Positions 1 through 64,000 of a DNA stretch of 64,000 nt are shown piece after piece (position 1 is the stretch's first letter; each line of letters opens with the position of its first letter). The notes under the pieces were generated by a model. That model saw only the letters and a list, made by a program, of their open reading frames with translations, ran no database searches and was not told where the DNA came from. The stretch is taken from assembly GCF_000024205.1 (NCBI RefSeq), contig NC_013216.1, forward strand, positions 2,480,001-2,544,000, written 5' to 3'. This DNA is from Desulfofarcimen acetoxidans DSM 771. GTDB taxonomy: Bacteria > Bacillota > Desulfotomaculia > Desulfotomaculales > Desulfofarciminaceae. Made by a program: the position numbers and the translations under genes.

Positions 1-46
1 TTCCAAAAGCTATTTCCCCTTGTATCTTTATTCTACACTATGTTCT

Positions 47-1405
47 TTAAACCCTTTTCTTGCGCATTCTTGCAATAAAAAAGCCGTCAATATTATGAGT
101 GTACGGCAGTATTTGTATGTAACCCTTCCCAAGAGTGTTTTGCCAGTCTATTTCAGACGGCAGCAACCGGCTCATATCCTCTAAAACGAAGTCTAAATGA
201 GTTAATAAAAAATATTTTACCTGTTCGATATTTTCTTCCTCAGTTATTGTACAAGTGCTGTACACAAGCACTCCTCCCGGTCTTACACACAGTGCCGCAC
301 TTTCCAATATTTCGCGTTGGATTTTGACCAGAGCGGGTATTTGTTCAGCTTCTTTGCGCCACCTGGCGTCAGGCCGCCGTCGCAATACCCCTAACCCGGA
401 ACAAGGAGCGTCAACCAGTACATAATCAGCCCAACCGGTATAACTGTTATGCAAGGTGCGTGAATCAAGATTAATTATTTTAACACATTTTATGCCCAAA
501 CGCTGGCAATTATCCTCAATTAAATCAAGTTTATGCGGGTAGATATCCGCAGCGATGATCTCGCCTTTATTCTCCATCAGTTGAGCCAGGTGAGTAGTTT
601 TACCTCCGGGCGCAGCACAGGCATCAATAACTCTGCAATTGACGGCAGGCTTTACAGCATGTCCGGCCAGTATGGAACTTTCATCCTGTACTTGAAAAAG
701 ACCGTTTCTAAAGGCAGGGAAATTGCGCAGGGAAGTGAATCCCTCAACATTTAAGCCTTCAGGAGCAAAGCCGGTCTTATCGACAATCATACCCTGCTGT
801 TTTAACAGTTCTGCCAGGTTATCGCGGTTGATCTGCAATGTGTTAGTACGTATAGAGAACCTGGCAGGTGTATTGTTAGACTGGCAAATCCGGATTGTCT
901 TCTCCTTGCCAAATTGATTTAACCACCGCTCCACCATCCAGATTGGGTGTGAATAGCGCAATGAAATATGCGACACCGGGTCTTTTTCACAGTCAGGATA
1001 TTCTATGTTTTCGTGCTGCCTGGCAATATTCCTCAATACACCGTTAACAAATTTAACCTGCCCCTTGTGGCCATATTTATGTGATAATTTAGCAGCCTCA
1101 TTGCAGGCAGCGGAGGCCGGTACACGATGCATAAACAGGAGTTGATAAGTACCCAAGCGAAGAATATTCCGTATCCAGGCAGTTTGAGAAGACAAAGGGT
1201 GTTTCAGAAATTGGGCCAGCACCCAGTCAACTGTATTCAAGGCCCGTAAAGTTCCATAGACTAATTCAGTAGTAAAGGCCCGATCTAATTTATTAAAATC
1301 TCTTTGTTCCAGCACTTGGTTTAAAGCGATATTGGCATAGGCCCCTTCTTGATCAACGGCTTTTAAAACTATCAAGGCCATTTCACGGGCATTAACTTCA
1401 GACAA
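47..1405 (-). CDS. rsmB: 16S rRNA (cytosine-967-C5)-methyltransferase RsmB
   Basis: This 452-residue protein methylates C5 of cytosine 967 in 16S rRNA, using S-adenosylmethionine. The first ~140 residues look like the NusB-type RNA-binding domain of this family. The methyltransferase part follows, with the SAM loop DACAAPGGKTTHLAQ (about residue 263), the VDAPCSGLG motif, and YSTCTITEEEN carrying the second catalytic-pair cysteine. Length is normal for RsmB/Sun. It is the last gene of the long minus-strand operon, 21 bp after the DUF116 gene. Assignment is firm. Confidence 0.95.
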   Translation of the reverse strand: MSEVNAREMALIVLKAVDQEGAYANIALNQVLEQRDFNKLDRAFTTELVYGTLRALNTVDWVLAQFLKHPLSSQTAWIRNILRLGTYQLLFMHRVPASAACNEAAKLSHKYGHKGQVKFVNGVLRNIARQHENIEYPDCEKDPVSHISLRYSHPIWMVERWLNQFGKEKTIRICQSNNTPARFSIRTNTLQINRDNLAELLKQQGMIVDKTGFAPEGLNVEGFTSLRNFPAFRNGLFQVQDESSILAGHAVKPAVNCRVIDACAAPGGKTTHLAQLMENKGEIIAADIYPHKLDLIEDNCQRLGIKCVKIINLDSRTLHNSYTGWADYVLVDAPCSGLGVLRRRPDARWRKEAEQIPALVKIQREILESAALCVRPGGVLVYSTCTITEEENIEQVKYFLLTHLDFVLEDMSRLLPSEIDWQNTLGKGYIQILPYTHNIDGFFIARMRKKRV

Positions 1406-1426
1406 TGGATTACCTCCCTGCTAGTA

Positions 1427-2215
1427 TTAAACCGGGTTCATCTTGTCCGGTAAAAATACCCGGATTGCTTCTTCCACCCGCGTTATAGCTATCTTAGTAT
1501 TAAAACACGGCCCGTTGTGACGTTCATTGGTCACACCGAGCACCGGAATAGGGTTGGCGTCCTGAATCCCGCTGGTTAAATCTCTTTCACAGGCAACGGC
1601 AATTATGGCCCTGGGACGGTACTGGTGCATTATTTTACGGGCTAAGGTACCGCCGGTGACCATTGCAACAACTAATCCATACCTGTCACGCAGTTTCAAC
1701 AGGTCGCCAACCGCACATTTACCGCAGCGCCGGCAGTTATTAATATCCACGGTAATTTTATGCGGGCATTCGCTGTTTTGTAAGCAGTGTGGAAGCAGCA
1801 ACAAAAGCTGCTGTGGGCTAATAACCAGATGCTGGGCCAATACCAGCTGGTTGTTAACCTCTATAAAAGAGCTTTTAATCCGATCCCTGTCTATTTTGCA
1901 CATTCTGCCCAGAGCCAGTACTATTGGAAAAAGTAAGTTGACTGCTGTGCGCATGGGTGATTGCAGCAGTCTGACAGACCTGCACCGGTATATAGTAATT
2001 AACATACCGCATATGCCAAAAGCCGCCATCAGAATAGTGCCGCATACGCCAATGATTAACCCATACAAAATGATAATCCCTAACCACGATTTGCCAGGAG
2101 CAACGGCGAGGTACCAAATGGATGCTGCCATGGCAACCATTGTCACAATACTGGCCAAAAGCAAACCTAAATACAGTCTTTTTTGCGTATGTACACAAAC
2201 GGCCAGATTTTGCAT
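1427..2215 (-). CDS. DUF116 family membrane protein
   Basis: A 262-residue protein of the DUF116 family, whose function is not established. Two hydrophobic segments lie near the N-terminus (about residues 17–85). The cytoplasmic part holds the cysteine-rich NNCRRCGKCAVGDLL segment and then a Rossmann-like stretch containing ACERDL, both seen in DUF116 proteins. The ATG at 2215 is chosen because AAAGGAGGAAACC stands just before it; an upstream in-frame start would overlap fmt. Its place between fmt and rsmB suggests a link to translation, but only by context. Confidence 0.8.
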   Translation of the reverse strand: MQNLAVCVHTQKRLYLGLLLASIVTMVAMAASIWYLAVAPGKSWLGIIILYGLIIGVCGTILMAAFGICGMLITIYRCRSVRLLQSPMRTAVNLLFPIVLALGRMCKIDRDRIKSSFIEVNNQLVLAQHLVISPQQLLLLLPHCLQNSECPHKITVDINNCRRCGKCAVGDLLKLRDRYGLVVAMVTGGTLARKIMHQYRPRAIIAVACERDLTSGIQDANPIPVLGVTNERHNGPCFNTKIAITRVEEAIRVFLPDKMNPV

Positions 2216-2235
2216 CAAGGTTTCCTCCTTTAGAA

Positions 2236-3174
2236 TCAGTCCCCCAGACACCTTCCTTCCGGAATTTGTTTGCCTCTTAAAAAATCAGCCGTCATCATTC
2301 TCTTGCAGCACTGTAACTGCAGTTCTTTAATACAAACCTGATCCTGGCCGGCCTGAATGATAATTCCCCCCGCATCTGATGCCATAACCTGTCCGGGTAA
2401 TCCTATTGCATCAACCAGCCTCTTCCCGTACGTTGCCTGCCAAATTTTTATTACCTGGCCATCCAGATAAGTACAGGTTCCCGGCCAGGGGTTCATTCCC
2501 CGGATATGATTGCAGATTTCTCTGGCACTGCTGTGCCAGTTAATGATTTCATCTGCTTTGGTTAATAGCGGCGCATAGGTGGCACTGCTGTCCTGCTGTT
2601 TCTGCCGGGGGGCCTCGCCATCATCCACCAGTTGTAAAGTCCTCTCCAAGACCTCAGCTCCCAGGACAGCCAAGCGATCATGAACCATGCCCACAGTATC
2701 CTGTTTTTCTACCGGCAGTTCTTGACTGAGTATCATATCACCCGTATCCAGACCTTCGTCCATATACATAGTGGTTACACCTGTAACTTTTTCTCCGTTG
2801 ATCACTGCCCGGTGAATTGGTGCAGCACCACGGTATTTAGGCAGCAAGGAGGCATGTACGTTAATACAGCCGAATTGCGGTATTTGCAGCAGCTCCGGTG
2901 AGAGCAGCTGGCCGAAGGCTACCACAACTATTACCTGAGGACTTAAATTTCTAAGCAGCCGGATAAATTCCGGTGTTTTTATCTTTTCAGGTTGAAATAT
3001 TTTTAATCCGGCAGACTGGGCAAATATTTTTACCGGAGTCGGCAGCAATTTTTTACCCCTGCCTTTGGGCCGGTCAGGTTGGGTCACCACACCTGCGATA
3101 TCAAAGCCCATTTTATATAGTTTTTCCAGAGAAGGTACGGCAAAATCCGGGCTGCCCATAAAAACAGTTTTCAT
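2236..3174 (-). CDS. fmt: Methionyl-tRNA formyltransferase
   Basis: Formylates the amino group of methionyl-initiator tRNA using 10-formyl-THF. The 312-residue protein begins MKTVFMGSPDFAVPSL, carries the loop KGRGKKLLPTPVK, the active-site region HASLLPKYRGAAPIHRAV (family Asn-His-Asp triad, here with NVHAS) and MDEGLDTGDM. The C-terminal tRNA-binding domain starts near residue 205. ATG 3174 follows AGAGGCG; an in-frame TTG two codons upstream is less likely. It directly follows def, the deformylase that undoes its reaction after synthesis. Confidence 0.95.
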   Translation of the reverse strand: MKTVFMGSPDFAVPSLEKLYKMGFDIAGVVTQPDRPKGRGKKLLPTPVKIFAQSAGLKIFQPEKIKTPEFIRLLRNLSPQVIVVVAFGQLLSPELLQIPQFGCINVHASLLPKYRGAAPIHRAVINGEKVTGVTTMYMDEGLDTGDMILSQELPVEKQDTVGMVHDRLAVLGAEVLERTLQLVDDGEAPRQKQQDSSATYAPLLTKADEIINWHSSAREICNHIRGMNPWPGTCTYLDGQVIKIWQATYGKRLVDAIGLPGQVMASDAGGIIIQAGQDQVCIKELQLQCCKRMMTADFLRGKQIPEGRCLGD

Positions 3175-3196
3175 TTGCAACGCCTCTGCTTATAAA

Positions 3197-3691
3197 TTAA
3201 CCTTTTGCTTTTGCTTTGTTTTCCAAAACAACATCTTCAAATTGTTTTCTTAAACTTTCTGCTTTATCAATAAATAAAATGCCATCCAAATGATCGAGCT
3301 CATGCTGCACGGCCCGAGCCATAAATCCCTTCACATGATACTCGACCTGCTCCCCATTTCTGTTAAGTGCCTGCACTTGAATTTTAGAGGCACGCGGTAC
3401 CTGTCCCAGTGTTCCGGGTATGCTCAAGCAACCCTCAGTATCAGTTTCCTGTCCGCTGGCTTTGATTATCCTGGGATTAATCAACTCCAAGAGCCCCTCA
3501 CCTATGTCAACAACCACAACCCGCTTAGATATGCCAATCTGTGGAGCGGCCAGACCCACACCCTTAGCGTCATACATAGTGTCAGCCATATTTTTTAATA
3601 ATTTATGAATACTGGAGTTTATATTTTTTACCGGGTTAGCCTTTTGTCTGAGTACAGGATCGCCAACTTCAACAATATTATATATTGCCAA
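3197..3691 (-). CDS. def: Peptide deformylase
   Basis: Metallo-hydrolase that removes the N-formyl group from new proteins. All three family motifs are visible: [10 protein letters not shown] (motif 1), EGCLSIP (motif 2, metal-binding Cys) and QHELDHLDG (motif 3, HExxH with two metal-binding His). A TTG start at 3691 is preferred because GGGAGG sits 8 nt upstream, giving a 164-residue protein beginning (M)[14 protein letters not shown], as is usual for the family. The gene begins just 15 bp after priA and is followed by fmt. Confidence 0.95.
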
Positions 3692-3705
3692 AAAAAAACC
3701 TCCCA

Positions 3706-5949
3706 TCACATCATGTTTTGCGGCTCAACGTCAACAATAATTGAAAGCAACCTGTTTCCTTGCCGGCTCTCAAAAATGTCGATCCCTTTTGCTGCCAGCT
3801 GGCGAAGGATCAAAGCCTGTTTTCCTTTTAAAACGATTTGCCAGCGGTACTTCTCTTTTATTTTATGCAGTGGCGCCGGCGCCGGTCCTAATATATCGGG
3901 TCCATGAGGGTTAAAATCTCTTTGAGCCTCCAGCAAACATTCTTTTAATAAAAAAGCACCGCTCTGCACAAGTGCTGACTGAGTAGAGGAAAGTATAATT
4001 CTGATTAAACGGGAAAAAGGCGGATAGCCCAACTCCCGCCGTATAATCATTTCCTGTGCATAAAAGTCCTTATAACTGTTATTTAGCGCGGCTTTTATAC
4101 TGTAATGCTCGGGATTATAAGTCTGGATGATTACCTCCCCGGGTTTCTCACCACGACCTGCCCGTCCCGCAACCTGAGTCAACAGTTGAAAAGTCTTTTC
4201 GGCTGCCCTAAAATCAGGCATATGCAAAGTAGTATCAGCATTAATAACTCCGACCAGTGTAACATTAGGTAAGTTCAAACCTTTGGCCAGCATTTGAGTG
4301 CCAATAAGAATATCTGCTTTCCCGTCCAAAAAATTTTTCAATATTTCAGCGTGTGCACCTTTACGGGAAGTAGTATCAGCATCCATTCGCAAGACACCGG
4401 CAGAGGGGAAAATATGTCTTATTTCTTCTTCAACTTTTTGCGTCCCGGTACCGGCAAATCTCAGTTGTTCTGAAGCACAGTTACTGCATTTATTAATAAC
4501 CGGACTGATGTAATTGCAGTAATGACAGCGCAGTGTCAAATCACTGTGATAAGTAAGCGATATATCGCAATGCGGGCATTTTAAAACAAAACCGCAGTCA
4601 CGGCATATAACTATAGGGGAAAAGCCTCTTCTGTTAATAAACAAAATAGTCTGTTCTTTTAATCTGATTTTTTCCTCAATTTTCTGCAGTAAAGCCAGAC
4701 TAAAAATGCCCGGATTGCCCTTGTGTGTTTCAGCGCGCAAATCAATTGTTTTGATTTGCGGCAGGGGTTTTTGCTCTATCCTGTTTTCTATTGACAAATA
4801 GCGGTAGGGGCCCTCCTTCTGAGCACGACAATAAGATTCCAGCGACATTGTGGCGCTGCCCAAAATAACCACCGCTCCGCTTAATTTAGCTCTTTGCAGG
4901 GCTACTTCTCTGGCATGATACCTGGCTTGATCATCTTGTTTATAAGCTGCTTCGTGCTCCTCATCAATAATCAGTAAACCGGGACCGGATAAGGGAGCAA
5001 AAACTGCTGAGCGGGTACCCAATACTATTTTACTGTCCCCGTTCCTGATTCTTTGCCACTCATCATACCTTTCCCCGGCGGATAAAGCGCTATGTAAAAC
5101 AGCTACCGTATCACCGTATCTTTCCTTAAAGGTGTTTACCATTTGGCCGGTCAGGGCTATTTCAGGCACGGTTATAAGTGTTTTACGCCCTAAGACCAGA
5201 GCCCGTGCTATTACGTTCAAATAAATTTCGGTTTTGCCGCTGCCGGTGATGCCGTGTAAAGCAAAAACCTGGCTCTGGGAAGACTCAATGGCCCGAATAA
5301 TTTCTCCGGCACAGTAAGCCTGTTCCGGCGTCAAAACAGGGCCAGGAATCCCCGTAGGTTTAATTGGATAAGGATTTCTCCTTACAGAAGTTGTCCTGGC
5401 TTGCAGCAAGCCTTTGCCGACAAGCGCGCTGACAGTTGCTGAAGATACCCCCACCTGGTCAGCCAGTGCCTTGGGTGATAAACCAGGCTGGCCCGCCGCC
5501 GCTTTAATTACCGCCGACTGTTTAGGCGAGCGGTTAAGCTTGGCGAGTACTTGTGCCAGTTGGTTATCGGCAAAACCGATCCACAAGCCTGTATAGCTTC
5601 CGGCAGCTTTAACCCTTACAGCGGGAGAAACCATACATTTTAGCGCCTGGGCCAAGGTGCATAAATAATAAGCTTTCATCCAACGGGCTAAAGTCCATAA
5701 TTCCTCTGTTATAACCGGTTCATTATCCAGGACTGCCAGAACAGGCTTCAGCTTTTCTTGAGATACCTGTGTAATGCCAGAAAAACCGACAACATAACCG
5801 GTAACTTTACGACCGGCAAAAGGAACAATAACCCTCATGCCAAATTTAATTGCCGGAAAAAGATCTGCCGGTACTATATAACTAAAAACCCGGTCCACAT
5901 TGCGCACCGGAACATCTACTACTATTTCGGCATAAACCTGTTCTGACAT
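3706..5949 (-). CDS. priA: Primosomal protein N' (PriA helicase)
   Basis: Superfamily 2 DNA helicase that reloads the replisome at stalled forks. The 747-residue product has an N-terminal DNA-binding region (1–~200), Walker [13 protein letters not shown], the DEEH box in [14 protein letters not shown], and the zinc-binding insert with paired cysteines (CRDCGF, CPHC, CHYC, CSNC), followed by helicase motifs such as [12 protein letters not shown] 5949 is preferred over GTG 5958 since AAGAAGTG lies ahead of it. It sits between coaBC and def, a common Firmicutes order. Confidence 0.96.
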
Positions 5950-5990
5950 GCTTTTCACTTCTTTAACTGTACTTAATAATTAATAAATCT

Positions 5991-7202
5991 CTAATCAATG
6001 GGGCTGCTTTTCCTTATCCCAACTACTTCATCAAGTATTCGATGAGCCAGCTTAATTTTGTCCATCTTAGGCAAACAAAGGGGTTCGCAATCCGGGTAAA
6101 CCAGTGCCGCGATATTGGTTTCAGTACCAAACCCCGCATCCGGCAGAGTTATATCATTGGCTACCAAAAAATCCAATTTCTTTTTTTGTACCTTTTGAGC
6201 CGCATTCTCCAGCAAATCCTGGGATTCAGCAGCAAAACCAACCAGAATCTGTCCTGCTTTCTTCTTTTGTCCCAATTCAAGCAATATATCCGGGTTTCTT
6301 GACATTTCCAGTACCAACTCACCGGTACCTTTTTTAATCTTATGTTCAGCTGCTGACTTGGGCCGGTAATCAGCTACCGCTGCAGCTTTAATCACCACAT
6401 CAGTCAAGTGAAAACGCTGCAACACGGCATGATACATATCTATTGCCGAAACAACGGGAATGAACTCCAGGTCGTGCGGCGGTTTTAAGTGGCTGACGCC
6501 ACTGACCAGAGTTACCTCGGCACCACGGTCACGAGCGGCCTGGGCCAAGGCATACCCCATTTTACCTGTACTTTTATTAGTAATAAACCTTACCGGATCA
6601 ATATCCTCCCTGGTAGCTCCGGCAGTTATTAAAACTCTAACACCCGCTAAATCTTTTTTAACGGTTAAAGCCCGGTTAATCTCCTCGTATATTATGTCAA
6701 GATCAGCCAGCCTGCCTTGTCCCTCTGTACCGCAGGCCAATCTGCCGGTTCCCGGTTCAACAAACAAGAAACCTCGTTCTTTTAACCGGCTGATATTTTG
6801 CCGGACAACAGAATTGGCATACATGTTAGTATTCATGGCCGGGCATATAAGAACCGGACAGTTAGCTGCCAGCAAGACAGTGGAAAGTAAATCATCCGCC
6901 AGTCCCTGCGCTGCTTTGGCAATAATGTTAGCTGTAGCCGGAACAACCGCCAGCAATTGAGAGCGAGTTGCCAGCTCAATATGAGGGATACCGCCATGCT
7001 CCGGAATATCAAATAAATTTGTATAAACAGGCTTGCCGCAAAGTGTAGCCAGTGTTAAAGGACTGATAAACTTTTGTGCCGAATCAGTCATAACAACATG
7101 AACATCTGCCCCGTTTTTTGTTAAATAACTTACGATATCAGCTGCTTTATAGGCTGCAATTCCACCCGTTACACCGATTGTAATAGCCCTGCCCGACGGC
7201 AT
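5991..7202 (-). CDS. coaBC: Bifunctional phosphopantothenoylcysteine decarboxylase / phosphopantothenate–cysteine ligase
   Basis: Catalyses two successive steps of coenzyme A synthesis: CTP-dependent joining of 4'-phosphopantothenate to cysteine (CoaB, C-terminal half) and FMN-dependent decarboxylation (CoaC, N-terminal half). The N-terminal flavoprotein part shows GVTGGIAAYKA and the substrate-binding PAMNTNMY motif. The CoaB half starts near residue 185 with VLITAGATREDIDPVRFI and NKSTGKMGYALA. At 403 residues, length is normal. It follows rpoZ by 18 bp. Confidence 0.96.
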   Translation of the reverse strand: MPSGRAITIGVTGGIAAYKAADIVSYLTKNGADVHVVMTDSAQKFISPLTLATLCGKPVYTNLFDIPEHGGIPHIELATRSQLLAVVPATANIIAKAAQGLADDLLSTVLLAANCPVLICPAMNTNMYANSVVRQNISRLKERGFLFVEPGTGRLACGTEGQGRLADLDIIYEEINRALTVKKDLAGVRVLITAGATREDIDPVRFITNKSTGKMGYALAQAARDRGAEVTLVSGVSHLKPPHDLEFIPVVSAIDMYHAVLQRFHLTDVVIKAAAVADYRPKSAAEHKIKKGTGELVLEMSRNPDILLELGQKKKAGQILVGFAAESQDLLENAAQKVQKKKLDFLVANDITLPDAGFGTETNIAALVYPDCEPLCLPKMDKIKLAHRILDEVVGIRKSSPID

Positions 7203-7220
7203 AAGATCACCCTCAAAACT

Positions 7221-7427
7221 CTATTTAATTCCTGCTTTAAGGCGCCTGTATCTAACTTTACCCCTGAGCAATTCGTGCAGGGCAGTAGTAACAGGTTTGC
7301 CGGGCAGTTCACTTTCATTTGTTTGAAACAACTCCGTTAGCTGGCGGGCACGCTTGGCCGATACCACCACCAGTGTATATCTACTGTCAACCATATCCAA
7401 CAAAACATCCAGTGACGGCTGATTCAT
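7221..7427 (-). CDS. rpoZ: RNA polymerase omega subunit
   Basis: Small 68-residue omega subunit, which helps assemble and stabilise RNA polymerase. The sequence MNQPSLDVLLDMVDSRYTLV followed by VSAKRARQL is the conserved omega core. TAGGAGG precedes the ATG. The gmk-rpoZ-coaBC-priA order is conserved in many Firmicutes. Confidence 0.93.
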   Translation of the reverse strand: MNQPSLDVLLDMVDSRYTLVVVSAKRARQLTELFQTNESELPGKPVTTALHELLRGKVRYRRLKAGIK

Positions 7428-7442
7428 AATTACCTCCTAAAG

Positions 7443-8039
7443 TTAAAGGTATTTAGCAAAATCATAATAATAGGGTCGGCACTTTTCAGCGATTAATATG
7501 GCTTCAACTTTACCGACTGCTTCATTTACAGTATTATTAATGACTATATAACCATAGCTGGATATATACTTAATTTCCTCAGCTACACATTTCAGCCGCT
7601 TTTCTATTTCAGCCGCAGAATCTGTGCCCCTGTTTACTAATCTGGTCTTTAATTCAGTCAGTGAAGGTGGAACAATAAAAACCAGTACTGAGTTAGGCAT
7701 TTTTTCTTTTACCTGCAAAGCGCCTTGAATATCAATCTCTAAAATAACATCCTTGCCTGTTTCCAAAGCTTTCTCTACTTCCAGACGCGGTGTGCCGTAG
7801 TAGTTGTCGTAAACTCTGGCATACTCCAAAAATTGATCTTCAACCAACAAATGTTCAAATTCTTCTTTAGTTTTAAACCAGTAATTTACTCCCTGTATTT
7901 CACCGGATCTCGGCTGTCTGGTGGTAGCTGAGACAGATAAATACATATTTTGTTTTTTCTTTAAAAGTGCCTGGCAAACAGTTCCTTTACCGGCTCCAGA
8001 GGGGCCGGAAATAACCAACAGTAATCCCTTCAGAACCAT
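7443..8039 (-). CDS. gmk: Guanylate kinase
   Basis: Phosphorylates GMP to GDP with ATP. The 198-residue protein carries the P-loop ISGPSGAGKGTVCQ, the GMP-binding stretch TTRQPRSGEIQGVNYWF and LEIDIQGALQVK. GGGAGGGG stands just before the ATG. It lies 13 bp after remA and 15 bp before rpoZ, inside the housekeeping operon. Confidence 0.96.
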   Translation of the reverse strand: MVLKGLLLVISGPSGAGKGTVCQALLKKKQNMYLSVSATTRQPRSGEIQGVNYWFKTKEEFEHLLVEDQFLEYARVYDNYYGTPRLEVEKALETGKDVILEIDIQGALQVKEKMPNSVLVFIVPPSLTELKTRLVNRGTDSAAEIEKRLKCVAEEIKYISSYGYIVINNTVNEAVGKVEAILIAEKCRPYYYDFAKYL

Positions 8040-8052
8040 AATCCCCTCCCTG

Positions 8053-8328
8053 CTAAGCCTCCGGATCGTCCAGAACTGTTTGAGAGTCCTTAGAAGTCAA
8101 GCGATTAGCTACAGTTTCCGGCTGTACAGCTGAAAGTATTACATGATCACTGTCAGTCACTATAACAGCTCTTGTCCGCCTGCCATAAGTTGCGTCAATC
8201 AACATGCCCCTGTCACGCGCTTCTGTGATAATCCTTTTAATCGGTGCAGATTCCGGGCTAACAATAGCTACAATCCTATTAGCGGAAACAATGTTGCCAA
8301 AGCCTATATTAATAAGTTTTATATCCAT
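8053..8328 (-). CDS. remA: RemA-type DNA-binding regulator (DUF370)
   Basis: A 91-residue member of the RemA/DUF370 family; in Bacillus subtilis RemA is a DNA-binding activator of matrix and osmoprotection genes. The whole family block is present: [38 protein letters not shown] and [11 protein letters not shown] with conserved arginines. AAGGAGG precedes the ATG. The position between yicC and gmk is the usual Firmicutes arrangement. A regulatory role here is taken from the family. Confidence 0.92.
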
Positions 8329-8366
8329 AGCTGCCTCCTTGAAAATGTAATTATGTTGAATAATCC

Positions 8367-9245
8367 TTATTCTACATTTTGTATTTGTTCTCTTACTTTT
8401 TCTAATTCGCTTTTCACATCTACCACTAATTTACTTATTTCCACATTGTTTGCCTTTGAGGCAACAGTATTGATCTCCCGGTTCATTTCTTGTACTATGA
8501 AATCAAGTTTCCTGCCAACCGGTTCGTTTCCAGCCAGACAAGCGTCAACTTGTTTGAGATGACTCTCCAACCTGACAATTTCCTCTGTAATGTTGGAACG
8601 GTCGGCAAACAAGGCTATTTCCCCGGCAACACGAACCGGGTCAGGTATATTATCTCCCAACCAGTCTGATAATTGCCTGCTTAATCTCAGTCGATAATCT
8701 TCCACCACCTGCGGAGCAATTTCTTTAATTTCATTTTTTATGCTGCTAATTTTATTGATACGGCAGGCAATGTCTTGTTCCAGCTGCCTGCCTTCAGCCT
8801 CTCGCATTTGCCGCAGGCTATCCAGTGCTTCGGTCAATGCTTGCTGTACTACCGGCCACCAGGATTCAACATCCTCTTCTATTTCCTGCAAAACCAAAAC
8901 ATCAGGAAATTGCGCAATATCAATAACATTAATCTGTCCTGTTAACTGCAGGTCTGTCTGCAGTTCTTTTATTGCCTTATGATACGATGCCCCTAAAGCT
9001 TTGTCAACTTTTACCGCTGCATTTTTTTCTGCCAATTGTTCCATAGCAAAAAATATATCTACACGTCCCCTGGCTATAGCTGACTGAATCTGCTTTCTGA
9101 CTCTATCCTCTAAAAAATTAAGCATCCTGGGCAATCTAACTACAATATCTAAATAACGGTGATTAACAGCTTTTAGTTCTATGACAAACTTACGACCTTG
9201 TACGTAAGCCTCACCATGTCCAAAACCGGTCATGCTTTTCAGCAA
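8367..9245 (-). CDS. yicC: YicC family endoribonuclease-like protein
   Basis: A 292-residue YicC/YloC family protein; family members have been linked to RNA cleavage or decay. The N-terminus reads (M)[12 protein letters not shown], the family signature, and the C-terminal DUF1732 part includes [24 protein letters not shown] start at 9245 is chosen because GGTGG lies about 8 nt upstream and because homologues begin one residue group before SMTGFG; ATG 9233 is the alternative. It is the first gene of the operon that runs to rsmB. Confidence 0.9.
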
Positions 9246-9322
9246 TATCTCACCACCTATATTTTATAAGTCACATTCTTAGTTTTCTACTCTAAATTGA
9301 GAAAATCCTTTGTATTGCCTAG

Positions 9323-9351
9323 ATAATATTTAAAAATAAGACCGCCTGCAA
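9323..9351 (-). promoter_or_regulatory. Sigma-A-type promoter of the yicC–rsmB operon
   Basis: On the minus strand TTGCAG (9351–9346) and TATTAT (9328–9323) are separated by exactly 17 nt, about 75 nt ahead of yicC. It lies between the terminator of the upstream aminotransferase gene and yicC, where an operon promoter is expected. Confidence 0.6.
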
Positions 9352-9375
9352 TTAATATTGCCCATTTCGGTATAA

Positions 9376-9402
9376 AAATTTCAGCCCGCAGGCAACGGGC
9401 TG
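9376..9402 (-). terminator. Rho-independent terminator after the aminotransferase gene
   Basis: On the minus strand CAGCCCG and CGGGCTG form a 7-bp stem around a GC-rich loop, followed by AAATTTTTATA. It begins 7 nt after the aminotransferase stop codon. Confidence 0.7.
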
Positions 9403-9408
9403 AGCAGG

Positions 9409-10602
9409 TTAATTAATTTTTACTAAAAAATCCGCGATGCGATCCAGGCCTTCTTTAATGTTCTCCATGGAAGTAGCATAAGAAAGCCGGAAATTTTTAT
9501 CACAGCCAAAGGCAATACCCGGCACAAGAGCAACTTTAACTTCTTGCAGGAGCAATTCAGCAAGGTCAGTGGAGGAATTGATTATTCGACTCTTATAAGA
9601 TTTGCCGAAATATCCGCTGATATCAGGAAACAGGTAAAAAGCCCCGCCCGGCTTTTCACATTTTACACCCGGTATAGCCTGTAAACGCTGCAGCATATAG
9701 TCACGTCTTTTAGCAAACTCAACTCTCATGGTTTCCAACGGCTGTTGATTGCCCTGGATGGCTGCCACACTTGCTGCCTGGGCAATGGAAGAAGCATTGG
9801 AGGTTGCATGACTCTGCAGATCGGACATGGCTTTGGCTATTTGCACCGGAGCGGCAGCATAGCCTATGCGCCAGCCGGTCATGGCATAAGCTTTGGAAAC
9901 ACCGTTTATTATAATGGTCAATTCCTTTAATTCGGAGCTTAGTGAGGCAATGCTTATATGTTCAAGGTTGTCATAAATCAGTTTTTCATAAATTTCGTCT
10001 GATATAACCGTTATGTTATGCTTGACTATAATTTCACCCAACGCCTCCAGCTCTGCCCGGGTATATACAGCCCCGGTAGGATTACTGGGGCTGTTGATTA
10101 ATACCGCTCTGGTTTTTTCATTAACAGCTCTGCTGAATTCTTCGGGTGTGATTTTATAACCGTTTTCCTCTCTGGCCTCAATAATACGTGGGACAGCTCC
10201 GGTTAATTTTATTTGTTCCATGTAACTTACCCAGTAAGGAGCAGGTAAGATTACCTCATCACCTTCCTGGCATAAAACCTGAAAGGTATTGTAAAGAGAG
10301 TGTTTCGCGCCTGAAGAAACTACAATTTGATTGGTCTGAAAATCAAGCTTGTTATCCACTTTTAGCTTGTTCACTATGGCTTTTTTCAAAGGCTCAATAC
10401 CGGCTACCGGTGTATACTTGGTCAGCCCTGCTTGTATAGCCTCAACAGCGGCAGCTTTTATGTGTTCAGGAGTATCAAAGTCAGGCTCCCCGACACCAAA
10501 GTTAACTACTTTTTCACCCTCTGCTTTCATCTTTTTTGCCTGAGCGTCAATTGACAGAGTCGGTGACGGGCTGATTCGGGCAGCCCGGTATGACAACCTC
10601 AT
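9409..10602 (-). CDS. Class I pyridoxal-phosphate aminotransferase (aspartate type)
   Basis: A fold-type I aminotransferase of 397 residues, most like the aspartate aminotransferases of Bacillus and Thermus (subgroup I-gamma). It shows FGVGEPDFDTPEHI near the N-terminus, the substrate-binding INSPSNPTGAVY, the PLP aspartate in VISDEIYEKLIY and the PLP lysine in SKAYAMTGWRIGYAA. ATG 10602 is chosen because GGGAGG stands 8 nt ahead; a longer in-frame reading lacks such a site. Following dapF, it may supply aspartate for lysine synthesis. Exact amino-acid specificity cannot be read from the sequence. Confidence 0.88.
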   Translation of the reverse strand: MRLSYRAARISPSPTLSIDAQAKKMKAEGEKVVNFGVGEPDFDTPEHIKAAAVEAIQAGLTKYTPVAGIEPLKKAIVNKLKVDNKLDFQTNQIVVSSGAKHSLYNTFQVLCQEGDEVILPAPYWVSYMEQIKLTGAVPRIIEAREENGYKITPEEFSRAVNEKTRAVLINSPSNPTGAVYTRAELEALGEIIVKHNITVISDEIYEKLIYDNLEHISIASLSSELKELTIIINGVSKAYAMTGWRIGYAAAPVQIAKAMSDLQSHATSNASSIAQAASVAAIQGNQQPLETMRVEFAKRRDYMLQRLQAIPGVKCEKPGGAFYLFPDISGYFGKSYKSRIINSSTDLAELLLQEVKVALVPGIAFGCDKNFRLSYATSMENIKEGLDRIADFLVKIN

Positions 10603-10633
10603 TGTTTTATCCTCCCATACCAGAATGAATCTC

Positions 10634-11467
10634 TTATAATTTATATGAACCGGCAAACACTTCTTCTGCCGGGCCGGTCATATAGACATGATTATTATCG
10701 GCCCATTCGATCAAAAGGTCGCCTCCGGTCAAGTGAACAGTAACTTGACGTTCTGTTAAACCGTTTAAAACAGCAGCCACAACAGTTGCACAGGCACCTG
10801 TTCCACAAGCCATTGTTTCACCCGCTCCTCTTTCCCATACTTTCATTTTGACTTCCCGACGGTTCAACACTTCTATAAACTCCACATTGGTTTTACGGGG
10901 AAAAACTTCATGTATTTCAATTTGCGGACCAATCAATGATACCGGAAAGGAGACCGCTTCGTCGACAAATATAAGGCAATGAGGATTGCCCATAGATACA
11001 GCTGTAACTTTAAAGGTTTCATTACCTACGTTGAGGTCTTCTGCCAGTACTCTGCCGGCAGAACCCCGCATAGGTATTTCGGCTCTTTCCAAAATAGGTT
11101 CACCCATATCCACACGGATAAATTTTACTGCACCGTTTTCCAGAATTAATTCGGGTATTTTAATGCCTGCCAGAGTTTCTACTTGAATTTTAGTTTTTTT
11201 CACCAGATTTTGCTCATAGGCATACTTAGCCACACATCGAATAGCATTACCACACATTTCAGGTTCACTGCCATCAGAGTTAATAATCTGCATTCTTAGA
11301 TCAGCTGCGTCAGACTTGTGCAGCAGGACCAAGCCGTCTGCACCTATACCGAAATAACGGTGACAGACTCGACGGGCCAGTTCCGGCAAATCCGCAGGTA
11401 AAGTTTCCGTCATAGCATTAACTACTACAAAATCATTGCCTAAACCATGTACTTTAACAAAATGCAA
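10634..11467 (-). CDS. dapF: Diaminopimelate epimerase
   Basis: Interconverts LL- and meso-diaminopimelate, the last step before lysine and peptidoglycan cross-links. Both catalytic cysteines lie in family motifs: [11 protein letters not shown] and [11 protein letters not shown]. The N-terminus [14 protein letters not shown] also fits. The TTG at 11467 is chosen as start because AAAGGAGG lies ahead of it, giving 277 residues, the normal length; the longer upstream reading frame is probably untranslated. Its substrate would come from DapL, encoded 3 kb away on the other strand. Confidence 0.95.
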
Positions 11468-11588
11468 AATGTATCCTCCTTTATGCTTAATCACGATTAG
11501 AGATTTTAAATTAAACAGTTTGAACAAACAGTCATTTTATTTATATAATAGCATATTTTCGTCATATTTTTGTACTGTAAAAACTCAA

Positions 11589-14321
11589 TTATACTCTAAG
11601 ATACATAATTTTTTCCCTGGTTTTCATCTGAATATGTTTGAAAATTGTGCTGATAAAAGCGGGGGCAACTGAAATTGCCAGCACGATCAACCATTCCGAA
11701 CCATTTAAGGCAACAGTATGAAATATCGGTTGCAGTACGGGCAGGTAATCTACCGCCAACTGTAAAACAGCGGAGATGAGTACCGCTAAAATTAAATAGC
11801 TGTTAGAAAAAAAACCGATATCTATAATTGTATGAAATTCTGAGCGACAGGTAAATACATAGAACAATTGTGAAAAAACCAGTGTATTAAAGGCCATGGT
11901 GCGGGCTTGATCAAGATCACCGGCGGAAAGGCCAACCAGAAATGCCGCTATAGTACCCAGGCCGATAACCATACCGCTGCCTATAATCCGCCAGGCCAGT
12001 CCGTGAGAGAAAACGCTTTCCCTCGGATCACGCGGTTTGCGGAACATAATATCCCTGTCAGACGGATCAACCCCCAGTGCCATAGCAGGCAACCCATCAG
12101 TTACCAGGTTCATCCATAAAATCTGGATTGGTAAAAGCGGCAGAGGCAAACCGGCCAAAACTGCTGCCAGCATAGTTAAAACCTCTCCAACATTGCAGGA
12201 CAACAGGTAGCGAATAAATTTTCTGATATTATCATAAATGCCTCTTCCCTCCTCTACTGCCGCCACTATAGTAGTGAAGTTGTCATCTGCCAGCACCATG
12301 GCAGAAGCTTCTTTAGTTACATCCGTTCCGGCAATGCCCATGGATATACCTATATCAGCTTCTTTTACCGCCGGCGCGTCGTTAACCCCATCCCCGGTCA
12401 TAGCCACAATATGCCCGTTTCTTTTTAAGGCCCGGACAATCCTCAGCTTGTGGTGGGGTGAAACACGGGCATAAACAGAAACATAGGCGGCTTCGCGCCT
12501 AAGTTCATCATCGCTTAAACATTCTAAATCGGCTCCTGTAAGAACCCGGCTGCCTTTACCAAAAATACCCAACTCCCTGCCTACGGCTTGAGCCGTAAGC
12601 TGGTGATCACCGGTTATCATCACTGTTTTAATACCGGCCCGTTTAGCTGTTTTGACGGCTTTAACGGCCGAAGGCCTGGGTGGATCAATCATTCCGGCTA
12701 AACCCAGAAAAACCAGATCCTGTTCAATATTTTTTTCATTAAGCTTTCCTGCACCACCGGGAAGCTCGCGATAAGCCAGAGCCAATACGCGCAGGGCCTG
12801 ATCAGCTAGACCACAGTAATGGTTAATTATTTCTTTTTTAATTGTATTACTTATGGGCAGCACACGCCCGTTTCGATATATCTTTGTGCAGTGTTCCAAA
12901 ATAATGTCGGGCGCTCCTTTAACATAGGCAGTTGCAGCACCGGCATCCCGGTAAATAACAGTCATTCTTTTGCGATCAGAATCAAAGGGAAACTCAGCAA
13001 TTCTCTTTTCCTTTAACTCTATATGCTCACGCCAAACGCCTCCCTTAGCCGACATAACTAAAAGTGCTCCCTCGGTCGGGTCACCGTTTATCCTCCACTC
13101 TCTTGTTTTTTTGCTTCCGGCCATGCCGCGGAATAAACCGCCAATAGAGATATTGTCCTGAGCCAACCCGGAATTATTACACAGAGCTGCCGCCTTTAAC
13201 AGCATTTGCAAATCCTTTTTGTGATAACTGCCGTCAAATTTACCCTGCGGAATATAACCCTCACCTGAGACATCCACTAAATCCAAACCGCAAATAATCT
13301 TACGCACTGTCATTTCGTTCTGAGTCAGAGTACCGGTTTTATCAGAACAGATTACTGTTGAGCAACCCAGTGTTTCAACAGCCCTGAGCTTTCGAATAAT
13401 AGCATTGCGCTTGATCATGCGCTGCACGCCCACTGCCAGCGCAACGGTCACAATTGCCGGCAATCCCTCCGGTATTGCGGCAACGGCCAGGCTGACACCG
13501 GCCAGGAACATCTGGTAGGCCGGTTCACCTCTCATAACACCTACAGCTACAACCAAAGCACAAATAGCCAGGCAGCTAGAAACCAGGATTTTTCCTAACT
13601 GAGCCAGGCGGCGCTGCAGAGGTGTTGCTTCTTCCTCAGATGAATGTATTAGACCGGCAATCTGACCCATTTCTGTGGCCATTCCGGTCGCGACAACCAG
13701 GCCTTTGCCCCTGCCTCTGGTAACTACTGTTCCCTGGAAGGCCATATTATTCATATCGCCTAACCCTGTTCCTTCCGGCAATATACCTGGTTGTTTTCGC
13801 ACAGGAACAGACTCACCGGTCAGAGTTGATTCTTCAATCGCCAAATTATGAGCCTCCAACAATCTTAAATCGGCCGGAATCTTATCCCCGCTTTCCAATA
13901 AAACAATATCGCCCGGTACCAGCGCTATCGCCGGGATCCTTTTTTCCTGACCGTCGCGCTGGACTTTAGCTTCCGGTGCAGTTAATTGCTTTAGCGCTTC
14001 CATAGACTTTTCAGCCCGGTACTCCTGCACGAATCCAAGCACTGCATTAACAACCACAATAATCATAATAGTTACCGCATCCGCCCATTCTCCCAGAAAA
14101 CCTGAAATGACTGTAGCTGCTAAAAGAACCAGCACCATAAAATCTTTAAACTGTCCTAAAAACATTTGCCATAAGGGCACTTTGGGAGGCTTGGCCAACT
14201 CATTGCGACCAAATCTGATTAGCCTGTTCGCTGCCTCTTCCTCGTCCAGGCCATTTTTAAGACCTGTCCCCATCTTCTCCAGCAGTTCTGTTTCTTTAAT
14301 TGTGTGCCACCGCCCAGACAT
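11589..14321 (-). CDS. P-type Ca2+-transporting ATPase (P2A, SERCA-like)
   Basis: A 910-residue cation pump of the P2 type, most likely exporting calcium. It has TGES in the actuator domain, the phosphorylation motif [13 protein letters not shown], the nucleotide-binding KGAPD, MITGDH, and the hinge [17 protein letters not shown]. Ten membrane helices are expected (two near 55–100, two near 245–300 including [11 protein letters not shown], the remainder after ~690). PEGLP in helix 4 and [13 protein letters not shown] in helix 6 match Ca2+ pumps of SERCA type. The ATG at 14321 follows AAGGGGTG. Confidence 0.92.
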
Positions 14322-14343
14322 ATTCAATCACCCCTTAATAATT

Positions 14344-14391
14344 GGTCAGTTATTCCATAAATGATATGCAGTGCAGTTGGGAATAATGACC
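14344..14391. promoter_or_regulatory. Interrupted inverted repeat between the Ca-ATPase gene and dapL
   Basis: GGTCAGTTATTCC (14344–14356) and GGAATAATGACC (14380–14391) form a 12-bp dyad with one unpaired G and a spacer of 23 nt. It lies in the divergent gap, 23 bp from the ATPase start. It may be an operator or a transcript hairpin; which one cannot be told from sequence. Confidence 0.45.
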
Positions 14392-14514
14392 ATGAATAGA
14401 ATAGAATTCAGTTTAAGACATTAGGACTTGTAGTCAAGGCCTTTGTCGTATAGAATACGAGGTATATGAAAACTTATATCTCATATTAAATCCTATAAGA
14501 AGGGGCTGAGGAAT

Positions 14515-15744
14515 ATGGCTCTTGTCAACGAAAATTACTTAAAGCTGCCAGGCAGTTATCTGTTTTCAGAAATAGCCAGAAGGGTCAATCAGTTTAAAAA
14601 GGATAACCCGGCAGCAGACATTATTCGCCTTGGTATTGGGGATGTAACCCAACCGCTTTCCCCTGCTGTTGTGGAGGCAATGAAAAACGCTGTAGAGGAA
14701 ATGGGTCGTCAAGAAACTTTTAGAGGTTACGGTCCTGAACAGGGTTATGAATTTCTGATTGAGAAAATTATTGAAAATGATTTTAAACCTTTAAAAGTAG
14801 AACTGTCGGTTGATGAGGTATTCATCAGTGACGGCGCCAAGAGCGATACAGCTAATTTCCAGGAACTGTTTGGTATAAACAACAAGCTGGCCGTAAGTGA
14901 TCCTGTTTATCCCGTTTATGTTGACAGCAATGTTATGAGCGGTCGTACCGGCACAATAAACACCACGGGGCAGTTTGAAAATATTGTTTACCTCCCCTGC
15001 ATCGAGGAAAACGGCATGAAGCCACCACTGCCCGGGACCAAAGTGGATATGATCTACCTTTGCTTTCCCAATAACCCCACAGGAATGACTCTTTCCAAAG
15101 AGGAGTTGAAAAAATGGGTTGATTACGCCAGGGAAAACAGATCGGTAATATTGTTTGACGCTGCTTATGAGGCTTATATACAGGAGGAAGGAGTTCCTCA
15201 TAGTATTTTCGAAATTGAGGGAGCCCGTGAAGTGGCAGTGGAGTTCAGAAGTTTTTCCAAGACTGCCGGTTTTACCGGTACCAGGTGTGCCTACACCATA
15301 GTTCCGAAGGAAGTCAAGGTTTATGATTCTAACGGTAAAGCTTACAGCCTGAATAATCTTTGGCTAAGAAGACAGACCACCAAGTTTAACGGAGTTTCCT
15401 ATCCTGTACAGGCAGCCGCTGCCGCCGTATTTTCCAAAGAAGGAAAAAAACAGGTAAAACAGCTGGTAAAATACTATATGGAGAATGCCGGGATTATCAG
15501 AGCAGGTTTGCAGAGTGCCGGCTACAAGGTATTCGGAGGAATAAACGCACCCTACATATGGCTCAAAACACCAAATAACATGAAATCCTGGGACTTTTTT
15601 GACAAGCTTATGCAAGAAGCCAATGTGGTGGGAACCCCGGGAGCAGGTTTTGGCGCCAGTGGTGAGGGATATTTCAGGTTGACGGCTTTCGGTACAAGAG
15701 AAAACACTGAAAGAGCAGTGGAGAGGATAAAAAACAGGATGTAG
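14515..15744 (+). CDS. dapL: LL-diaminopimelate aminotransferase
   Basis: Converts tetrahydrodipicolinate straight to LL-diaminopimelate with glutamate as donor, bypassing the acyl-blocked steps of lysine synthesis. The 409-residue protein begins [20 protein letters not shown] and shows [19 protein letters not shown] and the PLP lysine region [17 protein letters not shown], all close to the DapL family. AAGAAGGGGCTGAGG precedes the ATG. With dapF it provides two consecutive steps of meso-DAP formation. Confidence 0.95.
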
Positions 15745-15780
15745 ATGATTATACACGAAAAAATAAAAAACCAAACACCA

Positions 15781-15812
15781 TTTAAGCCTGAGATCCAGAT
15801 CTCAGGCTTAAA
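15781..15812. terminator. Perfect 14-bp inverted repeat after dapL
   Basis: TTTAAGCCTGAGAT and its exact complement flank a 4-nt loop, 36 nt past the dapL stop. A U-tract is weak, but A/T flanks on both sides would allow use in either direction between the convergent dapL and nitroreductase genes. Confidence 0.65.
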
Positions 15813-15982
15813 TAAACAGCACAATAAAAAGCAGAGCATAGCTCTGTTTTCAAAAAGCTATCCTTAGTTATAATTAATAAGCCTCTAAATTGCTTATCGC
15901 CTAAATATCTATACAATGAGCAAAATATCCTTCTCCATTTCTATGCCGCTCTTCAATACAACAAAATGCATCAGCTTAATAA

Positions 15983-16495
15983 TTATATCCTCTTAACAAT
16001 CAAATCCTCCAGATTAACGCGGTTGCCCGGCCCGCCTGTATTCTCAGGAAAGCCCATACTAATAACGGCCATCAGTTCCAGGTTAGTTGCCAATCCAAGC
16101 ATCTCTCTCACTTTCTCCTTCTGGTTTAGTATTTCTCCCAGCCAAACCGCACCCAATCCCAGGGAGTGAGCGGCGAGCAGCATGTTTTGCAGACATGCGC
16201 CAATGCCCTGTAAATCCTTATCCCGGTTATAGAGCTTATCAGTATCTAAGAAAACACAGATATTTACCGGAGCGCTGCGAATTATGGAAGCATATCTTGT
16301 GCAAGCCGCCATCTGATTCCGGATAGCGGCATCTTCCACAATTACAAATCGCCAGGGCTGATTATTAAGACCGGAAGGGGCCCAACTGCCTGCTTCCAAA
16401 ACGCTTTGGATCATTGACTCCGGCACTTTCTCAACAGTGTATTTCCTTATAGAACGCCTTTCTTTAATTGCTTTTAATATAGGGTTATCAAACAT
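15983..16495 (-). CDS. Nitroreductase family FMN oxidoreductase
   Basis: A 170-residue flavoprotein of the nitroreductase superfamily, which reduces nitro-compounds, quinones or flavins with NAD(P)H. FMN-binding segments RRSIRKY near residue 14 and APSGLNNQPWRFVIV near 55 are typical, as is LGLGAVWLGEI further on. The physiological substrate is unknown. It is divergent from the drug exporter gene, with a shared 211-bp regulatory gap. Confidence 0.88.
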   Translation of the reverse strand: MFDNPILKAIKERRSIRKYTVEKVPESMIQSVLEAGSWAPSGLNNQPWRFVIVEDAAIRNQMAACTRYASIIRSAPVNICVFLDTDKLYNRDKDLQGIGACLQNMLLAAHSLGLGAVWLGEILNQKEKVREMLGLATNLELMAVISMGFPENTGGPGNRVNLEDLIVKRI

Positions 16496-16622
16496 ATTCT
16501 TAGCTCCCTTTTAAAATTTTTTCAATTCTTTACCCGATTATTTATATTTTATGATTAAAAGGAATATTTGTCCATAACCTTCTGCCTAATTTAATTTTTA
16601 ATGACATTTGTTGAAATTTTAC

Positions 16623-16651
16623 TTGACTACAAGCAATAATTTATCTAACAT
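16623..16651 (+). promoter_or_regulatory. Sigma-A-type promoter of the MFS exporter gene
   Basis: TTGACT (16623–16628) and TAACAT (16646–16651) are separated by exactly 17 nt, about 55 nt ahead of the exporter start codon. Confidence 0.7.
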
Positions 16652-16657
16652 AAGAAT

Positions 16658-16674
16658 AATTAAGTATCTTAATT
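16658..16674. promoter_or_regulatory. Palindromic operator candidate at the exporter start point
   Basis: AATTAAGTATCTTAATT is a perfect 7-bp dyad with a 3-nt centre, placed 7 nt after the -10 box, so it would cover +1. MarR- and TetR-type repressors often bind such sites on drug-exporter genes. No regulator gene is adjacent. Confidence 0.5.
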
Positions 16675-16706
16675 GTTTAATGACTTTAATAGGAGATTTA
16701 TTAATT

Positions 16707-18446
16707 ATGACAAGTTCATATAATGCAGAAGAGAAAAATCATATGAATAACCAGAACAATCAAGAAAGTAAAGACAGCCCTTCGGGCGCTCCGGAGAAAC
16801 ATAGCCCTCCTCCAGGTCCCCCCGGGGGAACACCCGGTCAGCCGGACAACGACAATATCCCCTGGGGTGCCCTGCTCATACTGGTTCTCGGAGCCTTCAT
16901 GGCCATTTTGGACACGAGTATTGTAAATGTCGCTCTGCCTAAAATGATGGTTATCTTCGGCGCGTCAGCTGATGAGATTCAATGGATTTTGACAGGATAC
17001 ATGCTCACCTCAGGTATGGTTATTCCGATGACCGGTTTTCTGGGTGACCGCTATGGCAATAAATTAATGTATATTTGGTCACTGATTATATTTACCATAG
17101 GTTCGGCTCTGTGCGGACTGGCTTGGAGCAACAACTCTATGATTGCTTTTCGTGTTATTCAGGCTATCGGCGGCGGTATGGTTATGCCGGTGACTATGGC
17201 TATAATTTATCGTATTGTACCTATGAGGAAAATAGGTACGGCTTTAGGTGTCTGGGGTATTGGAGCTATTATGGGTCCGGCAATCGGGCCAACCCTGGGC
17301 GGCTATTTAGTGGATAAATTTTCCTGGCACTGGATATTCACCATAAATATTCCGGTTGGTATTTTAACCATTATTTTGGCTTATGTACTTTTAAAAGAAA
17401 CTCCTTTAATGCCACATTTAAAAATAGATATTCCCGGTATGATTTTAAGTTCCAGCGGTTGCTTTTGCCTGCTGCTGGCTTTAAGCAAGGGTCAGGATGA
17501 AGGCTGGACATCCGAATATATTGTTACACTGCTTGTGCTCTCTTTCTTTTTAATTCTTTTGTTTATTCTGTGGGAATTGCAATGTGAGCACCCTTTGCTG
17601 GAGGTACGCTTACTCAAAAATAAGGTCATTGTGGCGAGTTTGCTTTCTACCAGTCTGGTTACCGTCGGCCTATTTTCAGCTGTGTTTTTAGTCCCCATTT
17701 ATGCTCAAAATCTCATGGGTTATACACCAATGCAGACAGGTTTAATGATGATGCCGGCCGCTCTGGTTACAGGTTTTATGATGCCTATATCCGGTAAACT
17801 GTTTGATAAATACGGTGCTTTGCCGCTGGGCTTAGTAGGCCTGACCATACTGGCGGTCTTAACCTACCAAATGAAATATATAAGTACGGACACAACTTTT
17901 ACACATGTGCAGGTTCTCTTGTCTATCAGAGCGATCGGTTTGGGATTGGCTATGATGCCTCTGACAACAGCCGGGATGAATACCGTACCCAGGTTTTTGG
18001 TTAGCCGCGCCTCAGCCTTAAATAATGTTGTACGTCAGATTTCCGGTTCCATGGGAATTGCATATTTAACCTATGTAATGCTGCAGCGTCAGACATATCA
18101 TACTGTCTGGCTGAAAGAAGCTGTTAATGTAAGCTCACCCGGTGCGGCATTAACACAAAAAACACTAGTCTCCTATCTGGCGGGAATGGGGTATACCGGT
18201 GAAGCGGGCAATCAGGCCGCTCTCAGCATCATGTCAAGCATGGTAACAAAACAGGCTTATATGAACGGCATACAGGATGCTTTTATTGTCAGTGCCTTGC
18301 TAGTTGTAATTTCATTGCCGTTGCTTTTTATGTTAAGTAAAAAACAAGTTGACCAGCAAAGGGATATAGAAAACAACAGGTATGCCCACCAAGCAGTACC
18401 GCCTCATGGTCTACCTGCTGCCAAGCCGGAAACAGCTAAAGCATAG
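16707..18446 (+). CDS. MFS multidrug exporter, DHA2 family (EmrB/QacA type)
   Basis: A 579-residue drug:H+ antiporter of the 14-helix type. The first helix carries LDTSIVNVALP, the family motif in EmrB/QacA proteins, and the loop GDRYGNKLMY matches motif A. The proline/glycine-rich N-terminal 50 residues (SPPPGPPGG region) are an unusual hydrophilic addition. ATG 16707 follows AGGAGA; further in-frame starts upstream have no ribosome site. Substrate unknown; given the divergent nitroreductase, a role in resistance to a nitro- or quinone-type compound is only a guess. Confidence 0.88.
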   Translation: MTSSYNAEEKNHMNNQNNQESKDSPSGAPEKHSPPPGPPGGTPGQPDNDNIPWGALLILVLGAFMAILDTSIVNVALPKMMVIFGASADEIQWILTGYMLTSGMVIPMTGFLGDRYGNKLMYIWSLIIFTIGSALCGLAWSNNSMIAFRVIQAIGGGMVMPVTMAIIYRIVPMRKIGTALGVWGIGAIMGPAIGPTLGGYLVDKFSWHWIFTINIPVGILTIILAYVLLKETPLMPHLKIDIPGMILSSSGCFCLLLALSKGQDEGWTSEYIVTLLVLSFFLILLFILWELQCEHPLLEVRLLKNKVIVASLLSTSLVTVGLFSAVFLVPIYAQNLMGYTPMQTGLMMMPAALVTGFMMPISGKLFDKYGALPLGLVGLTILAVLTYQMKYISTDTTFTHVQVLLSIRAIGLGLAMMPLTTAGMNTVPRFLVSRASALNNVVRQISGSMGIAYLTYVMLQRQTYHTVWLKEAVNVSSPGAALTQKTLVSYLAGMGYTGEAGNQAALSIMSSMVTKQAYMNGIQDAFIVSALLVVISLPLLFMLSKKQVDQQRDIENNRYAHQAVPPHGLPAAKPETAKA

Positions 18447-18525
18447 AAGTGCTTAAAAAGCTCTTTTTCTCCAATAAACTATAGCTTACTAGAATAAATA
18501 TATTAAGAATTTGTGTGGAAAACCA

Positions 18526-18557
18526 AAAACGGACAGCAATATATTGCTGTCCGTTTT
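18526..18557. terminator. Bidirectional terminator between exporter and cooS
   Basis: AAAACGGACAGCAAT and its complement form a 15-bp stem with A-run before and TTTT after, so it would end transcripts from both convergent genes. Confidence 0.85.
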
Positions 18558-18665
18558 CCTTATAGCTTAAAAAGTTTATAAAGGTAAATATTATCGATTT
18601 TGGGGTTCCTCAGCAATAATAATTCATGATACCGAGAATATTTCCTAACAGTATTGGCATAATTT

Positions 18666-20531
18666 TTAAGGCTCTAAACCCAGTGCAAGCCTTTTCTTTT
18701 CAATATGCTTGACAGCCAGGTCAGCGGCAGCCACGGGATCCTCCTCAACAGCAAAGACAGCACCAACAACTCCCTCAGCCCCCGAAGTAAGCAATTCAGC
18801 TACGTTCTTACTTCCCAGTACCGGAGGCACTGTTCCCAAAATAGTGAAAATACCGGAACTGACTACGTAAGTACCGATAGAAACAGCCTTTTCTGACATC
18901 CACTCAGGCGCAGCACCGGCCAGAGGCAAATCACTTATATCAACACCCAGAGCATTGGCTATAGCTGCAGCTACAGTCATAATCCTGCTGATATCCACAC
19001 AGGAACCCATGTGCAATACCGGAGGAATCTTTAATGCTTCACATACCGCACGCAAACCGTCCCCAGCATTTTTTGCCGCTTCAGGCAAAAGCAGCCCATA
19101 CTTGCCGCAGGCTATGGCCGCACAGCCGGTAGCTACAACCAGAACATTGTTTTTGATTAACTCATTGACAAAGTTGATATGGCTTTGATCATGCTTATAC
19201 TTAGGATTGTTGCAGCCAACCACTCCCACAATTCCTTTAATAGCTCCTGATTTTATAGCATTCAACAACGGGTCAAGGGAGCCGCCCAAAGCTGACAGAA
19301 TAGCCTCCACACTGAAACCCGCCATATAATCCATCCGGTCTGAAGGAATATTCACGCGCTCAGGACGGCGGTTGGAGAAGTTTTCAACTGCCGCCAGCAC
19401 TATCTTTTCGGCTACTTCCATAGCATTATGCTCGTCAAAGGGGATATGCTCCGCACCGGGAAACTTGGCTTTCGGCGAGGTTGAAATAACTTTAGTGTGG
19501 TAACAGGCTGCTACCTGCGGCAGTGAAGGCATGATGCACTGTATATCCACAACCATAGCCTCTACCGCACCGGTCACAATAGCCAGTTCCTGCTGCAGAA
19601 AATTTCCTGCCAGAGGGACACCATGCCGCATGAGTATTTCGTTACCTGTGCAACACATGCCGCAAACATTGATGCCGCTGGCACCCTTCTCTTTAGCTGC
19701 CGCCAAAAGTTCCGGGGCACGGGCTGCGTGAACAAGAATATCGGACAAAGTAGGCTCATGCCCGTGCAAAATTATATTAACCTGATCCGCCTGCAGCACA
19801 CCCAGATTACAGGAACCCTTGATTGGCTGTGGAGTGCCAAACAGTATGTCAGATATTTCTGTTGCCACAATTGAGCCGCCCCAGCCGTCGCTGAGCGCAG
19901 TTCTCATGCCCTGCAAAATTAAACTGACGTAGTCGTTGTCCACGCCTATATGAGTGCGGTGCATGCATTCAACTACTTCACGATCTATACCGCGCGGTGT
20001 AATACCTAGTTTGTCCCAGATTTCTTTTCGTTTTAAGGGCACACGATTAACAAACTGCAATGATCCTTTTCTGGTACCAAATTCATCGAGTACCGTTTCG
20101 GCAACCTCCAGTGCAATTTCCTGGGATGTTCTATCTTCCACTGCTATACCGAATTCTTTGGCCAGTGCCTTTAGTTTTACTTCATCCTTCACAGGATAAT
20201 CAGGGGCATGGCCTTTAGCTGATGCATAGAGGGTTGAGGCAATACCTCTGCCGTGATCTGAATGAGATGCAGCCCCAGCTGCAATAGCCCGTACCAGATT
20301 TCTGGCTACAATTGTATCCGCAGTGGCACCGCATACTCCTTCAGACGGGCCATCACCGAAGGGGTCAACGCGACAGGGTCCCATATTGCAATTGCGACAG
20401 CAGACTCCTAATTGTCCGAAACCGCACTGGGGTTCCTGGGCAGCCAGCCGGTCCCAAGCCAAAGATACATTATCAGCTTTGGCTTTACTCAACATTTTAA
20501 GTGTTGCTTGATCTATACTTTTCTCAGACAT
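18666..20531 (-). CDS. cooS: Anaerobic Ni-Fe carbon monoxide dehydrogenase, catalytic subunit
   Basis: Oxidises CO to CO2, or the reverse, at a Ni-Fe-S cluster in the cytoplasm. The 621-residue protein has the N-terminal cluster-B/D cysteines in CGFGQLGVCCRNCNMGPC, and later C-cluster ligand regions MCCTGNEILMRHG, GVVGCNNPKYKHD, TGCAAIACGKYG and HMGSCVDISRI. Length fits monofunctional CooS rather than the acetyl-CoA synthase partner. ATG 20531 follows AAGGGGAAAGAAG. It ends a three-gene unit with a ferredoxin-like protein and a flavin oxidoreductase, suggesting electrons from CO pass to NAD(P)+. Confidence 0.95.
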   Translation of the reverse strand: MSEKSIDQATLKMLSKAKADNVSLAWDRLAAQEPQCGFGQLGVCCRNCNMGPCRVDPFGDGPSEGVCGATADTIVARNLVRAIAAGAASHSDHGRGIASTLYASAKGHAPDYPVKDEVKLKALAKEFGIAVEDRTSQEIALEVAETVLDEFGTRKGSLQFVNRVPLKRKEIWDKLGITPRGIDREVVECMHRTHIGVDNDYVSLILQGMRTALSDGWGGSIVATEISDILFGTPQPIKGSCNLGVLQADQVNIILHGHEPTLSDILVHAARAPELLAAAKEKGASGINVCGMCCTGNEILMRHGVPLAGNFLQQELAIVTGAVEAMVVDIQCIMPSLPQVAACYHTKVISTSPKAKFPGAEHIPFDEHNAMEVAEKIVLAAVENFSNRRPERVNIPSDRMDYMAGFSVEAILSALGGSLDPLLNAIKSGAIKGIVGVVGCNNPKYKHDQSHINFVNELIKNNVLVVATGCAAIACGKYGLLLPEAAKNAGDGLRAVCEALKIPPVLHMGSCVDISRIMTVAAAIANALGVDISDLPLAGAAPEWMSEKAVSIGTYVVSSGIFTILGTVPPVLGSKNVAELLTSGAEGVVGAVFAVEEDPVAAADLAVKHIEKKRLALGLEP

Positions 20532-20569
20532 TCTTCTTTCCCCTTTCACCGGAATAAAACTTACCTGTC

Positions 20570-21058
20570 CTAAAAAACTGCTACAAAATTCTTTCTTTTC
20601 TGAATACTGAATTCATCCACCTCAATAAATTGCAATGCTCCTGTCGGGCATGCCTGTACACAGGCAGGTACACCCTCCCTGTTCAAGCAATTCCTATCGC
20701 ATTTGACAGCAACACGGGCAGTTTGCCGGCTGCGAATAACACCATAAGGACAGACCATCACGCACATCCAGCAACCTGTGCAAACGCCGCTGCCTCCTTC
20801 ATTGGTTACTGTTCCGTCTGCTGTTCTATGCATGGCTCCGGCTATACAGGCATCAATACAGGGTGCTTCCTCACAGTGACGACAGCTGACAGGCACATTT
20901 TTGGTACCTGAACTGTGTACAAAAATACGTTTTAGAGGCTTTGGAGTTTCCGAGACGGCGCTAAACAGGGTTTTCCCGCTGGAATGAGCAACGGCACAGG
21001 CCAGTTCACAGGAATGACAGCTTAAGCAGCGCTCAATATTTACCATAATTTCCTTCAT
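20570..21058 (-). CDS. cooF: CooF-like 4Fe-4S electron-transfer protein
   Basis: A 162-residue polyferredoxin with about four cysteine clusters: CLSCHSCELAC near the N-terminus, CRHCEEAPCIDAC, CTGCWMCVMVC and CDRNCLNREGVPACVQACPTG-like spacing near the end. This is the CooF/HycB type that relays electrons from CooS. It stands 38 bp ahead of cooS and 15 bp after the flavin oxidoreductase gene. AAGAAGGTGATAGA precedes the ATG. Assignment as the CODH partner rests on the context as well as on motifs. Confidence 0.88.
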   Translation of the reverse strand: MKEIMVNIERCLSCHSCELACAVAHSSGKTLFSAVSETPKPLKRIFVHSSGTKNVPVSCRHCEEAPCIDACIAGAMHRTADGTVTNEGGSGVCTGCWMCVMVCPYGVIRSRQTARVAVKCDRNCLNREGVPACVQACPTGALQFIEVDEFSIQKRKNFVAVF

Positions 21059-21073
21059 TCTATCACCTTCTTT

Positions 21074-22312
21074 CTAAAATAACATAAGGTCAGCAGCACA
21101 GACAGTTCCATTTAAAAGTTTTGACTTAAGTGAATTGGTTACAGGAGAACCTTTTCTAACCAGCGCGGTATATACACCTGCCCGCTCTATACAACCGGCC
21201 AGGATAAAACCTACCAGCCGATCTCTTTCCAAAACCAGCCTGCAGTATCTTGATCCTGTCTGAGCTGTAAAAATTTCTGATTCTTCGCTGCCTAACGCGT
21301 TACCAACTGAAACAAAAGGTATATCGCCAAACTGCGCCGAGTTAAGAGCTGTCAGAGGATTAGGATATATGCGTTTTATATCCAGCATATTATAAGCTGC
21401 ACACCGGCCCTGCTCAACTGCTAAAGTCCAGAGAGCGGAAGAAACTCTTTGTCCTGAAAGCCTGTCAGTAACCTCAATACAATCCCCAGCCGCATAAACA
21501 CCTGCAATACTCGTCTCCATGAACTCATTAACTACTATTCCTCTATTCACCTGACCACCGGCATTTTTCAATAGGCCGGCATTAGGAGTAACACCCTTGC
21601 CTACCAGTACTAATCCGGCAGGCAGATCACTCCCGTCTTCCAAAACAACGGCAGCAACTTTACCTGTTCCTTTCCTTTCTTCAAAACCTGTCTGGTTGAG
21701 ACCAAAGATAAATTCAATGCCCATGCCTGTTAGTTCCTTTTCTATCATAGCAGCACTTACTTCATCTAATTGGCGGGTTAACAGATGCGGGCTTTTTACA
21801 ACTACCGAGACTTTTTGAACACCTCGCTGGCGTAAGGCGTAAGCGCCTTTAAGACTGACCAGACCCCCGCCTGATACTACAACCTGTTCGGCAGTGTCAG
21901 CAGCTTGTCCGATTTTCAATGTTTGCCGGTAACTGCGCAATGTAAAAATACCGTCCAGCTCTGACCCAAGACCGGAAGGTCTTACCGGTGCTGCACCTGT
22001 TGCAATGAGCAGGCGATCATATTTTATAACCTCACCGTCTTCCAGTTTGCAGCTATAATTTAAAGGTTCAATAATGGCCACTTTTGTATTCAATCTTAAA
22101 TCGATGTTGTTTTTAGTATAGAAATCAGCAGAACGGTATCTGATACCCGCAAGGTTTTTAAACCCGGCTAAAACCTCAGGAAGCAGGCAGCGGGAATAAG
22201 CAGTATCCGGCTCTTCGGAGATAACCGTGATTTGAACCTGCTTATTTAGGAACCGCAGCGTTTCTGCGGCAGTTATACCGGCTGCACTGCTGCCTACTAT
22301 TACAACCTTCAA
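21074..22312 (-). CDS. FAD/NAD(P)-dependent oxidoreductase of the CO dehydrogenase unit
   Basis: A 412-residue pyridine-nucleotide disulfide oxidoreductase-fold protein. The N-terminal FAD site is VIVGSSAAGITAAETL; the central NAD(P) site is VVSGGGLVSLKGAYAL; the FAD-contact motif is VYAAGDCIEV. There is no redox-active CxxxxC, so it belongs with NADH:rubredoxin/ferredoxin-type reductases. It starts at TTG 22312, 7 nt after AAAGGGGG. As first gene before cooF and cooS it probably couples CO oxidation to NAD(P)+ reduction; the acceptor is inferred. Confidence 0.82.
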   Translation of the reverse strand: MKVVIVGSSAAGITAAETLRFLNKQVQITVISEEPDTAYSRCLLPEVLAGFKNLAGIRYRSADFYTKNNIDLRLNTKVAIIEPLNYSCKLEDGEVIKYDRLLIATGAAPVRPSGLGSELDGIFTLRSYRQTLKIGQAADTAEQVVVSGGGLVSLKGAYALRQRGVQKVSVVVKSPHLLTRQLDEVSAAMIEKELTGMGIEFIFGLNQTGFEERKGTGKVAAVVLEDGSDLPAGLVLVGKGVTPNAGLLKNAGGQVNRGIVVNEFMETSIAGVYAAGDCIEVTDRLSGQRVSSALWTLAVEQGRCAAYNMLDIKRIYPNPLTALNSAQFGDIPFVSVGNALGSEESEIFTAQTGSRYCRLVLERDRLVGFILAGCIERAGVYTALVRKGSPVTNSLKSKLLNGTVCAADLMLF

Positions 22313-22478
22313 ATTCCAACCCCCTTTATGAATTTTCTACAACTTACATTCTATTTTTAAAAATTAAAACCCTCCTTGTGCTGTCAAAAATTTATCATAA
22401 TACATATTTCATAATGAAAGGGATTTTTTCAAACAGCGGCGAAATAAGAATTTAGAATATAAAGGCAGGTGTATTGAT

Positions 22479-23153
22479 ATGAAAATAATAGGTATTAACG
22501 GCAGTCCCCGCAAATCCCAAAGCCGTACAGCCCAGCTGGTCAAAGAAGTATTAAACAGTGCAGCGGCATCAGGTGCCGAAATTGAGTATATTGATATAAT
22601 CGATCTTAAACTTAATTTTTGTATTGCCTGTGACAAGTGTCACAAATCCGGCAAATGTGTGCACAATGATGATTTTCAAGCGTTAATGGATAAAATTGCA
22701 GCTGCTGACGCTCTGGTAGTAGGCAGCCCGGTTTATATTTTTTCCGTAACCGCGCAGCTTAAAGTCTGGCTGGATCGTTTAGGCGGCACAACTATTCATT
22801 GCCAGCAGCTATTAGGCAAATACGGCGCAGTGGTAGCTACTTCCGGCAGTTCCGGTGAGAACGAAACAGCACAATACCTGGAAACCAGTCTTATATTCAC
22901 CGGCATGCAGTGTGTGGGCAAGGTTGCCGGCAGCATTGATACAGACGGGTTGCTGGCTGCTGACTCTCAATTAATGAAAGAAGCCGGAGAGCTTGGTTTG
23001 TCGCTGGTTAAAGCTGTTGAGACCAAACAAGAGTTTCCCGAGCAAATAAATATGCACAAGCAGTTTCTTGAGTATTTTAAATATGCATTGTTGAAACACC
23101 AGGACAAATGGGCCTGGGAATATAAATACTGGCAGGATAAAGGCTGGCTGTAA
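22479..23153 (+). CDS. NADPH-dependent FMN reductase / iron-sulfur flavoprotein
   Basis: A 224-residue flavodoxin-like protein. FMN phosphate-binding GINGSPRKSQSRTAQL opens it, followed by CIACDKCHKSGKC, the compact cysteine motif that holds a 4Fe-4S cluster in iron-sulfur flavoproteins. SPVYIFSVTAQLKVWLDR matches the family's flavin-binding loop. It is divergent from the CO dehydrogenase unit, with a 166-bp gap, so might share regulation. Electron donor and acceptor are not known. Confidence 0.85.
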   Translation: MKIIGINGSPRKSQSRTAQLVKEVLNSAAASGAEIEYIDIIDLKLNFCIACDKCHKSGKCVHNDDFQALMDKIAAADALVVGSPVYIFSVTAQLKVWLDRLGGTTIHCQQLLGKYGAVVATSGSSGENETAQYLETSLIFTGMQCVGKVAGSIDTDGLLAADSQLMKEAGELGLSLVKAVETKQEFPEQINMHKQFLEYFKYALLKHQDKWAWEYKYWQDKGWL

Positions 23154-23205
23154 CTTAATTTTGATTTTATATCAAGCAACAGAGAAAACAGCTCCTCCCC
23201 AAAAG

Positions 23206-23277
23206 AAACCCGTATCACCCGGCTAACCTGCTATCTCAGTTTAGAGCAGCAGATCACAATAAAGGGGATACGGGTTT
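23206..23277 (+). terminator. Branched terminator after the flavoprotein gene
   Basis: AAACCCGTATC (23206–23216) pairs with GATACGGGTTT (23267–23277), enclosing an inner hairpin built on CTGCT and AGCAG. It ends in TTTTCT and lies about 50 nt after the flavoprotein stop. The outer stem resembles that of the terminator at 62285–62322. Confidence 0.6.
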
Positions 23278-23377
23278 TCTGTATATACTTCTCATTGGTT
23301 CTCATGATTTTATAATGCCGGAACCGCTAATGAAAACTGATAGATGTTGGCCAAAGAAGTTTATTTTACCATTAATC

Positions 23378-24595
23378 TTATTTAATTTGTTTTATATTAT
23401 TAATCCTTTCTATGACCGGTGGGTGTGAATAATCAAACCACCTGATAAAAGCCGGGGGTGATACATCCGATGTATTTTTAACAGATAAATTTTTCTGAAG
23501 GCGTATAGCCGCAGCTTCGTTTTCCGTGAGCTTAACTGCAACCTGATCAGCTTCTTTTTCCATACTCCTTGAGATATAGTTTTCTGCCGGGCTTCCGACA
23601 AAAGAAACCAGTAAAAAATACAGCAAAATTAACGGCCATACAAAAGGCGGGAAGCGTGTATTCAGCGGTACTGCTTGTTTTAGCAGCAGAAACAGCACTA
23701 ACCAAAGCATAAAGGTAAGCACTATGCCCCAGAGGAGTCCCTGCACAATATGTCCTTGCTTCCAGTGCGCCATTTCATGCGCAATTACTGCCTCGACCTC
23801 ATCGAGAGAATAGTTATTCAATAAATTATCATATAGCACAATACGCTTGGTATGCCCCAGGCCGGTAAAATAAGCATTGGCCTTGGTAGTTCTTCGACTG
23901 GCATCCATAACCAGCACCTGCTCTATCTCCAAACCCGCCTTTTGGGAAATATTATGTACCATATTGATGATTGCCGGGTCAGTCGCCGGTTCAAAGCGGT
24001 TGAAGAGGGGTGATATTAATACGGGCCATAAAAAACTTTGAATTAGCAGCCAAAAAGAAATAAGAACTGCACAGGCTAACCACCAGGTTCTTGGCCAACG
24101 AGCAAAACTCCAAAATAATATTATAAAACCTGCCATAGATAGTATTAAATCCAGGACCGACCCTTTAAAATAGTCTAGCCACCAGAAACCCAGGCTCTGT
24201 GTGGAAAAACCCCACCGGTGCTGAAAAAAGTAACTTCCATAGAGCGTTAAAGGCAAGTTTATAACTTTTAGCAGCAGCCAAATCAATATAAAAAATATAA
24301 GCAGGCTCCAGCGGTAGCTGCCGGTAAGTCTCTCCAGATATTTGGAAACAGCAACTGCTTTACCGCTAAAAACAAACCACCCTAAAAATAATGCCTTTAA
24401 AATAAACCCGCTTATAAAAAGCAGCTGTTGTGTCCGGTTATAGTCTCTGCCGTTAGTAATTTGTTCTGTACTGAAGTACTGCCAGGCTTCCGGAATTACC
24501 CGTCCCGGAAACAAAGTAAACCATAAATAAAGCAGGCAAAACAAAGCTGACGAGACAATTAGTAATAGCCATAAAGGATTTAATTTAAGCTGCAT
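23378..24595 (-). CDS. M48 family membrane metallopeptidase (Ste24/CAAX-type)
   Basis: A 405-residue integral membrane zinc protease. The zinc-binding motif HEMAHWKQGH lies near residue 278, and the third ligand is in SMEKEADQVAV near 345. Several hydrophobic segments (about 7–27, 58–75, 95–115, 150–190, 285–325) give a Ste24-like topology. SRRTTKANAYFTGLG is the usual edge-strand sequence of the family. ATG 24595 follows GGAGGGTGATC. Its likely role is membrane-protein quality control; no substrate can be named. Confidence 0.88.
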   Translation of the reverse strand: MQLKLNPLWLLLIVSSALFCLLYLWFTLFPGRVIPEAWQYFSTEQITNGRDYNRTQQLLFISGFILKALFLGWFVFSGKAVAVSKYLERLTGSYRWSLLIFFILIWLLLKVINLPLTLYGSYFFQHRWGFSTQSLGFWWLDYFKGSVLDLILSMAGFIILFWSFARWPRTWWLACAVLISFWLLIQSFLWPVLISPLFNRFEPATDPAIINMVHNISQKAGLEIEQVLVMDASRRTTKANAYFTGLGHTKRIVLYDNLLNNYSLDEVEAVIAHEMAHWKQGHIVQGLLWGIVLTFMLWLVLFLLLKQAVPLNTRFPPFVWPLILLYFLLVSFVGSPAENYISRSMEKEADQVAVKLTENEAAAIRLQKNLSVKNTSDVSPPAFIRWFDYSHPPVIERINNIKQIK

Positions 24596-24882
24596 GATCA
24601 CCCTCCACAGTGATAAATTTTTCTAAGCATGATGCATAAAGCACTTGAATAAAGATATTAGCCGCAACAATTAGTAATAAATAATTCTGCTTATATATAT
24701 TTTATCAATAACTATTCCATGTCACTCAATTTTTTAATTTTTTCGCAGACTAAATTACAAATTCCTTGTTATAATTAAGTATGGATTTTTATATCTAATG
24801 ATAATGCGGGTCAATCAGAACAAGTTGCTGTTCACCATATGCATTATAAATTTAGCGTTAATATAGAAGGTGAGGAATACTA

Positions 24883-26670
24883 ATGCCTTTTGACGGCTTA
24901 GTTTTAGCTGCAGTAAAGCAGGAATTGGATGTATTAACAGGCGGGAGAATTGAACGTATTTATCAGCCTTCTAAAGATGAAGTAGTGCTCAGTATTCACC
25001 GTCCCGGAAGCAAACAGCGTTTAGTGCTCTCTGCTCACGCCTATAAAACAAGGATACATACTACCTCTCATACGAAAGAGAATCCCTTAAACGCCCCCTT
25101 ATTCTGTATGGTTTTACGAAAACACCTGGAAGGAGGGCGTATCTGCGGGTTCTCTCAACCTGGTCTGGATAGGGTTTTGATTATTGATATCGAAGCCAGG
25201 GATGAATTAGGTCAAATGACCAGCAAGCATTTAATCTGCGAAATTATGGGCAAACACAGCAATATTATTCTGGTTGATAAAGAGCGGAATACCATAATTG
25301 ACGGTATAAAACGTTATTCGCACAATGTAAGCCGTTACCGCGAGGTACTGCCTGGCAGGGTTTACCTGCCTCCCCCGGAACAGAATAAGCAAAACCCCCT
25401 GCTTTTAAATGAAGATTCCTTCCGGAAGTACCTGCTGGCAGGCTCTTTAGAGGCCAAAGTCACCAACATATTGCAAAAGTCTTTTGACGGCTTAAGCCCA
25501 CTGATTTGCCGCGAGATAATATACCGTTCCGGCCTAGACGCTGATTTAATTCTTGATCACTGTGGTGAACATGAATTAAGACTGCTTTGGCAATCCTTAG
25601 CAGCAATAACTGAAAATGCGCGTAAAGGCGTCTATTATCCTGTCATTTTATTTGACCGTTCAGGTTTGCCGGTTGATTATGCTGCCTTTGATATCAGTCA
25701 TCTGGAAGGTCTATCCAAACAAACCTCTGCTATGTGCTCAATACTTGATCAGTATTATACCGCAGTTTATAGTTTAGATTTGGTTAACGGTCAAAAACAA
25801 GCTTTAAACCAGATTGTGAATAAAGAAATGAAACGCCTGCAGAAAAAAATAGATATTTATCAGCAGAACTTAGTAGATGCAGAAGAAGCCGAAATATATA
25901 AGCTTTACGGTGAATTGTTAACAGCTAATTTATACCGCGTATCTTCTAAGGATACAGATGTTGAATTAGAAAATTTTTACCGGCCCGGTGAAACTGTTGT
26001 AGTCAAGCTTGATAGCAGGCTTTCTCCGTCAGAAAACGCACAGAGTTATTTTAAAAAATATCTTAAATCTAAAAACACAAAGCTCTCGGCAGAAGAACTT
26101 TCCAAACAGGCGCATTCTGACTTGGCTTACCTGGAAAGTGTGGAGACAGCTATTGCGCAGGCGGTAACAACAGCAGAAATGGCTGAAATAAAACTGGAAC
26201 TGGTAGAAGAGGGTCTGCTCAAGGAAACTTCCCGGCGGATTAATCATAAAAAAGTGAAAAAAGATAAAAAAGACAGGAATAAACCTCGCCCCATGAGTTT
26301 TTGCTCAACTGATGGCATACAGATACTGGTCGGAAAGAATAACAAGCAAAATGATTACCTGACCATGAAAATTGCTTCCGAGAAAGATATTTGGCTGCAT
26401 ACTAAGGATATACCTGGTTCTCACGTAATTATCCGAACAGAGGGCAAGGAGGTATCCGAAAATACACTGCTTGAGGCGGCAAGTTTGGCTGCCTATTTCA
26501 GTAAAGCCCGTAATTTAGCTAAGGTTCCGGTAGACTATACAGCAAGAAAATTTGTGCATAAGCCTAACGGCGCAAAACCCGGCTATGTTATATATGATAA
26601 GCAAAAGACTTTATTGGTTGCGCCTAATGAAGAATTATTGGAAAATCTGACAGCACAAAAACCCCTTTAA
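24883..26670 (+). CDS. rqcH: RqcH / NFACT family ribosome quality-control protein
   Basis: A 595-residue protein of the Rqc2/FbpA family, which in Bacillus binds stalled 50S subunits and adds C-terminal alanine tails. NFACT-N starts MPFDGLVLAAVKQEL and includes the loop GGRIERIYQPSKDEV. A coiled-coil middle (about 305–460) is followed by the NFACT-R domain with DIWLHTKDIPGSHVII. The older name fibronectin-binding protein A applies to the same family. AAGGTGAGG precedes the ATG. It stands alone, next to a degenerate insertion element. Confidence 0.92.
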   Translation: MPFDGLVLAAVKQELDVLTGGRIERIYQPSKDEVVLSIHRPGSKQRLVLSAHAYKTRIHTTSHTKENPLNAPLFCMVLRKHLEGGRICGFSQPGLDRVLIIDIEARDELGQMTSKHLICEIMGKHSNIILVDKERNTIIDGIKRYSHNVSRYREVLPGRVYLPPPEQNKQNPLLLNEDSFRKYLLAGSLEAKVTNILQKSFDGLSPLICREIIYRSGLDADLILDHCGEHELRLLWQSLAAITENARKGVYYPVILFDRSGLPVDYAAFDISHLEGLSKQTSAMCSILDQYYTAVYSLDLVNGQKQALNQIVNKEMKRLQKKIDIYQQNLVDAEEAEIYKLYGELLTANLYRVSSKDTDVELENFYRPGETVVVKLDSRLSPSENAQSYFKKYLKSKNTKLSAEELSKQAHSDLAYLESVETAIAQAVTTAEMAEIKLELVEEGLLKETSRRINHKKVKKDKKDRNKPRPMSFCSTDGIQILVGKNNKQNDYLTMKIASEKDIWLHTKDIPGSHVIIRTEGKEVSENTLLEAASLAAYFSKARNLAKVPVDYTARKFVHKPNGAKPGYVIYDKQKTLLVAPNEELLENLTAQKPL

Positions 26671-26810
26671 CCAAACCCCGCCAGAATTCCCCCACCTCTA
26701 AGGTGGTGGGATGAATGGCGGCCTTGTTTTGTGTACTAATAAAATATTTGCCAAAGCCTCTATGATGTGGCAAAATATAATCAGATGCAATAATGAAAGG
26801 CTGATTATTA

Positions 26811-27130
26811 TTGAGAAAACTTGATACAAATAGCCACTCAGTCTTCTTACTCACATATCATCTGATTTTGGTAGTAAAATACCGCAGAAAAGTTATAAAC
26901 GACACAATAGCAAACCGTATCAAAGAAATTGGTGAGTATATTGCACCAAAATATAATATTAGTTTCCTTGAATACAACCATGACAAAGATCACACACACA
27001 TATTGTTCAAGGCTCACCCTAATTATGGAAAGAATATTTTTGGTCGCAAAGTTTTTGTCTTCTAACTACAGGTGGTGCACCCATTGAAGTAATTAAGAAG
27101 CACATTGAAACCCAGGGTGAAAAGAGGTGA
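26811..27130 (+). pseudogene. tnpA: Frameshifted, internally deleted tnpA (Y1 HUH transposase)
   Basis: The first ~78 codons (from TTG 26811) read as a Y1 transposase, including the HUH motif in DKDHTHILFKAHPN. The frame then jumps: the continuation KEYFWSQSFCLLTTGG and APIEVIKKH appears in another frame from about 27028 to the TGA at 27128–27130. About 30 codons between the two parts are missing, including the catalytic tyrosine region or its approach. The protein would be inactive. Confidence 0.85.
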
Positions 27131-27324
27131 ATCGTTTGCAAATTGTCTACCGGTTTGAAATGCGTCCGACCAAAGAGCAACAGAAAAAAATGTTTCACAC
27201 ACTAAAACTTTGCCGGAAACTCTATAACTGGTCTTTATCTGAGCGTCAGCGTGTGTATAAAGAAACCGGCCAAGGGTTGACATATAATAAACAGCAGAAT
27301 ATGCTGCCGGGCTGCTCTTTGTAA
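27127..27324 (+). pseudogene. tnpB: 5' fragment of tnpB (RNA-guided nuclease of IS605)
   Basis: GTG 27127 overlaps the tnpA stop as in intact elements. The 65 residues show the TnpB N-terminus: YRFEMRPTKEQQKKMFHTL and CRKLYNWSLSERQ. The RuvC and zinc-finger parts are gone; the frame stops and within about 50 nt the right-end hairpin is reached. No nuclease can be made. Confidence 0.85.
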
Positions 27325-27536
27325 CAGTAGGCCGTGGTTGATGAATCAGGAAACGCTCGTTGATGTTCCTTTGGAAGCCCCCGCTTCTTAGTGGAACGTA
27401 AGCGGGGGTAGTTCACTACCGCTTAGCACCGAAATCCTGAATGGCTTCTCGGCAGGTAATAAAGTATTTAGGCCACCCGCATTATCCTAAACACATAAAC
27501 AATTAAAACGGCTATCTTTGTTTTATAAAAAAATTT

Positions 27537-28742
27537 TCACAGTGTATTTCCTCTTGCAATACTTATACGCCTCCACAACCAAGCAAAAGGTCTGATAAAA
27601 TAATATAGCGGGTATAAGCTATCGGGAAGAGAAATTAGTTTATAATCTTGGCCAATCGGCTTACATAGTGAAGAAATATATGCTAGCTTATTGGAAAATC
27701 CGGAGTAAAGCTTTAAATTATAATTAATTATGAGTATTAAATTTTTTAGATATAAAAACTGCAGTTCAGATATGTTATCTTCTTGGTCAACTAATTTATT
27801 TATCACCGTTTTGGCCAAATCCCATGCTTTATCATCATGCAGCACACTTTGCTTCATACCGGCAGGTATGGGTAGTGCAAAAAGTTCTTTTAGTAAAATC
27901 ATTGTCTGGTGTAAAATGACTTTAAATTCAGATTTATTTGCCATAAAAATAATTTTATCCCAATCCAGGCAATTGCTTTGCCGCATGAATCTATCAATAT
28001 CACACAACCACCGCAGACGAAACCACTTGTGACCACACCCATGCACCATAAGAAACCAAAGCCATTCTTCGTCCGCCATAACAGGTACCATACTTCCCGC
28101 AATTTCCAGCTTCCTGGTACATAAGTTTGATAATGCCGGCAGCCCTAAATCAATATGATGAATCTTCCAGTGAATCTCCAGGCAAATATTGCGCTCAGAA
28201 TTAAAATAATTGTAATGCTTTAATTGGTTTATTTGTGACCTTTTCTGACGTGGAGTCATGGGAAAATCATATGTATTATTTATATAACCTTCTTCTTTCA
28301 GTATTTTTTCGGCCTTTTCCAATTTCTGTGGCTCAACCAGTATATCAATATCCTTGGATGGTCTTAAAGCAAAATCCCCGTATAGTTTAAATGCCAGAGG
28401 ATGACCTTTTAAAACCAGACATTGAATTCCATTTTCCTCGAAACTATTAATAATCCTTACCATTTCACCGGTCATACAGAGAGACCTTAGAGCATTCTGC
28501 CGGTACTCCTGCTGCAAAGCATTGATGACTTCAGCGGGAACTGCCGGGTTATTTAAACTGCACAATGTTTTATAGGCCAGAGGAAACAGCCTGTGGTACA
28601 CAGCCAGGTGTAAAAATAAATCCCAATTTACGGATTGCGGCAACAGGATATGGTTTTTTTCTTTTCCCATATTGAGGTTGACACAATGAAGCAAAAGCAG
28701 CAGTTCAGGTGATATTTTTTTAGATGACTTACGATATATCAT
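27537..28742 (-). CDS. Nucleotidyltransferase-family protein of the lasso-peptide cluster
   Basis: A 401-residue protein of the NTP_transf_5 family. The active-site region LVLKGHPLAFKLYGD then RPSKDIDILVEP (about residues 102–130) supplies the G-x-D-x-D-type metal site. In paeninodin-like clusters a protein of this family stands beside the kinase, and in some cases is reported to extend the phosphorylated C-terminus of the lasso peptide. Its ATG overlaps the stop of the B2 gene (ATGA). It is the last gene of the run; the IS200/IS605 remnant begins about 130 bp beyond. Exact donor unknown. Confidence 0.85.
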   Translation of the reverse strand: MIYRKSSKKISPELLLLLHCVNLNMGKEKNHILLPQSVNWDLFLHLAVYHRLFPLAYKTLCSLNNPAVPAEVINALQQEYRQNALRSLCMTGEMVRIINSFEENGIQCLVLKGHPLAFKLYGDFALRPSKDIDILVEPQKLEKAEKILKEEGYINNTYDFPMTPRQKRSQINQLKHYNYFNSERNICLEIHWKIHHIDLGLPALSNLCTRKLEIAGSMVPVMADEEWLWFLMVHGCGHKWFRLRWLCDIDRFMRQSNCLDWDKIIFMANKSEFKVILHQTMILLKELFALPIPAGMKQSVLHDDKAWDLAKTVINKLVDQEDNISELQFLYLKNLILIINYNLKLYSGFSNKLAYISSLCKPIGQDYKLISLPDSLYPLYYFIRPFAWLWRRISIARGNTL

Positions 28743-29239
28743 TCACTACAATCCTTCCGAACAATATAATCACAACCATAATCTCCAAAAAGAGATACGA
28801 CTTTAAACTCCTCCACGCTGCAGTTGCCGGTAATTATTGCCGGTCCTACTCTAAGCCAAGCATGGGCAACCAATCCATTTTTTTTATTCTTCCTTACTCC
28901 AAAATACATTGTATTTGCTATGCCCCTTTTTCTTACTAAAACCTTAGCTGTTATCGCCTGGACCATGCATTTGCTTTCCCACGGAGTGTAGCGGCTTACA
29001 ATCTCTACTGCTCTGCCAATTTTTTGGGCTGCCTCCAGTTTCACAACATTTTCTTCAGCAGGCGAGTTCATACCCTGCTTTCCCAGATACCTGGCTATCC
29101 ACTTAAAAGGCAACATTATAACAAACGCCCTCAAGATACCCGTCAGGCATAAAACATGGAGAAACATGCAACGATCCGCCCGAGAAAGATGAAACCACTT
29201 TTTCAGCAACCTAAACAATGGCAATAAGTCCTTCATCAT
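28739..29239 (-). CDS. Lasso peptide biosynthesis B2 protein (leader peptidase)
   Basis: A 166-residue transglutaminase-like cysteine protease that cuts the leader from the precursor. The catalytic cysteine is in WESKCMVQAITAKV (about residue 80) and the histidine in VAHAWLRVGPAIITG (about 130), both matching Firmicute B2 proteins. The first 25 residues are basic and helical. The gene overlaps the B1 gene by 29 bp and lasso gene N by 4 bp, suggesting translational coupling. Function is inferred from family and context. Confidence 0.92.
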   Translation of the reverse strand: MMKDLLPLFRLLKKWFHLSRADRCMFLHVLCLTGILRAFVIMLPFKWIARYLGKQGMNSPAEENVVKLEAAQKIGRAVEIVSRYTPWESKCMVQAITAKVLVRKRGIANTMYFGVRKNKKNGLVAHAWLRVGPAIITGNCSVEEFKVVSLFGDYGCDYIVRKDCSE

Positions 29240-29501
29240 ATATCTTATTTAAAAAAATGCATACATCCCCATGACAAGTATTTTCAGCAACGTCATACTC
29301 CTCAATTAGCGTTGCAATTATTTCTTTAACACTGACAGGCCTGTCAATCAGATCCCAAATCCGGCTCCCAATGGAATTAAGTCCGTAGTACTTGCCTTTT
29401 TCAACACTCAGCATGGCCTTTTCGCCATCCAAATCGGCTGCAATGAAACCGGTTGCCTGGACAATAATTGATTCAGGCTTAATTTTCTGGCGTTTATACA
29501 T
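29211..29501 (-). CDS. Lasso peptide biosynthesis B1 protein (PqqD-like leader recognition)
   Basis: A 96-residue PqqD-family protein acting as the RiPP recognition element: it binds the leader of the precursor and presents it to B2 and the cyclase. The winged-helix features are clear: KYYGLNSIGSRIWDLID, then EIIATLIEEYDV and the C-terminal FLNKIYDEGLI. It begins 5 nt after the kinase gene and overlaps the B2 gene. Splitting of B into B1 and B2 is usual for lasso clusters in Gram-positives. Confidence 0.92.
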   Translation of the reverse strand: MYKRQKIKPESIIVQATGFIAADLDGEKAMLSVEKGKYYGLNSIGSRIWDLIDRPVSVKEIIATLIEEYDVAENTCHGDVCIFLNKIYDEGLIAIV

Positions 29502-29506
29502 CTATT

Positions 29507-30451
29507 TCACTTCCATTCCTCAAAATCCCTCTTCAAAAGGGCAATCTGTTCTTCTATCGTAAACATTCCATCCGGTCTGATAATTCCGGAAACAGCCACC
29601 TGTTGCGCAAGAGCTGCGGAATGGCGAAAAGATTCCTCTGCCAAGTTCAGCCCTCGGATAAAACCGGATCTGTAAATATTATTCATAATCACGGAAAGCT
29701 TGCCCATCCCAGAAAACCTATTCATGCTTACACCCGGACAATTTTCTTTCCTCAGTTCATATATTGCCGTAAGTTTTTGGGGAATTCCACAAAAATTATC
29801 TTGTATTGATATGGCATATTTATTAAATTTTCCCCATATATTGGGATATGAAGTTGGATTATTCACCAGCAATGCCAGGCTGTCTTTCCACAGCTTTTGC
29901 TGCGGATAAGCAGGTAGAACCAGGGGATTTCCCGCCTGATCAAAAGCTACGGCGGCTATATCATCCGTTAAGATCGAATATCCCTTATTTTTAAAAGCAG
30001 ACGCCAGGGTTGACTTGCCGGCGCCCTGAACCCCGGTAATGATAAAACAATATTTACCGGCCGCAATGGCGCTGCCATGAATGGGCAGCAACCCCCTTTG
30101 CAACAGCAAGGCTCCCATTGCCGAACCCAGCAGATACAAACGAACAGCACACGTTTCAGCTTTTTGAACCGGTTCGACAATAATTTGACTCCCATTTTTT
30201 ATATAATAGCTTGCCACACCCTTCACATGCAGCAGTAATTGATTTTTACCGGCCTGATAATATTCATTACCTGCAATAACTTCATCAATGTATTCAGGCA
30301 CTTTACCGGCAATGATATGCACATCCGGCACACCTGCACCCGGCAATAGCTCCGGTAAGGGTATTTCGGAAGATATACAGATTCCGAAAGCACTGTATAC
30401 GGCATCTTTATTTTCTATCATAGTAAATTCACATTCCATATTAAATTCCAT
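29507..30451 (-). CDS. HprK-like kinase of the lasso-peptide cluster
   Basis: An HPr-kinase/phosphorylase-like protein. The P-loop ITGVQGAGKSTLAS stands near residue 155 and the following SILTDDIAAV acidic segment matches the HprK catalytic region. In the paeninodin cluster the equivalent kinase phosphorylates the C-terminal serine of the precursor; the precursor here also ends in Ser-Ser. The frame is open from TTG 30508, inside the cyclase gene; ATG 30451 (314 residues) is chosen to avoid the overlap, but no strong ribosome site marks either, and ATG 30439 is also possible. Confidence 0.88.
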   Translation of the reverse strand: MEFNMECEFTMIENKDAVYSAFGICISSEIPLPELLPGAGVPDVHIIAGKVPEYIDEVIAGNEYYQAGKNQLLLHVKGVASYYIKNGSQIIVEPVQKAETCAVRLYLLGSAMGALLLQRGLLPIHGSAIAAGKYCFIITGVQGAGKSTLASAFKNKGYSILTDDIAAVAFDQAGNPLVLPAYPQQKLWKDSLALLVNNPTSYPNIWGKFNKYAISIQDNFCGIPQKLTAIYELRKENCPGVSMNRFSGMGKLSVIMNNIYRSGFIRGLNLAEESFRHSAALAQQVAVSGIIRPDGMFTIEEQIALLKRDFEEWK

Positions 30452-30477
30452 ATCTAAAAATAACGGTTTTCGTAAGC

Positions 30478-32427
30478 CTAACACTGCATATGCTTCAGGT
30501 ACCGGCAAAAAATGATACTTCTTAACAACATCCGCAAGTTATAATCATTAAAAGCGTCAGTGCCGGCCAGGTCAATTGCCTTTATTGTCCGGTGTATTCT
30601 TTCGATATCAAGATATTTTTTTTCCTGCTCATTTTGACCGATTTTCATGATTTCTTCTCTGATTTCTTGCTCCATGGGCAGCAGTCTCTGCACAAAATCG
30701 GCACTTTGCTGTCCCCTATACCCGTAATTGAGTCTTACTTTATCCGGAAGTATGCCTGCCATGGCACGCCTCAATAAAAATCTCTCCCTGCCGTTTCTGA
30801 TATACTGCTCTTCAGGTACACTAAAACAGAATTCTATTACTCTTTTATCAATGGAAGGATCCCTGATTATTAAATTATGGGCAAGAGCAATTTTCGTATA
30901 AATACCTGCCAAATGACTGAGATGAGCAGGAGACAGCATCATTTTTCTAAACTGAAAAGAATCCATTTTTTTTATGTAAAACGGGTCATATTTATAGCTC
31001 TTAAATCTCGCTCTGCCGCCCATCCGGTCAGCATAAATTGGATTAATAGGGGATAAATGAAGCGGCGCATCCCAATTGCTGTTTCGCAGCTTATACCATG
31101 TTATTTGTAGTTCATAGGGAAGCAATGCCTTAATTAATTCTGATGTAATTCTAATGGGATTAATTTTTTTCAGATCCGAATAAGAGCGGATCTCTTTTAC
31201 CAGCCGAATCCATTTACCTGAACGCATAAGTGATATTATACACTGTCTAAAAATCCCGTAGGATATAGTAGTATTTCCCATACCTCCAGTCAGCATGATG
31301 CCGGTGTTTATTTCCCCGGCCCGGCTTAAAATTCCGTCAATCCAAAATAAGTTTTCCAGTATTTTATAGGGCTGCTCAAATATTAAGAAAAAACGGTCCG
31401 TATCACTTAATGAATTTTTTCCGTCGCAACGGCAGTAGGTGACATCAAGATTACCGGAATACTCCCTGACTGCCTCGATATATGGTGTTTCATCAGCTAT
31501 TTTACCTGAAGACAGCTTGTTCCGGTATCCCTCCATTGGTATTGAACTGAAGGCCTGTAGGGATTTGCCGGTTTTCCCAAGCTCCTGAGCAGCCAGACAG
31601 GCTATGGAAGTTGAATCAAGTCCTCCGCTGAGCATTATTCCCACCGGTTTTATGCTCCTGATCCTGCAGTTTATTGCCTGTTTCAGAACATGCCGAAAGG
31701 CTTCTGCATACTCTTGGTCTGATTTAAGCTTCAGTTCTTTTTGCTTTTCCACCTGCCAGTAAACCTCTTTGCTTATTCCCTGTTTACTCACAGTTAAGGC
31801 ATGGGCGGCGGGAAGTAAAAGAATATCTTTATATATGGTTAGTTCAGCATCCAGTTGATGAATTACCGCAGGCAGGGAAAGATAATCGCAAATCCATTGG
31901 TCAGAATATTTTTTTTCCTTCTCTCCTGTTGAAAATAAGGGCTTTATGAGGGTGGAGAAAGCAAATTGCTTGGGAGATATGTAATAATAAAAAGTTCTGT
32001 TTCCGGTATGATCAACGGCACAAAATAATTCCCCGGTCTTCCCGTCCCATACGGCAAAGGCGAAATCACCCATAAGATGTGCCAGACATGCTTTGCCCCA
32101 TTTTTGATAGGCTTTTAATATTAGAAAACTATCGGTTATTTCTTGATTACATTTTCCAATGCCAAGTTTGGCAAACAGTTCTGCTCTGTTATCTATTATT
32201 GCATCTGCGGCAATTGTAATATTAGATACCTTATCTTGATAAGGAAGCTTTTCATAAACCGATTCCGGGGTAATGAATTGAACGCAGCATCCCAAAAATA
32301 CCTGGCCGGCATTCCATGTATCCGTATAATCTGATTTATATATTCCCAATTCATTCATCATGGAAGCCGATATTTCCGGATTAATATTATTTCCATTTAA
32401 ATTATAAATACCACATATAGACCCCAT
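30478..32427 (-). CDS. Lasso cyclase (asparagine-synthetase-like, C protein)
   Basis: A 649-residue homologue of glutamine-dependent asparagine synthetase. The ATP-pyrophosphatase motif LSGGLDSTSIACLA lies near residue 265. In lasso clusters this protein adenylates the side-chain acid at core position 7–9 and closes the ring onto the N-terminal amine. The start at ATG 32427 reads MGSICGIYNLNG; GGAGGCAGTGAGG precedes it. The Cys is at residue 5, not 2, so ordinary glutaminase action is doubtful. The gene follows the precursor gene after a 190-bp gap holding a terminator-like hairpin. Confidence 0.92.
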   Translation of the reverse strand: MGSICGIYNLNGNNINPEISASMMNELGIYKSDYTDTWNAGQVFLGCCVQFITPESVYEKLPYQDKVSNITIAADAIIDNRAELFAKLGIGKCNQEITDSFLILKAYQKWGKACLAHLMGDFAFAVWDGKTGELFCAVDHTGNRTFYYYISPKQFAFSTLIKPLFSTGEKEKKYSDQWICDYLSLPAVIHQLDAELTIYKDILLLPAAHALTVSKQGISKEVYWQVEKQKELKLKSDQEYAEAFRHVLKQAINCRIRSIKPVGIMLSGGLDSTSIACLAAQELGKTGKSLQAFSSIPMEGYRNKLSSGKIADETPYIEAVREYSGNLDVTYCRCDGKNSLSDTDRFFLIFEQPYKILENLFWIDGILSRAGEINTGIMLTGGMGNTTISYGIFRQCIISLMRSGKWIRLVKEIRSYSDLKKINPIRITSELIKALLPYELQITWYKLRNSNWDAPLHLSPINPIYADRMGGRARFKSYKYDPFYIKKMDSFQFRKMMLSPAHLSHLAGIYTKIALAHNLIIRDPSIDKRVIEFCFSVPEEQYIRNGRERFLLRRAMAGILPDKVRLNYGYRGQQSADFVQRLLPMEQEIREEIMKIGQNEQEKKYLDIERIHRTIKAIDLAGTDAFNDYNLRMLLRSIIFCRYLKHMQC

Positions 32428-32562
32428 TGCTGCCTCACTGCCTCCATACACCAACGTTACCGGCTTATTTAGCTGCCGGTTTGCCACCGGATAAGCATTT
32501 CGTTTCCGTGGAACTTAATTATATATTGACAAATATAAGGTTTCTTCATCTGTATCTGAGTG

Positions 32563-32597
32563 AAAAACAGTGCAACGGGCAGATAGCCCGCTGCACT
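32563..32597 (-). terminator. Hairpin plus T-run between precursor and cyclase genes
   Basis: Read on the minus strand, AGTGCAGCGGGC pairs with GCCCGTTGCACT (one G·U pair in RNA) around the loop TATCT, and GTTTTTC follows at once. It begins 23 nt after the precursor stop. A partial terminator here would give more precursor mRNA than enzyme mRNA, a common design in peptide gene clusters. Confidence 0.82.
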
Positions 32598-32619
32598 TTA
32601 ACCATACCATAAATAAATA

Positions 32620-32748
32620 TTAGGAACTCATATCGACCCCTTGGCTCGCTATATCAATACCTATTCCCCCACCGTTTTCTGTCAGCTTGATATCAATCTC
32701 AATTATTTGCGGGGGTATCCATGGCATTTTGATTGTTTCTTTTTCCAT
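32620..32748 (-). CDS. Lasso peptide precursor (paeninodin-like)
   Basis: A 42-codon gene directly ahead of the cyclase gene. The leader (residues 1–24) contains WIPPQIIEIDIKLTE, which lines up with the Y-x-x-P…L-x-x-x-T leader pattern of paeninodin-type precursors (Trp in place of Tyr, Thr at -2). With Thr at -2 the core is NGGGIGIDIASQGVDMSS (18 residues). Asp8 would form an 8-residue ring with Asn1; the core ends Ser-Ser, fitting C-terminal phosphorylation by the kinase encoded nearby. A GGGGTG stands 6 nt before the ATG. The gene is too short for ordinary ORF cut-offs. Confidence 0.88.
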   Translation of the reverse strand: MEKETIKMPWIPPQIIEIDIKLTENGGGIGIDIASQGVDMSS

Positions 32749-32783
32749 ACTGCACACCCCATTCTATTTTAATCCACCCATGT

Positions 32784-35057
32784 TTATTCGCCTGCATATA
32801 CCTTGGCACGTATTTTGTCTGCCGTACCGCTGCCTTCCTTCCACGATACATATAGTTTACTGTCATATTCCGCAAAGGCCGGCCCGGAAGACGCTTTTGA
32901 CAGATCATAGTTTATATCATCTGCTGTTTTCCATGTGCCTGATGCATATGACTTAATTTTAACTTTGCCATTTTCCGTCCAGGCTGCATAAAGAATATTA
33001 TTGTACACGGTTCCGTTTAACATGGATGCATCTTGGGATGAACTATCATTCAAACTGCCACTGTCTATTTGATCCCATGAAGTACCGTTGTATTTTTTGG
33101 CCCTGATCTGGTATATACCTGAATTATCCTGCTCAGCCCAAATGATATACAGGTTGCTGCTATCGGCCAACAGGATCGGCATATCGGCAAATTTAGTGCT
33201 GTCAATATTAATGCTTGTATTATTGTCTGCCGTACTCCAGGATGTTCCGCCATCATATTTTTTTACTCTAATGTTTCCTTTTTCACTCCAGGCAGCAAAG
33301 AGGGTATTGCTGTATACCGCAACCGATGGGAGTGTTGCTTTTTGAGCGGGATCACAGTTTAAGGTTCCCGGATCCGCCTGATTCCAGGTACTACCGGCAA
33401 ATACTTTGGCTCTGACCTGATTTTTTATTCCATTGTTCTCCAGCCATACTGCATACAGTATGTTATTGCAAGCCGCCAGCTTCACGTTAAAGGCTTTGTT
33501 GGCGCTATAACTTAGATCCTCAACATTTTCCCAGCTATTTGCCGTACGGTTATATTCCCTTCCATATACCTGGTAATCAGCACCCGTTTCTTCATACCAA
33601 GCAAGATATAAATCACTTCCATAGGGCATTAAAATAGGATTATAGGCACCTTTTTGCGTATCCATATTCAAACTGCCGCTGTCAGCGTTTTCCCATGTTG
33701 TGCCGTTATATTTCTTTACTCTTATTTGCGTATGACCACTCGTGTTTTCCACCCAGGTTGTATAGAGTTTACCGTCATAAACAGTCATGCTTGGCGTCGT
33801 CGCCCAAACTGACAAATCATAGTTCAGGCCTCCGTTATCAAGGATGTAGGTAAATTGATCGCCCGAACCCGTCGCGCTGGTCCCACCTGACGTTGTTACC
33901 GTCACATCCACTGTGCCGCTCCCCGCCGGGGAAGTGGCTGTGATCGAGGTATCGCTGTCAACTGTATAGCCGGTAGCCGCTGTGCTGCCGAACTTCACCC
34001 CAGTGGCCCCAGTAAAGCCGGTGCCACTGATTGTTATTGATGTCCCTCCGGCTGATGGCCCACTGGTCGGGCTGATGCTGCTCACCACCGGGGCTGGAAG
34101 AACTACAGTAATAGTGAAGCTGCCACTATCCGACCAGCGGGCCGGAATTACACCATTCGATTCCTGCACATAAAGAGTATGAGAACCGTTGGATAAGTCA
34201 CTTCCCGGAGTGTAACTCAGTGAGGTCGTTGTAGTGGCTCCCAAAGATAAGTCATCATCGTCCAGTTTATATCGGAATGTTCCATTGCCCCCTCCACCCG
34301 TACTCCAGCTCCAGGTAGGTCTCGTGTCACCGGTGTATTCCGGTCCGGTTACCGTAGGAGGAGTTGGCACCGGAGTGTAAGTTAAATCCAGTTTTGACCA
34401 TAAATCTGTATTATCATCCTGATTGCTGACAAAGTTAAAATCACATAAACCTTCACCCTCTATCCCTGTCAGTACGAAAACAACATTTGTTTTCCCAGCA
34501 TCAACGCATGATTGAATATAATCTTTAACATTAAATTCTTTAAATTTTTCACAGTCATCAGGAGTTACTGGCATTGAATAAAGGATATTCTCTGCATTAT
34601 AAGTAGGAAAAGCCGGACTTGAGTCAGTTTCATTCCAAGTGTCATCCTCGGTTGGAATTATGTTTACCACAGGGCTTCCTTCAACATCGACAACATAAAA
34701 TTTAAATGTGGCAGTGGTAATTGTACCTGTAATTCCGGCAAGACTGAATTTGACAGCCGCTCTTTCATATGTAAGAGGAGGCTCATAGTCTAGTACGCTC
34801 CCAACCCAGTTAACATTTATACTTCCAGAGTTATCAGTAACCGGATTGATCATTGGATGTGCTTTGTTTTCATCTATAATAGAACTATCAGTCGCAACAT
34901 CCTGTGATACATTAATTGAAGCACTTGCTGCATAAGCGGCAGGTTTCGCTGAAAGGCATATAATTGATATAATAATAACAATTATATAAAATTGATAAAA
35001 TACTATTTTCTTCAAAATATTAACATTTGCCCCCCTCCCCATGATTTTTAAATTCAT
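32784..35057 (-). CDS. Secreted multidomain protein with Ig, TIG and seven propeller-like repeats
   Basis: A ~757-residue exported protein. A signal peptide ends near ..KPAAYA-AS (~residue 43). Then come a DNRLRE/carbohydrate-binding-like region (~50–205), an Ig-like domain (~210–295), an IPT/TIG domain (PVVSSISPTSGPSAGGTSIT, ~300–385), and seven repeats of the form LY-x-x-W-x-E…K-x-Y-x-G-x-x-W (from ~395 to the end), as in a seven-bladed beta-propeller. Start is uncertain: ATG 35057 is used, TTG 35015 would give a more compact signal peptide. It ends 35 bp before the precursor gene, with no terminator seen between. Function unknown; adhesion or glycan binding is a guess from fold types. Confidence 0.8.
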   Translation of the reverse strand: MNLKIMGRGANVNILKKIVFYQFYIIVIIISIICLSAKPAAYAASASINVSQDVATDSSIIDENKAHPMINPVTDNSGSINVNWVGSVLDYEPPLTYERAAVKFSLAGITGTITTATFKFYVVDVEGSPVVNIIPTEDDTWNETDSSPAFPTYNAENILYSMPVTPDDCEKFKEFNVKDYIQSCVDAGKTNVVFVLTGIEGEGLCDFNFVSNQDDNTDLWSKLDLTYTPVPTPPTVTGPEYTGDTRPTWSWSTGGGGNGTFRYKLDDDDLSLGATTTTSLSYTPGSDLSNGSHTLYVQESNGVIPARWSDSGSFTITVVLPAPVVSSISPTSGPSAGGTSITISGTGFTGATGVKFGSTAATGYTVDSDTSITATSPAGSGTVDVTVTTSGGTSATGSGDQFTYILDNGGLNYDLSVWATTPSMTVYDGKLYTTWVENTSGHTQIRVKKYNGTTWENADSGSLNMDTQKGAYNPILMPYGSDLYLAWYEETGADYQVYGREYNRTANSWENVEDLSYSANKAFNVKLAACNNILYAVWLENNGIKNQVRAKVFAGSTWNQADPGTLNCDPAQKATLPSVAVYSNTLFAAWSEKGNIRVKKYDGGTSWSTADNNTSINIDSTKFADMPILLADSSNLYIIWAEQDNSGIYQIRAKKYNGTSWDQIDSGSLNDSSSQDASMLNGTVYNNILYAAWTENGKVKIKSYASGTWKTADDINYDLSKASSGPAFAEYDSKLYVSWKEGSGTADKIRAKVYAGE

Positions 35058-35108
35058 TACCGCCCGGAGGATAAAAGCAACTATCTTCCAGGCGGCTCGA
35101 TTATATAA

Positions 35109-36161
35109 TCAAGATCCGACATTTATTGTGCACAGATATGTTTTTTGATCTGTACCAAATACTGAAGAAACTACGATATCAATCGGATTGCTGCCTGTGC
35201 TCACAGGAACCGTTAATGCAACTCCACTGGTTGCAGGATTGCCTTTAATTTCGATTGTCGCGCCGGTATCTTCGGCGGTAGCGGTTATTAAAACACTTGT
35301 GATAACGCCGGCCGTAGCAGTATACTCAAAAGTATTCCGATTGAAAGGCGGGGAAAGAGTAAGCGTTGTCCTTCCTGACTTTATTGCCAACCCACTCAAA
35401 TACGGGCTGCTGGCCCTGGTCACATTGACTGTATATGTCTGCGGCTCACCGATAACGGGAGTAACCACTATATTAACCGGTGTAATGCCTTCCGCTGTCA
35501 GGCTGACCGGTTGGGATGACTGCCCCCACAGCACCGGGACACCGTTTACCTCAACTGTGGCATTAGGATCTGTCGTCGTTGGCATCACGGTTATATTTTC
35601 AGTGTCAAAGCCAACCGACGCGGTGTACGCAACGGTTGTTTTTGCAAAGGGCGGATTAATAGGAATAACGGCAGCACCGCTGTTTAAACTAAGAGCCGAT
35701 AAGGTCGAGTCTGTGGGAGGCGCGTCATACACTTCAAATTCCGCTATCGAAGCAAAATTTGTATTACACCTCAAGCCTTTGGTAATGTAAACCCTTACCC
35801 ACCTAACCTTATAGGGTGTAATCGTTCTGTCGGTGCAATTTAACGAATTATCGGTCACACTGTCAAGATCGAACCAATTAGAATTATCCAGACTTCCCTG
35901 AAACTTGTAATCTACCAGATTGTAATTAGTCGACCAGCCTACGCCTCCCAGTTGCTTGACCACCCATCGGCTGACCCAAAAATTAGCGCCGAGGTCGACA
36001 CTTAGCCAGTTGGGTACCGGTACTCCCGGCGACGGTGGAATCGGCGATGTACCCAGCCACCTGTTGAGCGGTGTCACTACCCCGTCAACTGCTTTAGCCG
36101 GTATGTAAGGATAAACAAAACTGTTTGCCCCTGCGGCCTTTTTTAGAGCAATATTACTCAT
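35109..36161 (-). CDS. F5/8-type C (discoidin) plus two cadherin-like beta-sandwich domains
   Basis: A 350-residue protein. Residues ~1–150 resemble a discoidin domain (AKAVDGVVTPLNRW, WLSVDLGANFWVSRWVV, VRWVRVYIT). Two cadherin-like beta-sandwich domains follow (STLSALSLNSG… and PYLSGLAIKSG…, each with the F-x-x-x-T-x-x-Y-T core). No signal peptide is seen. ATG 36161 is preferred since AAAGGATGG lies ahead of it. Such domains bind carbohydrate or cell-surface ligands. It lies between the tail-collar doublet and the propeller protein, all in one direction. Confidence 0.8.
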   Translation of the reverse strand: MSNIALKKAAGANSFVYPYIPAKAVDGVVTPLNRWLGTSPIPPSPGVPVPNWLSVDLGANFWVSRWVVKQLGGVGWSTNYNLVDYKFQGSLDNSNWFDLDSVTDNSLNCTDRTITPYKVRWVRVYITKGLRCNTNFASIAEFEVYDAPPTDSTLSALSLNSGAAVIPINPPFAKTTVAYTASVGFDTENITVMPTTTDPNATVEVNGVPVLWGQSSQPVSLTAEGITPVNIVVTPVIGEPQTYTVNVTRASSPYLSGLAIKSGRTTLTLSPPFNRNTFEYTATAGVITSVLITATAEDTGATIEIKGNPATSGVALTVPVSTGSNPIDIVVSSVFGTDQKTYLCTINVGS

Positions 36162-36209
36162 AATTGCAATCCATCCTTTCAAAAATCCCTTTGTTTAGGT
36201 TATTATCAC

Positions 36210-36452
36210 TTATTCCCTGGTCGGGTATATGCCGGAGACACAAATATAATATCCGGTACCCGGTATTGCTTCTGCTCCTTGCAGGTTGGGAAGATTGAAA
36301 GTGGTTTGGCCGTTTCCGCCGAATTTGTTGCCTATCAAGGAAAACAGGGCTGCATTCTGCTGTACTGAAAGCTGTTGTCCGTTGCACAGCATCCATCCCA
36401 CTGGTACAAAACTGTATGGGAATACGATAATTTGTCCCAAAAAATAATCCAT
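36210..36452 (-). CDS. Short phage-tail-collar (microcystin-dependent-protein-like) protein 2
   Basis: An 80-residue protein with the tail-collar signature: LGQIIVFPYSFVPVGWMLCNGQ, then NAALFSLIGNKFGGNGQTTF-type repeat and LPNLQG, and a terminal ICVSGIYPTRE. Tail-collar/Mdp proteins are normally about 170–180 residues; here the central part is missing but both ends are kept. CAGGAGG precedes the ATG. Next to it lies a paralogue. No other phage gene is in the window. Confidence 0.82.
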   Translation of the reverse strand: MDYFLGQIIVFPYSFVPVGWMLCNGQQLSVQQNAALFSLIGNKFGGNGQTTFNLPNLQGAEAIPGTGYYICVSGIYPTRE

Positions 36453-36492
36453 AATTTCATCCTCCTGAAATTTAAAATTTTAGACATTTAGA

Positions 36493-36741
36493 TTAATATC
36501 TGCTGGGGTAAATGCCCTCTACCGCTATGCAGTAATGCATTCCCATACCTTGCATGGGCAGCGCATTTCGCAGATCAGGCAGGCAGAAGGTGGTGATACC
36601 GTTACCTCCAAATGTAATGCCGATTAGTGAAAACAAAGTCTGATATGTCGCAGTGCTCAACGTTTGACCCTCACAGGGCATCCAGTGCCTAGGTGCAAAA
36701 TCAAAGGCAAATAGTTCAATATCCCCTAATAATGGATCCAT
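36493..36741 (-). CDS. Short phage-tail-collar protein 1
   Basis: An 82-residue paralogue of the downstream gene: LLGDIELFAFDFAPRHWMPC, TLFSLIGITFGGNGITTF and the C-terminal CIAVEGIYPSRY. Identity with its neighbour is roughly 40–50 percent by eye. The ribosome site TAGGAGGAAG is near perfect, suggesting strong translation. It is the first of four same-strand genes coding for extracellular-type folds ahead of the lasso genes. Confidence 0.82.
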   Translation of the reverse strand: MDPLLGDIELFAFDFAPRHWMPCEGQTLSTATYQTLFSLIGITFGGNGITTFCLPDLRNALPMQGMGMHYCIAVEGIYPSRY

Positions 36742-36879
36742 AATACACTTCCTCCTAAAATACTAGAATTTATCTTCTTTATAAAATTAACATGTCTGCA
36801 ATTTACCGGACAACAGTCATATATACCCTAAAAACGTTTGTTCATACCAAGGGTGATCTATTGTTTAATACCGCACAAC

Positions 36880-36919
36880 AAAAAACCGCCTGTCCTTTAA
36901 CAAAAGTTAAAAAGCAGGT
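36880..36919 (-). terminator. Terminator after the LytTR regulator gene
   Basis: On the minus strand CCTGCTTTTTAAC and GTTAAAGGACAGG form an interrupted stem, followed by CGGTTTTTTG. It separates the regulator gene from the tail-collar genes. Confidence 0.7.
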
Positions 36920-36974
36920 GATTACATCACTTTATTAAAATTCTTGCCATCATGCACTCACCGGCAAAGGTAAT

Positions 36975-37697
36975 CTAAGCTTCATCGCTGCTGCCGATAT
37001 AATTTAAGAAAGCGCGGTTTACCGCCTTGGCATAGGTCTTCCCGATGGGTATTAGTGTCCCGCTGAGGGTGGTGAAAAACTGCGCGTTCATCATAGAAAC
37101 CTGTTTGAAATTAATTATAAAGCCACGATGGCAGCGGCAAAAGTTCAGTTTGGGCAAACTGCTTTCCATACCGGATATTCCGGAATTGATTTCATAAATC
37201 CCCTGTTTAGCCACCAAATTCACCGATTTCAAGGTACTTTCAAAAAACTCGATGTCGTCATAGGGCACTTTATGGGTCATCCCTCTTGATTTAAAGACAA
37301 AATACCGGTTTTCAAACCGCCTTTTGAGGTCAACCAACAGCGCGGTTGCCAGGGCCTGCGTATTTATGGGTTTCAAAAGATATTGCAGCGCCTGCACCTC
37401 ATAACCAGTATAAACATATTGCCCGGAAACGGTGGTGAAGATGATGGCGACGTAATTATTAGTGAGTCGAATGGCTCTGGCCGTATCAATGCCGTTGATT
37501 TCCTTCATGAAAATATCCAGAAAAATCAGGTCAAAGCCGGCGGGTTCTTCGTTGATACAGTTTAATAACGCTTCGCCGGAGAAAAAAACTTCGATATCAA
37601 AGGCAACACCAGTATTGTGCAAAATCCCCGACACCTGATGGCGCAGTGCGACGACAAAATTCTCCTCATCATCACAGATAGCTATTTTATACAGCAT
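36975..37697 (-). CDS. LytTR-family response regulator
   Basis: A 240-residue regulator: an N-terminal receiver domain with acidic pocket ICDDEE, phospho-acceptor in DLIFLDIFM and the conserved lysine in YLLKPI, followed by a LytTR DNA-binding domain (about 135–235). LytTR regulators such as AgrA often control peptide and surface-factor genes and bind paired 9–10-bp repeats. It is divergent from the sensor kinase gene, its probable partner, and lies just upstream of the extracellular-protein/lasso block. Confidence 0.9.
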   Translation of the reverse strand: MLYKIAICDDEENFVVALRHQVSGILHNTGVAFDIEVFFSGEALLNCINEEPAGFDLIFLDIFMKEINGIDTARAIRLTNNYVAIIFTTVSGQYVYTGYEVQALQYLLKPINTQALATALLVDLKRRFENRYFVFKSRGMTHKVPYDDIEFFESTLKSVNLVAKQGIYEINSGISGMESSLPKLNFCRCHRGFIINFKQVSMMNAQFFTTLSGTLIPIGKTYAKAVNRAFLNYIGSSDEA

Positions 37698-37842
37698 GAT
37701 TCTTTACCAACCTTTATACCGTTATAAATAAGCAGCTTTTATGCCTGAAGCATATTGTTTATTTTTATTGTAGCCTTTAATATTATAATAGCATAATATT
37801 CCACTATTTAGTCAAGCTATTAAGTCAAGTGAGGTGACGCCT

Positions 37843-39672
37843 GTGTCGTCCAGGAAGATCTGGCTTCTCACCCTGGCTGCCCTGTGTTTTTCAGGTTTGT
37901 TGATGTGTGCCGATCTCATAAGCGGCAGCCGTGGCCTGTTTTATAATACCGATACGCACACCATGAACACAGGCTGGAAAATATCCGGTGGTACCAAAAC
38001 CCTGTACGAAGCTGCCTCTTTTGCTAAAGCAGGTTCTTTGAAAAATGAGCACTTGGCAGTCCTCACTAAGACACTGCCTGCCACGGTAGATCAAAGCGTA
38101 TGCTTTGTCACCATCGGCTACCGCGTGGCAGCCTTTGTCAATGATCAAGACATTTACACCTTCAACCCCCCTTTGGACAGCAAAGAGGTCCGGGGAGTAA
38201 AAACCCATATACTTAAAATACCCGACGGCACAGACGGCAGGGAGTTCAGGCTGGTGTTGGCAACTAATCAACCAGGGAACACAGCGGTGTCCAAATATAT
38301 TATATTGGATAATGCCATAGAGATAATCAGGGCTTTACAAAAATCCGACCTGATGAAATCAGCTTTCGCGTTGCTTTATATATTTATCGGCATATCCATA
38401 TTGATATTTACACTGATTTCAGCTATTTTAAAAAAATTCGACCTTTCTCTATTGATGCTCGCTCTAATAGCGCTGTTTATAGGGACAGGCATTTTATTAA
38501 ATCTCAGCAGCATTGCTTTTTATACAGGGCCGGAGGCTGTTTACTGGATGGTGAATATCATAAATCTGGCGCTGCCTATACCGGCGTTATTATTTGTAGC
38601 GGCGGACAGGGGCTATGCCCAAAGCAGGCTGCTTACAGCAATGGCCGTTGTCCAGAGCGTGTTTCTGGCAATATGGTTAGTCTGTAACTTTTTAAATATT
38701 GATATTATTTTTCTGCACTGGCAGCCGGCATTGTTTGCCGCCATCCTGGCAGGCCTCATCATTACCTTCGTAAAAGAATTCAAATCCGGCTCCGGACGGC
38801 CGGAAATTGCTGTCTCAGTCATTGCCATTTTATTGACCTCAGTAATCAATGCCCACAGTTATTTTACTGCCGGAAGATATGAGACAATGGATTTCAGCTT
38901 AATCATTACGGCTCTTCCGGTCCTTGTACTAATGACCGGAAAGGTGGTTCTAAGCTCTGCTCAAAAGGAATACCGCATACTTAATGAAAATATGACCCTG
39001 CGGCTGGAAGGAGAACTTCTATATAAGAATTATAACAAGACAGAAAAGTACATTGAAGAAACCAAACGGATCTGGCATGATATCGACAGGCATTTTTCGG
39101 TGATCAGCAATCTGGCGGGGAATGGGGTATATGAAGAATTAAAACTGTATCTGAAACAGGTAGGCTATGACTTTAAGAAAATAAAGGAAACATACCTCTG
39201 TGAAAACAAGCTAATCAACGCCATTTTAACCGAAAAAATTTCTGAAGCCGAAGACAGCGGAATCGAAGTTAGATTTACCGGAAATTTGCCCGATAAATTA
39301 AAAATACAGGGCAACGACCTGTGCAGCCTGTTGGTTAACATGCTGGACAACGCTATTGAGGCTTGCATTAAAATACCGGAGGGTCATAAGAAGAAAATTG
39401 ATATTTCTATCAGAATGAAGAATGGTTTTATTTATTTCGGTGTCTTAAATACTTCCCCTGTGGCACCGGTTATGGCCGGTGAAGACTTTATCACATCAAA
39501 AGCAGATAAGACAAAGCATGGGTACGGTATTTCCATCATCCAGAGAATTACCCGGAAATACAACGGCGCTTTTGATATTATACTTTCCAATAACTCTTTC
39601 TTAGTCAAGGCTGCGTTAAAAAATGCGGATGCCGGGGAATTCTTTGCCAAAGACTATAATGACAACCTGTAA
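37843..39672 (+). CDS. Membrane sensor histidine kinase, GHKL type with DISM-like sensor
   Basis: A 609-residue kinase. An N-terminal helix (~7–25) leads to an extracytoplasmic domain (~26–165), then seven or so membrane helices (~175–365), a linker and the kinase core. The phospho-acceptor lies in RIWHDIDRHF, the N box in NMLDNAIEAC and the G box in KHGYGISIIQRI. GTG 37843, 6 nt after GAGGTG, is favoured over GTG 37834. The layout recalls 7TMR-DISM kinases. The partner is very probably the adjacent LytTR regulator. Ligand unknown. Confidence 0.88.
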   Translation: MSSRKIWLLTLAALCFSGLLMCADLISGSRGLFYNTDTHTMNTGWKISGGTKTLYEAASFAKAGSLKNEHLAVLTKTLPATVDQSVCFVTIGYRVAAFVNDQDIYTFNPPLDSKEVRGVKTHILKIPDGTDGREFRLVLATNQPGNTAVSKYIILDNAIEIIRALQKSDLMKSAFALLYIFIGISILIFTLISAILKKFDLSLLMLALIALFIGTGILLNLSSIAFYTGPEAVYWMVNIINLALPIPALLFVAADRGYAQSRLLTAMAVVQSVFLAIWLVCNFLNIDIIFLHWQPALFAAILAGLIITFVKEFKSGSGRPEIAVSVIAILLTSVINAHSYFTAGRYETMDFSLIITALPVLVLMTGKVVLSSAQKEYRILNENMTLRLEGELLYKNYNKTEKYIEETKRIWHDIDRHFSVISNLAGNGVYEELKLYLKQVGYDFKKIKETYLCENKLINAILTEKISEAEDSGIEVRFTGNLPDKLKIQGNDLCSLLVNMLDNAIEACIKIPEGHKKKIDISIRMKNGFIYFGVLNTSPVAPVMAGEDFITSKADKTKHGYGISIIQRITRKYNGAFDIILSNNSFLVKAALKNADAGEFFAKDYNDNL

Positions 39673-39868
39673 ATATAAAATACTACTTGCAAAGCAATGA
39701 GTATCACCGTATAACGTACAGTACCTACAGCAGAAGTATGAGAGGACGGGGTTAATCACCCCTTCCTGCTCAATTGTTTCTAAATTATCCACCTTAAACT
39801 GTACAGCCATATATAAAGCTCAAAAAGTCTGTCAAGCAATTCTGCTGCGATATGACAAATATTATTAA

Positions 39869-40444
39869 TTAAGCCTTTCTGCTGCCTGGTTTTACAGCAG
39901 GAATACCTTCTTTACACAGAGGACAATCTTCCGGTTCATAGGTGACAACGGAAGTAACTAATAATGCCTCAGTACGTACACCCAGATCCACTTGGCCGTT
40001 ACTGCGATCTACCAGTACACCGGCGCCGACGACATCCCCACCGGCACTTCGCACAAGCTTGATCACTTCCATTACAGAGCCTCCGGTGGTGATAACATCC
40101 TCCACAACCAGTATTTTTTCACCCGGCTGTATTGTAAAGCCACGGCGCAGAGTCATTAAACCATTTTCTCTTTCTGTAAAGAGGCTCCTGGCACCTAAAA
40201 TCCTGGCCACCTCATAAGAAATCGTAATACCCCCCATGGCCGGCCCGATAACAGTGTCTATTTTGGTACCTTGATAACGCTCTGCAAGTTCCCGGCATAG
40301 AATTTCACAATAACGGGGGTATTGCAGCACCTGGGCGCATTGAAAATAGCGGTCACTGTGCTTGCCGGAAGTGAGCCGGAAATGACCGGTTAACATAGCT
40401 TCGGTATCAGTGAATATTTTTAAAATTTCTTCTCTGTTCAGCAT
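39869..40444 (-). CDS. pyrE: Orotate phosphoribosyltransferase
   Basis: Adds PRPP to orotate to make OMP. The 191-residue protein carries the PRPP-binding motif ILVVEDVITTGGSVMEV and the N-terminal SGKHSDRYFQCA segment. It resembles the PyrE type of deep-branching Firmicutes, with a C-terminal EDCPLCKEGIP stretch holding a CxxC. GAGGTG precedes the ATG. It is the last gene of the pyr operon. Confidence 0.94.
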   Translation of the reverse strand: MLNREEILKIFTDTEAMLTGHFRLTSGKHSDRYFQCAQVLQYPRYCEILCRELAERYQGTKIDTVIGPAMGGITISYEVARILGARSLFTERENGLMTLRRGFTIQPGEKILVVEDVITTGGSVMEVIKLVRSAGGDVVGAGVLVDRSNGQVDLGVRTEALLVTSVVTYEPEDCPLCKEGIPAVKPGSRKA

Positions 40445-40468
40445 CTCATCACCTCTTAATTCAAAATA

Positions 40469-41182
40469 TCAGTTCATTTCGGAAACAATATTCCTGGCTG
40501 CCTGAACGGGATCCGAATTTTCCGTAATTGGCCGCCCCACTACTATATAGGTGGCACCTGCAGCTATGGCTTCTCCCGGTGTGGTCACTCTTTTCTGGTC
40601 ATGCACCGCGCCACCGGACGGGCGAATGCCCGGGGTAATAATGACAAACTCAGGTCCGCAAGCCTGCCTGATAGCTCTAATTTCCTGCGGTGAAGCCACT
40701 ACGCCGTCCAGGCCGGCGGCTTGAGCCAGTTTAGCCCAGTTTACCACCTTATCTTCAATTTCACCGGCAAAACCTATTTCCTCTTTAAATGCCCGCGCAC
40801 TAATACTGGTTAAAACAGTAACAGCCACTACCAGGGGTCTGGTTAAGCCTTTGTCCAAAACCTCTTTATTAACCGCCTGCGCAGCGGACTGCATCATCTC
40901 TTTGCCTCCGGCAGCGTGAACATTAAGTATATCAGCGCCGTGAGAGGTCAAAACCCTGGAGGCTCGCGCCACGGTATTGGGGATGTCATGAAGTTTTAAA
41001 TCAACAAAGATATTGGCACCGAGTTTTTTCAGAGTATAAATTATTTCTGGCCCCACACTGTTGAACAGCTCCATGCCTACCTTAAAAGCTCCCACATAAG
41101 GAGACAGCAGTTTGGTTAAGTGTATTGCTTTTTCCGGGCTGTCCACATCCAGTGCTACAATCAATCGATCACGGGTATTCAA
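40469..41182 (-). CDS. pyrF: Orotidine-5'-phosphate decarboxylase
   Basis: Decarboxylates OMP to UMP. At 237 residues it shows the start LIVALDVDSPEKAI, the catalytic FVDLKLHDIPNTV (D-x-K-x-x-D) and the phosphate-binding IVVGRPITEN near the C-terminus. Translation starts at TTG 41182, after AAGGAGGTAAAAACAG. It lies between pyrD and pyrE. Confidence 0.95.
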   Translation of the reverse strand: MNTRDRLIVALDVDSPEKAIHLTKLLSPYVGAFKVGMELFNSVGPEIIYTLKKLGANIFVDLKLHDIPNTVARASRVLTSHGADILNVHAAGGKEMMQSAAQAVNKEVLDKGLTRPLVVAVTVLTSISARAFKEEIGFAGEIEDKVVNWAKLAQAAGLDGVVASPQEIRAIRQACGPEFVIITPGIRPSGGAVHDQKRVTTPGEAIAAGATYIVVGRPITENSDPVQAARNIVSEMN

Positions 41183-41196
41183 CTGTTTTTACCTCC

Positions 41197-42114
41197 TTAT
41201 TGCCTGTGTGCTGCCCCCACCAGTTCCTGAATATCCCGGCAACCATATTTTCGGCAATATTCTTCAATTCCTTCCAGTATTTCTACAGTCGCTCTCGGAT
41301 TGACAAAGTTAGCCGTACCCACGGCTACAGCGCTGGCACCCGCCAGTATAAACTCGATAGCGTCTTCAGCAGAAACAATACCACCCATTCCTATAATAGG
41401 TAATTTTACCGCTTTATAGACCTGCCAGACGCACCGCACAGCTACAGGGCGAACAGCAGGACCGGATAAACCTCCCATAATATTGCCTAAAACAGGACGC
41501 CTGGCTTTAATATCTATAGCCATACCCAAAATAGTATTGATTAAAGACAAAGCATCTGCACCGGCCTCAGCTACGCTTACCGCCAGGTCCGTTATACTGG
41601 TCACATTGGGAGATAACTTTACTATTACCGGCAGACCGGTACTGCTTTTAATCACTCGCACCACTTCGGCAGCCGATTCAGGATCGCTGCCAAACTGCAA
41701 GCCGCCTTTTTTTACATTAGGGCAGGAAATGTTTACTTCCAAACCGGCTACACCGGACGCACTGTCAAGCTTTCCGGCCAGCAGCCCGTAGTCCTCCACC
41801 GTATCACCGGAGATATTAACAATCACCGGCAGGTCAAAATTACTTAGAAAAGGCAAAGCCCGCTCAATGAAATAATCAACACCGGGATTTTGCAAACCTA
41901 TTGCATTGAGCATACCCGAAGGTGTCTCAACAATCCTGGGAGTAGGGTTACCCTGGCGGGATTTTAAGGTAGTTCCTTTGACAACTATTGCGCCTAAACG
42001 ATTCAAATCAATGTAGGGCGCGTATTCCGGCCCATAGCCAAAGGTTCCGGAAGCAGTGGTTACCGGGTTTTTCATTTTAATGCCACCGATATTGACTGAT
42101 AGCTCAGGCTTCAT
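41197..42114 (-). CDS. pyrD: Dihydroorotate dehydrogenase B, catalytic subunit
   Basis: FMN enzyme that oxidises dihydroorotate to orotate; the class 1B form works with PyrK to use NAD+. Visible motifs include [13 protein letters not shown] near the N-terminus, the active-site cysteine in [14 protein letters not shown], and [17 protein letters not shown] 42114 gives 305 residues; GGAGGTGG is upstream, within the end of pyrK, so the two genes overlap by 11 bp and are probably coupled. Confidence 0.94.
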
Positions 42115-42922
42115 CCCATACCACCTCCTCACCGGGGAATACCGGCCCGTTTACACATACATGGCGGTAAAGGTAACCTTCCTGGTTATTCGCCTTGATT
42201 TTACAGGCGCAGGACAGGCAGGCGCCCACACCGCAGCCCATATGCTCCTCCAGAGACACTTGAAAAGGAATGTGTTTAGCCAGCAGCAACCTGGCCAAAC
42301 TTTTTAGCATAGGTTTAGGCCCGCAGGCATAAGCCATGTCCGGTTTAAGAAAAGCTATAGCCGTATCTGCCATATCCCTTTCCAGCAAGGCCGTTATTTG
42401 TCCGTGATAACCTATTGTTCCGTCATCACTGGCAACTTTAGGCTGAAAGCCCATTGAGCCAACTTGTGACAAAGACGGTAAGCATGTTTTTGTCCTGGCC
42501 CCCAGATAAACTTCTGCCGATATGCCTCCGGCTGCCAGCTCCTTTAATAAAAAGACCAGCGGTGCTATGCCTATACCGCCTCCCACCACCATAACCTTTT
42601 GTCCTTTCTCCGGCAAAACAAATCCCCTGCCCAGCGGGCCCAACACACTCAAATTTTGACCAGGAGCAGCTTTAGATAAAATTTCCGTCCCTTTTCCTAC
42701 AACCTGATAAAGCAATTCCAGCCTGCCTTTATCTTGATCAGCATTATAAATACTGAAAGGACGTCTCAGCAAAGGTTCGAGTTCCCTGCTCACCTGCATA
42801 TGCACAAACTGACCCGGCACAGCTTTCCGCGCTATTTCAGGTGCCTGCAATTCCATAAAATAAAGTCCGGGTCCTACCCGCTCCTGCTTAATAACTAAGG
42901 CATCTATCAAAAAGGACAATTC
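42104..42922 (-). CDS. pyrK: Dihydroorotate dehydrogenase B, electron-transfer subunit
   Basis: FAD and 2Fe-2S subunit that passes electrons from PyrD to NAD+. It has a ferredoxin-reductase fold with [10 protein letters not shown] (flavin site), [14 protein letters not shown] (NAD site) and the cluster motif [14 protein letters not shown] near the C-terminus with a further CVNGP. The start is unclear: the frame is open from TTG 42958; TTG 42922 (272 residues), after AAAGG, fits the usual N-terminus [13 protein letters not shown] better. Confidence 0.9.
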
Positions 42923-43012
42923 TACACGACCTTTCACACTGGTTCCAATGGAACCCAACTATATTCCATATATTAATTAATGAGAGGGGAATAGTCCCCC
43001 TCTCAAATACTG

Positions 43013-46000
43013 CTATTTATTCTTCATATACTCCTGGAGCGGTAAAAGTTCTATATCCCCACCAACTTTTATCGCGCCCAGAACTTCATATATAGCACGC
43101 GCCGTATCCAGAGAAGTCAGGCAGGGAACACCGTGTTCGACAGCTGTCCTGCGTATTCTGAAGCCGTCACGCTCCGGAGCTTTACCCTTGGTTAAAGTAT
43201 TGATTACCAGGTGGATGGAGTTTTGCCTGATTAAATCAATAATATTGGGAGAAGCCTCATGAACCTTATTGACAGACTCAACGGAAAGGCCTTCACTGGC
43301 CAGAAAATCAGCAGTCCCTCTGGTAGCACATATTTTATAGCCTAAACCGGCCAGGCCTTTGATAATAGGCAGTGCCTCAGCTTTATCCTTATCGGCTACT
43401 GTGACCAAAATAGTACCGTGTTTGGGAAAATCATAGCCTGCCGCCACGAAAGCCTTGTATGTTGCTATACAGTAATTCTTATCCATACCCATAACTTCAC
43501 CGGTAGATTTCATTTCAGGCCCCAAGGAGATATCCACCTGAAGCAATTTGCCAAAGGAGAATACAGGCACCTTGACACCTACAAACTTGGATTCAGGATA
43601 CAAACCGGCTGAATAACCCAAATCAGCCAGAGTTTGCCCTAAAATTATCTTTGTAGCCAAATTGACCATGGGTATGCCTGTAATCTTGCTCATATAGGGT
43701 ACGGTACGGCTGGAACGAGGGTTTACTTCCAATACATACAACTGATCCTCATGCAGCACATACTGGATATTGATTACTCCTTTGACATTCAGCTCTTTAG
43801 CCAACCTGGTGGTATAATCCACTAGCAAACCTCTGATTCTGTCAGACAGATTGCGCGGGGGATAGACAGCTATACTGTCGCCCGAATGCACTCCCGCACG
43901 CTCAATATGCTCCATAATACCCGGAATTAAGACATCCTTGCCGTCAGAGATAGCGTCTACCTCCAGCTCTTTGCCGCAAAGGTACTTATCAACAAGTACA
44001 GGGTGTTCAGGAGTTACCTTAACTGCTGAAGCCATATAGTTCAATAAATCAATTTCATTATAAACTATCTCCATAGCCCTGCCACCCAGCACATAGGAAG
44101 GACGCACCAGCACCGGGTAGCCTATTTCGTCAGCCACACCGATAGCTTCAGTAACTGAAAAAACGGTATTGCCGGCCGGCCGGGGAATATTAAGTTTGCT
44201 TAAGAGACGGTCGAAGCGCTCTCTGTCTTCTGCCCTGTCTATGTTTTCCACAGATGTTCCCAATATTTTGATACCGGCATTTTCCAGAGGCTTAGCCAGA
44301 TTTATAGCTGTCTGCCCGCCAAACTGCACAATTACACCTTCCGGTTTTTCATTCTCCAGTATGTTTAATACATCTTCCGGCAGCATAGGCTCAAAATATA
44401 AGCGATCCGCCGTATCAAAGTCAGTGCTGACAGTTTCCGGGTTATTGTTGATAATAATGGCTTCAATTCCTGCCTCCCGCAGAGCCCAAACGGAATGAAC
44501 CGAGCAGTAATCAAACTCTATACCCTGGCCAATGCGAATCGGGCCGGAACCGAGCACCACGATTTTTCTTTTTTCCGACGGCAAAGCTTCGTTCTCCTGA
44601 TCATAGGAAGAATAAAAATAAGGAGTTTCCGCTTCAAATTCAGCCGCGCAGGTATCAACCATTTTGTAGGAAGGGACAATATTCAGTTCCTTGCGATAAG
44701 ATCTCAAAAACTCATAATCCACTCCAGCCAGTTTGGCCAGATAGACATCAGCAAACCCCATTTTTTTAGCTCTGGTCAAGAGTTCAGGTTTGAGCCTGTT
44801 AATATTCCCTTTAACCAGCTTAATTTCCTTTTCCATTTTGACTATATTATATATTTTATCCAGAAAAAATCGATCAATCTTGGTTAATTCATGAACCCGG
44901 TCAATCAGCATACCCCGTCTGAAAGCTTCCGCAACCAGGAAAAGTCTCTCATCCTCAGGATGAGAGAGCTTGCTTTCCAAAAGCTCCTCTGTATAAGCCT
45001 CCGCTCCCTCAACTGCCAGACCGGGTGAACCGATTTCCAGAGAACGTACAGCTTTGAGAATGGCCCCTTCCAGAGTCCGATCAATAGACATTACCTCACC
45101 GGTAGCCTTCATTTGAGTACCCAGTTGCCTGTCAGCCAGGGCAAACTTATCAAAAGGCCAGCGGGGAAACTTGAACACCACGTAATCAATAGTCGGCTCA
45201 AAACAAGCATAAGTCTTGCCGGTAACTGCATTTTTAATTTCATCCAGTGTCAGTCCGACGGCAATCTTGGCTGACACCTTGGCAATCGGGTAACCAGTAG
45301 CTTTGGAAGCCAGAGCGGAAGAACGGGAAACTCGCGGGTTAACTTCAATAACATAGTACTGGAAACTGTCGGGGTCCAAAGCATACTGCACATTACAACC
45401 GCCATGCACACCCAGAGCCCTGATAATTTTTAGTGAGGCTGATCTCAGCATCTGATATTCCTTATCACTTAAAGTCTGACAGGGTGCCACAACAATGCTG
45501 TCACCGGTATGGATACCCATAGGATCAATGTTTTCCATACTGCATATGGTTATACAGTTATCCATACTGTCTCTCATTACCTCAAACTCAATTTCCTTCC
45601 AGCCAACTAAACTGCGTTCTACCAGTATCTGGTTAATAATACTGTGCCTGATGCCTCTGGTGGCAGTACTCTTTAACTCAGCCATATTATAAACCATTCC
45701 GCCGCCCGTGCCGCCAAGAGTATAAGCAGGACGCACAACCAACGGGAAACCGACTCTCTCGGCAAACTTAACAGCATCCTCCACGCTGGAAACAATGTCA
45801 CTCTCCGGTATAGGCTCATTAATGCTCTGCATCATCGATTTAAAGCCTTCCCTGTCTTCCGCCTTGATGATACTTTCCAGCGGTGTGCCCAGCAGTTGAA
45901 CTCCGGTTTCCTCCAAAACACCCGATTTAGCCAACTGCAAAGCCATATTTAAACCTACCTGTCCGCCCAGAGTGGGCAGGAGACCGTCCGGCTTCTCTTT

Positions 46001-46237
46001 CTTCAGAACCTTGGTCACAAATTCCGGTGTCAGGGGATCAATATATATCCGGTCAGCCATATTGCTGTCTGTCATAATGGTAGCCGGATTAGAATTGACC
46101 AGCACAACTTCCAAACCCTCTTCGCGCAAAGCCCGGCAAGCCTGGGTACCTGCATAATCAAACTCGGCTGCCTGGCCGATGATGATCGGGCCGGAACCGA
46201 TGACCATCACTTTTTTCAGACCCTCTTTTAACGGCAT
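43013..46237 (-). CDS. carB: Carbamoyl-phosphate synthase large subunit
   Basis: Makes carbamoyl phosphate from bicarbonate, ammonia and two ATP. The 1074 residues show two ATP-grasp halves (first beginning [22 protein letters not shown], second at about residue 555 with [17 protein letters not shown]), joined by an oligomerisation domain, and a C-terminal MGS-like allosteric domain (from ~935). Length is standard. The sole carAB copy in this window sits in the pyr operon, 4 bp after carA. Confidence 0.96.
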
Positions 46238-46241
46238 GGCA

Positions 46242-47318
46242 CTACACCTCCTGCTTCAGTCTAGCTATGAATTCATCAAAAAGATAGGCAGATTCCATTG
46301 GTCCAGGTGAAGCTTCCGGGTGATATTGTACCGTAAACAAAGGCAGGTGCTTATGAGCAATGCCTTCCACTGTATTATCATTCAAATTTCTGTGCGAGAC
46401 ATATACATCCAGACCGTTCAAAGATGCCTCATCTACTGCAAAACCATGATTCTGGCTGGTTATATTAACTTTGCCGCTGTGCAAATCCTTAACCGGGTGA
46501 TTAGCCCCCCGGTGGCCGAATTTCAATTTATAGGTTTTAGCTCCCAGGGCCAGGGCAACCACCTGGTGGCCCAAACAGATACCGAAAATAGGCAGCTTAT
46601 TCAAAAGAGCTCTGGTATTTTCAATACCGTGCGGCACCATTACCGGGTCTCCCGGCCCGTTGGAAAGCATCATGCCGTCCGGATTTAAGGCCAGAATATC
46701 TTCCGGCCCGGCATCGTGAGGCACAATAATAACTTCGCAGCCACGCTTATTGAGACAGCTGGCAATATTTGATTTAGAACCTAAATCCATAAGAACAACA
46801 CGCGGCCCGCTGCCGGGCAGAGTATAGCTTTCACAGGTGGAAACAACAGATATCATTTCCTGCTCGGAAAGATCCGGGCTGTTGGCAGCCTTGTTAACCA
46901 ATTCTTTGATATCCGCCTCGCCTGTACAAATGATCCCGCGCATGGTTCCATGACTGCGCAAATGACGGGTCAAAGCCCTTGTATCCACTCCGGCCAACCC
47001 GATAATATTTTCTTTAGTTAAGAAATCGGATACTGTGCAACTTACTCGCCAGTTACTGGGACGGTCACATATTTCCCGTACTATAAAACCTCTTGCAAAA
47101 GATCTTTTCGCCTCAAAGTCTTCTTTATTGATACCATAGTTGCCAATTAACGGATATGTCATTACTACTATCTGGCCGCAGTAGGAAGGGTCGGTTAAGA
47201 CTTCCTGGTAACCTGTCATAGAGGTATTAAAAACAACCTCTCCCCACTGCTCACCGGTAGCTCCGAAAGCCTCTCCGGTGAAAATAGCACCGTCTTCTAA
47301 AGCCAGTATTGCTTGCAC
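46242..47318 (-). CDS. carA: Carbamoyl-phosphate synthase small subunit (glutaminase)
   Basis: Supplies ammonia from glutamine to CarB. The 358-residue protein has an N-terminal CarA domain ([34 protein letters not shown]) and a class I amidotransferase domain with nucleophile [12 protein letters not shown] (Cys ~250) and the His/Glu pair in [11 protein letters not shown]. It starts at GTG 47318, after CGGAGGTG. Confidence 0.96.
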
Positions 47319-47345
47319 AAAAGTACACCTCCGAATATAATAACT

Positions 47346-48635
47346 TTAAACAGTAATAACACCCTCACGCATAACAATACGCCCACCCACAACAGTCATT
47401 ACCGGTAATCCCCTTAAACGCCTGCCTGTAAAAGGACTGTTCTTACCTTTACTTAGAAACTTTCCGGCATCCACATTTTCCTCTAAATCAGGATCTATGA
47501 CAGTAATGTCGGCATCGGCACCAACAGCCAGCGTACCTTTATTTATACCTAATATTTTCGCCGGGTTAACAGTAATTTTTTTTATGGCCTCTGAGAGAGT
47601 CAAAAAACCAGGTGCAATAAGCTCTGTAAAAATCAATCCTACTGCTGTCTCCAGACCAACCATGCCAAAAGGGGCATATTGATACTCGACATCCTTTTCT
47701 TCCGCCGTGTGAGGGGCATGGTCAGTAGCTATAACGTCAATTGTACCATCTGCCAGGCCCTGCCTGACAGCGGCTACATCTTCATCCGTTCGCAGAGGCG
47801 GGTTCACTTTGGTGGCGGTATTATAATCCACCACAACATTATCAGTCAAAGTAAAATGATGGGGTGTTGCTTCGGCTGTTACAGCCAATCCCCTCGCCTT
47901 AGCCTCGCGTACCAGCCGCACTGAACCGGCTGTACTGATATGAGCCAGGTGCAAAGGACAACCTGTCAGTTCAGCTAAGAGGATATCTCTTGACACCATA
48001 ATTTCCTCGGCTGCAGAGGGAATGCCTCTCAGCCCTAAGACGGTGGACATGTAGCCTTCATGCATGAGACCACCGGCAACTAAATCTTTATCCTCACAAT
48101 GAGAAATTACCGGCAAACCCAGCATTTTAGCATACTGCATGGCCCTGCGCATGACGGCCGAACTGCTCACCGGAGAACCGTCATCGGAAAATGCCACCGC
48201 ACCATAGGCTTTCAAATCCGCCATTTCGGATAATTCTTCACCCTTTGAACCCTTGGTGACAGCCCCAATCGGAAAAACATTTACAATACCCGTTTCTTTA
48301 GCTCGCTCCACGATAAACTTGATCACAGTCTGATCATCAGCCACCGGCCTGGTATTGGGCATACAGGCAACAGAAGTGAAGCCGCCGCGCGCCGCTGCCC
48401 TGGTCCCGGTGGCAATTGTTTCTTTAGCCTCAAAGCCAGGTTCACGCAAATGCACATGCATATCGATCAGACCAGGCGTAACTATTTTACCGCCGGCGTC
48501 AATAATTTCCGCCCCTTTAACATTTAAATCACTGCCAACAGCTTCAATTTTTCCGTCAGCTATTAATATATCAGCCTTTGTCTCAATTTGCCCCAGTGAA
48601 TCAACCACCGTACCGCCTTTAACCAGTAATCTCAT
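47346..48635 (-). CDS. pyrC: Dihydroorotase
   Basis: Zinc amidohydrolase that closes carbamoyl-aspartate to dihydroorotate. The 429-residue protein has the metal motif [12 protein letters not shown], the further His residues in [10 protein letters not shown] and LHLAHIST, and the aspartate in [10 protein letters not shown]. It belongs to the class I (type PyrC of Bacillus) group. Its ATG lies 17 bp inside the end of pyrB. Confidence 0.95.
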
Positions 48636-49560
48636 TGGAATCCTCCTCTCCGGAGAGCAGGTACAGTAAGGCCATGCGTATAGCTACGCCGTTTGTCACC
48701 TGTTCCACTATCACCGACTGTGTACCGTCAGCTATTTCCGGTGCAATTTCCACACCCCTGTTCATCGGGCCGGGATGTAAAACCAGAGCATCAGGCCTGG
48801 CTAAAGCCAGCCTCTGTTTATTCAGCCCGAAAAGGCGTGCATATTCCCTGATACTAGGAAACAGTCCCTGCTGCTGCCTCTCCAGCTGGATGCGCAGCAC
48901 GTTAATGACATCTACACCCTCCAGAGCTTCTTCAACTGACATATAGACCTTTACTCCCAGTTTTTCGATTTCCGCGGGCATTAAAGTTGCGGGCCCGGTC
49001 ACTCTTACTTCCGCACCCATTTTAGTCAGACCCCAGATATTCGAGCGGGCTACGCGGCTGTGTAAAATATCTCCCAGGATAGCAACTTTCAAGCCCTTCA
49101 GCGTGCCCTTCTTTTCTCTGATCGTATACATATCCAACAATGCTTGCGTTGGATGTTCATGTGTCCCGTCACCGGCGTTGATTACAGAGGCCCGTACGGT
49201 CTTGGCCAGCAAATGAGGCGAACCGGCAGCCGAATGACGTATAATTATAATGTTAGCTCCCATAGCTTCAATGGTAAGAGCTGTATCCTTGAGACTTTCT
49301 CCCTTGACCACACTGCTGGTGCTGGGAGAAATAGCAATGGTATCGGCGCTTAAATACTTGGCAGCCAAATCAAAAGAGGACCTGGTTCTGGTACTGGGTT
49401 CATAAAAAAATGTCACAATAGTACGGCCTCTTAAAGTCGGCACCTTTTTTATTTTACGTTTGAGTATGTCCTTCATAGGAGTTGCAGTATCCAAAATTAG
49501 ATTAATCTCTTCAACCGTAAGTTCACGAATACCCAGAAGATCTTTGCTGTTCAGGCTCAC
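48619..49560 (-). CDS. pyrB: Aspartate carbamoyltransferase, catalytic chain
   Basis: Joins carbamoyl phosphate to aspartate, the committed step. The carbamoyl-phosphate motif [16 protein letters not shown] and [12 protein letters not shown] are intact. GTG 49560, after AAAGGGGGAG, gives 313 residues; the longer frame back to 49593 would run into the attenuator hairpin. No pyrI regulatory chain gene is present, as usual in Firmicutes. Confidence 0.95.
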
Positions 49561-49580
49561 AAACACTCCCCCTTTCCACA

Positions 49581-49670
49581 ATAAAAACCTCACTCCGTTA
49601 AACGGCGTGAGGCTGGCAAAGGTATAAAAACACTACCTTCCTTTGCCGGCCTCACAGGACCGTTTTTAAA
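49581..49670 (-). promoter_or_regulatory. PyrR-dependent attenuator ahead of pyrB
   Basis: The minus strand carries the PyrR-binding box ACGGTCCTGTGAGGCCGG (about 49663–49646) followed by a terminator hairpin CCTCACGCCGTT / AACGGAGTGAGG with TTTTTATT (49612–49581). UMP-bound PyrR would favour the terminator and lower expression of pyrB and all later genes. Confidence 0.88.
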
Positions 49671-49687
49671 AGGATGGTGCTAAAAAA

Positions 49688-50251
<564 letters not shown>

Positions 50252-50260
50252 TTAAGGGTA

Positions 50261-50350
50261 TTAAAAAACCTGCTTAACAGTAAGCAGGCATAGTTTGACA
50301 AGTAAACATTACCCATGCGCTCCTTACCGGCCTCACTGAGCCGATGTTAA
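50261..50350 (-). promoter_or_regulatory. PyrR-dependent attenuator in the pyr operon leader
   Basis: On the minus strand the box TCGGCTCAGTGAGGCCGG (about 50344–50327) matches the PyrR-binding loop, and CCTGCTTACTGTTAAGCAGG with TTTTTTAA (50288–50261) is a terminator just before pyrR. Confidence 0.88.
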
Positions 50351-50372
50351 AGGCAGCTTTTATTACTAAGTA

Positions 50373-50401
50373 ATGTTATACAAGTTTATCGTATATGTCA
50401 A
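50373..50401 (-). promoter_or_regulatory. Sigma-A promoter of the pyr operon
   Basis: Minus strand TTGACA (50401–50396) and TAACAT (50378–50373) are 17 nt apart and lie about 25 nt before the first PyrR box. Confidence 0.85.
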
Positions 50402-50461
50402 TGGTTTTTTGTTTATTTAACAATATAATAGACGAATTTTCACAGTTGGGCAACAAATTGT

Positions 50462-50737
50462 TCAGAGTTTGCTCATACCGATAAAAATCAACAATACACC
50501 CAGAATAATAATCAACATTCCGCTCCAGGGAAGCCTTCCCATTAAGCCGAACAGGCCAATAGAGGTTACAGTAACTAAGATCATCGGACCAACCATTGCC
50601 AGAACAGAATTAATCTTAAAAGCAACGGCCACGTTATTATATTTTAGCATTAACAAAGCGGCGGTCAATTCTACGCTGGCAGACAATAATCTCATACCAG
50701 CCATTCCCAGAACTATTTTATCAAAAATTTGCAGCAT
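50462..50737 (-). CDS. yqhV: YqhV family membrane protein (DUF2619)
   Basis: A 91-residue protein with three hydrophobic segments (about 6–30, 38–58, 64–88). MAGMRLLSASVELTAALLML fits the YqhV family, usually found near spoIIIA sporulation genes in Firmicutes but alone here. ATG 50737 is preferred, with GGGGGAGG ahead. Function unknown. Confidence 0.75.
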   Translation of the reverse strand: MLQIFDKIVLGMAGMRLLSASVELTAALLMLKYNNVAVAFKINSVLAMVGPMILVTVTSIGLFGLMGRLPWSGMLIIILGVLLIFIGMSKL

Positions 50738-50980
50738 CCTCACGCCTCCCCCAAAGATAAAAAATATACATAAATCTCATATGCGGTACAAGTAAAAGAA
50801 ATACATACGAAATATTTAATCGTGGTAAAATACTTTACGTTATCTGCTTTTTTGTTTTCCTCTTCATAAAAGCTTGCTATATAAACAATGATGAAATACT
50901 TCATTTAGGTAATGACTGTCTTTTATTTGTGGTTTTAAAAATCATGAGATTAATAATAACTGCAAGGGAAGTGATATTAT

Positions 50981-52300
50981 ATGAAAAAAGGCGGAAGTAT
51001 AGCCCTGGCTTCTCTAGCCGGTGTGGCACTGGTTATGGTACTGGGAAATTCCATGCTCATACCGGTTCTCCCGGCCATCAAAACTTCATTAGCTCTATCT
51101 CAGTTCAAGGTCAGCCTGATCATATCAGTGTTCTCTTTTTCTGCCGGATTAATCATCCCGGTTGCCGGTTTCCTTTCTGATCGCTTCGGGCGAAAGAAAA
51201 TTATCGTACCGGCACTCTTACTATATGGTCTGGGTGGTGTAATAGCAGGTCTGGCAGCAATACTGCTGAAACAAAGTTCTTATTATATTATACTGGCCGG
51301 GCGAATCATGCAGGGTATTGGGGCAGCAGGCACTTCTTCTATTGCTATGGCCTTATGCGGAGACTTGTATAAAGGTTCGGAACGCAGCAAATCGCTGGGT
51401 ATAATTGAGTCCGCCAACGGTCTGGGCAAAGTTATAAGTCCCATTCTGGGTTCTCTGGTGGGACTTATAGCCTGGTACGCGACACTGCTTTTTTTTCCTC
51501 TCATCGCAGTACCTATTGCAGCGGCAGTATGGTTTTTAGTAAAAGAACCGGAAGGAAATACCTCAAATGAGCCAATGCGCAAGTATTTGCAGGACTTTGC
51601 CAAAATATTTAAAAATAGTTACCCTATGCTGCTGTCAGCCTTTTTTGCCGGAGCAGCCGCCCTGCTGGTTCTGTTCGGCGTGCTTTTTTTCCTGTCCGAC
51701 TACCTGGAAAACACTTATGGACTTAAAGGGGTTTCTAAAGGAGGAGCTTTAGCTATTCCGGTGCTCTTCATGAGTGCGACTTCTTATATAACTGGTTTAA
51801 GCATCAAAAAGAATTTTGGCTTAATGAAAACCTTGATTGTCACCGGGCTGTTTCTTACCGGTGCCGCCCTTTCAGTTTTGCCGTTATTTCATAATACCTA
51901 TATATTCTTTATAGCTATCTCTCTGGCCGGAATTGGCAGCGGTTTGGTTCTGCCCTGTCTAAATACTTTCATTACCAGTTCTGCCGGTTCTGAAGAAAGG
52001 GGTCTGTTAACTTCTTTTTACGGAAGCGTGCGTTTTTTCGGCGTTGCTGCAGGACCGCCGCTTTTCGGTCTGCTCATGGGTATCAGCTGGAAGGTTATGT
52101 TTTGGAGTTCCTCAGCTATATCAGCATCAGCAGCAGTTTTAGCACTTCTCTTTATAAAACCCGTTCAAAATAAATCTGCAAAAAAAGAGGGCGATAAACC
52201 GCCCATAGATATCCAAACAGTACAGGTTAAAACACCGCAACAAATATTTGTTCTGAATAAGCCTGTCAATAAACCTCTAAATAATAAAAAGGATACTTGA
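50981..52300 (+). CDS. Major facilitator superfamily transporter (12-TM)
   Basis: A 439-residue MFS carrier of DHA1 type. Helix 1 begins ASLAGVALVMVLGNSMLIPVLP and the loop GFLSDRFGRKKI is motif A; GRIMQGIGAAGTSS matches the motif on helix 4. A charged C-terminal tail of ~40 residues ends in NKPLNNKKD. Substrate cannot be read from the sequence. GGGAAGTG precedes the ATG. Confidence 0.85.
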   Translation: MKKGGSIALASLAGVALVMVLGNSMLIPVLPAIKTSLALSQFKVSLIISVFSFSAGLIIPVAGFLSDRFGRKKIIVPALLLYGLGGVIAGLAAILLKQSSYYIILAGRIMQGIGAAGTSSIAMALCGDLYKGSERSKSLGIIESANGLGKVISPILGSLVGLIAWYATLLFFPLIAVPIAAAVWFLVKEPEGNTSNEPMRKYLQDFAKIFKNSYPMLLSAFFAGAAALLVLFGVLFFLSDYLENTYGLKGVSKGGALAIPVLFMSATSYITGLSIKKNFGLMKTLIVTGLFLTGAALSVLPLFHNTYIFFIAISLAGIGSGLVLPCLNTFITSSAGSEERGLLTSFYGSVRFFGVAAGPPLFGLLMGISWKVMFWSSSAISASAAVLALLFIKPVQNKSAKKEGDKPPIDIQTVQVKTPQQIFVLNKPVNKPLNNKKDT

Positions 52301-52435
52301 TGCAAAAACCATTAAATGGCATAACTGTTATGGCAAATAACCGCTGATACTATGTAACATATGTTTTGTATTCTGAATACTCTGAGTGCATAAGGTGTTA
52401 TTGCTACAGACAACAAGTATCACTTCACTTCATTA

Positions 52436-52487
52436 ACGGGTTAGAAAGATTTCGGAGGTGTAAGACACCGCAGGGTGAATTGCCCGT
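52436..52487 (+). ncRNA. Candidate structured leader of the phosphosulfolactate synthase gene
   Basis: ACGGG (52436–52440) can pair with CCCGT (52483–52487), enclosing the hairpin GGTGT-aag-ACACC (52457–52469). The competing pairing AGGGT…GCCC (around 52472–52486) would break the outer stem. It ends about 15 nt before the start codon and next to the ribosome site AAAGGAG, so could affect translation. I do not recognise a known riboswitch class. Confidence 0.35.
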
Positions 52488-52503
52488 GAAAGGAGTTGGA
52501 GGA

Positions 52504-53325
52504 ATGAGTGAATATCATAGTTCAAAAACCTGGCGGCAGTTGCTTCGCTTCCCGCTGGACGGACGTGACAGCAAACCCAGAGCAAAAGGCTTAACCATGA
52601 TTATTGATAATGGTCTGGGATTAGGTGAAACCAGAGATTTACTTACACTGGTAGGAGATTATATTGATTTCATAAAACTGGGATTTGGTACATCAGCCCT
52701 TTATTCCCAGAATCTATTGGAAGAGAAAATAAGTATGGCACTATCCTTTAATATTGATATCTACCCAGGAGGTACCTTTTTTGAAATAGCCGTACTGCAG
52801 GATAGCTGGGAAGAATTTATCATAATGGCTAAGCATATAGGTTTTACCGCAATTGAGGTGTCAGACGGAACTATCAAAATACCTGATGAAATAAGAGAAA
52901 AAGCCATTTCTCTGGCCAGCAGCATAAATCTAAAAGTGTTAACTGAGATAGGGCAAAAGGATCCCCGTGATCAGATTCCCCTGCCGGAAATGTTGTCGCA
53001 GATTAAAAAAGATGTTGACTGCGGGGCTGATTGGATAATTGTTGAAGGAAGGGAATCAGGTCAGAATGCCGGGGTATATGACCATAACGGTTGTTTTATA
53101 ATGCATCAGATGGAGGAGATTGTTTCCGTAATACCTGATCCGAGTATGCTCATATGGGAGGCGCCTTTAAAACAGCAGCAGCAAGAATTAATAATGCGTT
53201 TCGGGCCCAATGTAAATATAGGCAATATAGCTCCCCATGAGGTCTTGGCTTTAGAAGCCTTGAGATCGGGTTTAAGAGGAGATACCCTGAGATTTTCATG
53301 CAATAATATTATAAGCAGAGTTTAA
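52504..53325 (+). CDS. comA: Phosphosulfolactate synthase
   Basis: A 273-residue (2R)-phospho-3-sulfolactate synthase family enzyme, which adds sulfite to phosphoenolpyruvate. A TIM-barrel with KGLTMIIDNGLGLGETRDLL, DFIKLGFGTSALY and IDIYPGGTFFEIA, then WIIVEGRESGQNAGVYD. In archaea this starts coenzyme M synthesis; in sporulating bacteria (YitD of Bacillus) it relates to sulfolactate. The ATG at 52504 follows AAAGGAGTTGGAGG. No comB or comC gene is nearby, so end product is uncertain. Confidence 0.9.
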   Translation: MSEYHSSKTWRQLLRFPLDGRDSKPRAKGLTMIIDNGLGLGETRDLLTLVGDYIDFIKLGFGTSALYSQNLLEEKISMALSFNIDIYPGGTFFEIAVLQDSWEEFIIMAKHIGFTAIEVSDGTIKIPDEIREKAISLASSINLKVLTEIGQKDPRDQIPLPEMLSQIKKDVDCGADWIIVEGRESGQNAGVYDHNGCFIMHQMEEIVSVIPDPSMLIWEAPLKQQQQELIMRFGPNVNIGNIAPHEVLALEALRSGLRGDTLRFSCNNIISRV

Positions 53326-53334
53326 GTACGACTT

Positions 53335-53356
53335 GTCACGGGAAACCGTGACTTTT
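53335..53356 (+). terminator. Terminator after phosphosulfolactate synthase
   Basis: GTCACGG-gaaa-CCGTGAC with a GAAA tetraloop, followed by TTTTATTG. Confidence 0.88.
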
Positions 53357-53555
53357 ATTGTATTCCGGTAAATTGTGCTTCTGGTGGAGCTGCGGATAAG
53401 TCATTGTTTAATGAAGTACAAATTTATGTTGCATAAGCGAGATTAGTACCGCATAATTTCCGATAAGAACAAGTGCCTATGGTTGCCGAGAAAGCGGGTT
53501 ATAATAAAACATTCTGCAACATATAATGGACAAATACAGAATAACGGAGGACCTT

Positions 53556-54008
53556 ATGTCAGGGCTTGCCATGCTAATTGCCTTACTGGTTATCGGAGTA
53601 TTTTTCCGGTCTAATTTGATAGCTGCTGCAGCATTAATTCTTCTAATACTTAAGCTGGTCAACTTGCAGTTTATCTTCCCTTACCTGGAAAAAAGGGGAC
53701 TTGAAATAGGTCTGCTGTTTTTAATTATTTCTATATTGGTCCCTCTGGCTTCCGGAAAAATTGACAGTAAAGATATTATTTATACACTGACCTCTCTACC
53801 GGGATTAATGGCAATACTGGGCGGGGCCTTAGCCACCCATTTAAACGGTGAGGGGTTAAAACTGCTGCAAGTTGATCCTGCAGTTATTTTCGGCCTGGTT
53901 TTTGGCTCCATCATAGGCATTGTTCTATTTAACGGGCAGCCGGTCGGGCCGTTAATGGCTGCAGGAATCACAGCACTGTTTTTAGAAGTAATCTATCTAA
54001 TCAAGTAA
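53556..54008 (+). CDS. DUF441 family membrane protein
   Basis: A 150-residue protein of four or five hydrophobic segments; family DUF441, function unknown. IFPYLEKRGLEIGLLFLIIS and GALATHLNGEGLKLL are typical. ATG 53556, five nt after GGAGG, gives the usual family length. Confidence 0.85.
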   Translation: MSGLAMLIALLVIGVFFRSNLIAAAALILLILKLVNLQFIFPYLEKRGLEIGLLFLIISILVPLASGKIDSKDIIYTLTSLPGLMAILGGALATHLNGEGLKLLQVDPAVIFGLVFGSIIGIVLFNGQPVGPLMAAGITALFLEVIYLIK

Positions 54009-54055
54009 CTAACAATTAATTGTCAATTGATAAGAGTTTCTATTTATCAAATTTT

Positions 54056-54150
54056 AAGAAAGTCGTTTAAGTAACTTTCGAGACGGCCACAGGCACTCAT
54101 GCCCGACAGAAATTATGCAAACACAAATCTTCCCGGGGTAAAATAAAAAC
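54056..54150. repeat. Interspersed structured repeat, copy 1
   Basis: About 95 nt beginning AAGAAAGTC, with GAAAGT/ACTTTC stem, then GAG-ac-GGCCacaGGC-aCTC, AGAAATTATGC and a tail TTCCCGGGGTAAAATAAAAAC. It lacks about 28 nt of the interior of copies 2 and 3. It lies in the gap between the convergent DUF441 and CBS genes. Confidence 0.8.
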
Positions 54151-54198
54151 AGCCGACTTGATAATCTTTGCTTTAACAAAGAATCAAGCCAGCTGGTG

Positions 54199-54684
54199 TT
54201 ACAACAATTCACCTATCATATTAAATACATCTATACCTCTGATTACACCTACTACCTTTCCATCATCAAGCACCGGCACAGAATTAATACCATTTCTCAC
54301 CATTAATTCCACGGCTATCATTAAATCATCGTCAACCTTAACTGAGGCAACTTTTTTACTGCGCATAACTTTCTTAATAGGTATATCACCTGCTGACTTA
54401 TGAATTTCACCCAGCAGGTAAACCCAGAGATAATCTTTGGACATGCCTGAATCCTTTTCTGCTATAACCAATGCCTGCAAGATCGAGCGGACAGTCATAA
54501 CCCCAACTAACTCATCATGGTCATTTACTACCAGCAAAGACCTATGCCCCTGGGCGATTCCCTTCTCATCCAAAAAAAAGGTTGCCTTTAAAGCATTAAT
54601 AGCGTCCTTTACAGTACCACTTTCTTTAACAATAGTATAATCTGATACAGGAATCATAACTTCTTTGGCTAATACTTTCTTCAT
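54199..54684 (-). CDS. CBS-domain-pair protein
   Basis: A 161-residue cytoplasmic protein made of two CBS motifs: the first starts VMIPVSDYTIVKESGTVKDA, the second KKVMRSKKVASVKVDDDLM and ends with NGINSVPVLDDGKVVGVIRG. CBS pairs usually sense adenine nucleotides. No other domain is fused, so the partner is unknown. GAGGGTG precedes the ATG. Confidence 0.85.
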   Translation of the reverse strand: MKKVLAKEVMIPVSDYTIVKESGTVKDAINALKATFFLDEKGIAQGHRSLLVVNDHDELVGVMTVRSILQALVIAEKDSGMSKDYLWVYLLGEIHKSAGDIPIKKVMRSKKVASVKVDDDLMIAVELMVRNGINSVPVLDDGKVVGVIRGIDVFNMIGELL

Positions 54685-54825
54685 TTCGTCACCCTCTTTT
54701 TATTAAAATTTTATGATTTGAGGTTATAAATGTCAATCGGTTTTCAATGTTTTTTTCAGGATTTAAAAAATAATTCAATGCTCTATAATAATTCATATTC
54801 TTATTTAATAGAAAATATAAGTATG

Positions 54826-54858
54826 TTATAATTAATTAATACAATTAATTAATTATAA
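54826..54858. promoter_or_regulatory. Long AT palindrome upstream of the phosphorylase gene
   Basis: TTATAATTAATTAAT and its perfect complement (54844–54858) flank a 3-nt centre, 58 bp before the glgP start. Fifteen exact base pairs is well beyond chance. It could be an operator, and TATAAT lies within each arm. Confidence 0.55.
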
Positions 54859-54916
54859 GGTCTAAATATCTTTTTAGTTTTGGCTGAACGTCTTTAAACT
54901 TAAAGGGAGGGACCAT

Positions 54917-57463
54917 ATGTTTTTCTTACGCACACTGTCAGTAGCTCCTAAACTTCCGGAAAATATAGGTGAACTGAGCAAGCTGGCTTATAATGTTTGG
55001 TTTAGCTGGAATCCCAATGCCTGGGAGCTTTTTCGACGAATTGATAAAAAGCTCTGGGAAGAGGTAGGACATAACCCTGTAAAATTTTTACTAAACGTGA
55101 AGCAGCAGGATTTGGATAATGCCGCCCTAGACCACGATTATTTGAATCTCTATAAAAAAGTTATTCAGGAGCTAAATGCTTACTTAGAAGAAGAAACTAA
55201 ATTTAAAAACTATCACCCTGAGCATAAGGATCAGGTAATTGCTTATTTTTCTGCAGAATTTGGTATACACGAATCACATCCTACTTATTCAGGTGGCTTA
55301 GGTTTGTTAGCCGGTGACCATTGCAAAGCGGCCAGCGACCTGGGTTTACCCTTTGTGGGCATGGGATTGCTTTATAAAAACGGTTATTTTGAGCAACGTA
55401 TAAATATTGAAGGCTGGCAGGAATCAAGATATTCTAATTTTAACTACCACCAGATGCCTGTTAGGACAGTAACTAATAATGACGGAAGTGAATTAATCAT
55501 TCCCGTAGAAATGCCGGGTAGAACTGTTTACCTTAAAGTATGGTGCATGCATGTTGGGCGCATTAATATCTATTTTTTGGATGCCGATTTATCCCAAAAC
55601 GCAGTGCATGACAGATCTCTTACCGGGCAGCTTTACGGGGGAGACAGAGAAAACCGCATTGCCCAGGAAATACTGCTGGGTATTGGCGGTGTTAAAGCAC
55701 TTCGTGCCATAGGTATTAATCCCCAGGCCTGGCATATTAATGAAGGGCATGCCGCTTTTCTAATACTGGAACGCTTGCGTGAACTTGTACAAGCCGGTAT
55801 TCCCCTGGTAACCGCAATGGAAGCAGTAAGATCCAATACTATATTTACAACACATACTCCGGTACCCGCCGGTCATGATGTTTTCAGTTCGGAATTAATA
55901 GATAAATACCTTTGGCAGCTCAGGGATCAATTAGGCTTGAGCGGGGAGGATTTTCTCAAGCTGGGCTGGGATGACGAGAAATACCAGTTTAATATGACTC
56001 TTTTGGCGTTACGCCTGTCTCTTTTCTGTAATGGTGTAAGCAAGTTGCATGGTCAGGTTTCCAGAGAAATGTTTCAACGTTTTTATCCCAATATCCCTGT
56101 GGAGGAAATTCCTATTTCCTCGGTAACTAACGGTGTACACGTTGCTACCTGGCTGGCGCCCAAACTAAGAGAATTACTGGATAAGTATTTAGGCTCAGGT
56201 TGGCATAACGACATTTCACTTCCGAAAAAATGGGCAGGTATAAGCCAAATTCCCGCACAAGAACTATGGAATGTTCATTACAAATTAAAGGAAAAAATGA
56301 TTCAAACAGCCAGAAATAATTTAAGGGGCCAGCGCCTGCGCAACCAGGAGTCCTACCAACGAATCATGGAGGTAAATAATTTTCTGGATCCCAATGTTTT
56401 AACTATTGGCTTTGCTCGTCGTTTTGCTACATATAAGCGTGCTAATTTATTATTACAGGATAAAGAGCGTCTGATTAAAATACTATCAGACAAAGCAAAG
56501 CCGGTACAAATCGTTTTTGCAGGCAAGGCACACCCTGCTGATTACCCGGGTCAAGAGCTAATTAAAGAAATATACTCGCTGACCAATGAAGAAGCGTTCC
56601 GGGGCAGGATATTATTTTTGGAAGACTATGATATTAATTTAGCTCGCACATTACTCCACGGTGTGGATGTTTGGCTTAATACCCCACGGCGACCGATGGA
56701 GGCGAGCGGCACCAGCGGTCAAAAGGCAGCTTTAAACGGCGTGATTAATTTCAGTGTTCTTGATGGCTGGTGGCCTGAAGCATACAATGGCGAAAACGGT
56801 TTTGTTGTAGGCAACGATGTTGTATGCAAAGATGAGGCCAAGCAGGACAAAAATGATGTTTTCACTCTTTATTCCCTGCTGGAAGAAACCATTGTTCCTA
56901 TGTATTACGATAGGGATCATAACAATATTCCCAGAGCCTGGGTGGAGTTGATGAAGAGGTCCCTGCTGACAATTCCACACTATTTTAACACGGAAAGAAT
57001 GGTTATGGATTACTGCAATAATTTCTACGTTCCCGCCATTACCAGGTGGAAACGCTTTAGCGCGGATAATTATGAGCTGGCTCATCAGCTTCAATCATTT
57101 AAGCAAAGATTGTATGACAACTGGCACCAGGTCTCGATAGTGTCCGTAAATACCGCTGCTGATCGGGTGCTTAAAATCGGTGAAGAATTTAAGGTGGAAG
57201 CTGTTGTGGAATTGGGTTACCTTTCACCAAACGAAGTCTCCGTAGAAGTATTTTGCATTGATTTAGAAAACCCGGGTATAAGAAATATTAACTTGATACC
57301 AATGTCTCCGGTCAATCAGATTTCAGAGAACCAATATACTTTTGCGGGCAAATGTATTCCACCCCAGGGCGTGGTTAACTACTCAGTTCGTGTAAGACCC
57401 TCACATCCTGACTTTGAACATAATTTTGAAGTTCCTCTGGTTACCTGGGCTCAATCTTTTTAA
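54917..57463 (+). CDS. glgP: Alpha-glucan (glycogen/maltodextrin) phosphorylase
   Basis: Releases glucose-1-phosphate from alpha-1,4-glucans. The 848-residue protein has an N-terminal DUF3417 segment (about 1–115), the GT35 catalytic body with AEFGIHESHPTYSGGLGLLAGDH and the PLP-lysine region EASGTSGQKAALNGV near residue 600, and a C-terminal ~100-residue beta-rich part. This matches the AglP/Thermus-type phosphorylases rather than the E. coli ones. No other glycogen gene is next to it. GGGAGGG precedes the ATG. Confidence 0.92.
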   Translation: MFFLRTLSVAPKLPENIGELSKLAYNVWFSWNPNAWELFRRIDKKLWEEVGHNPVKFLLNVKQQDLDNAALDHDYLNLYKKVIQELNAYLEEETKFKNYHPEHKDQVIAYFSAEFGIHESHPTYSGGLGLLAGDHCKAASDLGLPFVGMGLLYKNGYFEQRINIEGWQESRYSNFNYHQMPVRTVTNNDGSELIIPVEMPGRTVYLKVWCMHVGRINIYFLDADLSQNAVHDRSLTGQLYGGDRENRIAQEILLGIGGVKALRAIGINPQAWHINEGHAAFLILERLRELVQAGIPLVTAMEAVRSNTIFTTHTPVPAGHDVFSSELIDKYLWQLRDQLGLSGEDFLKLGWDDEKYQFNMTLLALRLSLFCNGVSKLHGQVSREMFQRFYPNIPVEEIPISSVTNGVHVATWLAPKLRELLDKYLGSGWHNDISLPKKWAGISQIPAQELWNVHYKLKEKMIQTARNNLRGQRLRNQESYQRIMEVNNFLDPNVLTIGFARRFATYKRANLLLQDKERLIKILSDKAKPVQIVFAGKAHPADYPGQELIKEIYSLTNEEAFRGRILFLEDYDINLARTLLHGVDVWLNTPRRPMEASGTSGQKAALNGVINFSVLDGWWPEAYNGENGFVVGNDVVCKDEAKQDKNDVFTLYSLLEETIVPMYYDRDHNNIPRAWVELMKRSLLTIPHYFNTERMVMDYCNNFYVPAITRWKRFSADNYELAHQLQSFKQRLYDNWHQVSIVSVNTAADRVLKIGEEFKVEAVVELGYLSPNEVSVEVFCIDLENPGIRNINLIPMSPVNQISENQYTFAGKCIPPQGVVNYSVRVRPSHPDFEHNFEVPLVTWAQSF

Positions 57464-57489
57464 CTACTAGAATGTTACTTTTAAATAAT

Positions 57490-57524
57490 AAAGAACCTGC
57501 TTGGCTTACTAGAGCAGGTTCTTT
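57490..57524. terminator. Bidirectional terminator between glgP and rluD
   Basis: AAAGAACCTGCT (57490–57501) and AGCAGGTTCTTT (57513–57524) form a 12-bp stem serving the convergent genes. Confidence 0.88.
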
Positions 57525-57551
57525 GTTTGGCAAATCAATTTAGCGCCGGTT

Positions 57552-58469
57552 TTATATAACCTGGTTTTCCAGCTCAGCTAATACTTTAACCAAAATATCC
57601 GGCAAAGGTGCATTAAACTCTAAATATTTTCCCGTACGCGGATGAGCAAAGCCTAACAAACAGGCATGCAGGAACTGCCCGTCCAGATTGAAATGAGGTT
57701 TAGACGGACCGTATTTAGGGTCGCCTACAACCTGGTAACCAATATATTTCATGTGAACTCTAATTTGGTGTGTACGACCTGTTTCCAGCTTCAATTCAAG
57801 CAAGGTATAACGGCCAAAACGCTTTAAGACTTTAAAATGTGTTACCGCAGAACGTGAATTCCTGTCTGTCACAGCCATTTTTTGTCTGCTACAGGCATCT
57901 CTGCCAATGGGAGCATCAACAGTTCCAGCATCTTGTTTCAAATTTCCGTGGACTAAAGCTAAATAACGCCGGTTTACCAGTCTTTTTTCTAACTGGGCAG
58001 CCAGATTGTTATGAGCCAAATCATTTTTAGCTACCATTAAAAGTCCGGAGGTATCTTTATCTAATCTATGTACAATACCGGGTCTCAACACACCGTTGAT
58101 ACCTGACAAATCGCGACAATGATATAAGAGAGCGTTGACCATCGTTCCGGTGTAATTTCCCTCAGCGGGATGAACTACCATTCCTCTGGGTTTATTTATC
58201 ACAATAACATCTTCATCTTCAAAATAGATATCAAGTGCAATATTTTCCGCCTCAACAGAAACACCCACGGGATCGGGTATAGTTAAATTAATATAGTCAC
58301 CTGGTTTGATCTTATATTTGGCCGCGACTTTTTTCCCGTTTATTTCTACCAGTCCCTGGGCAATTAATCTTTGAAGTTGGGAACGGCTTATGTCAGGATA
58401 ACAATTACTGAGATAGACATCAAGTCTCTGTCCTATTTCCGGATCTGCATAATGATTAATTGTTTTCAT
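57552..58469 (-). CDS. rluD: RluD-type 23S rRNA pseudouridine synthase
   Basis: A 305-residue pseudouridine synthase. An S4 RNA-binding domain (about 13–80) precedes the catalytic part with aspartate in GIVHRLDKDTSGLLMVAKN and the KTYLA-like RRYLALVHG. It belongs to the RluA/RluD family (YlyB in Bacillus). It overlaps the end of lspA by 14 bp, a common pairing. Confidence 0.92.
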   Translation of the reverse strand: MKTINHYADPEIGQRLDVYLSNCYPDISRSQLQRLIAQGLVEINGKKVAAKYKIKPGDYINLTIPDPVGVSVEAENIALDIYFEDEDVIVINKPRGMVVHPAEGNYTGTMVNALLYHCRDLSGINGVLRPGIVHRLDKDTSGLLMVAKNDLAHNNLAAQLEKRLVNRRYLALVHGNLKQDAGTVDAPIGRDACSRQKMAVTDRNSRSAVTHFKVLKRFGRYTLLELKLETGRTHQIRVHMKYIGYQVVGDPKYGPSKPHFNLDGQFLHACLLGFAHPRTGKYLEFNAPLPDILVKVLAELENQVI

Positions 58470-58932
58470 CCTTAACCACCTTATCCCCGTCCCTGGGATG
58501 CTTTTTTGAATGAAACAGGGTATCCCAGATCAACAAACCGACTCCAATAACTATTGCCGTATCTGCAATATTAAATACAGGCCAAATGCGAAAATCCAGG
58601 AAATCAACCACCTGCCCAATGCGCAGTCGGTCAAGCAAGTTGCCCAGAGAGCCGCCAACAATTAGGCCAACCTGTAATTGCAGCAAAGTAGTTTTAATAA
58701 TCTGGCGGTAAAAGAATAATGTCCCGGCAACAACTAAAAGGCTAATCGCAATAAAAAATCCGGTTTTATGAGCCATGATACCAAATGCGGCACCGGGATT
58801 TTCAATATAGGTAATATAGAATACCGGAGGAAGCACAGGAATACTTTCATTTTTCAACAGATTGAGCTGAAGCAGGTACTTGGAAAACTGGTCTGTCAGA
58901 AAAACCGTAATAAGAGTTAGCCAGAAGTACAA
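58456..58932 (-). CDS. lspA: Lipoprotein signal peptidase (signal peptidase II)
   Basis: A 158-residue four-helix membrane aspartyl protease that removes lipoprotein signal peptides. Catalytic aspartates lie in GGSLGNLLDRLRIG and VFNIADTAIVIG; ENPGAAFGI is a further family motif. It starts at TTG 58932, after GGGAGGTTG. Confidence 0.94.
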   Translation of the reverse strand: MYFWLTLITVFLTDQFSKYLLQLNLLKNESIPVLPPVFYITYIENPGAAFGIMAHKTGFFIAISLLVVAGTLFFYRQIIKTTLLQLQVGLIVGGSLGNLLDRLRIGQVVDFLDFRIWPVFNIADTAIVIGVGLLIWDTLFHSKKHPRDGDKVVKDENN

Positions 58933-59103
58933 AAATTTTCAACCTCCCAAAGGTTTTATAAATTCGGTCATGTTTATCATACCACACATGCTATAATAGT
59001 TTCCAAGATTTTTACGGTGTCAATATAATATACATAGATACCTTTAACCTACACACAAATCCATGACAAGCATGGTTTTCCGGAATATTAAAAAACTTAA
59101 GTA

Positions 59104-59694
59104 TTGGTGGTGAACAATATTAATATTAGACCCTTATCCCAAATACTGTCTAATTTTTTAGATAAAACAATTATCCAACAGGCAGAAAAAAATACACTTA
59201 TCAAAAACTCAATTTCCTCTAAAACAATGCTAGCCAAAGATACAAAAAAGACTACGGAAGAAGTAAGACAAAATCGCTTTGATCAACAGCAAGACAACAC
59301 TGCCAACCAGGCCAATCAAGTTATTCCCGCTCCTTTAAAAACTCCTCTTTTTGATAAGGCCAGATTTTTTTATCGTGAACTCCCTGCAAAAGATGCAGGT
59401 ACCATAGAAAGTGGCGGCTGCCTGCTGATCAATTTGGAAACCCTGTCCTTAGGAAAAGTATGGATAACAATTGCTGCACATAATGATACACTAAGAGTAA
59501 GTTTTTACAATAACAAAAAAGAAGGCATTGAAATGATTAAGGGTAATCTTACTAATCTTAAAGAAGAATTACTGAACAGTGACTTTAAGAATATTTTAAT
59601 TAAATGCCAGATTTCCGATGATACCTGGGTGAAGAACAATATTTTAAATAACTTTGGACTGGACCATAGTTCTTTTGTAAACTTTAAAATCTAA
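59104..59694 (+). CDS. YlqG-like protein with FliK C-terminal similarity
   Basis: A ~196-residue protein. The first ~90 residues are polar and low in structure. The rest, with LLINLETLSLGKVWITIAAH and a following hydrophobic/charged pattern, resembles the flagellar hook-length control (FliK) C-terminal domain. It precedes an FlhB C-terminal-like gene, as ylqG precedes ylqH in Bacillus. The start is unclear (TTG 59104 or GTG 59110). Function not known. Confidence 0.6.
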   Translation: MVVNNINIRPLSQILSNFLDKTIIQQAEKNTLIKNSISSKTMLAKDTKKTTEEVRQNRFDQQQDNTANQANQVIPAPLKTPLFDKARFFYRELPAKDAGTIESGGCLLINLETLSLGKVWITIAAHNDTLRVSFYNNKKEGIEMIKGNLTNLKEELLNSDFKNILIKCQISDDTWVKNNILNNFGLDHSSFVNFKI

Positions 59695-59706
59695 ATATTA
59701 AGGAAG

Positions 59707-60027
59707 ATGAATTTGGATAAGAATAAACCTGATCAAGATAAAAAAACTGCCAGGACCGCTGCAAACACTGTTGAAACGGCATCGGCCCTTCGCTTTGATC
59801 CTAATAAGGATCAGGCACCGGTTGTTGTAGCCACAGGTAAGGGTGACATAGCCAGGAGTATTAAGAAAATGGCCGGAGAATTGCATATTCCCATAGTTAA
59901 AGACCCTGTTTTGGCCCAAACACTGCATACCCTGGGTACAAATATCGAAATCCCCGAGCATTTATATGAAGCGGTGGCCAAGGTTTTAGCATATGTTTAT
60001 GAAATTGACCAGGCAAATAAAAAATAG
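59707..60027 (+). CDS. ylqH: FlhB C-terminal-like protein (YlqH/EscU family)
   Basis: A ~106-residue soluble protein like the cytoplasmic end of the flagellar export gate FlhB. SALRFDPNKDQAPVVVATG, then IARSIKKMAGELHIPIVKDP and IPEHLYEAVAKVLAYVYEID match. The NPTH self-cleavage motif and membrane part of real FlhB are absent. No other flagellar genes are in the window. ATG 59707 is used; TTG 59713 is better spaced from AAGGA. Confidence 0.8.
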   Translation: MNLDKNKPDQDKKTARTAANTVETASALRFDPNKDQAPVVVATGKGDIARSIKKMAGELHIPIVKDPVLAQTLHTLGTNIEIPEHLYEAVAKVLAYVYEIDQANKK

Positions 60028-60037
60028 GAGCTCACAA

Positions 60038-60784
60038 CTTTTGAAAAACAGCACACGAGTATTTTTATCTGAAATAAAAAAGGCTATTATCAGGCACAGT
60101 CTGATAGTAGACGGAGATATTATCGGTGTAGGCATTTCAGGCGGCAAAGACAGTATTGCACTGTTATACAGTCTTTGCGACATAATTCGCAGCGCACCTG
60201 TAAGATTTAAGTTTATAGCCATTCTGATTGACCTGGGCTGGCTGTCCGACCTGTCACCTATCGTGGATTTTTGCCAGCAAAAAAACATTCAACTTCATAT
60301 AGAGCCCTCTGATATTGCTAAGATTGTTTTTGAAATTCGTGAAGAAAAACAGCCGTGTTCTCTCTGTGCCAAAATGCGGCGGGGTGCATTGCACAACACG
60401 GCCAAAATGCTTGGCTGCAATAAAGTCGCACTTGGTCACCATTTGGATGATGTAATAGAAACATTTTTTCTTAATCTCATATATACAGGACAAATGAAAA
60501 CCTTTCTGCCAGCAATTTATCTTGATCGTAGTGATATTACTTTAATCCGTCCTATGATATATGTAACAGAAGATGATGTAGTGAATTTAGTTGGAAGAGA
60601 AAATTTACCGGTTGTCAGCAGCAACTGTCCGGTAGACGGTAAAACCAAAAGAGAAGAAATTAAATCAACAGTAGCCCTGTTAGCCTCACATTATCCTGAT
60701 TTCCGGAGCAGGTTTTTAACAGCTCTTAAAAGGCCTGAGAACCCCCTTTGGACAGACTCTGTTAACAATAATTTCATCCTTTGA
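60038..60784 (+). CDS. ttcA: TtcA-like tRNA 2-thiolation ATPase
   Basis: A 248-residue PP-loop ATPase of the TtcA/Ncs6 family. ATP motif GVGISGGKDSIALLY, the cysteine pair PCSLCAKMRRGAL, and VALGHHLDDVIETFFLNL are clear; a further Cys is in SSNCPVDGKT. TtcA makes 2-thiocytidine in tRNA with an Fe-S cluster. TTG 60038 is chosen because TAGGAGC lies ahead; the frame is open further upstream, overlapping ylqH. TtcA-like members of other specificity also exist. Confidence 0.85.
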   Translation, partial: LLKNSTRVFLSEIKKAIIRHSLIVDGDIIGVGISGGKDSIALLYSLCDIIRSAPVRFKFIAILIDLGWLSDLSPIVDFCQQKNIQLHIEPSDIAKIVFEIREEKQPCSLCAKMRRGALHNTAKMLGCNKVALGHHLDDVIETFFLNLIYTGQMKTFLPAIYLDRSDITLIRPMIYVTEDDVVNLVGRENLPVVSSNCPVDGKTKREEIKSTVALLASHYPDFRSRFLTALKRPENPLWTDSVNNNFIL

Positions 60785-60819
60785 TAAAGGATAATTATTG
60801 TGCAGGCAGGTAAACTATC

Positions 60820-60940
60820 AAGAAAGTCGCCTTAAGCAACTTTCGAGCAGCCACAGGCACTCATACTCGGGAAATTATGCAGGCAACCTTAACTAATTCA
60901 CAGATCCTCCATAAGTATAATTTCCCGGAGTAAAACAAAA
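60820..60940. repeat. Interspersed structured repeat, copy 2
   Basis: The fullest copy, ~121 nt. Stem 1: GAAAGT…ACTTTC. Stem 2: GAG-ca-GCC-aca-GGC-a-CTC. Stem 3: CGGGAAATTAT (about 60868–60878) with ATAATTTCCCGG (about 60917–60928). It ends AGTAAAACAAAACC. It lies between ttcA and a small hydrophilic ORF. Confidence 0.85.
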
Positions 60941-60960
60941 CCTTAGGGGGATATCTACCT

Positions 60961-61179
60961 ATGAATATACAAGATGATTTAAAACCTGATACCAAATATA
61001 AAGAACCAGAGACCGACAGAGACAGGCACCGCCCGGCAGGCTCACCTCACAGCAGGGAAATAAAGTCACAAAAACAACAATTAAACAGCGGCCACCGTCA
61101 CGGTACAGATAAGGATATTAAAATAGATATGCATGCAAAAACGGGCTTAAAGGATGGCTTAACTAAAAGAAACCGTTAA
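60961..61179 (+). CDS. Small hydrophilic protein of unknown function
   Basis: A 72-residue strongly polar protein, rich in Lys, Asp, Arg, His and Gln, with no hydrophobic core or recognised domain. AGGGGG stands 12 nt before the ATG. It begins about 20 nt after repeat copy 2, which would lie in its leader. It could be a real small protein or chance; I give middle confidence. Confidence 0.45.
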   Translation: MNIQDDLKPDTKYKEPETDRDRHRPAGSPHSREIKSQKQQLNSGHRHGTDKDIKIDMHAKTGLKDGLTKRNR

Positions 61180-61228
61180 CATCTTATGAGGTGCGAGAGA
61201 GCTTGATAAAATAAATTGGTTAGAAACA

Positions 61229-61258
61229 AAATAACGTCCTGCATGCAGGACGTTATTT
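61229..61258. terminator. Palindromic terminator after rnpB
   Basis: AAATAACGTCCTGCA is followed at once by its complement, giving a 15-bp dyad; on the minus strand it continues into TTTTGTTTC, 10 nt past the end of RNase P RNA. Confidence 0.8.
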
Positions 61259-61267
61259 AAAATTATT

Positions 61268-61602
61268 AAGTACAGTTGTAAGCGAGATTCTGTTATGATA
61301 GTCATCTATCTAAGAAAGCTTGCGCTTTCTTCCCCGATTAAGGGGTGCCCCTACCCGCAGTAAAACTGCCTATTTGGGTTGCACGCCGGTGGAGTTTACC
61401 CTTGCACTCACCGGTCACCCGGTGAAATAGTTTCTGTGGCACTTTATGGCTACTACTAACTCCAGCGAGTTATTTTCGCCGTCGTCAGGTCACCCTGCCC
61501 TGGCTTACACCAGGCACCAAACTACACTGCCTTTTACAGCAGTGTGCGTGTCTCGACTTTCCTCTACTTTTCCTGGAAAAGCAGCGACTATCCACTGTAC
61601 TT
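61268..61602 (-). ncRNA. rnpB: RNase P RNA, bacterial class A-like
   Basis: The ~335-nt RNA component of RNase P, which matures tRNA 5' ends. On the minus strand the 5' end AAGTACAGT pairs exactly with the 3' end ACTGTACTT (P1). The conserved parts are present: GAGGAAAGTC after the first stem, CAGGGTG-type and GACGGCGAAAATAAC region in the middle, CCACAGAAA and near the 3' end GATAGATGACTATCAT followed by AACAGAATC. Ends are set by the P1 pairing; the true termini may differ by a few nt. Confidence 0.92.
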
Positions 61603-61706
61603 ACTCTTATTTTCATATTGCTCTAACAATACCATATTATAATACATACATTAGTACAAAGCAATAATATCATTGTTCTATTTATGTTTTTTTATGTAAA
61701 AAACAG

Positions 61707-61988
61707 TTACATGCCTGAATATACCCTGGCAACTCCCGAATTTTCTTCTTTATCATCAAATCTGTCGAATATTTCTATAAATCTTTTTCCTTCCCAAAGT
61801 GCTTTGGCCAGAGCAGCCAGTACCAGCAGCCCCACAATTGACCAACAACTTAAGAGAAAGTACGGTACAAATGAATTTTTCAAAATTATGGCTAGAAGAA
61901 ATCCTAAAATACTGATCAGAATAAAACTTCCGGTCAAAAAGACAACACTTTCAATAACTGCTATAAACCCTATTTTAAATCTATACAA
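61707..61988 (-). CDS. Small two-helix membrane protein, unknown function
   Basis: A 93-residue protein with two hydrophobic stretches (about 8–36 and 42–62) and a charged tail FIEIFDRFDDKEEN. TTG 61988 lies 8 nt after GGGGGTG, supporting translation. No family is recognised. Confidence 0.6.
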   Translation of the reverse strand: MYRFKIGFIAVIESVVFLTGSFILISILGFLLAIILKNSFVPYFLLSCWSIVGLLVLAALAKALWEGKRFIEIFDRFDDKEENSGVARVYSGM

Positions 61989-62171
61989 GATATCACCCCC
62001 ATAAATATTTATATGTTAAATTATAGTTAATTATTCCATAAATATACTTGTGGAGTATGATTGAATTATAGTATTTATTTTCCAGTACATAAATTGACTA
62101 TATCTAATTGCAAAATGCGTGATTAAAATTAAAAAATTAGATTAATCCGTCTAAAGAAAATCAAAATCAAC

Positions 62172-62290
62172 AAGAAAGTCACTTAAAGCAACTTTCGAGC
62201 AGCCACAGGTGCTCGTTGAGAATTATGTAATATAACCTTAACTTATCTACGGATTTATAATAAACATAATTTCCCAGAATACTCAAAAAC
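62172..62290. repeat. Interspersed structured repeat, copy 3
   Basis: ~119 nt. Same order as copy 2: GAAAGT/ACTTTC, then GAG-ca-GCC-aca-GGT-g-CTC (a G·U pair keeps the stem on the plus strand), then GAGAATTATGT with ACATAATTTCCC. ACCTTAACT is shared in the interior. It fills the 375-bp gene-free stretch 61989–62363 together with the terminator that follows; the rest of that stretch is AT-rich and shows nothing else. Confidence 0.82.
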
Positions 62291-62322
62291 CCGTACCACT
62301 CTCATAGTGATACGGGTTTTTT
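62285..62322. terminator. Terminator downstream of the acetyltransferase gene
   Basis: AAAAACCCGTA…TACGGGTTTTTT with an inner CACT/AGTG stem. T-runs occur on both strands, so it can end the minus-strand purL–purQ–argA-like transcript and any RNA from repeat copy 3. Confidence 0.85.
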
Positions 62323-62363
62323 CAGTGATTGAGCAATTGTTGTTAGTCAAATGGGCTAACATA

Positions 62364-62837
62364 CTATTTGCTCTCATTTTTTACGGGCAATTCAATTAGA
62401 ACCGCTTTTTCATCACAATTAGGGAATTCAGGGCAATTAACACATTCTTTCCAGACTTTCTGAGGCAATAAATCCTTGTCAATATCCGTAAAACCACATT
62501 TTTTGAAAAAGCCTGGCTGGTAGGTTAATGCAAATACCTTGACTATGCCTAGATCTCGTGCTTCATCTAAAAATATTTTAACCAGCTCACGCCCTATGCC
62601 CTGTTTAAAATACTCGGATGAGACTGCCAGAGCACGTATCTCGGCTAAATCCTCCCATATTATATGCAGCGCGCCAACTCCGATGATTATATTATCTTTT
62701 TCGGCAACGGTAAATTCCCTCAGATTCTCGTAAAGCATAGCCCGCGAGCGGCCCAGCATTAATCTCTTTCCGGCAAAATGATTGACCAGGCTGTGAATAG
62801 CCTCCACATCAGAAATCTTAGCCTTTCTCAGGATCAC
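62364..62837 (-). CDS. GNAT N-acetyltransferase, ArgA-like
   Basis: A 157-residue GNAT protein close to the short N-acetylglutamate synthases of Clostridia and Thermus-type. Acetyl-CoA site VSSEYFKQGIGRELVKIFLD, then FFKKCGFTDIDKDLLPQKVW and ECVNCPEFPNCDE, a Cys pair typical of this ArgA group. It probably acetylates glutamate for arginine synthesis. It starts at GTG 62837, 20 bp after purQ. No arg genes are in the window. Confidence 0.82.
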   Translation of the reverse strand: MILRKAKISDVEAIHSLVNHFAGKRLMLGRSRAMLYENLREFTVAEKDNIIIGVGALHIIWEDLAEIRALAVSSEYFKQGIGRELVKIFLDEARDLGIVKVFALTYQPGFFKKCGFTDIDKDLLPQKVWKECVNCPEFPNCDEKAVLIELPVKNESK

Positions 62838-62857
62838 CTAGCTTCACCTTTTTCATT

Positions 62858-63634
62858 CTAATTTGCTTGAAAATACTTCACTGCGTTATGAAAAATTGCC
62901 AAACCGTCTGCCTCCCCCTTCTTTAGCCTACGCCAGTTAGGATGCTGGGTTAATTTAACAAACCTTTCAGGGTGCGGCATAAGTCCGAGTATTCTGCCTG
63001 TATCGTCACATATACCGGCAATGGAGTTGAGTGAACCGTTGGGGTTGGCAGGATAATCAGCAGTGACTGCACCTGCTTCCTGAACATAGCGAAAAACCAC
63101 TTGCCGATTAGATTCTATAATTTTTAACTTATCTATATCGGAAAAGAACTTGCCTTCTCCGTGGGCAGCCGGAAGGTTGACAACCTTTCCTTCCATTCCT
63201 TCAGTAAAAACGCACTTAGTCTTTTCTATGCCCATATTAACCCACCTGCACTCAAAACGACCGCTATCATTTTCCATCAATGCTGCATCTATGTTGCCCA
63301 GGTTTTTAAAAGGCAAAAGTCCAGTTCTTACCAAAACTTGAAAACCATTACATATACCCAGAATAAGTTTATCAGAGTTTATAAACTGCAGCATTTGCTC
63401 CTTTAAGAAAGAAGTTAGCTCTACAGCCAGCACTTTTCCTGAGTGAATGTCGTCACCGTAAGAAAAACCGCCTGGTACTGCCAGAATTTGATATTCCGAG
63501 AGTGATTGCTCACCGTTTCTGAGTTGATTAACATGCACCAGACGGCAATTAGCTCCCGTTATTTCAAAAGCATGATATGTTTCCAAATCGCAATTGGTTC
63601 CGTCGGTTCTTAAAATACAAACTCTGGGTTTCAC
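62858..63634 (-). CDS. purQ: Phosphoribosylformylglycinamidine synthase, glutaminase subunit
   Basis: Delivers ammonia from glutamine for FGAM synthesis. The 258-residue class I amidotransferase shows PRVCILRTDGTNCDLE, GGFSYGDDIHSGK, the nucleophile in LGICNGFQVLV (Cys ~95) and the His in GLMPHPERF. It is a longer PurQ type (about 260–270 residues). GTG 63634 overlaps the purL stop by 4 nt (GTGA). Confidence 0.92.
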   Translation of the reverse strand: MKPRVCILRTDGTNCDLETYHAFEITGANCRLVHVNQLRNGEQSLSEYQILAVPGGFSYGDDIHSGKVLAVELTSFLKEQMLQFINSDKLILGICNGFQVLVRTGLLPFKNLGNIDAALMENDSGRFECRWVNMGIEKTKCVFTEGMEGKVVNLPAAHGEGKFFSDIDKLKIIESNRQVVFRYVQEAGAVTADYPANPNGSLNSIAGICDDTGRILGLMPHPERFVKLTQHPNWRRLKKGEADGLAIFHNAVKYFQAN

Positions 63635-64000
63635 TGGCGAAATACCCCCTTCATAGGTTGCTGCCAGGCAGCTTTCAGACTGCTGAGAGAAACATCAAAA
63701 AGCTCTCTGCCCTCATAAAGGATTTCAACAGACAATTTCTCAACAGTTTTTCCTATTACATAATAAGGAATACCGGCAAATAGTTCGGCAGCGTCCATAC
63801 CGTCAGGAATTTCAACCATAAAGCAACCGGCAGTCTCGTTATACAAGAAATATTCAGGGTTTTCCCCTGCCGGAATTGAAATTTCGGCTCCCACATTTCC
63901 TCCAAAACACATTTCAGCCAGAGCCGCCGCCAGGCCCCCTTCACTGATATCATGGCAGGCCGGCACTGCACCGCCGGAAATAGCCCGGTGAAGTACATGG
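63631..64000 (-). CDS. purL: Phosphoribosylformylglycinamidine synthase, large subunit (C-terminal part)
   Basis: The reading frame is open to the window edge; the visible C-terminal ~122 residues include CHDISEGGLAAALAEMCFGG, the AIRS/PurL C-terminal signature, and end KGVFRQ. The gene continues outside the window, so its full length is not known. With purQ it would form the FGAM synthase. Confidence 0.88.
   Translation of the reverse strand, partial: HVLHRAISGGAVPACHDISEGGLAAALAEMCFGGNVGAEISIPAGENPEYFLYNETAGCFMVEIPDGMDAAELFAGIPYYVIGKTVEKLSVEILYEGRELFDVSLSSLKAAWQQPMKGVFRQ

Follow-up and report, generated by a model that had tools for sequence, protein, structure and literature searches.

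A Short Gene of Desulfofarcimen acetoxidans as Very Likely Precursor Gene for a Lasso Peptide of the Paeninodin/Pseudomycoidin Type

Introduction

Does a very short open reading frame ahead of a lasso cyclase gene in Desulfofarcimen acetoxidans DSM 771 encode the peptide on which the cyclase acts, and what kind of peptide would that be? The locus lies in a 64,000-nt stretch of contig NC_013216.1 (positions 2,480,001 to 2,544,000; hereafter the window), to which coordinates refer unless another locus is named. An original prediction had placed here a minus-strand precursor gene of 42 codons, with a paeninodin-like leader, an Asp at core position 8 and a C-terminal Ser served by a kinase. Our analyses indicate that this gene, A, is very likely the precursor gene for a lasso peptide of the paeninodin/pseudomycoidin type. 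The product would probably have an Asn1-Asp8 ring and a phosphorylated Ser18, and probably be glycosylated; its ring size, threading and glycosylation are what we infer. The family itself has been described in Bacillota before; what is new is the member, not the kind.

Gene A and the evidence that it is translated

Gene A (32620..32748, minus strand), identified as an open reading frame with homologues, comprises 42 codons and a stop, and begins at an ATG at 32748. The small gene is real, and its coordinates, strand and translation proved to be exactly those predicted. An in-frame GTG three codons upstream is an alternative start that would give 45 aa, and a GGGGTG stretch 6 nt 5' of the ATG is possibly the ribosome-binding site. 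The same-strand order is a secreted-protein gene, A, and then the genes C-K-B1-B2-N. Only 35 nt separate the stop of the secreted-protein gene from the start of A, and 192 nt separate the end of A from the better-supported cyclase start (32427).

A single match to W..P.{9}T with a C-terminal Ser was found in the 64-kb window, at A, and two across thirty simulated 64-kb sequences. When the leader was compared over 24 codons with that of a homologue in Candidatus Formimonas warabiya, there were 4, 4 and 10 differences at codon positions 1, 2 and 3, respectively. This concentration at third positions is a purifying pattern, and indicates that the leader is a translated, conserved peptide. A chance open reading frame is ruled out by the motif statistics, the codon pattern and the homologues. 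The peptide matched no Pfam or NCBIfam model even at E 1, and this includes NF033524, the NCBI model for paeninodin family precursors, which is a naming model and not a biochemical criterion.

The 24-aa leader (MEKETIKMPWIPPQIIEIDIKLTE; 32677..32748, minus strand) was delimited by an alignment of 16 precursors, including A, and by the register of PbaA from Paenibacillus alginolyticus. It has W at -15, P at -12, I at -10 and T at -2 (W10, P13 and T23 of the precursor being the first, second and last of these). Both leaders read WxxPx[L/I] with W at -15, so that the predicted leader pattern is present in A and in the register of PbaA. With the leader in this register and T at -2, the 18-aa core (NGGGIGIDIASQGVDMSS; 32623..32676, minus strand) would start at Asn25 of the precursor. 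A Thr at -2 is the rule in characterised lasso systems, Ile(-2) cases aside (PMC10368454), and this rule would make Asn residue 1 and the ring one of eight residues. The combination expected of a lasso precursor, T at -2 with Asp or Glu at core positions 7-9, is found in A as T23 and D32 (core 8). From the sequence, Asp8 is the predicted ring acceptor and Ser18 the predicted phosphorylation site. Asn is unusual as the first residue of a lasso peptide.

The core of A is the shortest among the 16 precursors and contains no F, W, Y, H, R or K, whereas all fifteen relatives have some aromatic or basic residue. Where A has IASQ, a Formimonas homologue has IAFQ. Judged by its residues (I, A, S, Q, G, V, D, M and S), the tail is a weak steric plug. 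It follows that either the tail is capped by a phosphate or phospho-sugar, or its threading is not stable.

Between A and C lies a hairpin of 12 pairs followed by a T-run (32569..32597, minus strand; z = -2.83). It is likely an attenuator or terminator that would let A exceed the enzymes in amount. No obvious hairpin was seen by eye at this place in Formimonas.

The enzymes encoded after A

The genes C, K, B1, B2 and N lie on one strand, overlap or nearly so, and are all open. The strongest direct test of membership is given by B1 (29211..29501, minus strand), a PqqD-like RRE of the paeninodin type that scores 106 bits against NF033536 (cut-off 80). Crystal structures of the paeninodin-type RRE PbaB1 with its leader (9x90) and of LppB (9x8z) were reported in 2026, with the residues around leader W-15, P-12 and L-10 named for PbaB1 (PMC13381572). 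PbaB1 is the closest PDB match of B1, gapless and with E 1.5e-23, as against E 3e-4 for LppB. Nine of the ten hydrophobic pocket positions compared are identical (I44, I48, L65, Y69, V71, F83, Y39, L41 and L92), and the tenth, L87, is Ile in B1. PbaB1 residues E75 and Q79 are replaced by Thr and Asp in B1; these two are not strongly conserved (PMC13381572).

The leader peptidase B2 (28739..29239, minus strand) is transglutaminase-like and scores 99.9 bits against NF033537 (cut-off 33), so that RRE and peptidase are both over the NCBI lasso cut-offs; its C91 and H126 are invariant in five B2 proteins. Beside the precursor gene stands C (30478..32427, minus strand), encoding an asparagine-synthase-like lasso macrolactam cyclase; 32427 is its likely ATG start, and the reading frame is open to 32487. 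Its best model is the lasso cyclase NF033535, at 443 bits and under the curated cut-off of 525, as is likewise the case for a second cyclase of the same genome. PF00733 (Asn_synthase) and PF13537 (GATase_7) are both over cut-off, and the S-G-G-x-D-S loop is kept.

K (29507..30508, minus strand) is an HprK-like kinase whose reading frame runs from a TTG, the true start being probably further in. It is weakly recognised by Pfam and NCBIfam, its closest solved sequences are HPr kinases at weak match, and its fold model (pLDDT 46) was too poor to use. Residues H144, K165, D182 and D183 are kept, and are invariant in nine K proteins. They are consistent with the H-K-D-D motif reported as essential in HprK-like lasso kinases (PMC9266682). 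The pairing of a C-terminal Ser with a kinase, anticipated in the original prediction, was borne out, with Ser ending 16 of 16 aligned precursors and the kinase carrying these His-Lys-Asp-Asp residues.

N (27537..28742, minus strand) encodes an NTP_transf_5 nucleotidyltransferase-like protein (PF14907, 237 bits), for which we propose a PsmN-like role. In pseudomycoidin, the N-type protein is needed for the addition of one or two hexoses to the phosphate, and whether it is itself a glycosyltransferase was left open (PMC9266682). The presence of N makes a phospho-glycosylated Ser likely, beyond the +80 Da form alone. For the closed Asn1 ring the calculated [M+H]+ is 1659.764, rising to 1739.731 with phosphate and to 1901.783 with phosphate and hexose; a Gly1 core with a 7-residue ring would have 1545.72.

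In the pathway that we propose, B1 would bind the WxxPxI leader and K would phosphorylate Ser18 on the precursor. B2 would then cut after Glu(-1), the predicted cleavage point, and C would close the ring around the tail by linking the amine of Asn1 with the side chain of Asp8. N would then probably extend the phosphate, with a sugar in the one case studied. The order of the K, B2, C and N steps in this cluster is presumed.

Homologous precursors and comparison with known systems

Clusters in ten other genomes, and a second locus of the D. acetoxidans genome, likewise combine homologous precursors with homologous cyclases. In the alignment, W10, P13, E17, T23 and D32 are invariant. The Asp predicted at core 8 is kept across the relatives; the Thr-to-Asp distance varies by several residues in the family. 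Full-length cyclase relatives with 51-55% identity occur in five genomes of the order (G010, G020, G025, G035 and G066), and copies are broken in G088 and reduced to a fragment at a contig edge in G104. The second copy within the D. acetoxidans genome is 52% identical, that of Formimonas (Peptococcaceae) 73%, and those of two Paenibacillus relatives 36-37%. Precursors with the same leader are present in all clusters holding these cyclase relatives. NF033524 gave weak matches to 5 of the 16 aligned precursors, and scored 57.7 bits against an annotated Priestia precursor.

The second locus of D. acetoxidans (L036, G000:C1:3465000-3477000) is a complete lasso set of K, B1, B2, A, C, N and an ABC transporter. 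Its precursor (7186-7338, minus strand) has, by the T(-2) rule, the core DHIVYKVNGGSDCMYDTEHTDHVS, in which there is no Asp or Glu at positions 7-9 and the first acid after Asp1 is Asp12. The same rule also leaves no acid at core 7-9 in five further precursors of cyclase clusters: L037 (9882-10022), L038 (7471-7629), L043 (5289-5447), L046 (10046-10216) and L047 (10020-10214). In these five the next Asp is at core 10, 11 or beyond, which implies either a shifted cut or rings of over nine residues. A literature search for lasso rings of over nine residues found no relevant report.

Some further observations concern these and related loci. In G088 (L044), the first precursor gene (4440-4600) appears frameshifted and both cyclase genes are broken; this cluster is either decaying or affected by assembly errors. 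In the Priestia paeninodin cluster, the HprK-like lasso kinase (L067, 9333-10268 in NZ_CP064100.1) carries the annotation "aldolase". D. acetoxidans has a third B1-B2-HprK-like-NTP_transf_5 locus (L052, 2890-8262; G000:C1, about 1666889-1672261), with no lasso cyclase and with DUF362 and B12-binding radical SAM genes in its place; this is maybe another phosphorylated RiPP locus.

Of the characterised systems, paeninodin (pade, Paenibacillus dendritiformis) resembles the cluster of A in its split B1/B2, H-K-D-D kinase and precursor with C-terminal Ser (PMC9266682, PMC5067487). The paeninodin-type features found here are a WxxP leader with W at -15, the C-terminal Ser, the H-K-D-D kinase and a Trp pocket of the PbaB1 kind. 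The cluster differs in its predicted Asn1-Asp8 ring, its added N gene and the lack of a match to NF033524. Pseudomycoidin (psm, Bacillus pseudomycoides) also has K and N beside the lasso genes and a C-terminal Ser (reviewed in PMC9266682), and a phosphorylated and glycosylated product like its own would be expected here. The NTP_transf_5 protein that marks the pseudomycoidin subtype is present as N; however, the cluster of A has no D gene, and its host is not a Bacillus. Priestia aryabhattai has the same C-A-K-B1-B2 set plus D, annotated with a paeninodin family peptide. Formimonas (NZ_CP017634.1, L045) shares K-B1-B2-N and GGG at core 2-4, but has two precursors with predicted rings of 9 and Phe in their tails, and an ABC transporter gene after N.

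Alternative readings of the locus

A very unlikely variant of the same system would have B2 cut one residue later, with T at -3, to give a 17-residue core with a seven-residue Gly1-Asp7 ring. Lasso cores classically begin with Gly, and in two Paenibacillus relatives Gly1-Asp9 would result if the cut were shifted by one residue; together with the variable Thr-to-Asp distance, this suggests that cutting may not follow T(-2) strictly in every case. Against such a shift stand the T(-2) rule itself, from which characterised systems depart in the Ile(-2) cases (PMC10368454), and the annotated Priestia paeninodin-family precursor, which is Leu1-Asp9 by that rule and so makes a first residue other than Gly ordinary in the family.

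The core of A has no bulky tail residue to hold the thread, which would speak for a branched-cyclic or linear phosphopeptide in place of a stable threaded lasso. Linear polyphosphorylated peptides (LPP) with an HprK-like kinase, a discrete RRE and an NTP transferase of the same types exist in Bacilli, but they have a YxxP leader, an SpI-like peptidase and no cyclase of their own (PMC13381572). In the window, the neighbours of A include genes for a cyclase and for B2, the leader of A carries WxxP, and B1 belongs with the paeninodin-type RREs and not with LppB; membership of the LPP family is ruled out by the WIPP leader and by B1 matching PbaB1 far better than LppB. The cap could also be a phospho-sugar, if the last residue carries one. 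We regard an unthreaded product as unlikely.

A transporter D homologue was searched for and not found in the 64-kb window. D follows N in Formimonas and in the second cluster of the same genome, and in the window IS200/IS605 transposase remnants lie directly past N. These features, with the short plug-less core, would fit a cluster that has decayed by losing its transporter near the insertion and no longer makes its peptide. Yet the remaining genes are all open and tightly packed with their catalytic residues kept, the leader has changed little at first and second codon positions, and the D gene of the second cluster could serve both, which makes decay decidedly unlikely. Export would then depend on the second cluster's transporter or on some other pump.

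The secreted propeller protein and other surface-protein genes upstream of A

The gene preceding A (32784..35057, minus strand) encodes a secreted protein of 757 aa, whose N-terminus is hydrophobic and whose domains are CBM96/DNRLRE-like, TIG and, at the C-terminal end, a repeat domain modelled as a propeller of PLL-lectin-like fold. PF24517 was over cut-off at 32.5 bits when the N-terminal part was scanned alone; NF033679 was below cut-off. The model of the C-terminal domain (mean pLDDT 77.9) matched CylK with Z 30.3 (rmsd 2.9 over 330) and Photorhabdus lectins of the PLL type with Z 28.8 (rmsd 2.6 over 294), which we take to be seven-bladed propellers. Folds of this kind are widespread, and likeness of fold does not establish a function.

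In Formimonas, each of the two precursors comes immediately after a gene for another secreted protein that ends in this propeller domain (59% and 52% identity across the aligned parts). The domain is rare, occurring in 1 of 113 genomes of the order (D. acetoxidans only) and in 3 of 398 in a phylum sample. A precursor stands behind a propeller-protein gene in three tandems from two genomes, which makes a linked function plausible. Outside the window and Formimonas no general propeller-lasso link emerged: in two further phylum-sample genomes and on a plasmid of Tepidibacter, distant copies of the domain could not be connected with lasso genes, and near a second copy in the same genome (L051) there was no precursor-like ORF and one motif match that was not of the precursor type. 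Paeninodin-type clusters are often near capsule loci, and the role of paeninodins is stated as unknown (PMC13381572). We raise tentatively, as an unlikely reading, that the lasso peptide and the secreted carbohydrate-binding propeller protein encoded ahead of it form a functional pair, in which the phospho-glycosylated peptide would act with, or be anchored to, the lectin-like surface protein.

Other surface-protein genes lie nearby. A gene for an F5/8 type C and cadherin-like surface protein (35109..36182, minus strand; PF00754, PF12733) ends 51 nt before the propeller-protein gene, and the two are possibly on one transcript. In one further relative (L039), an F5/8 type C domain protein is encoded upstream of two precursors, and on the Priestia plasmid some 6 kb separate a DNRLRE-protein gene and that of the cyclase. 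The same-strand run begins with two tandem genes for small phage tail-collar (PF07484) proteins (36210-36452 and 36493-36741, minus strand). Upstream of the surface-protein genes, a LytTR response regulator (36975-37697, minus strand) and a GHKL histidine kinase (37834-39672, plus strand) are divergent, and in the gap 36804-36880 the sequence TGTTGTSCGGTA occurs twice, 65 nt apart.

Conclusions

With A, phosphorylated lasso peptides of Bacillota would extend to a lineage outside Bacillus and Paenibacillus. As precursors such as that encoded by A escape NF033524, the number of such genes is probably underestimated. The plug-less core offers a useful test of the smallest tail that a lasso ring can hold, and also of a phosphate or phospho-sugar on the last residue as a cap. 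The tandem behind the propeller protein is the one new clue to function and a concrete lead; if the pairing of peptide and propeller is true, it would be the first handle on what paeninodin-type peptides do.
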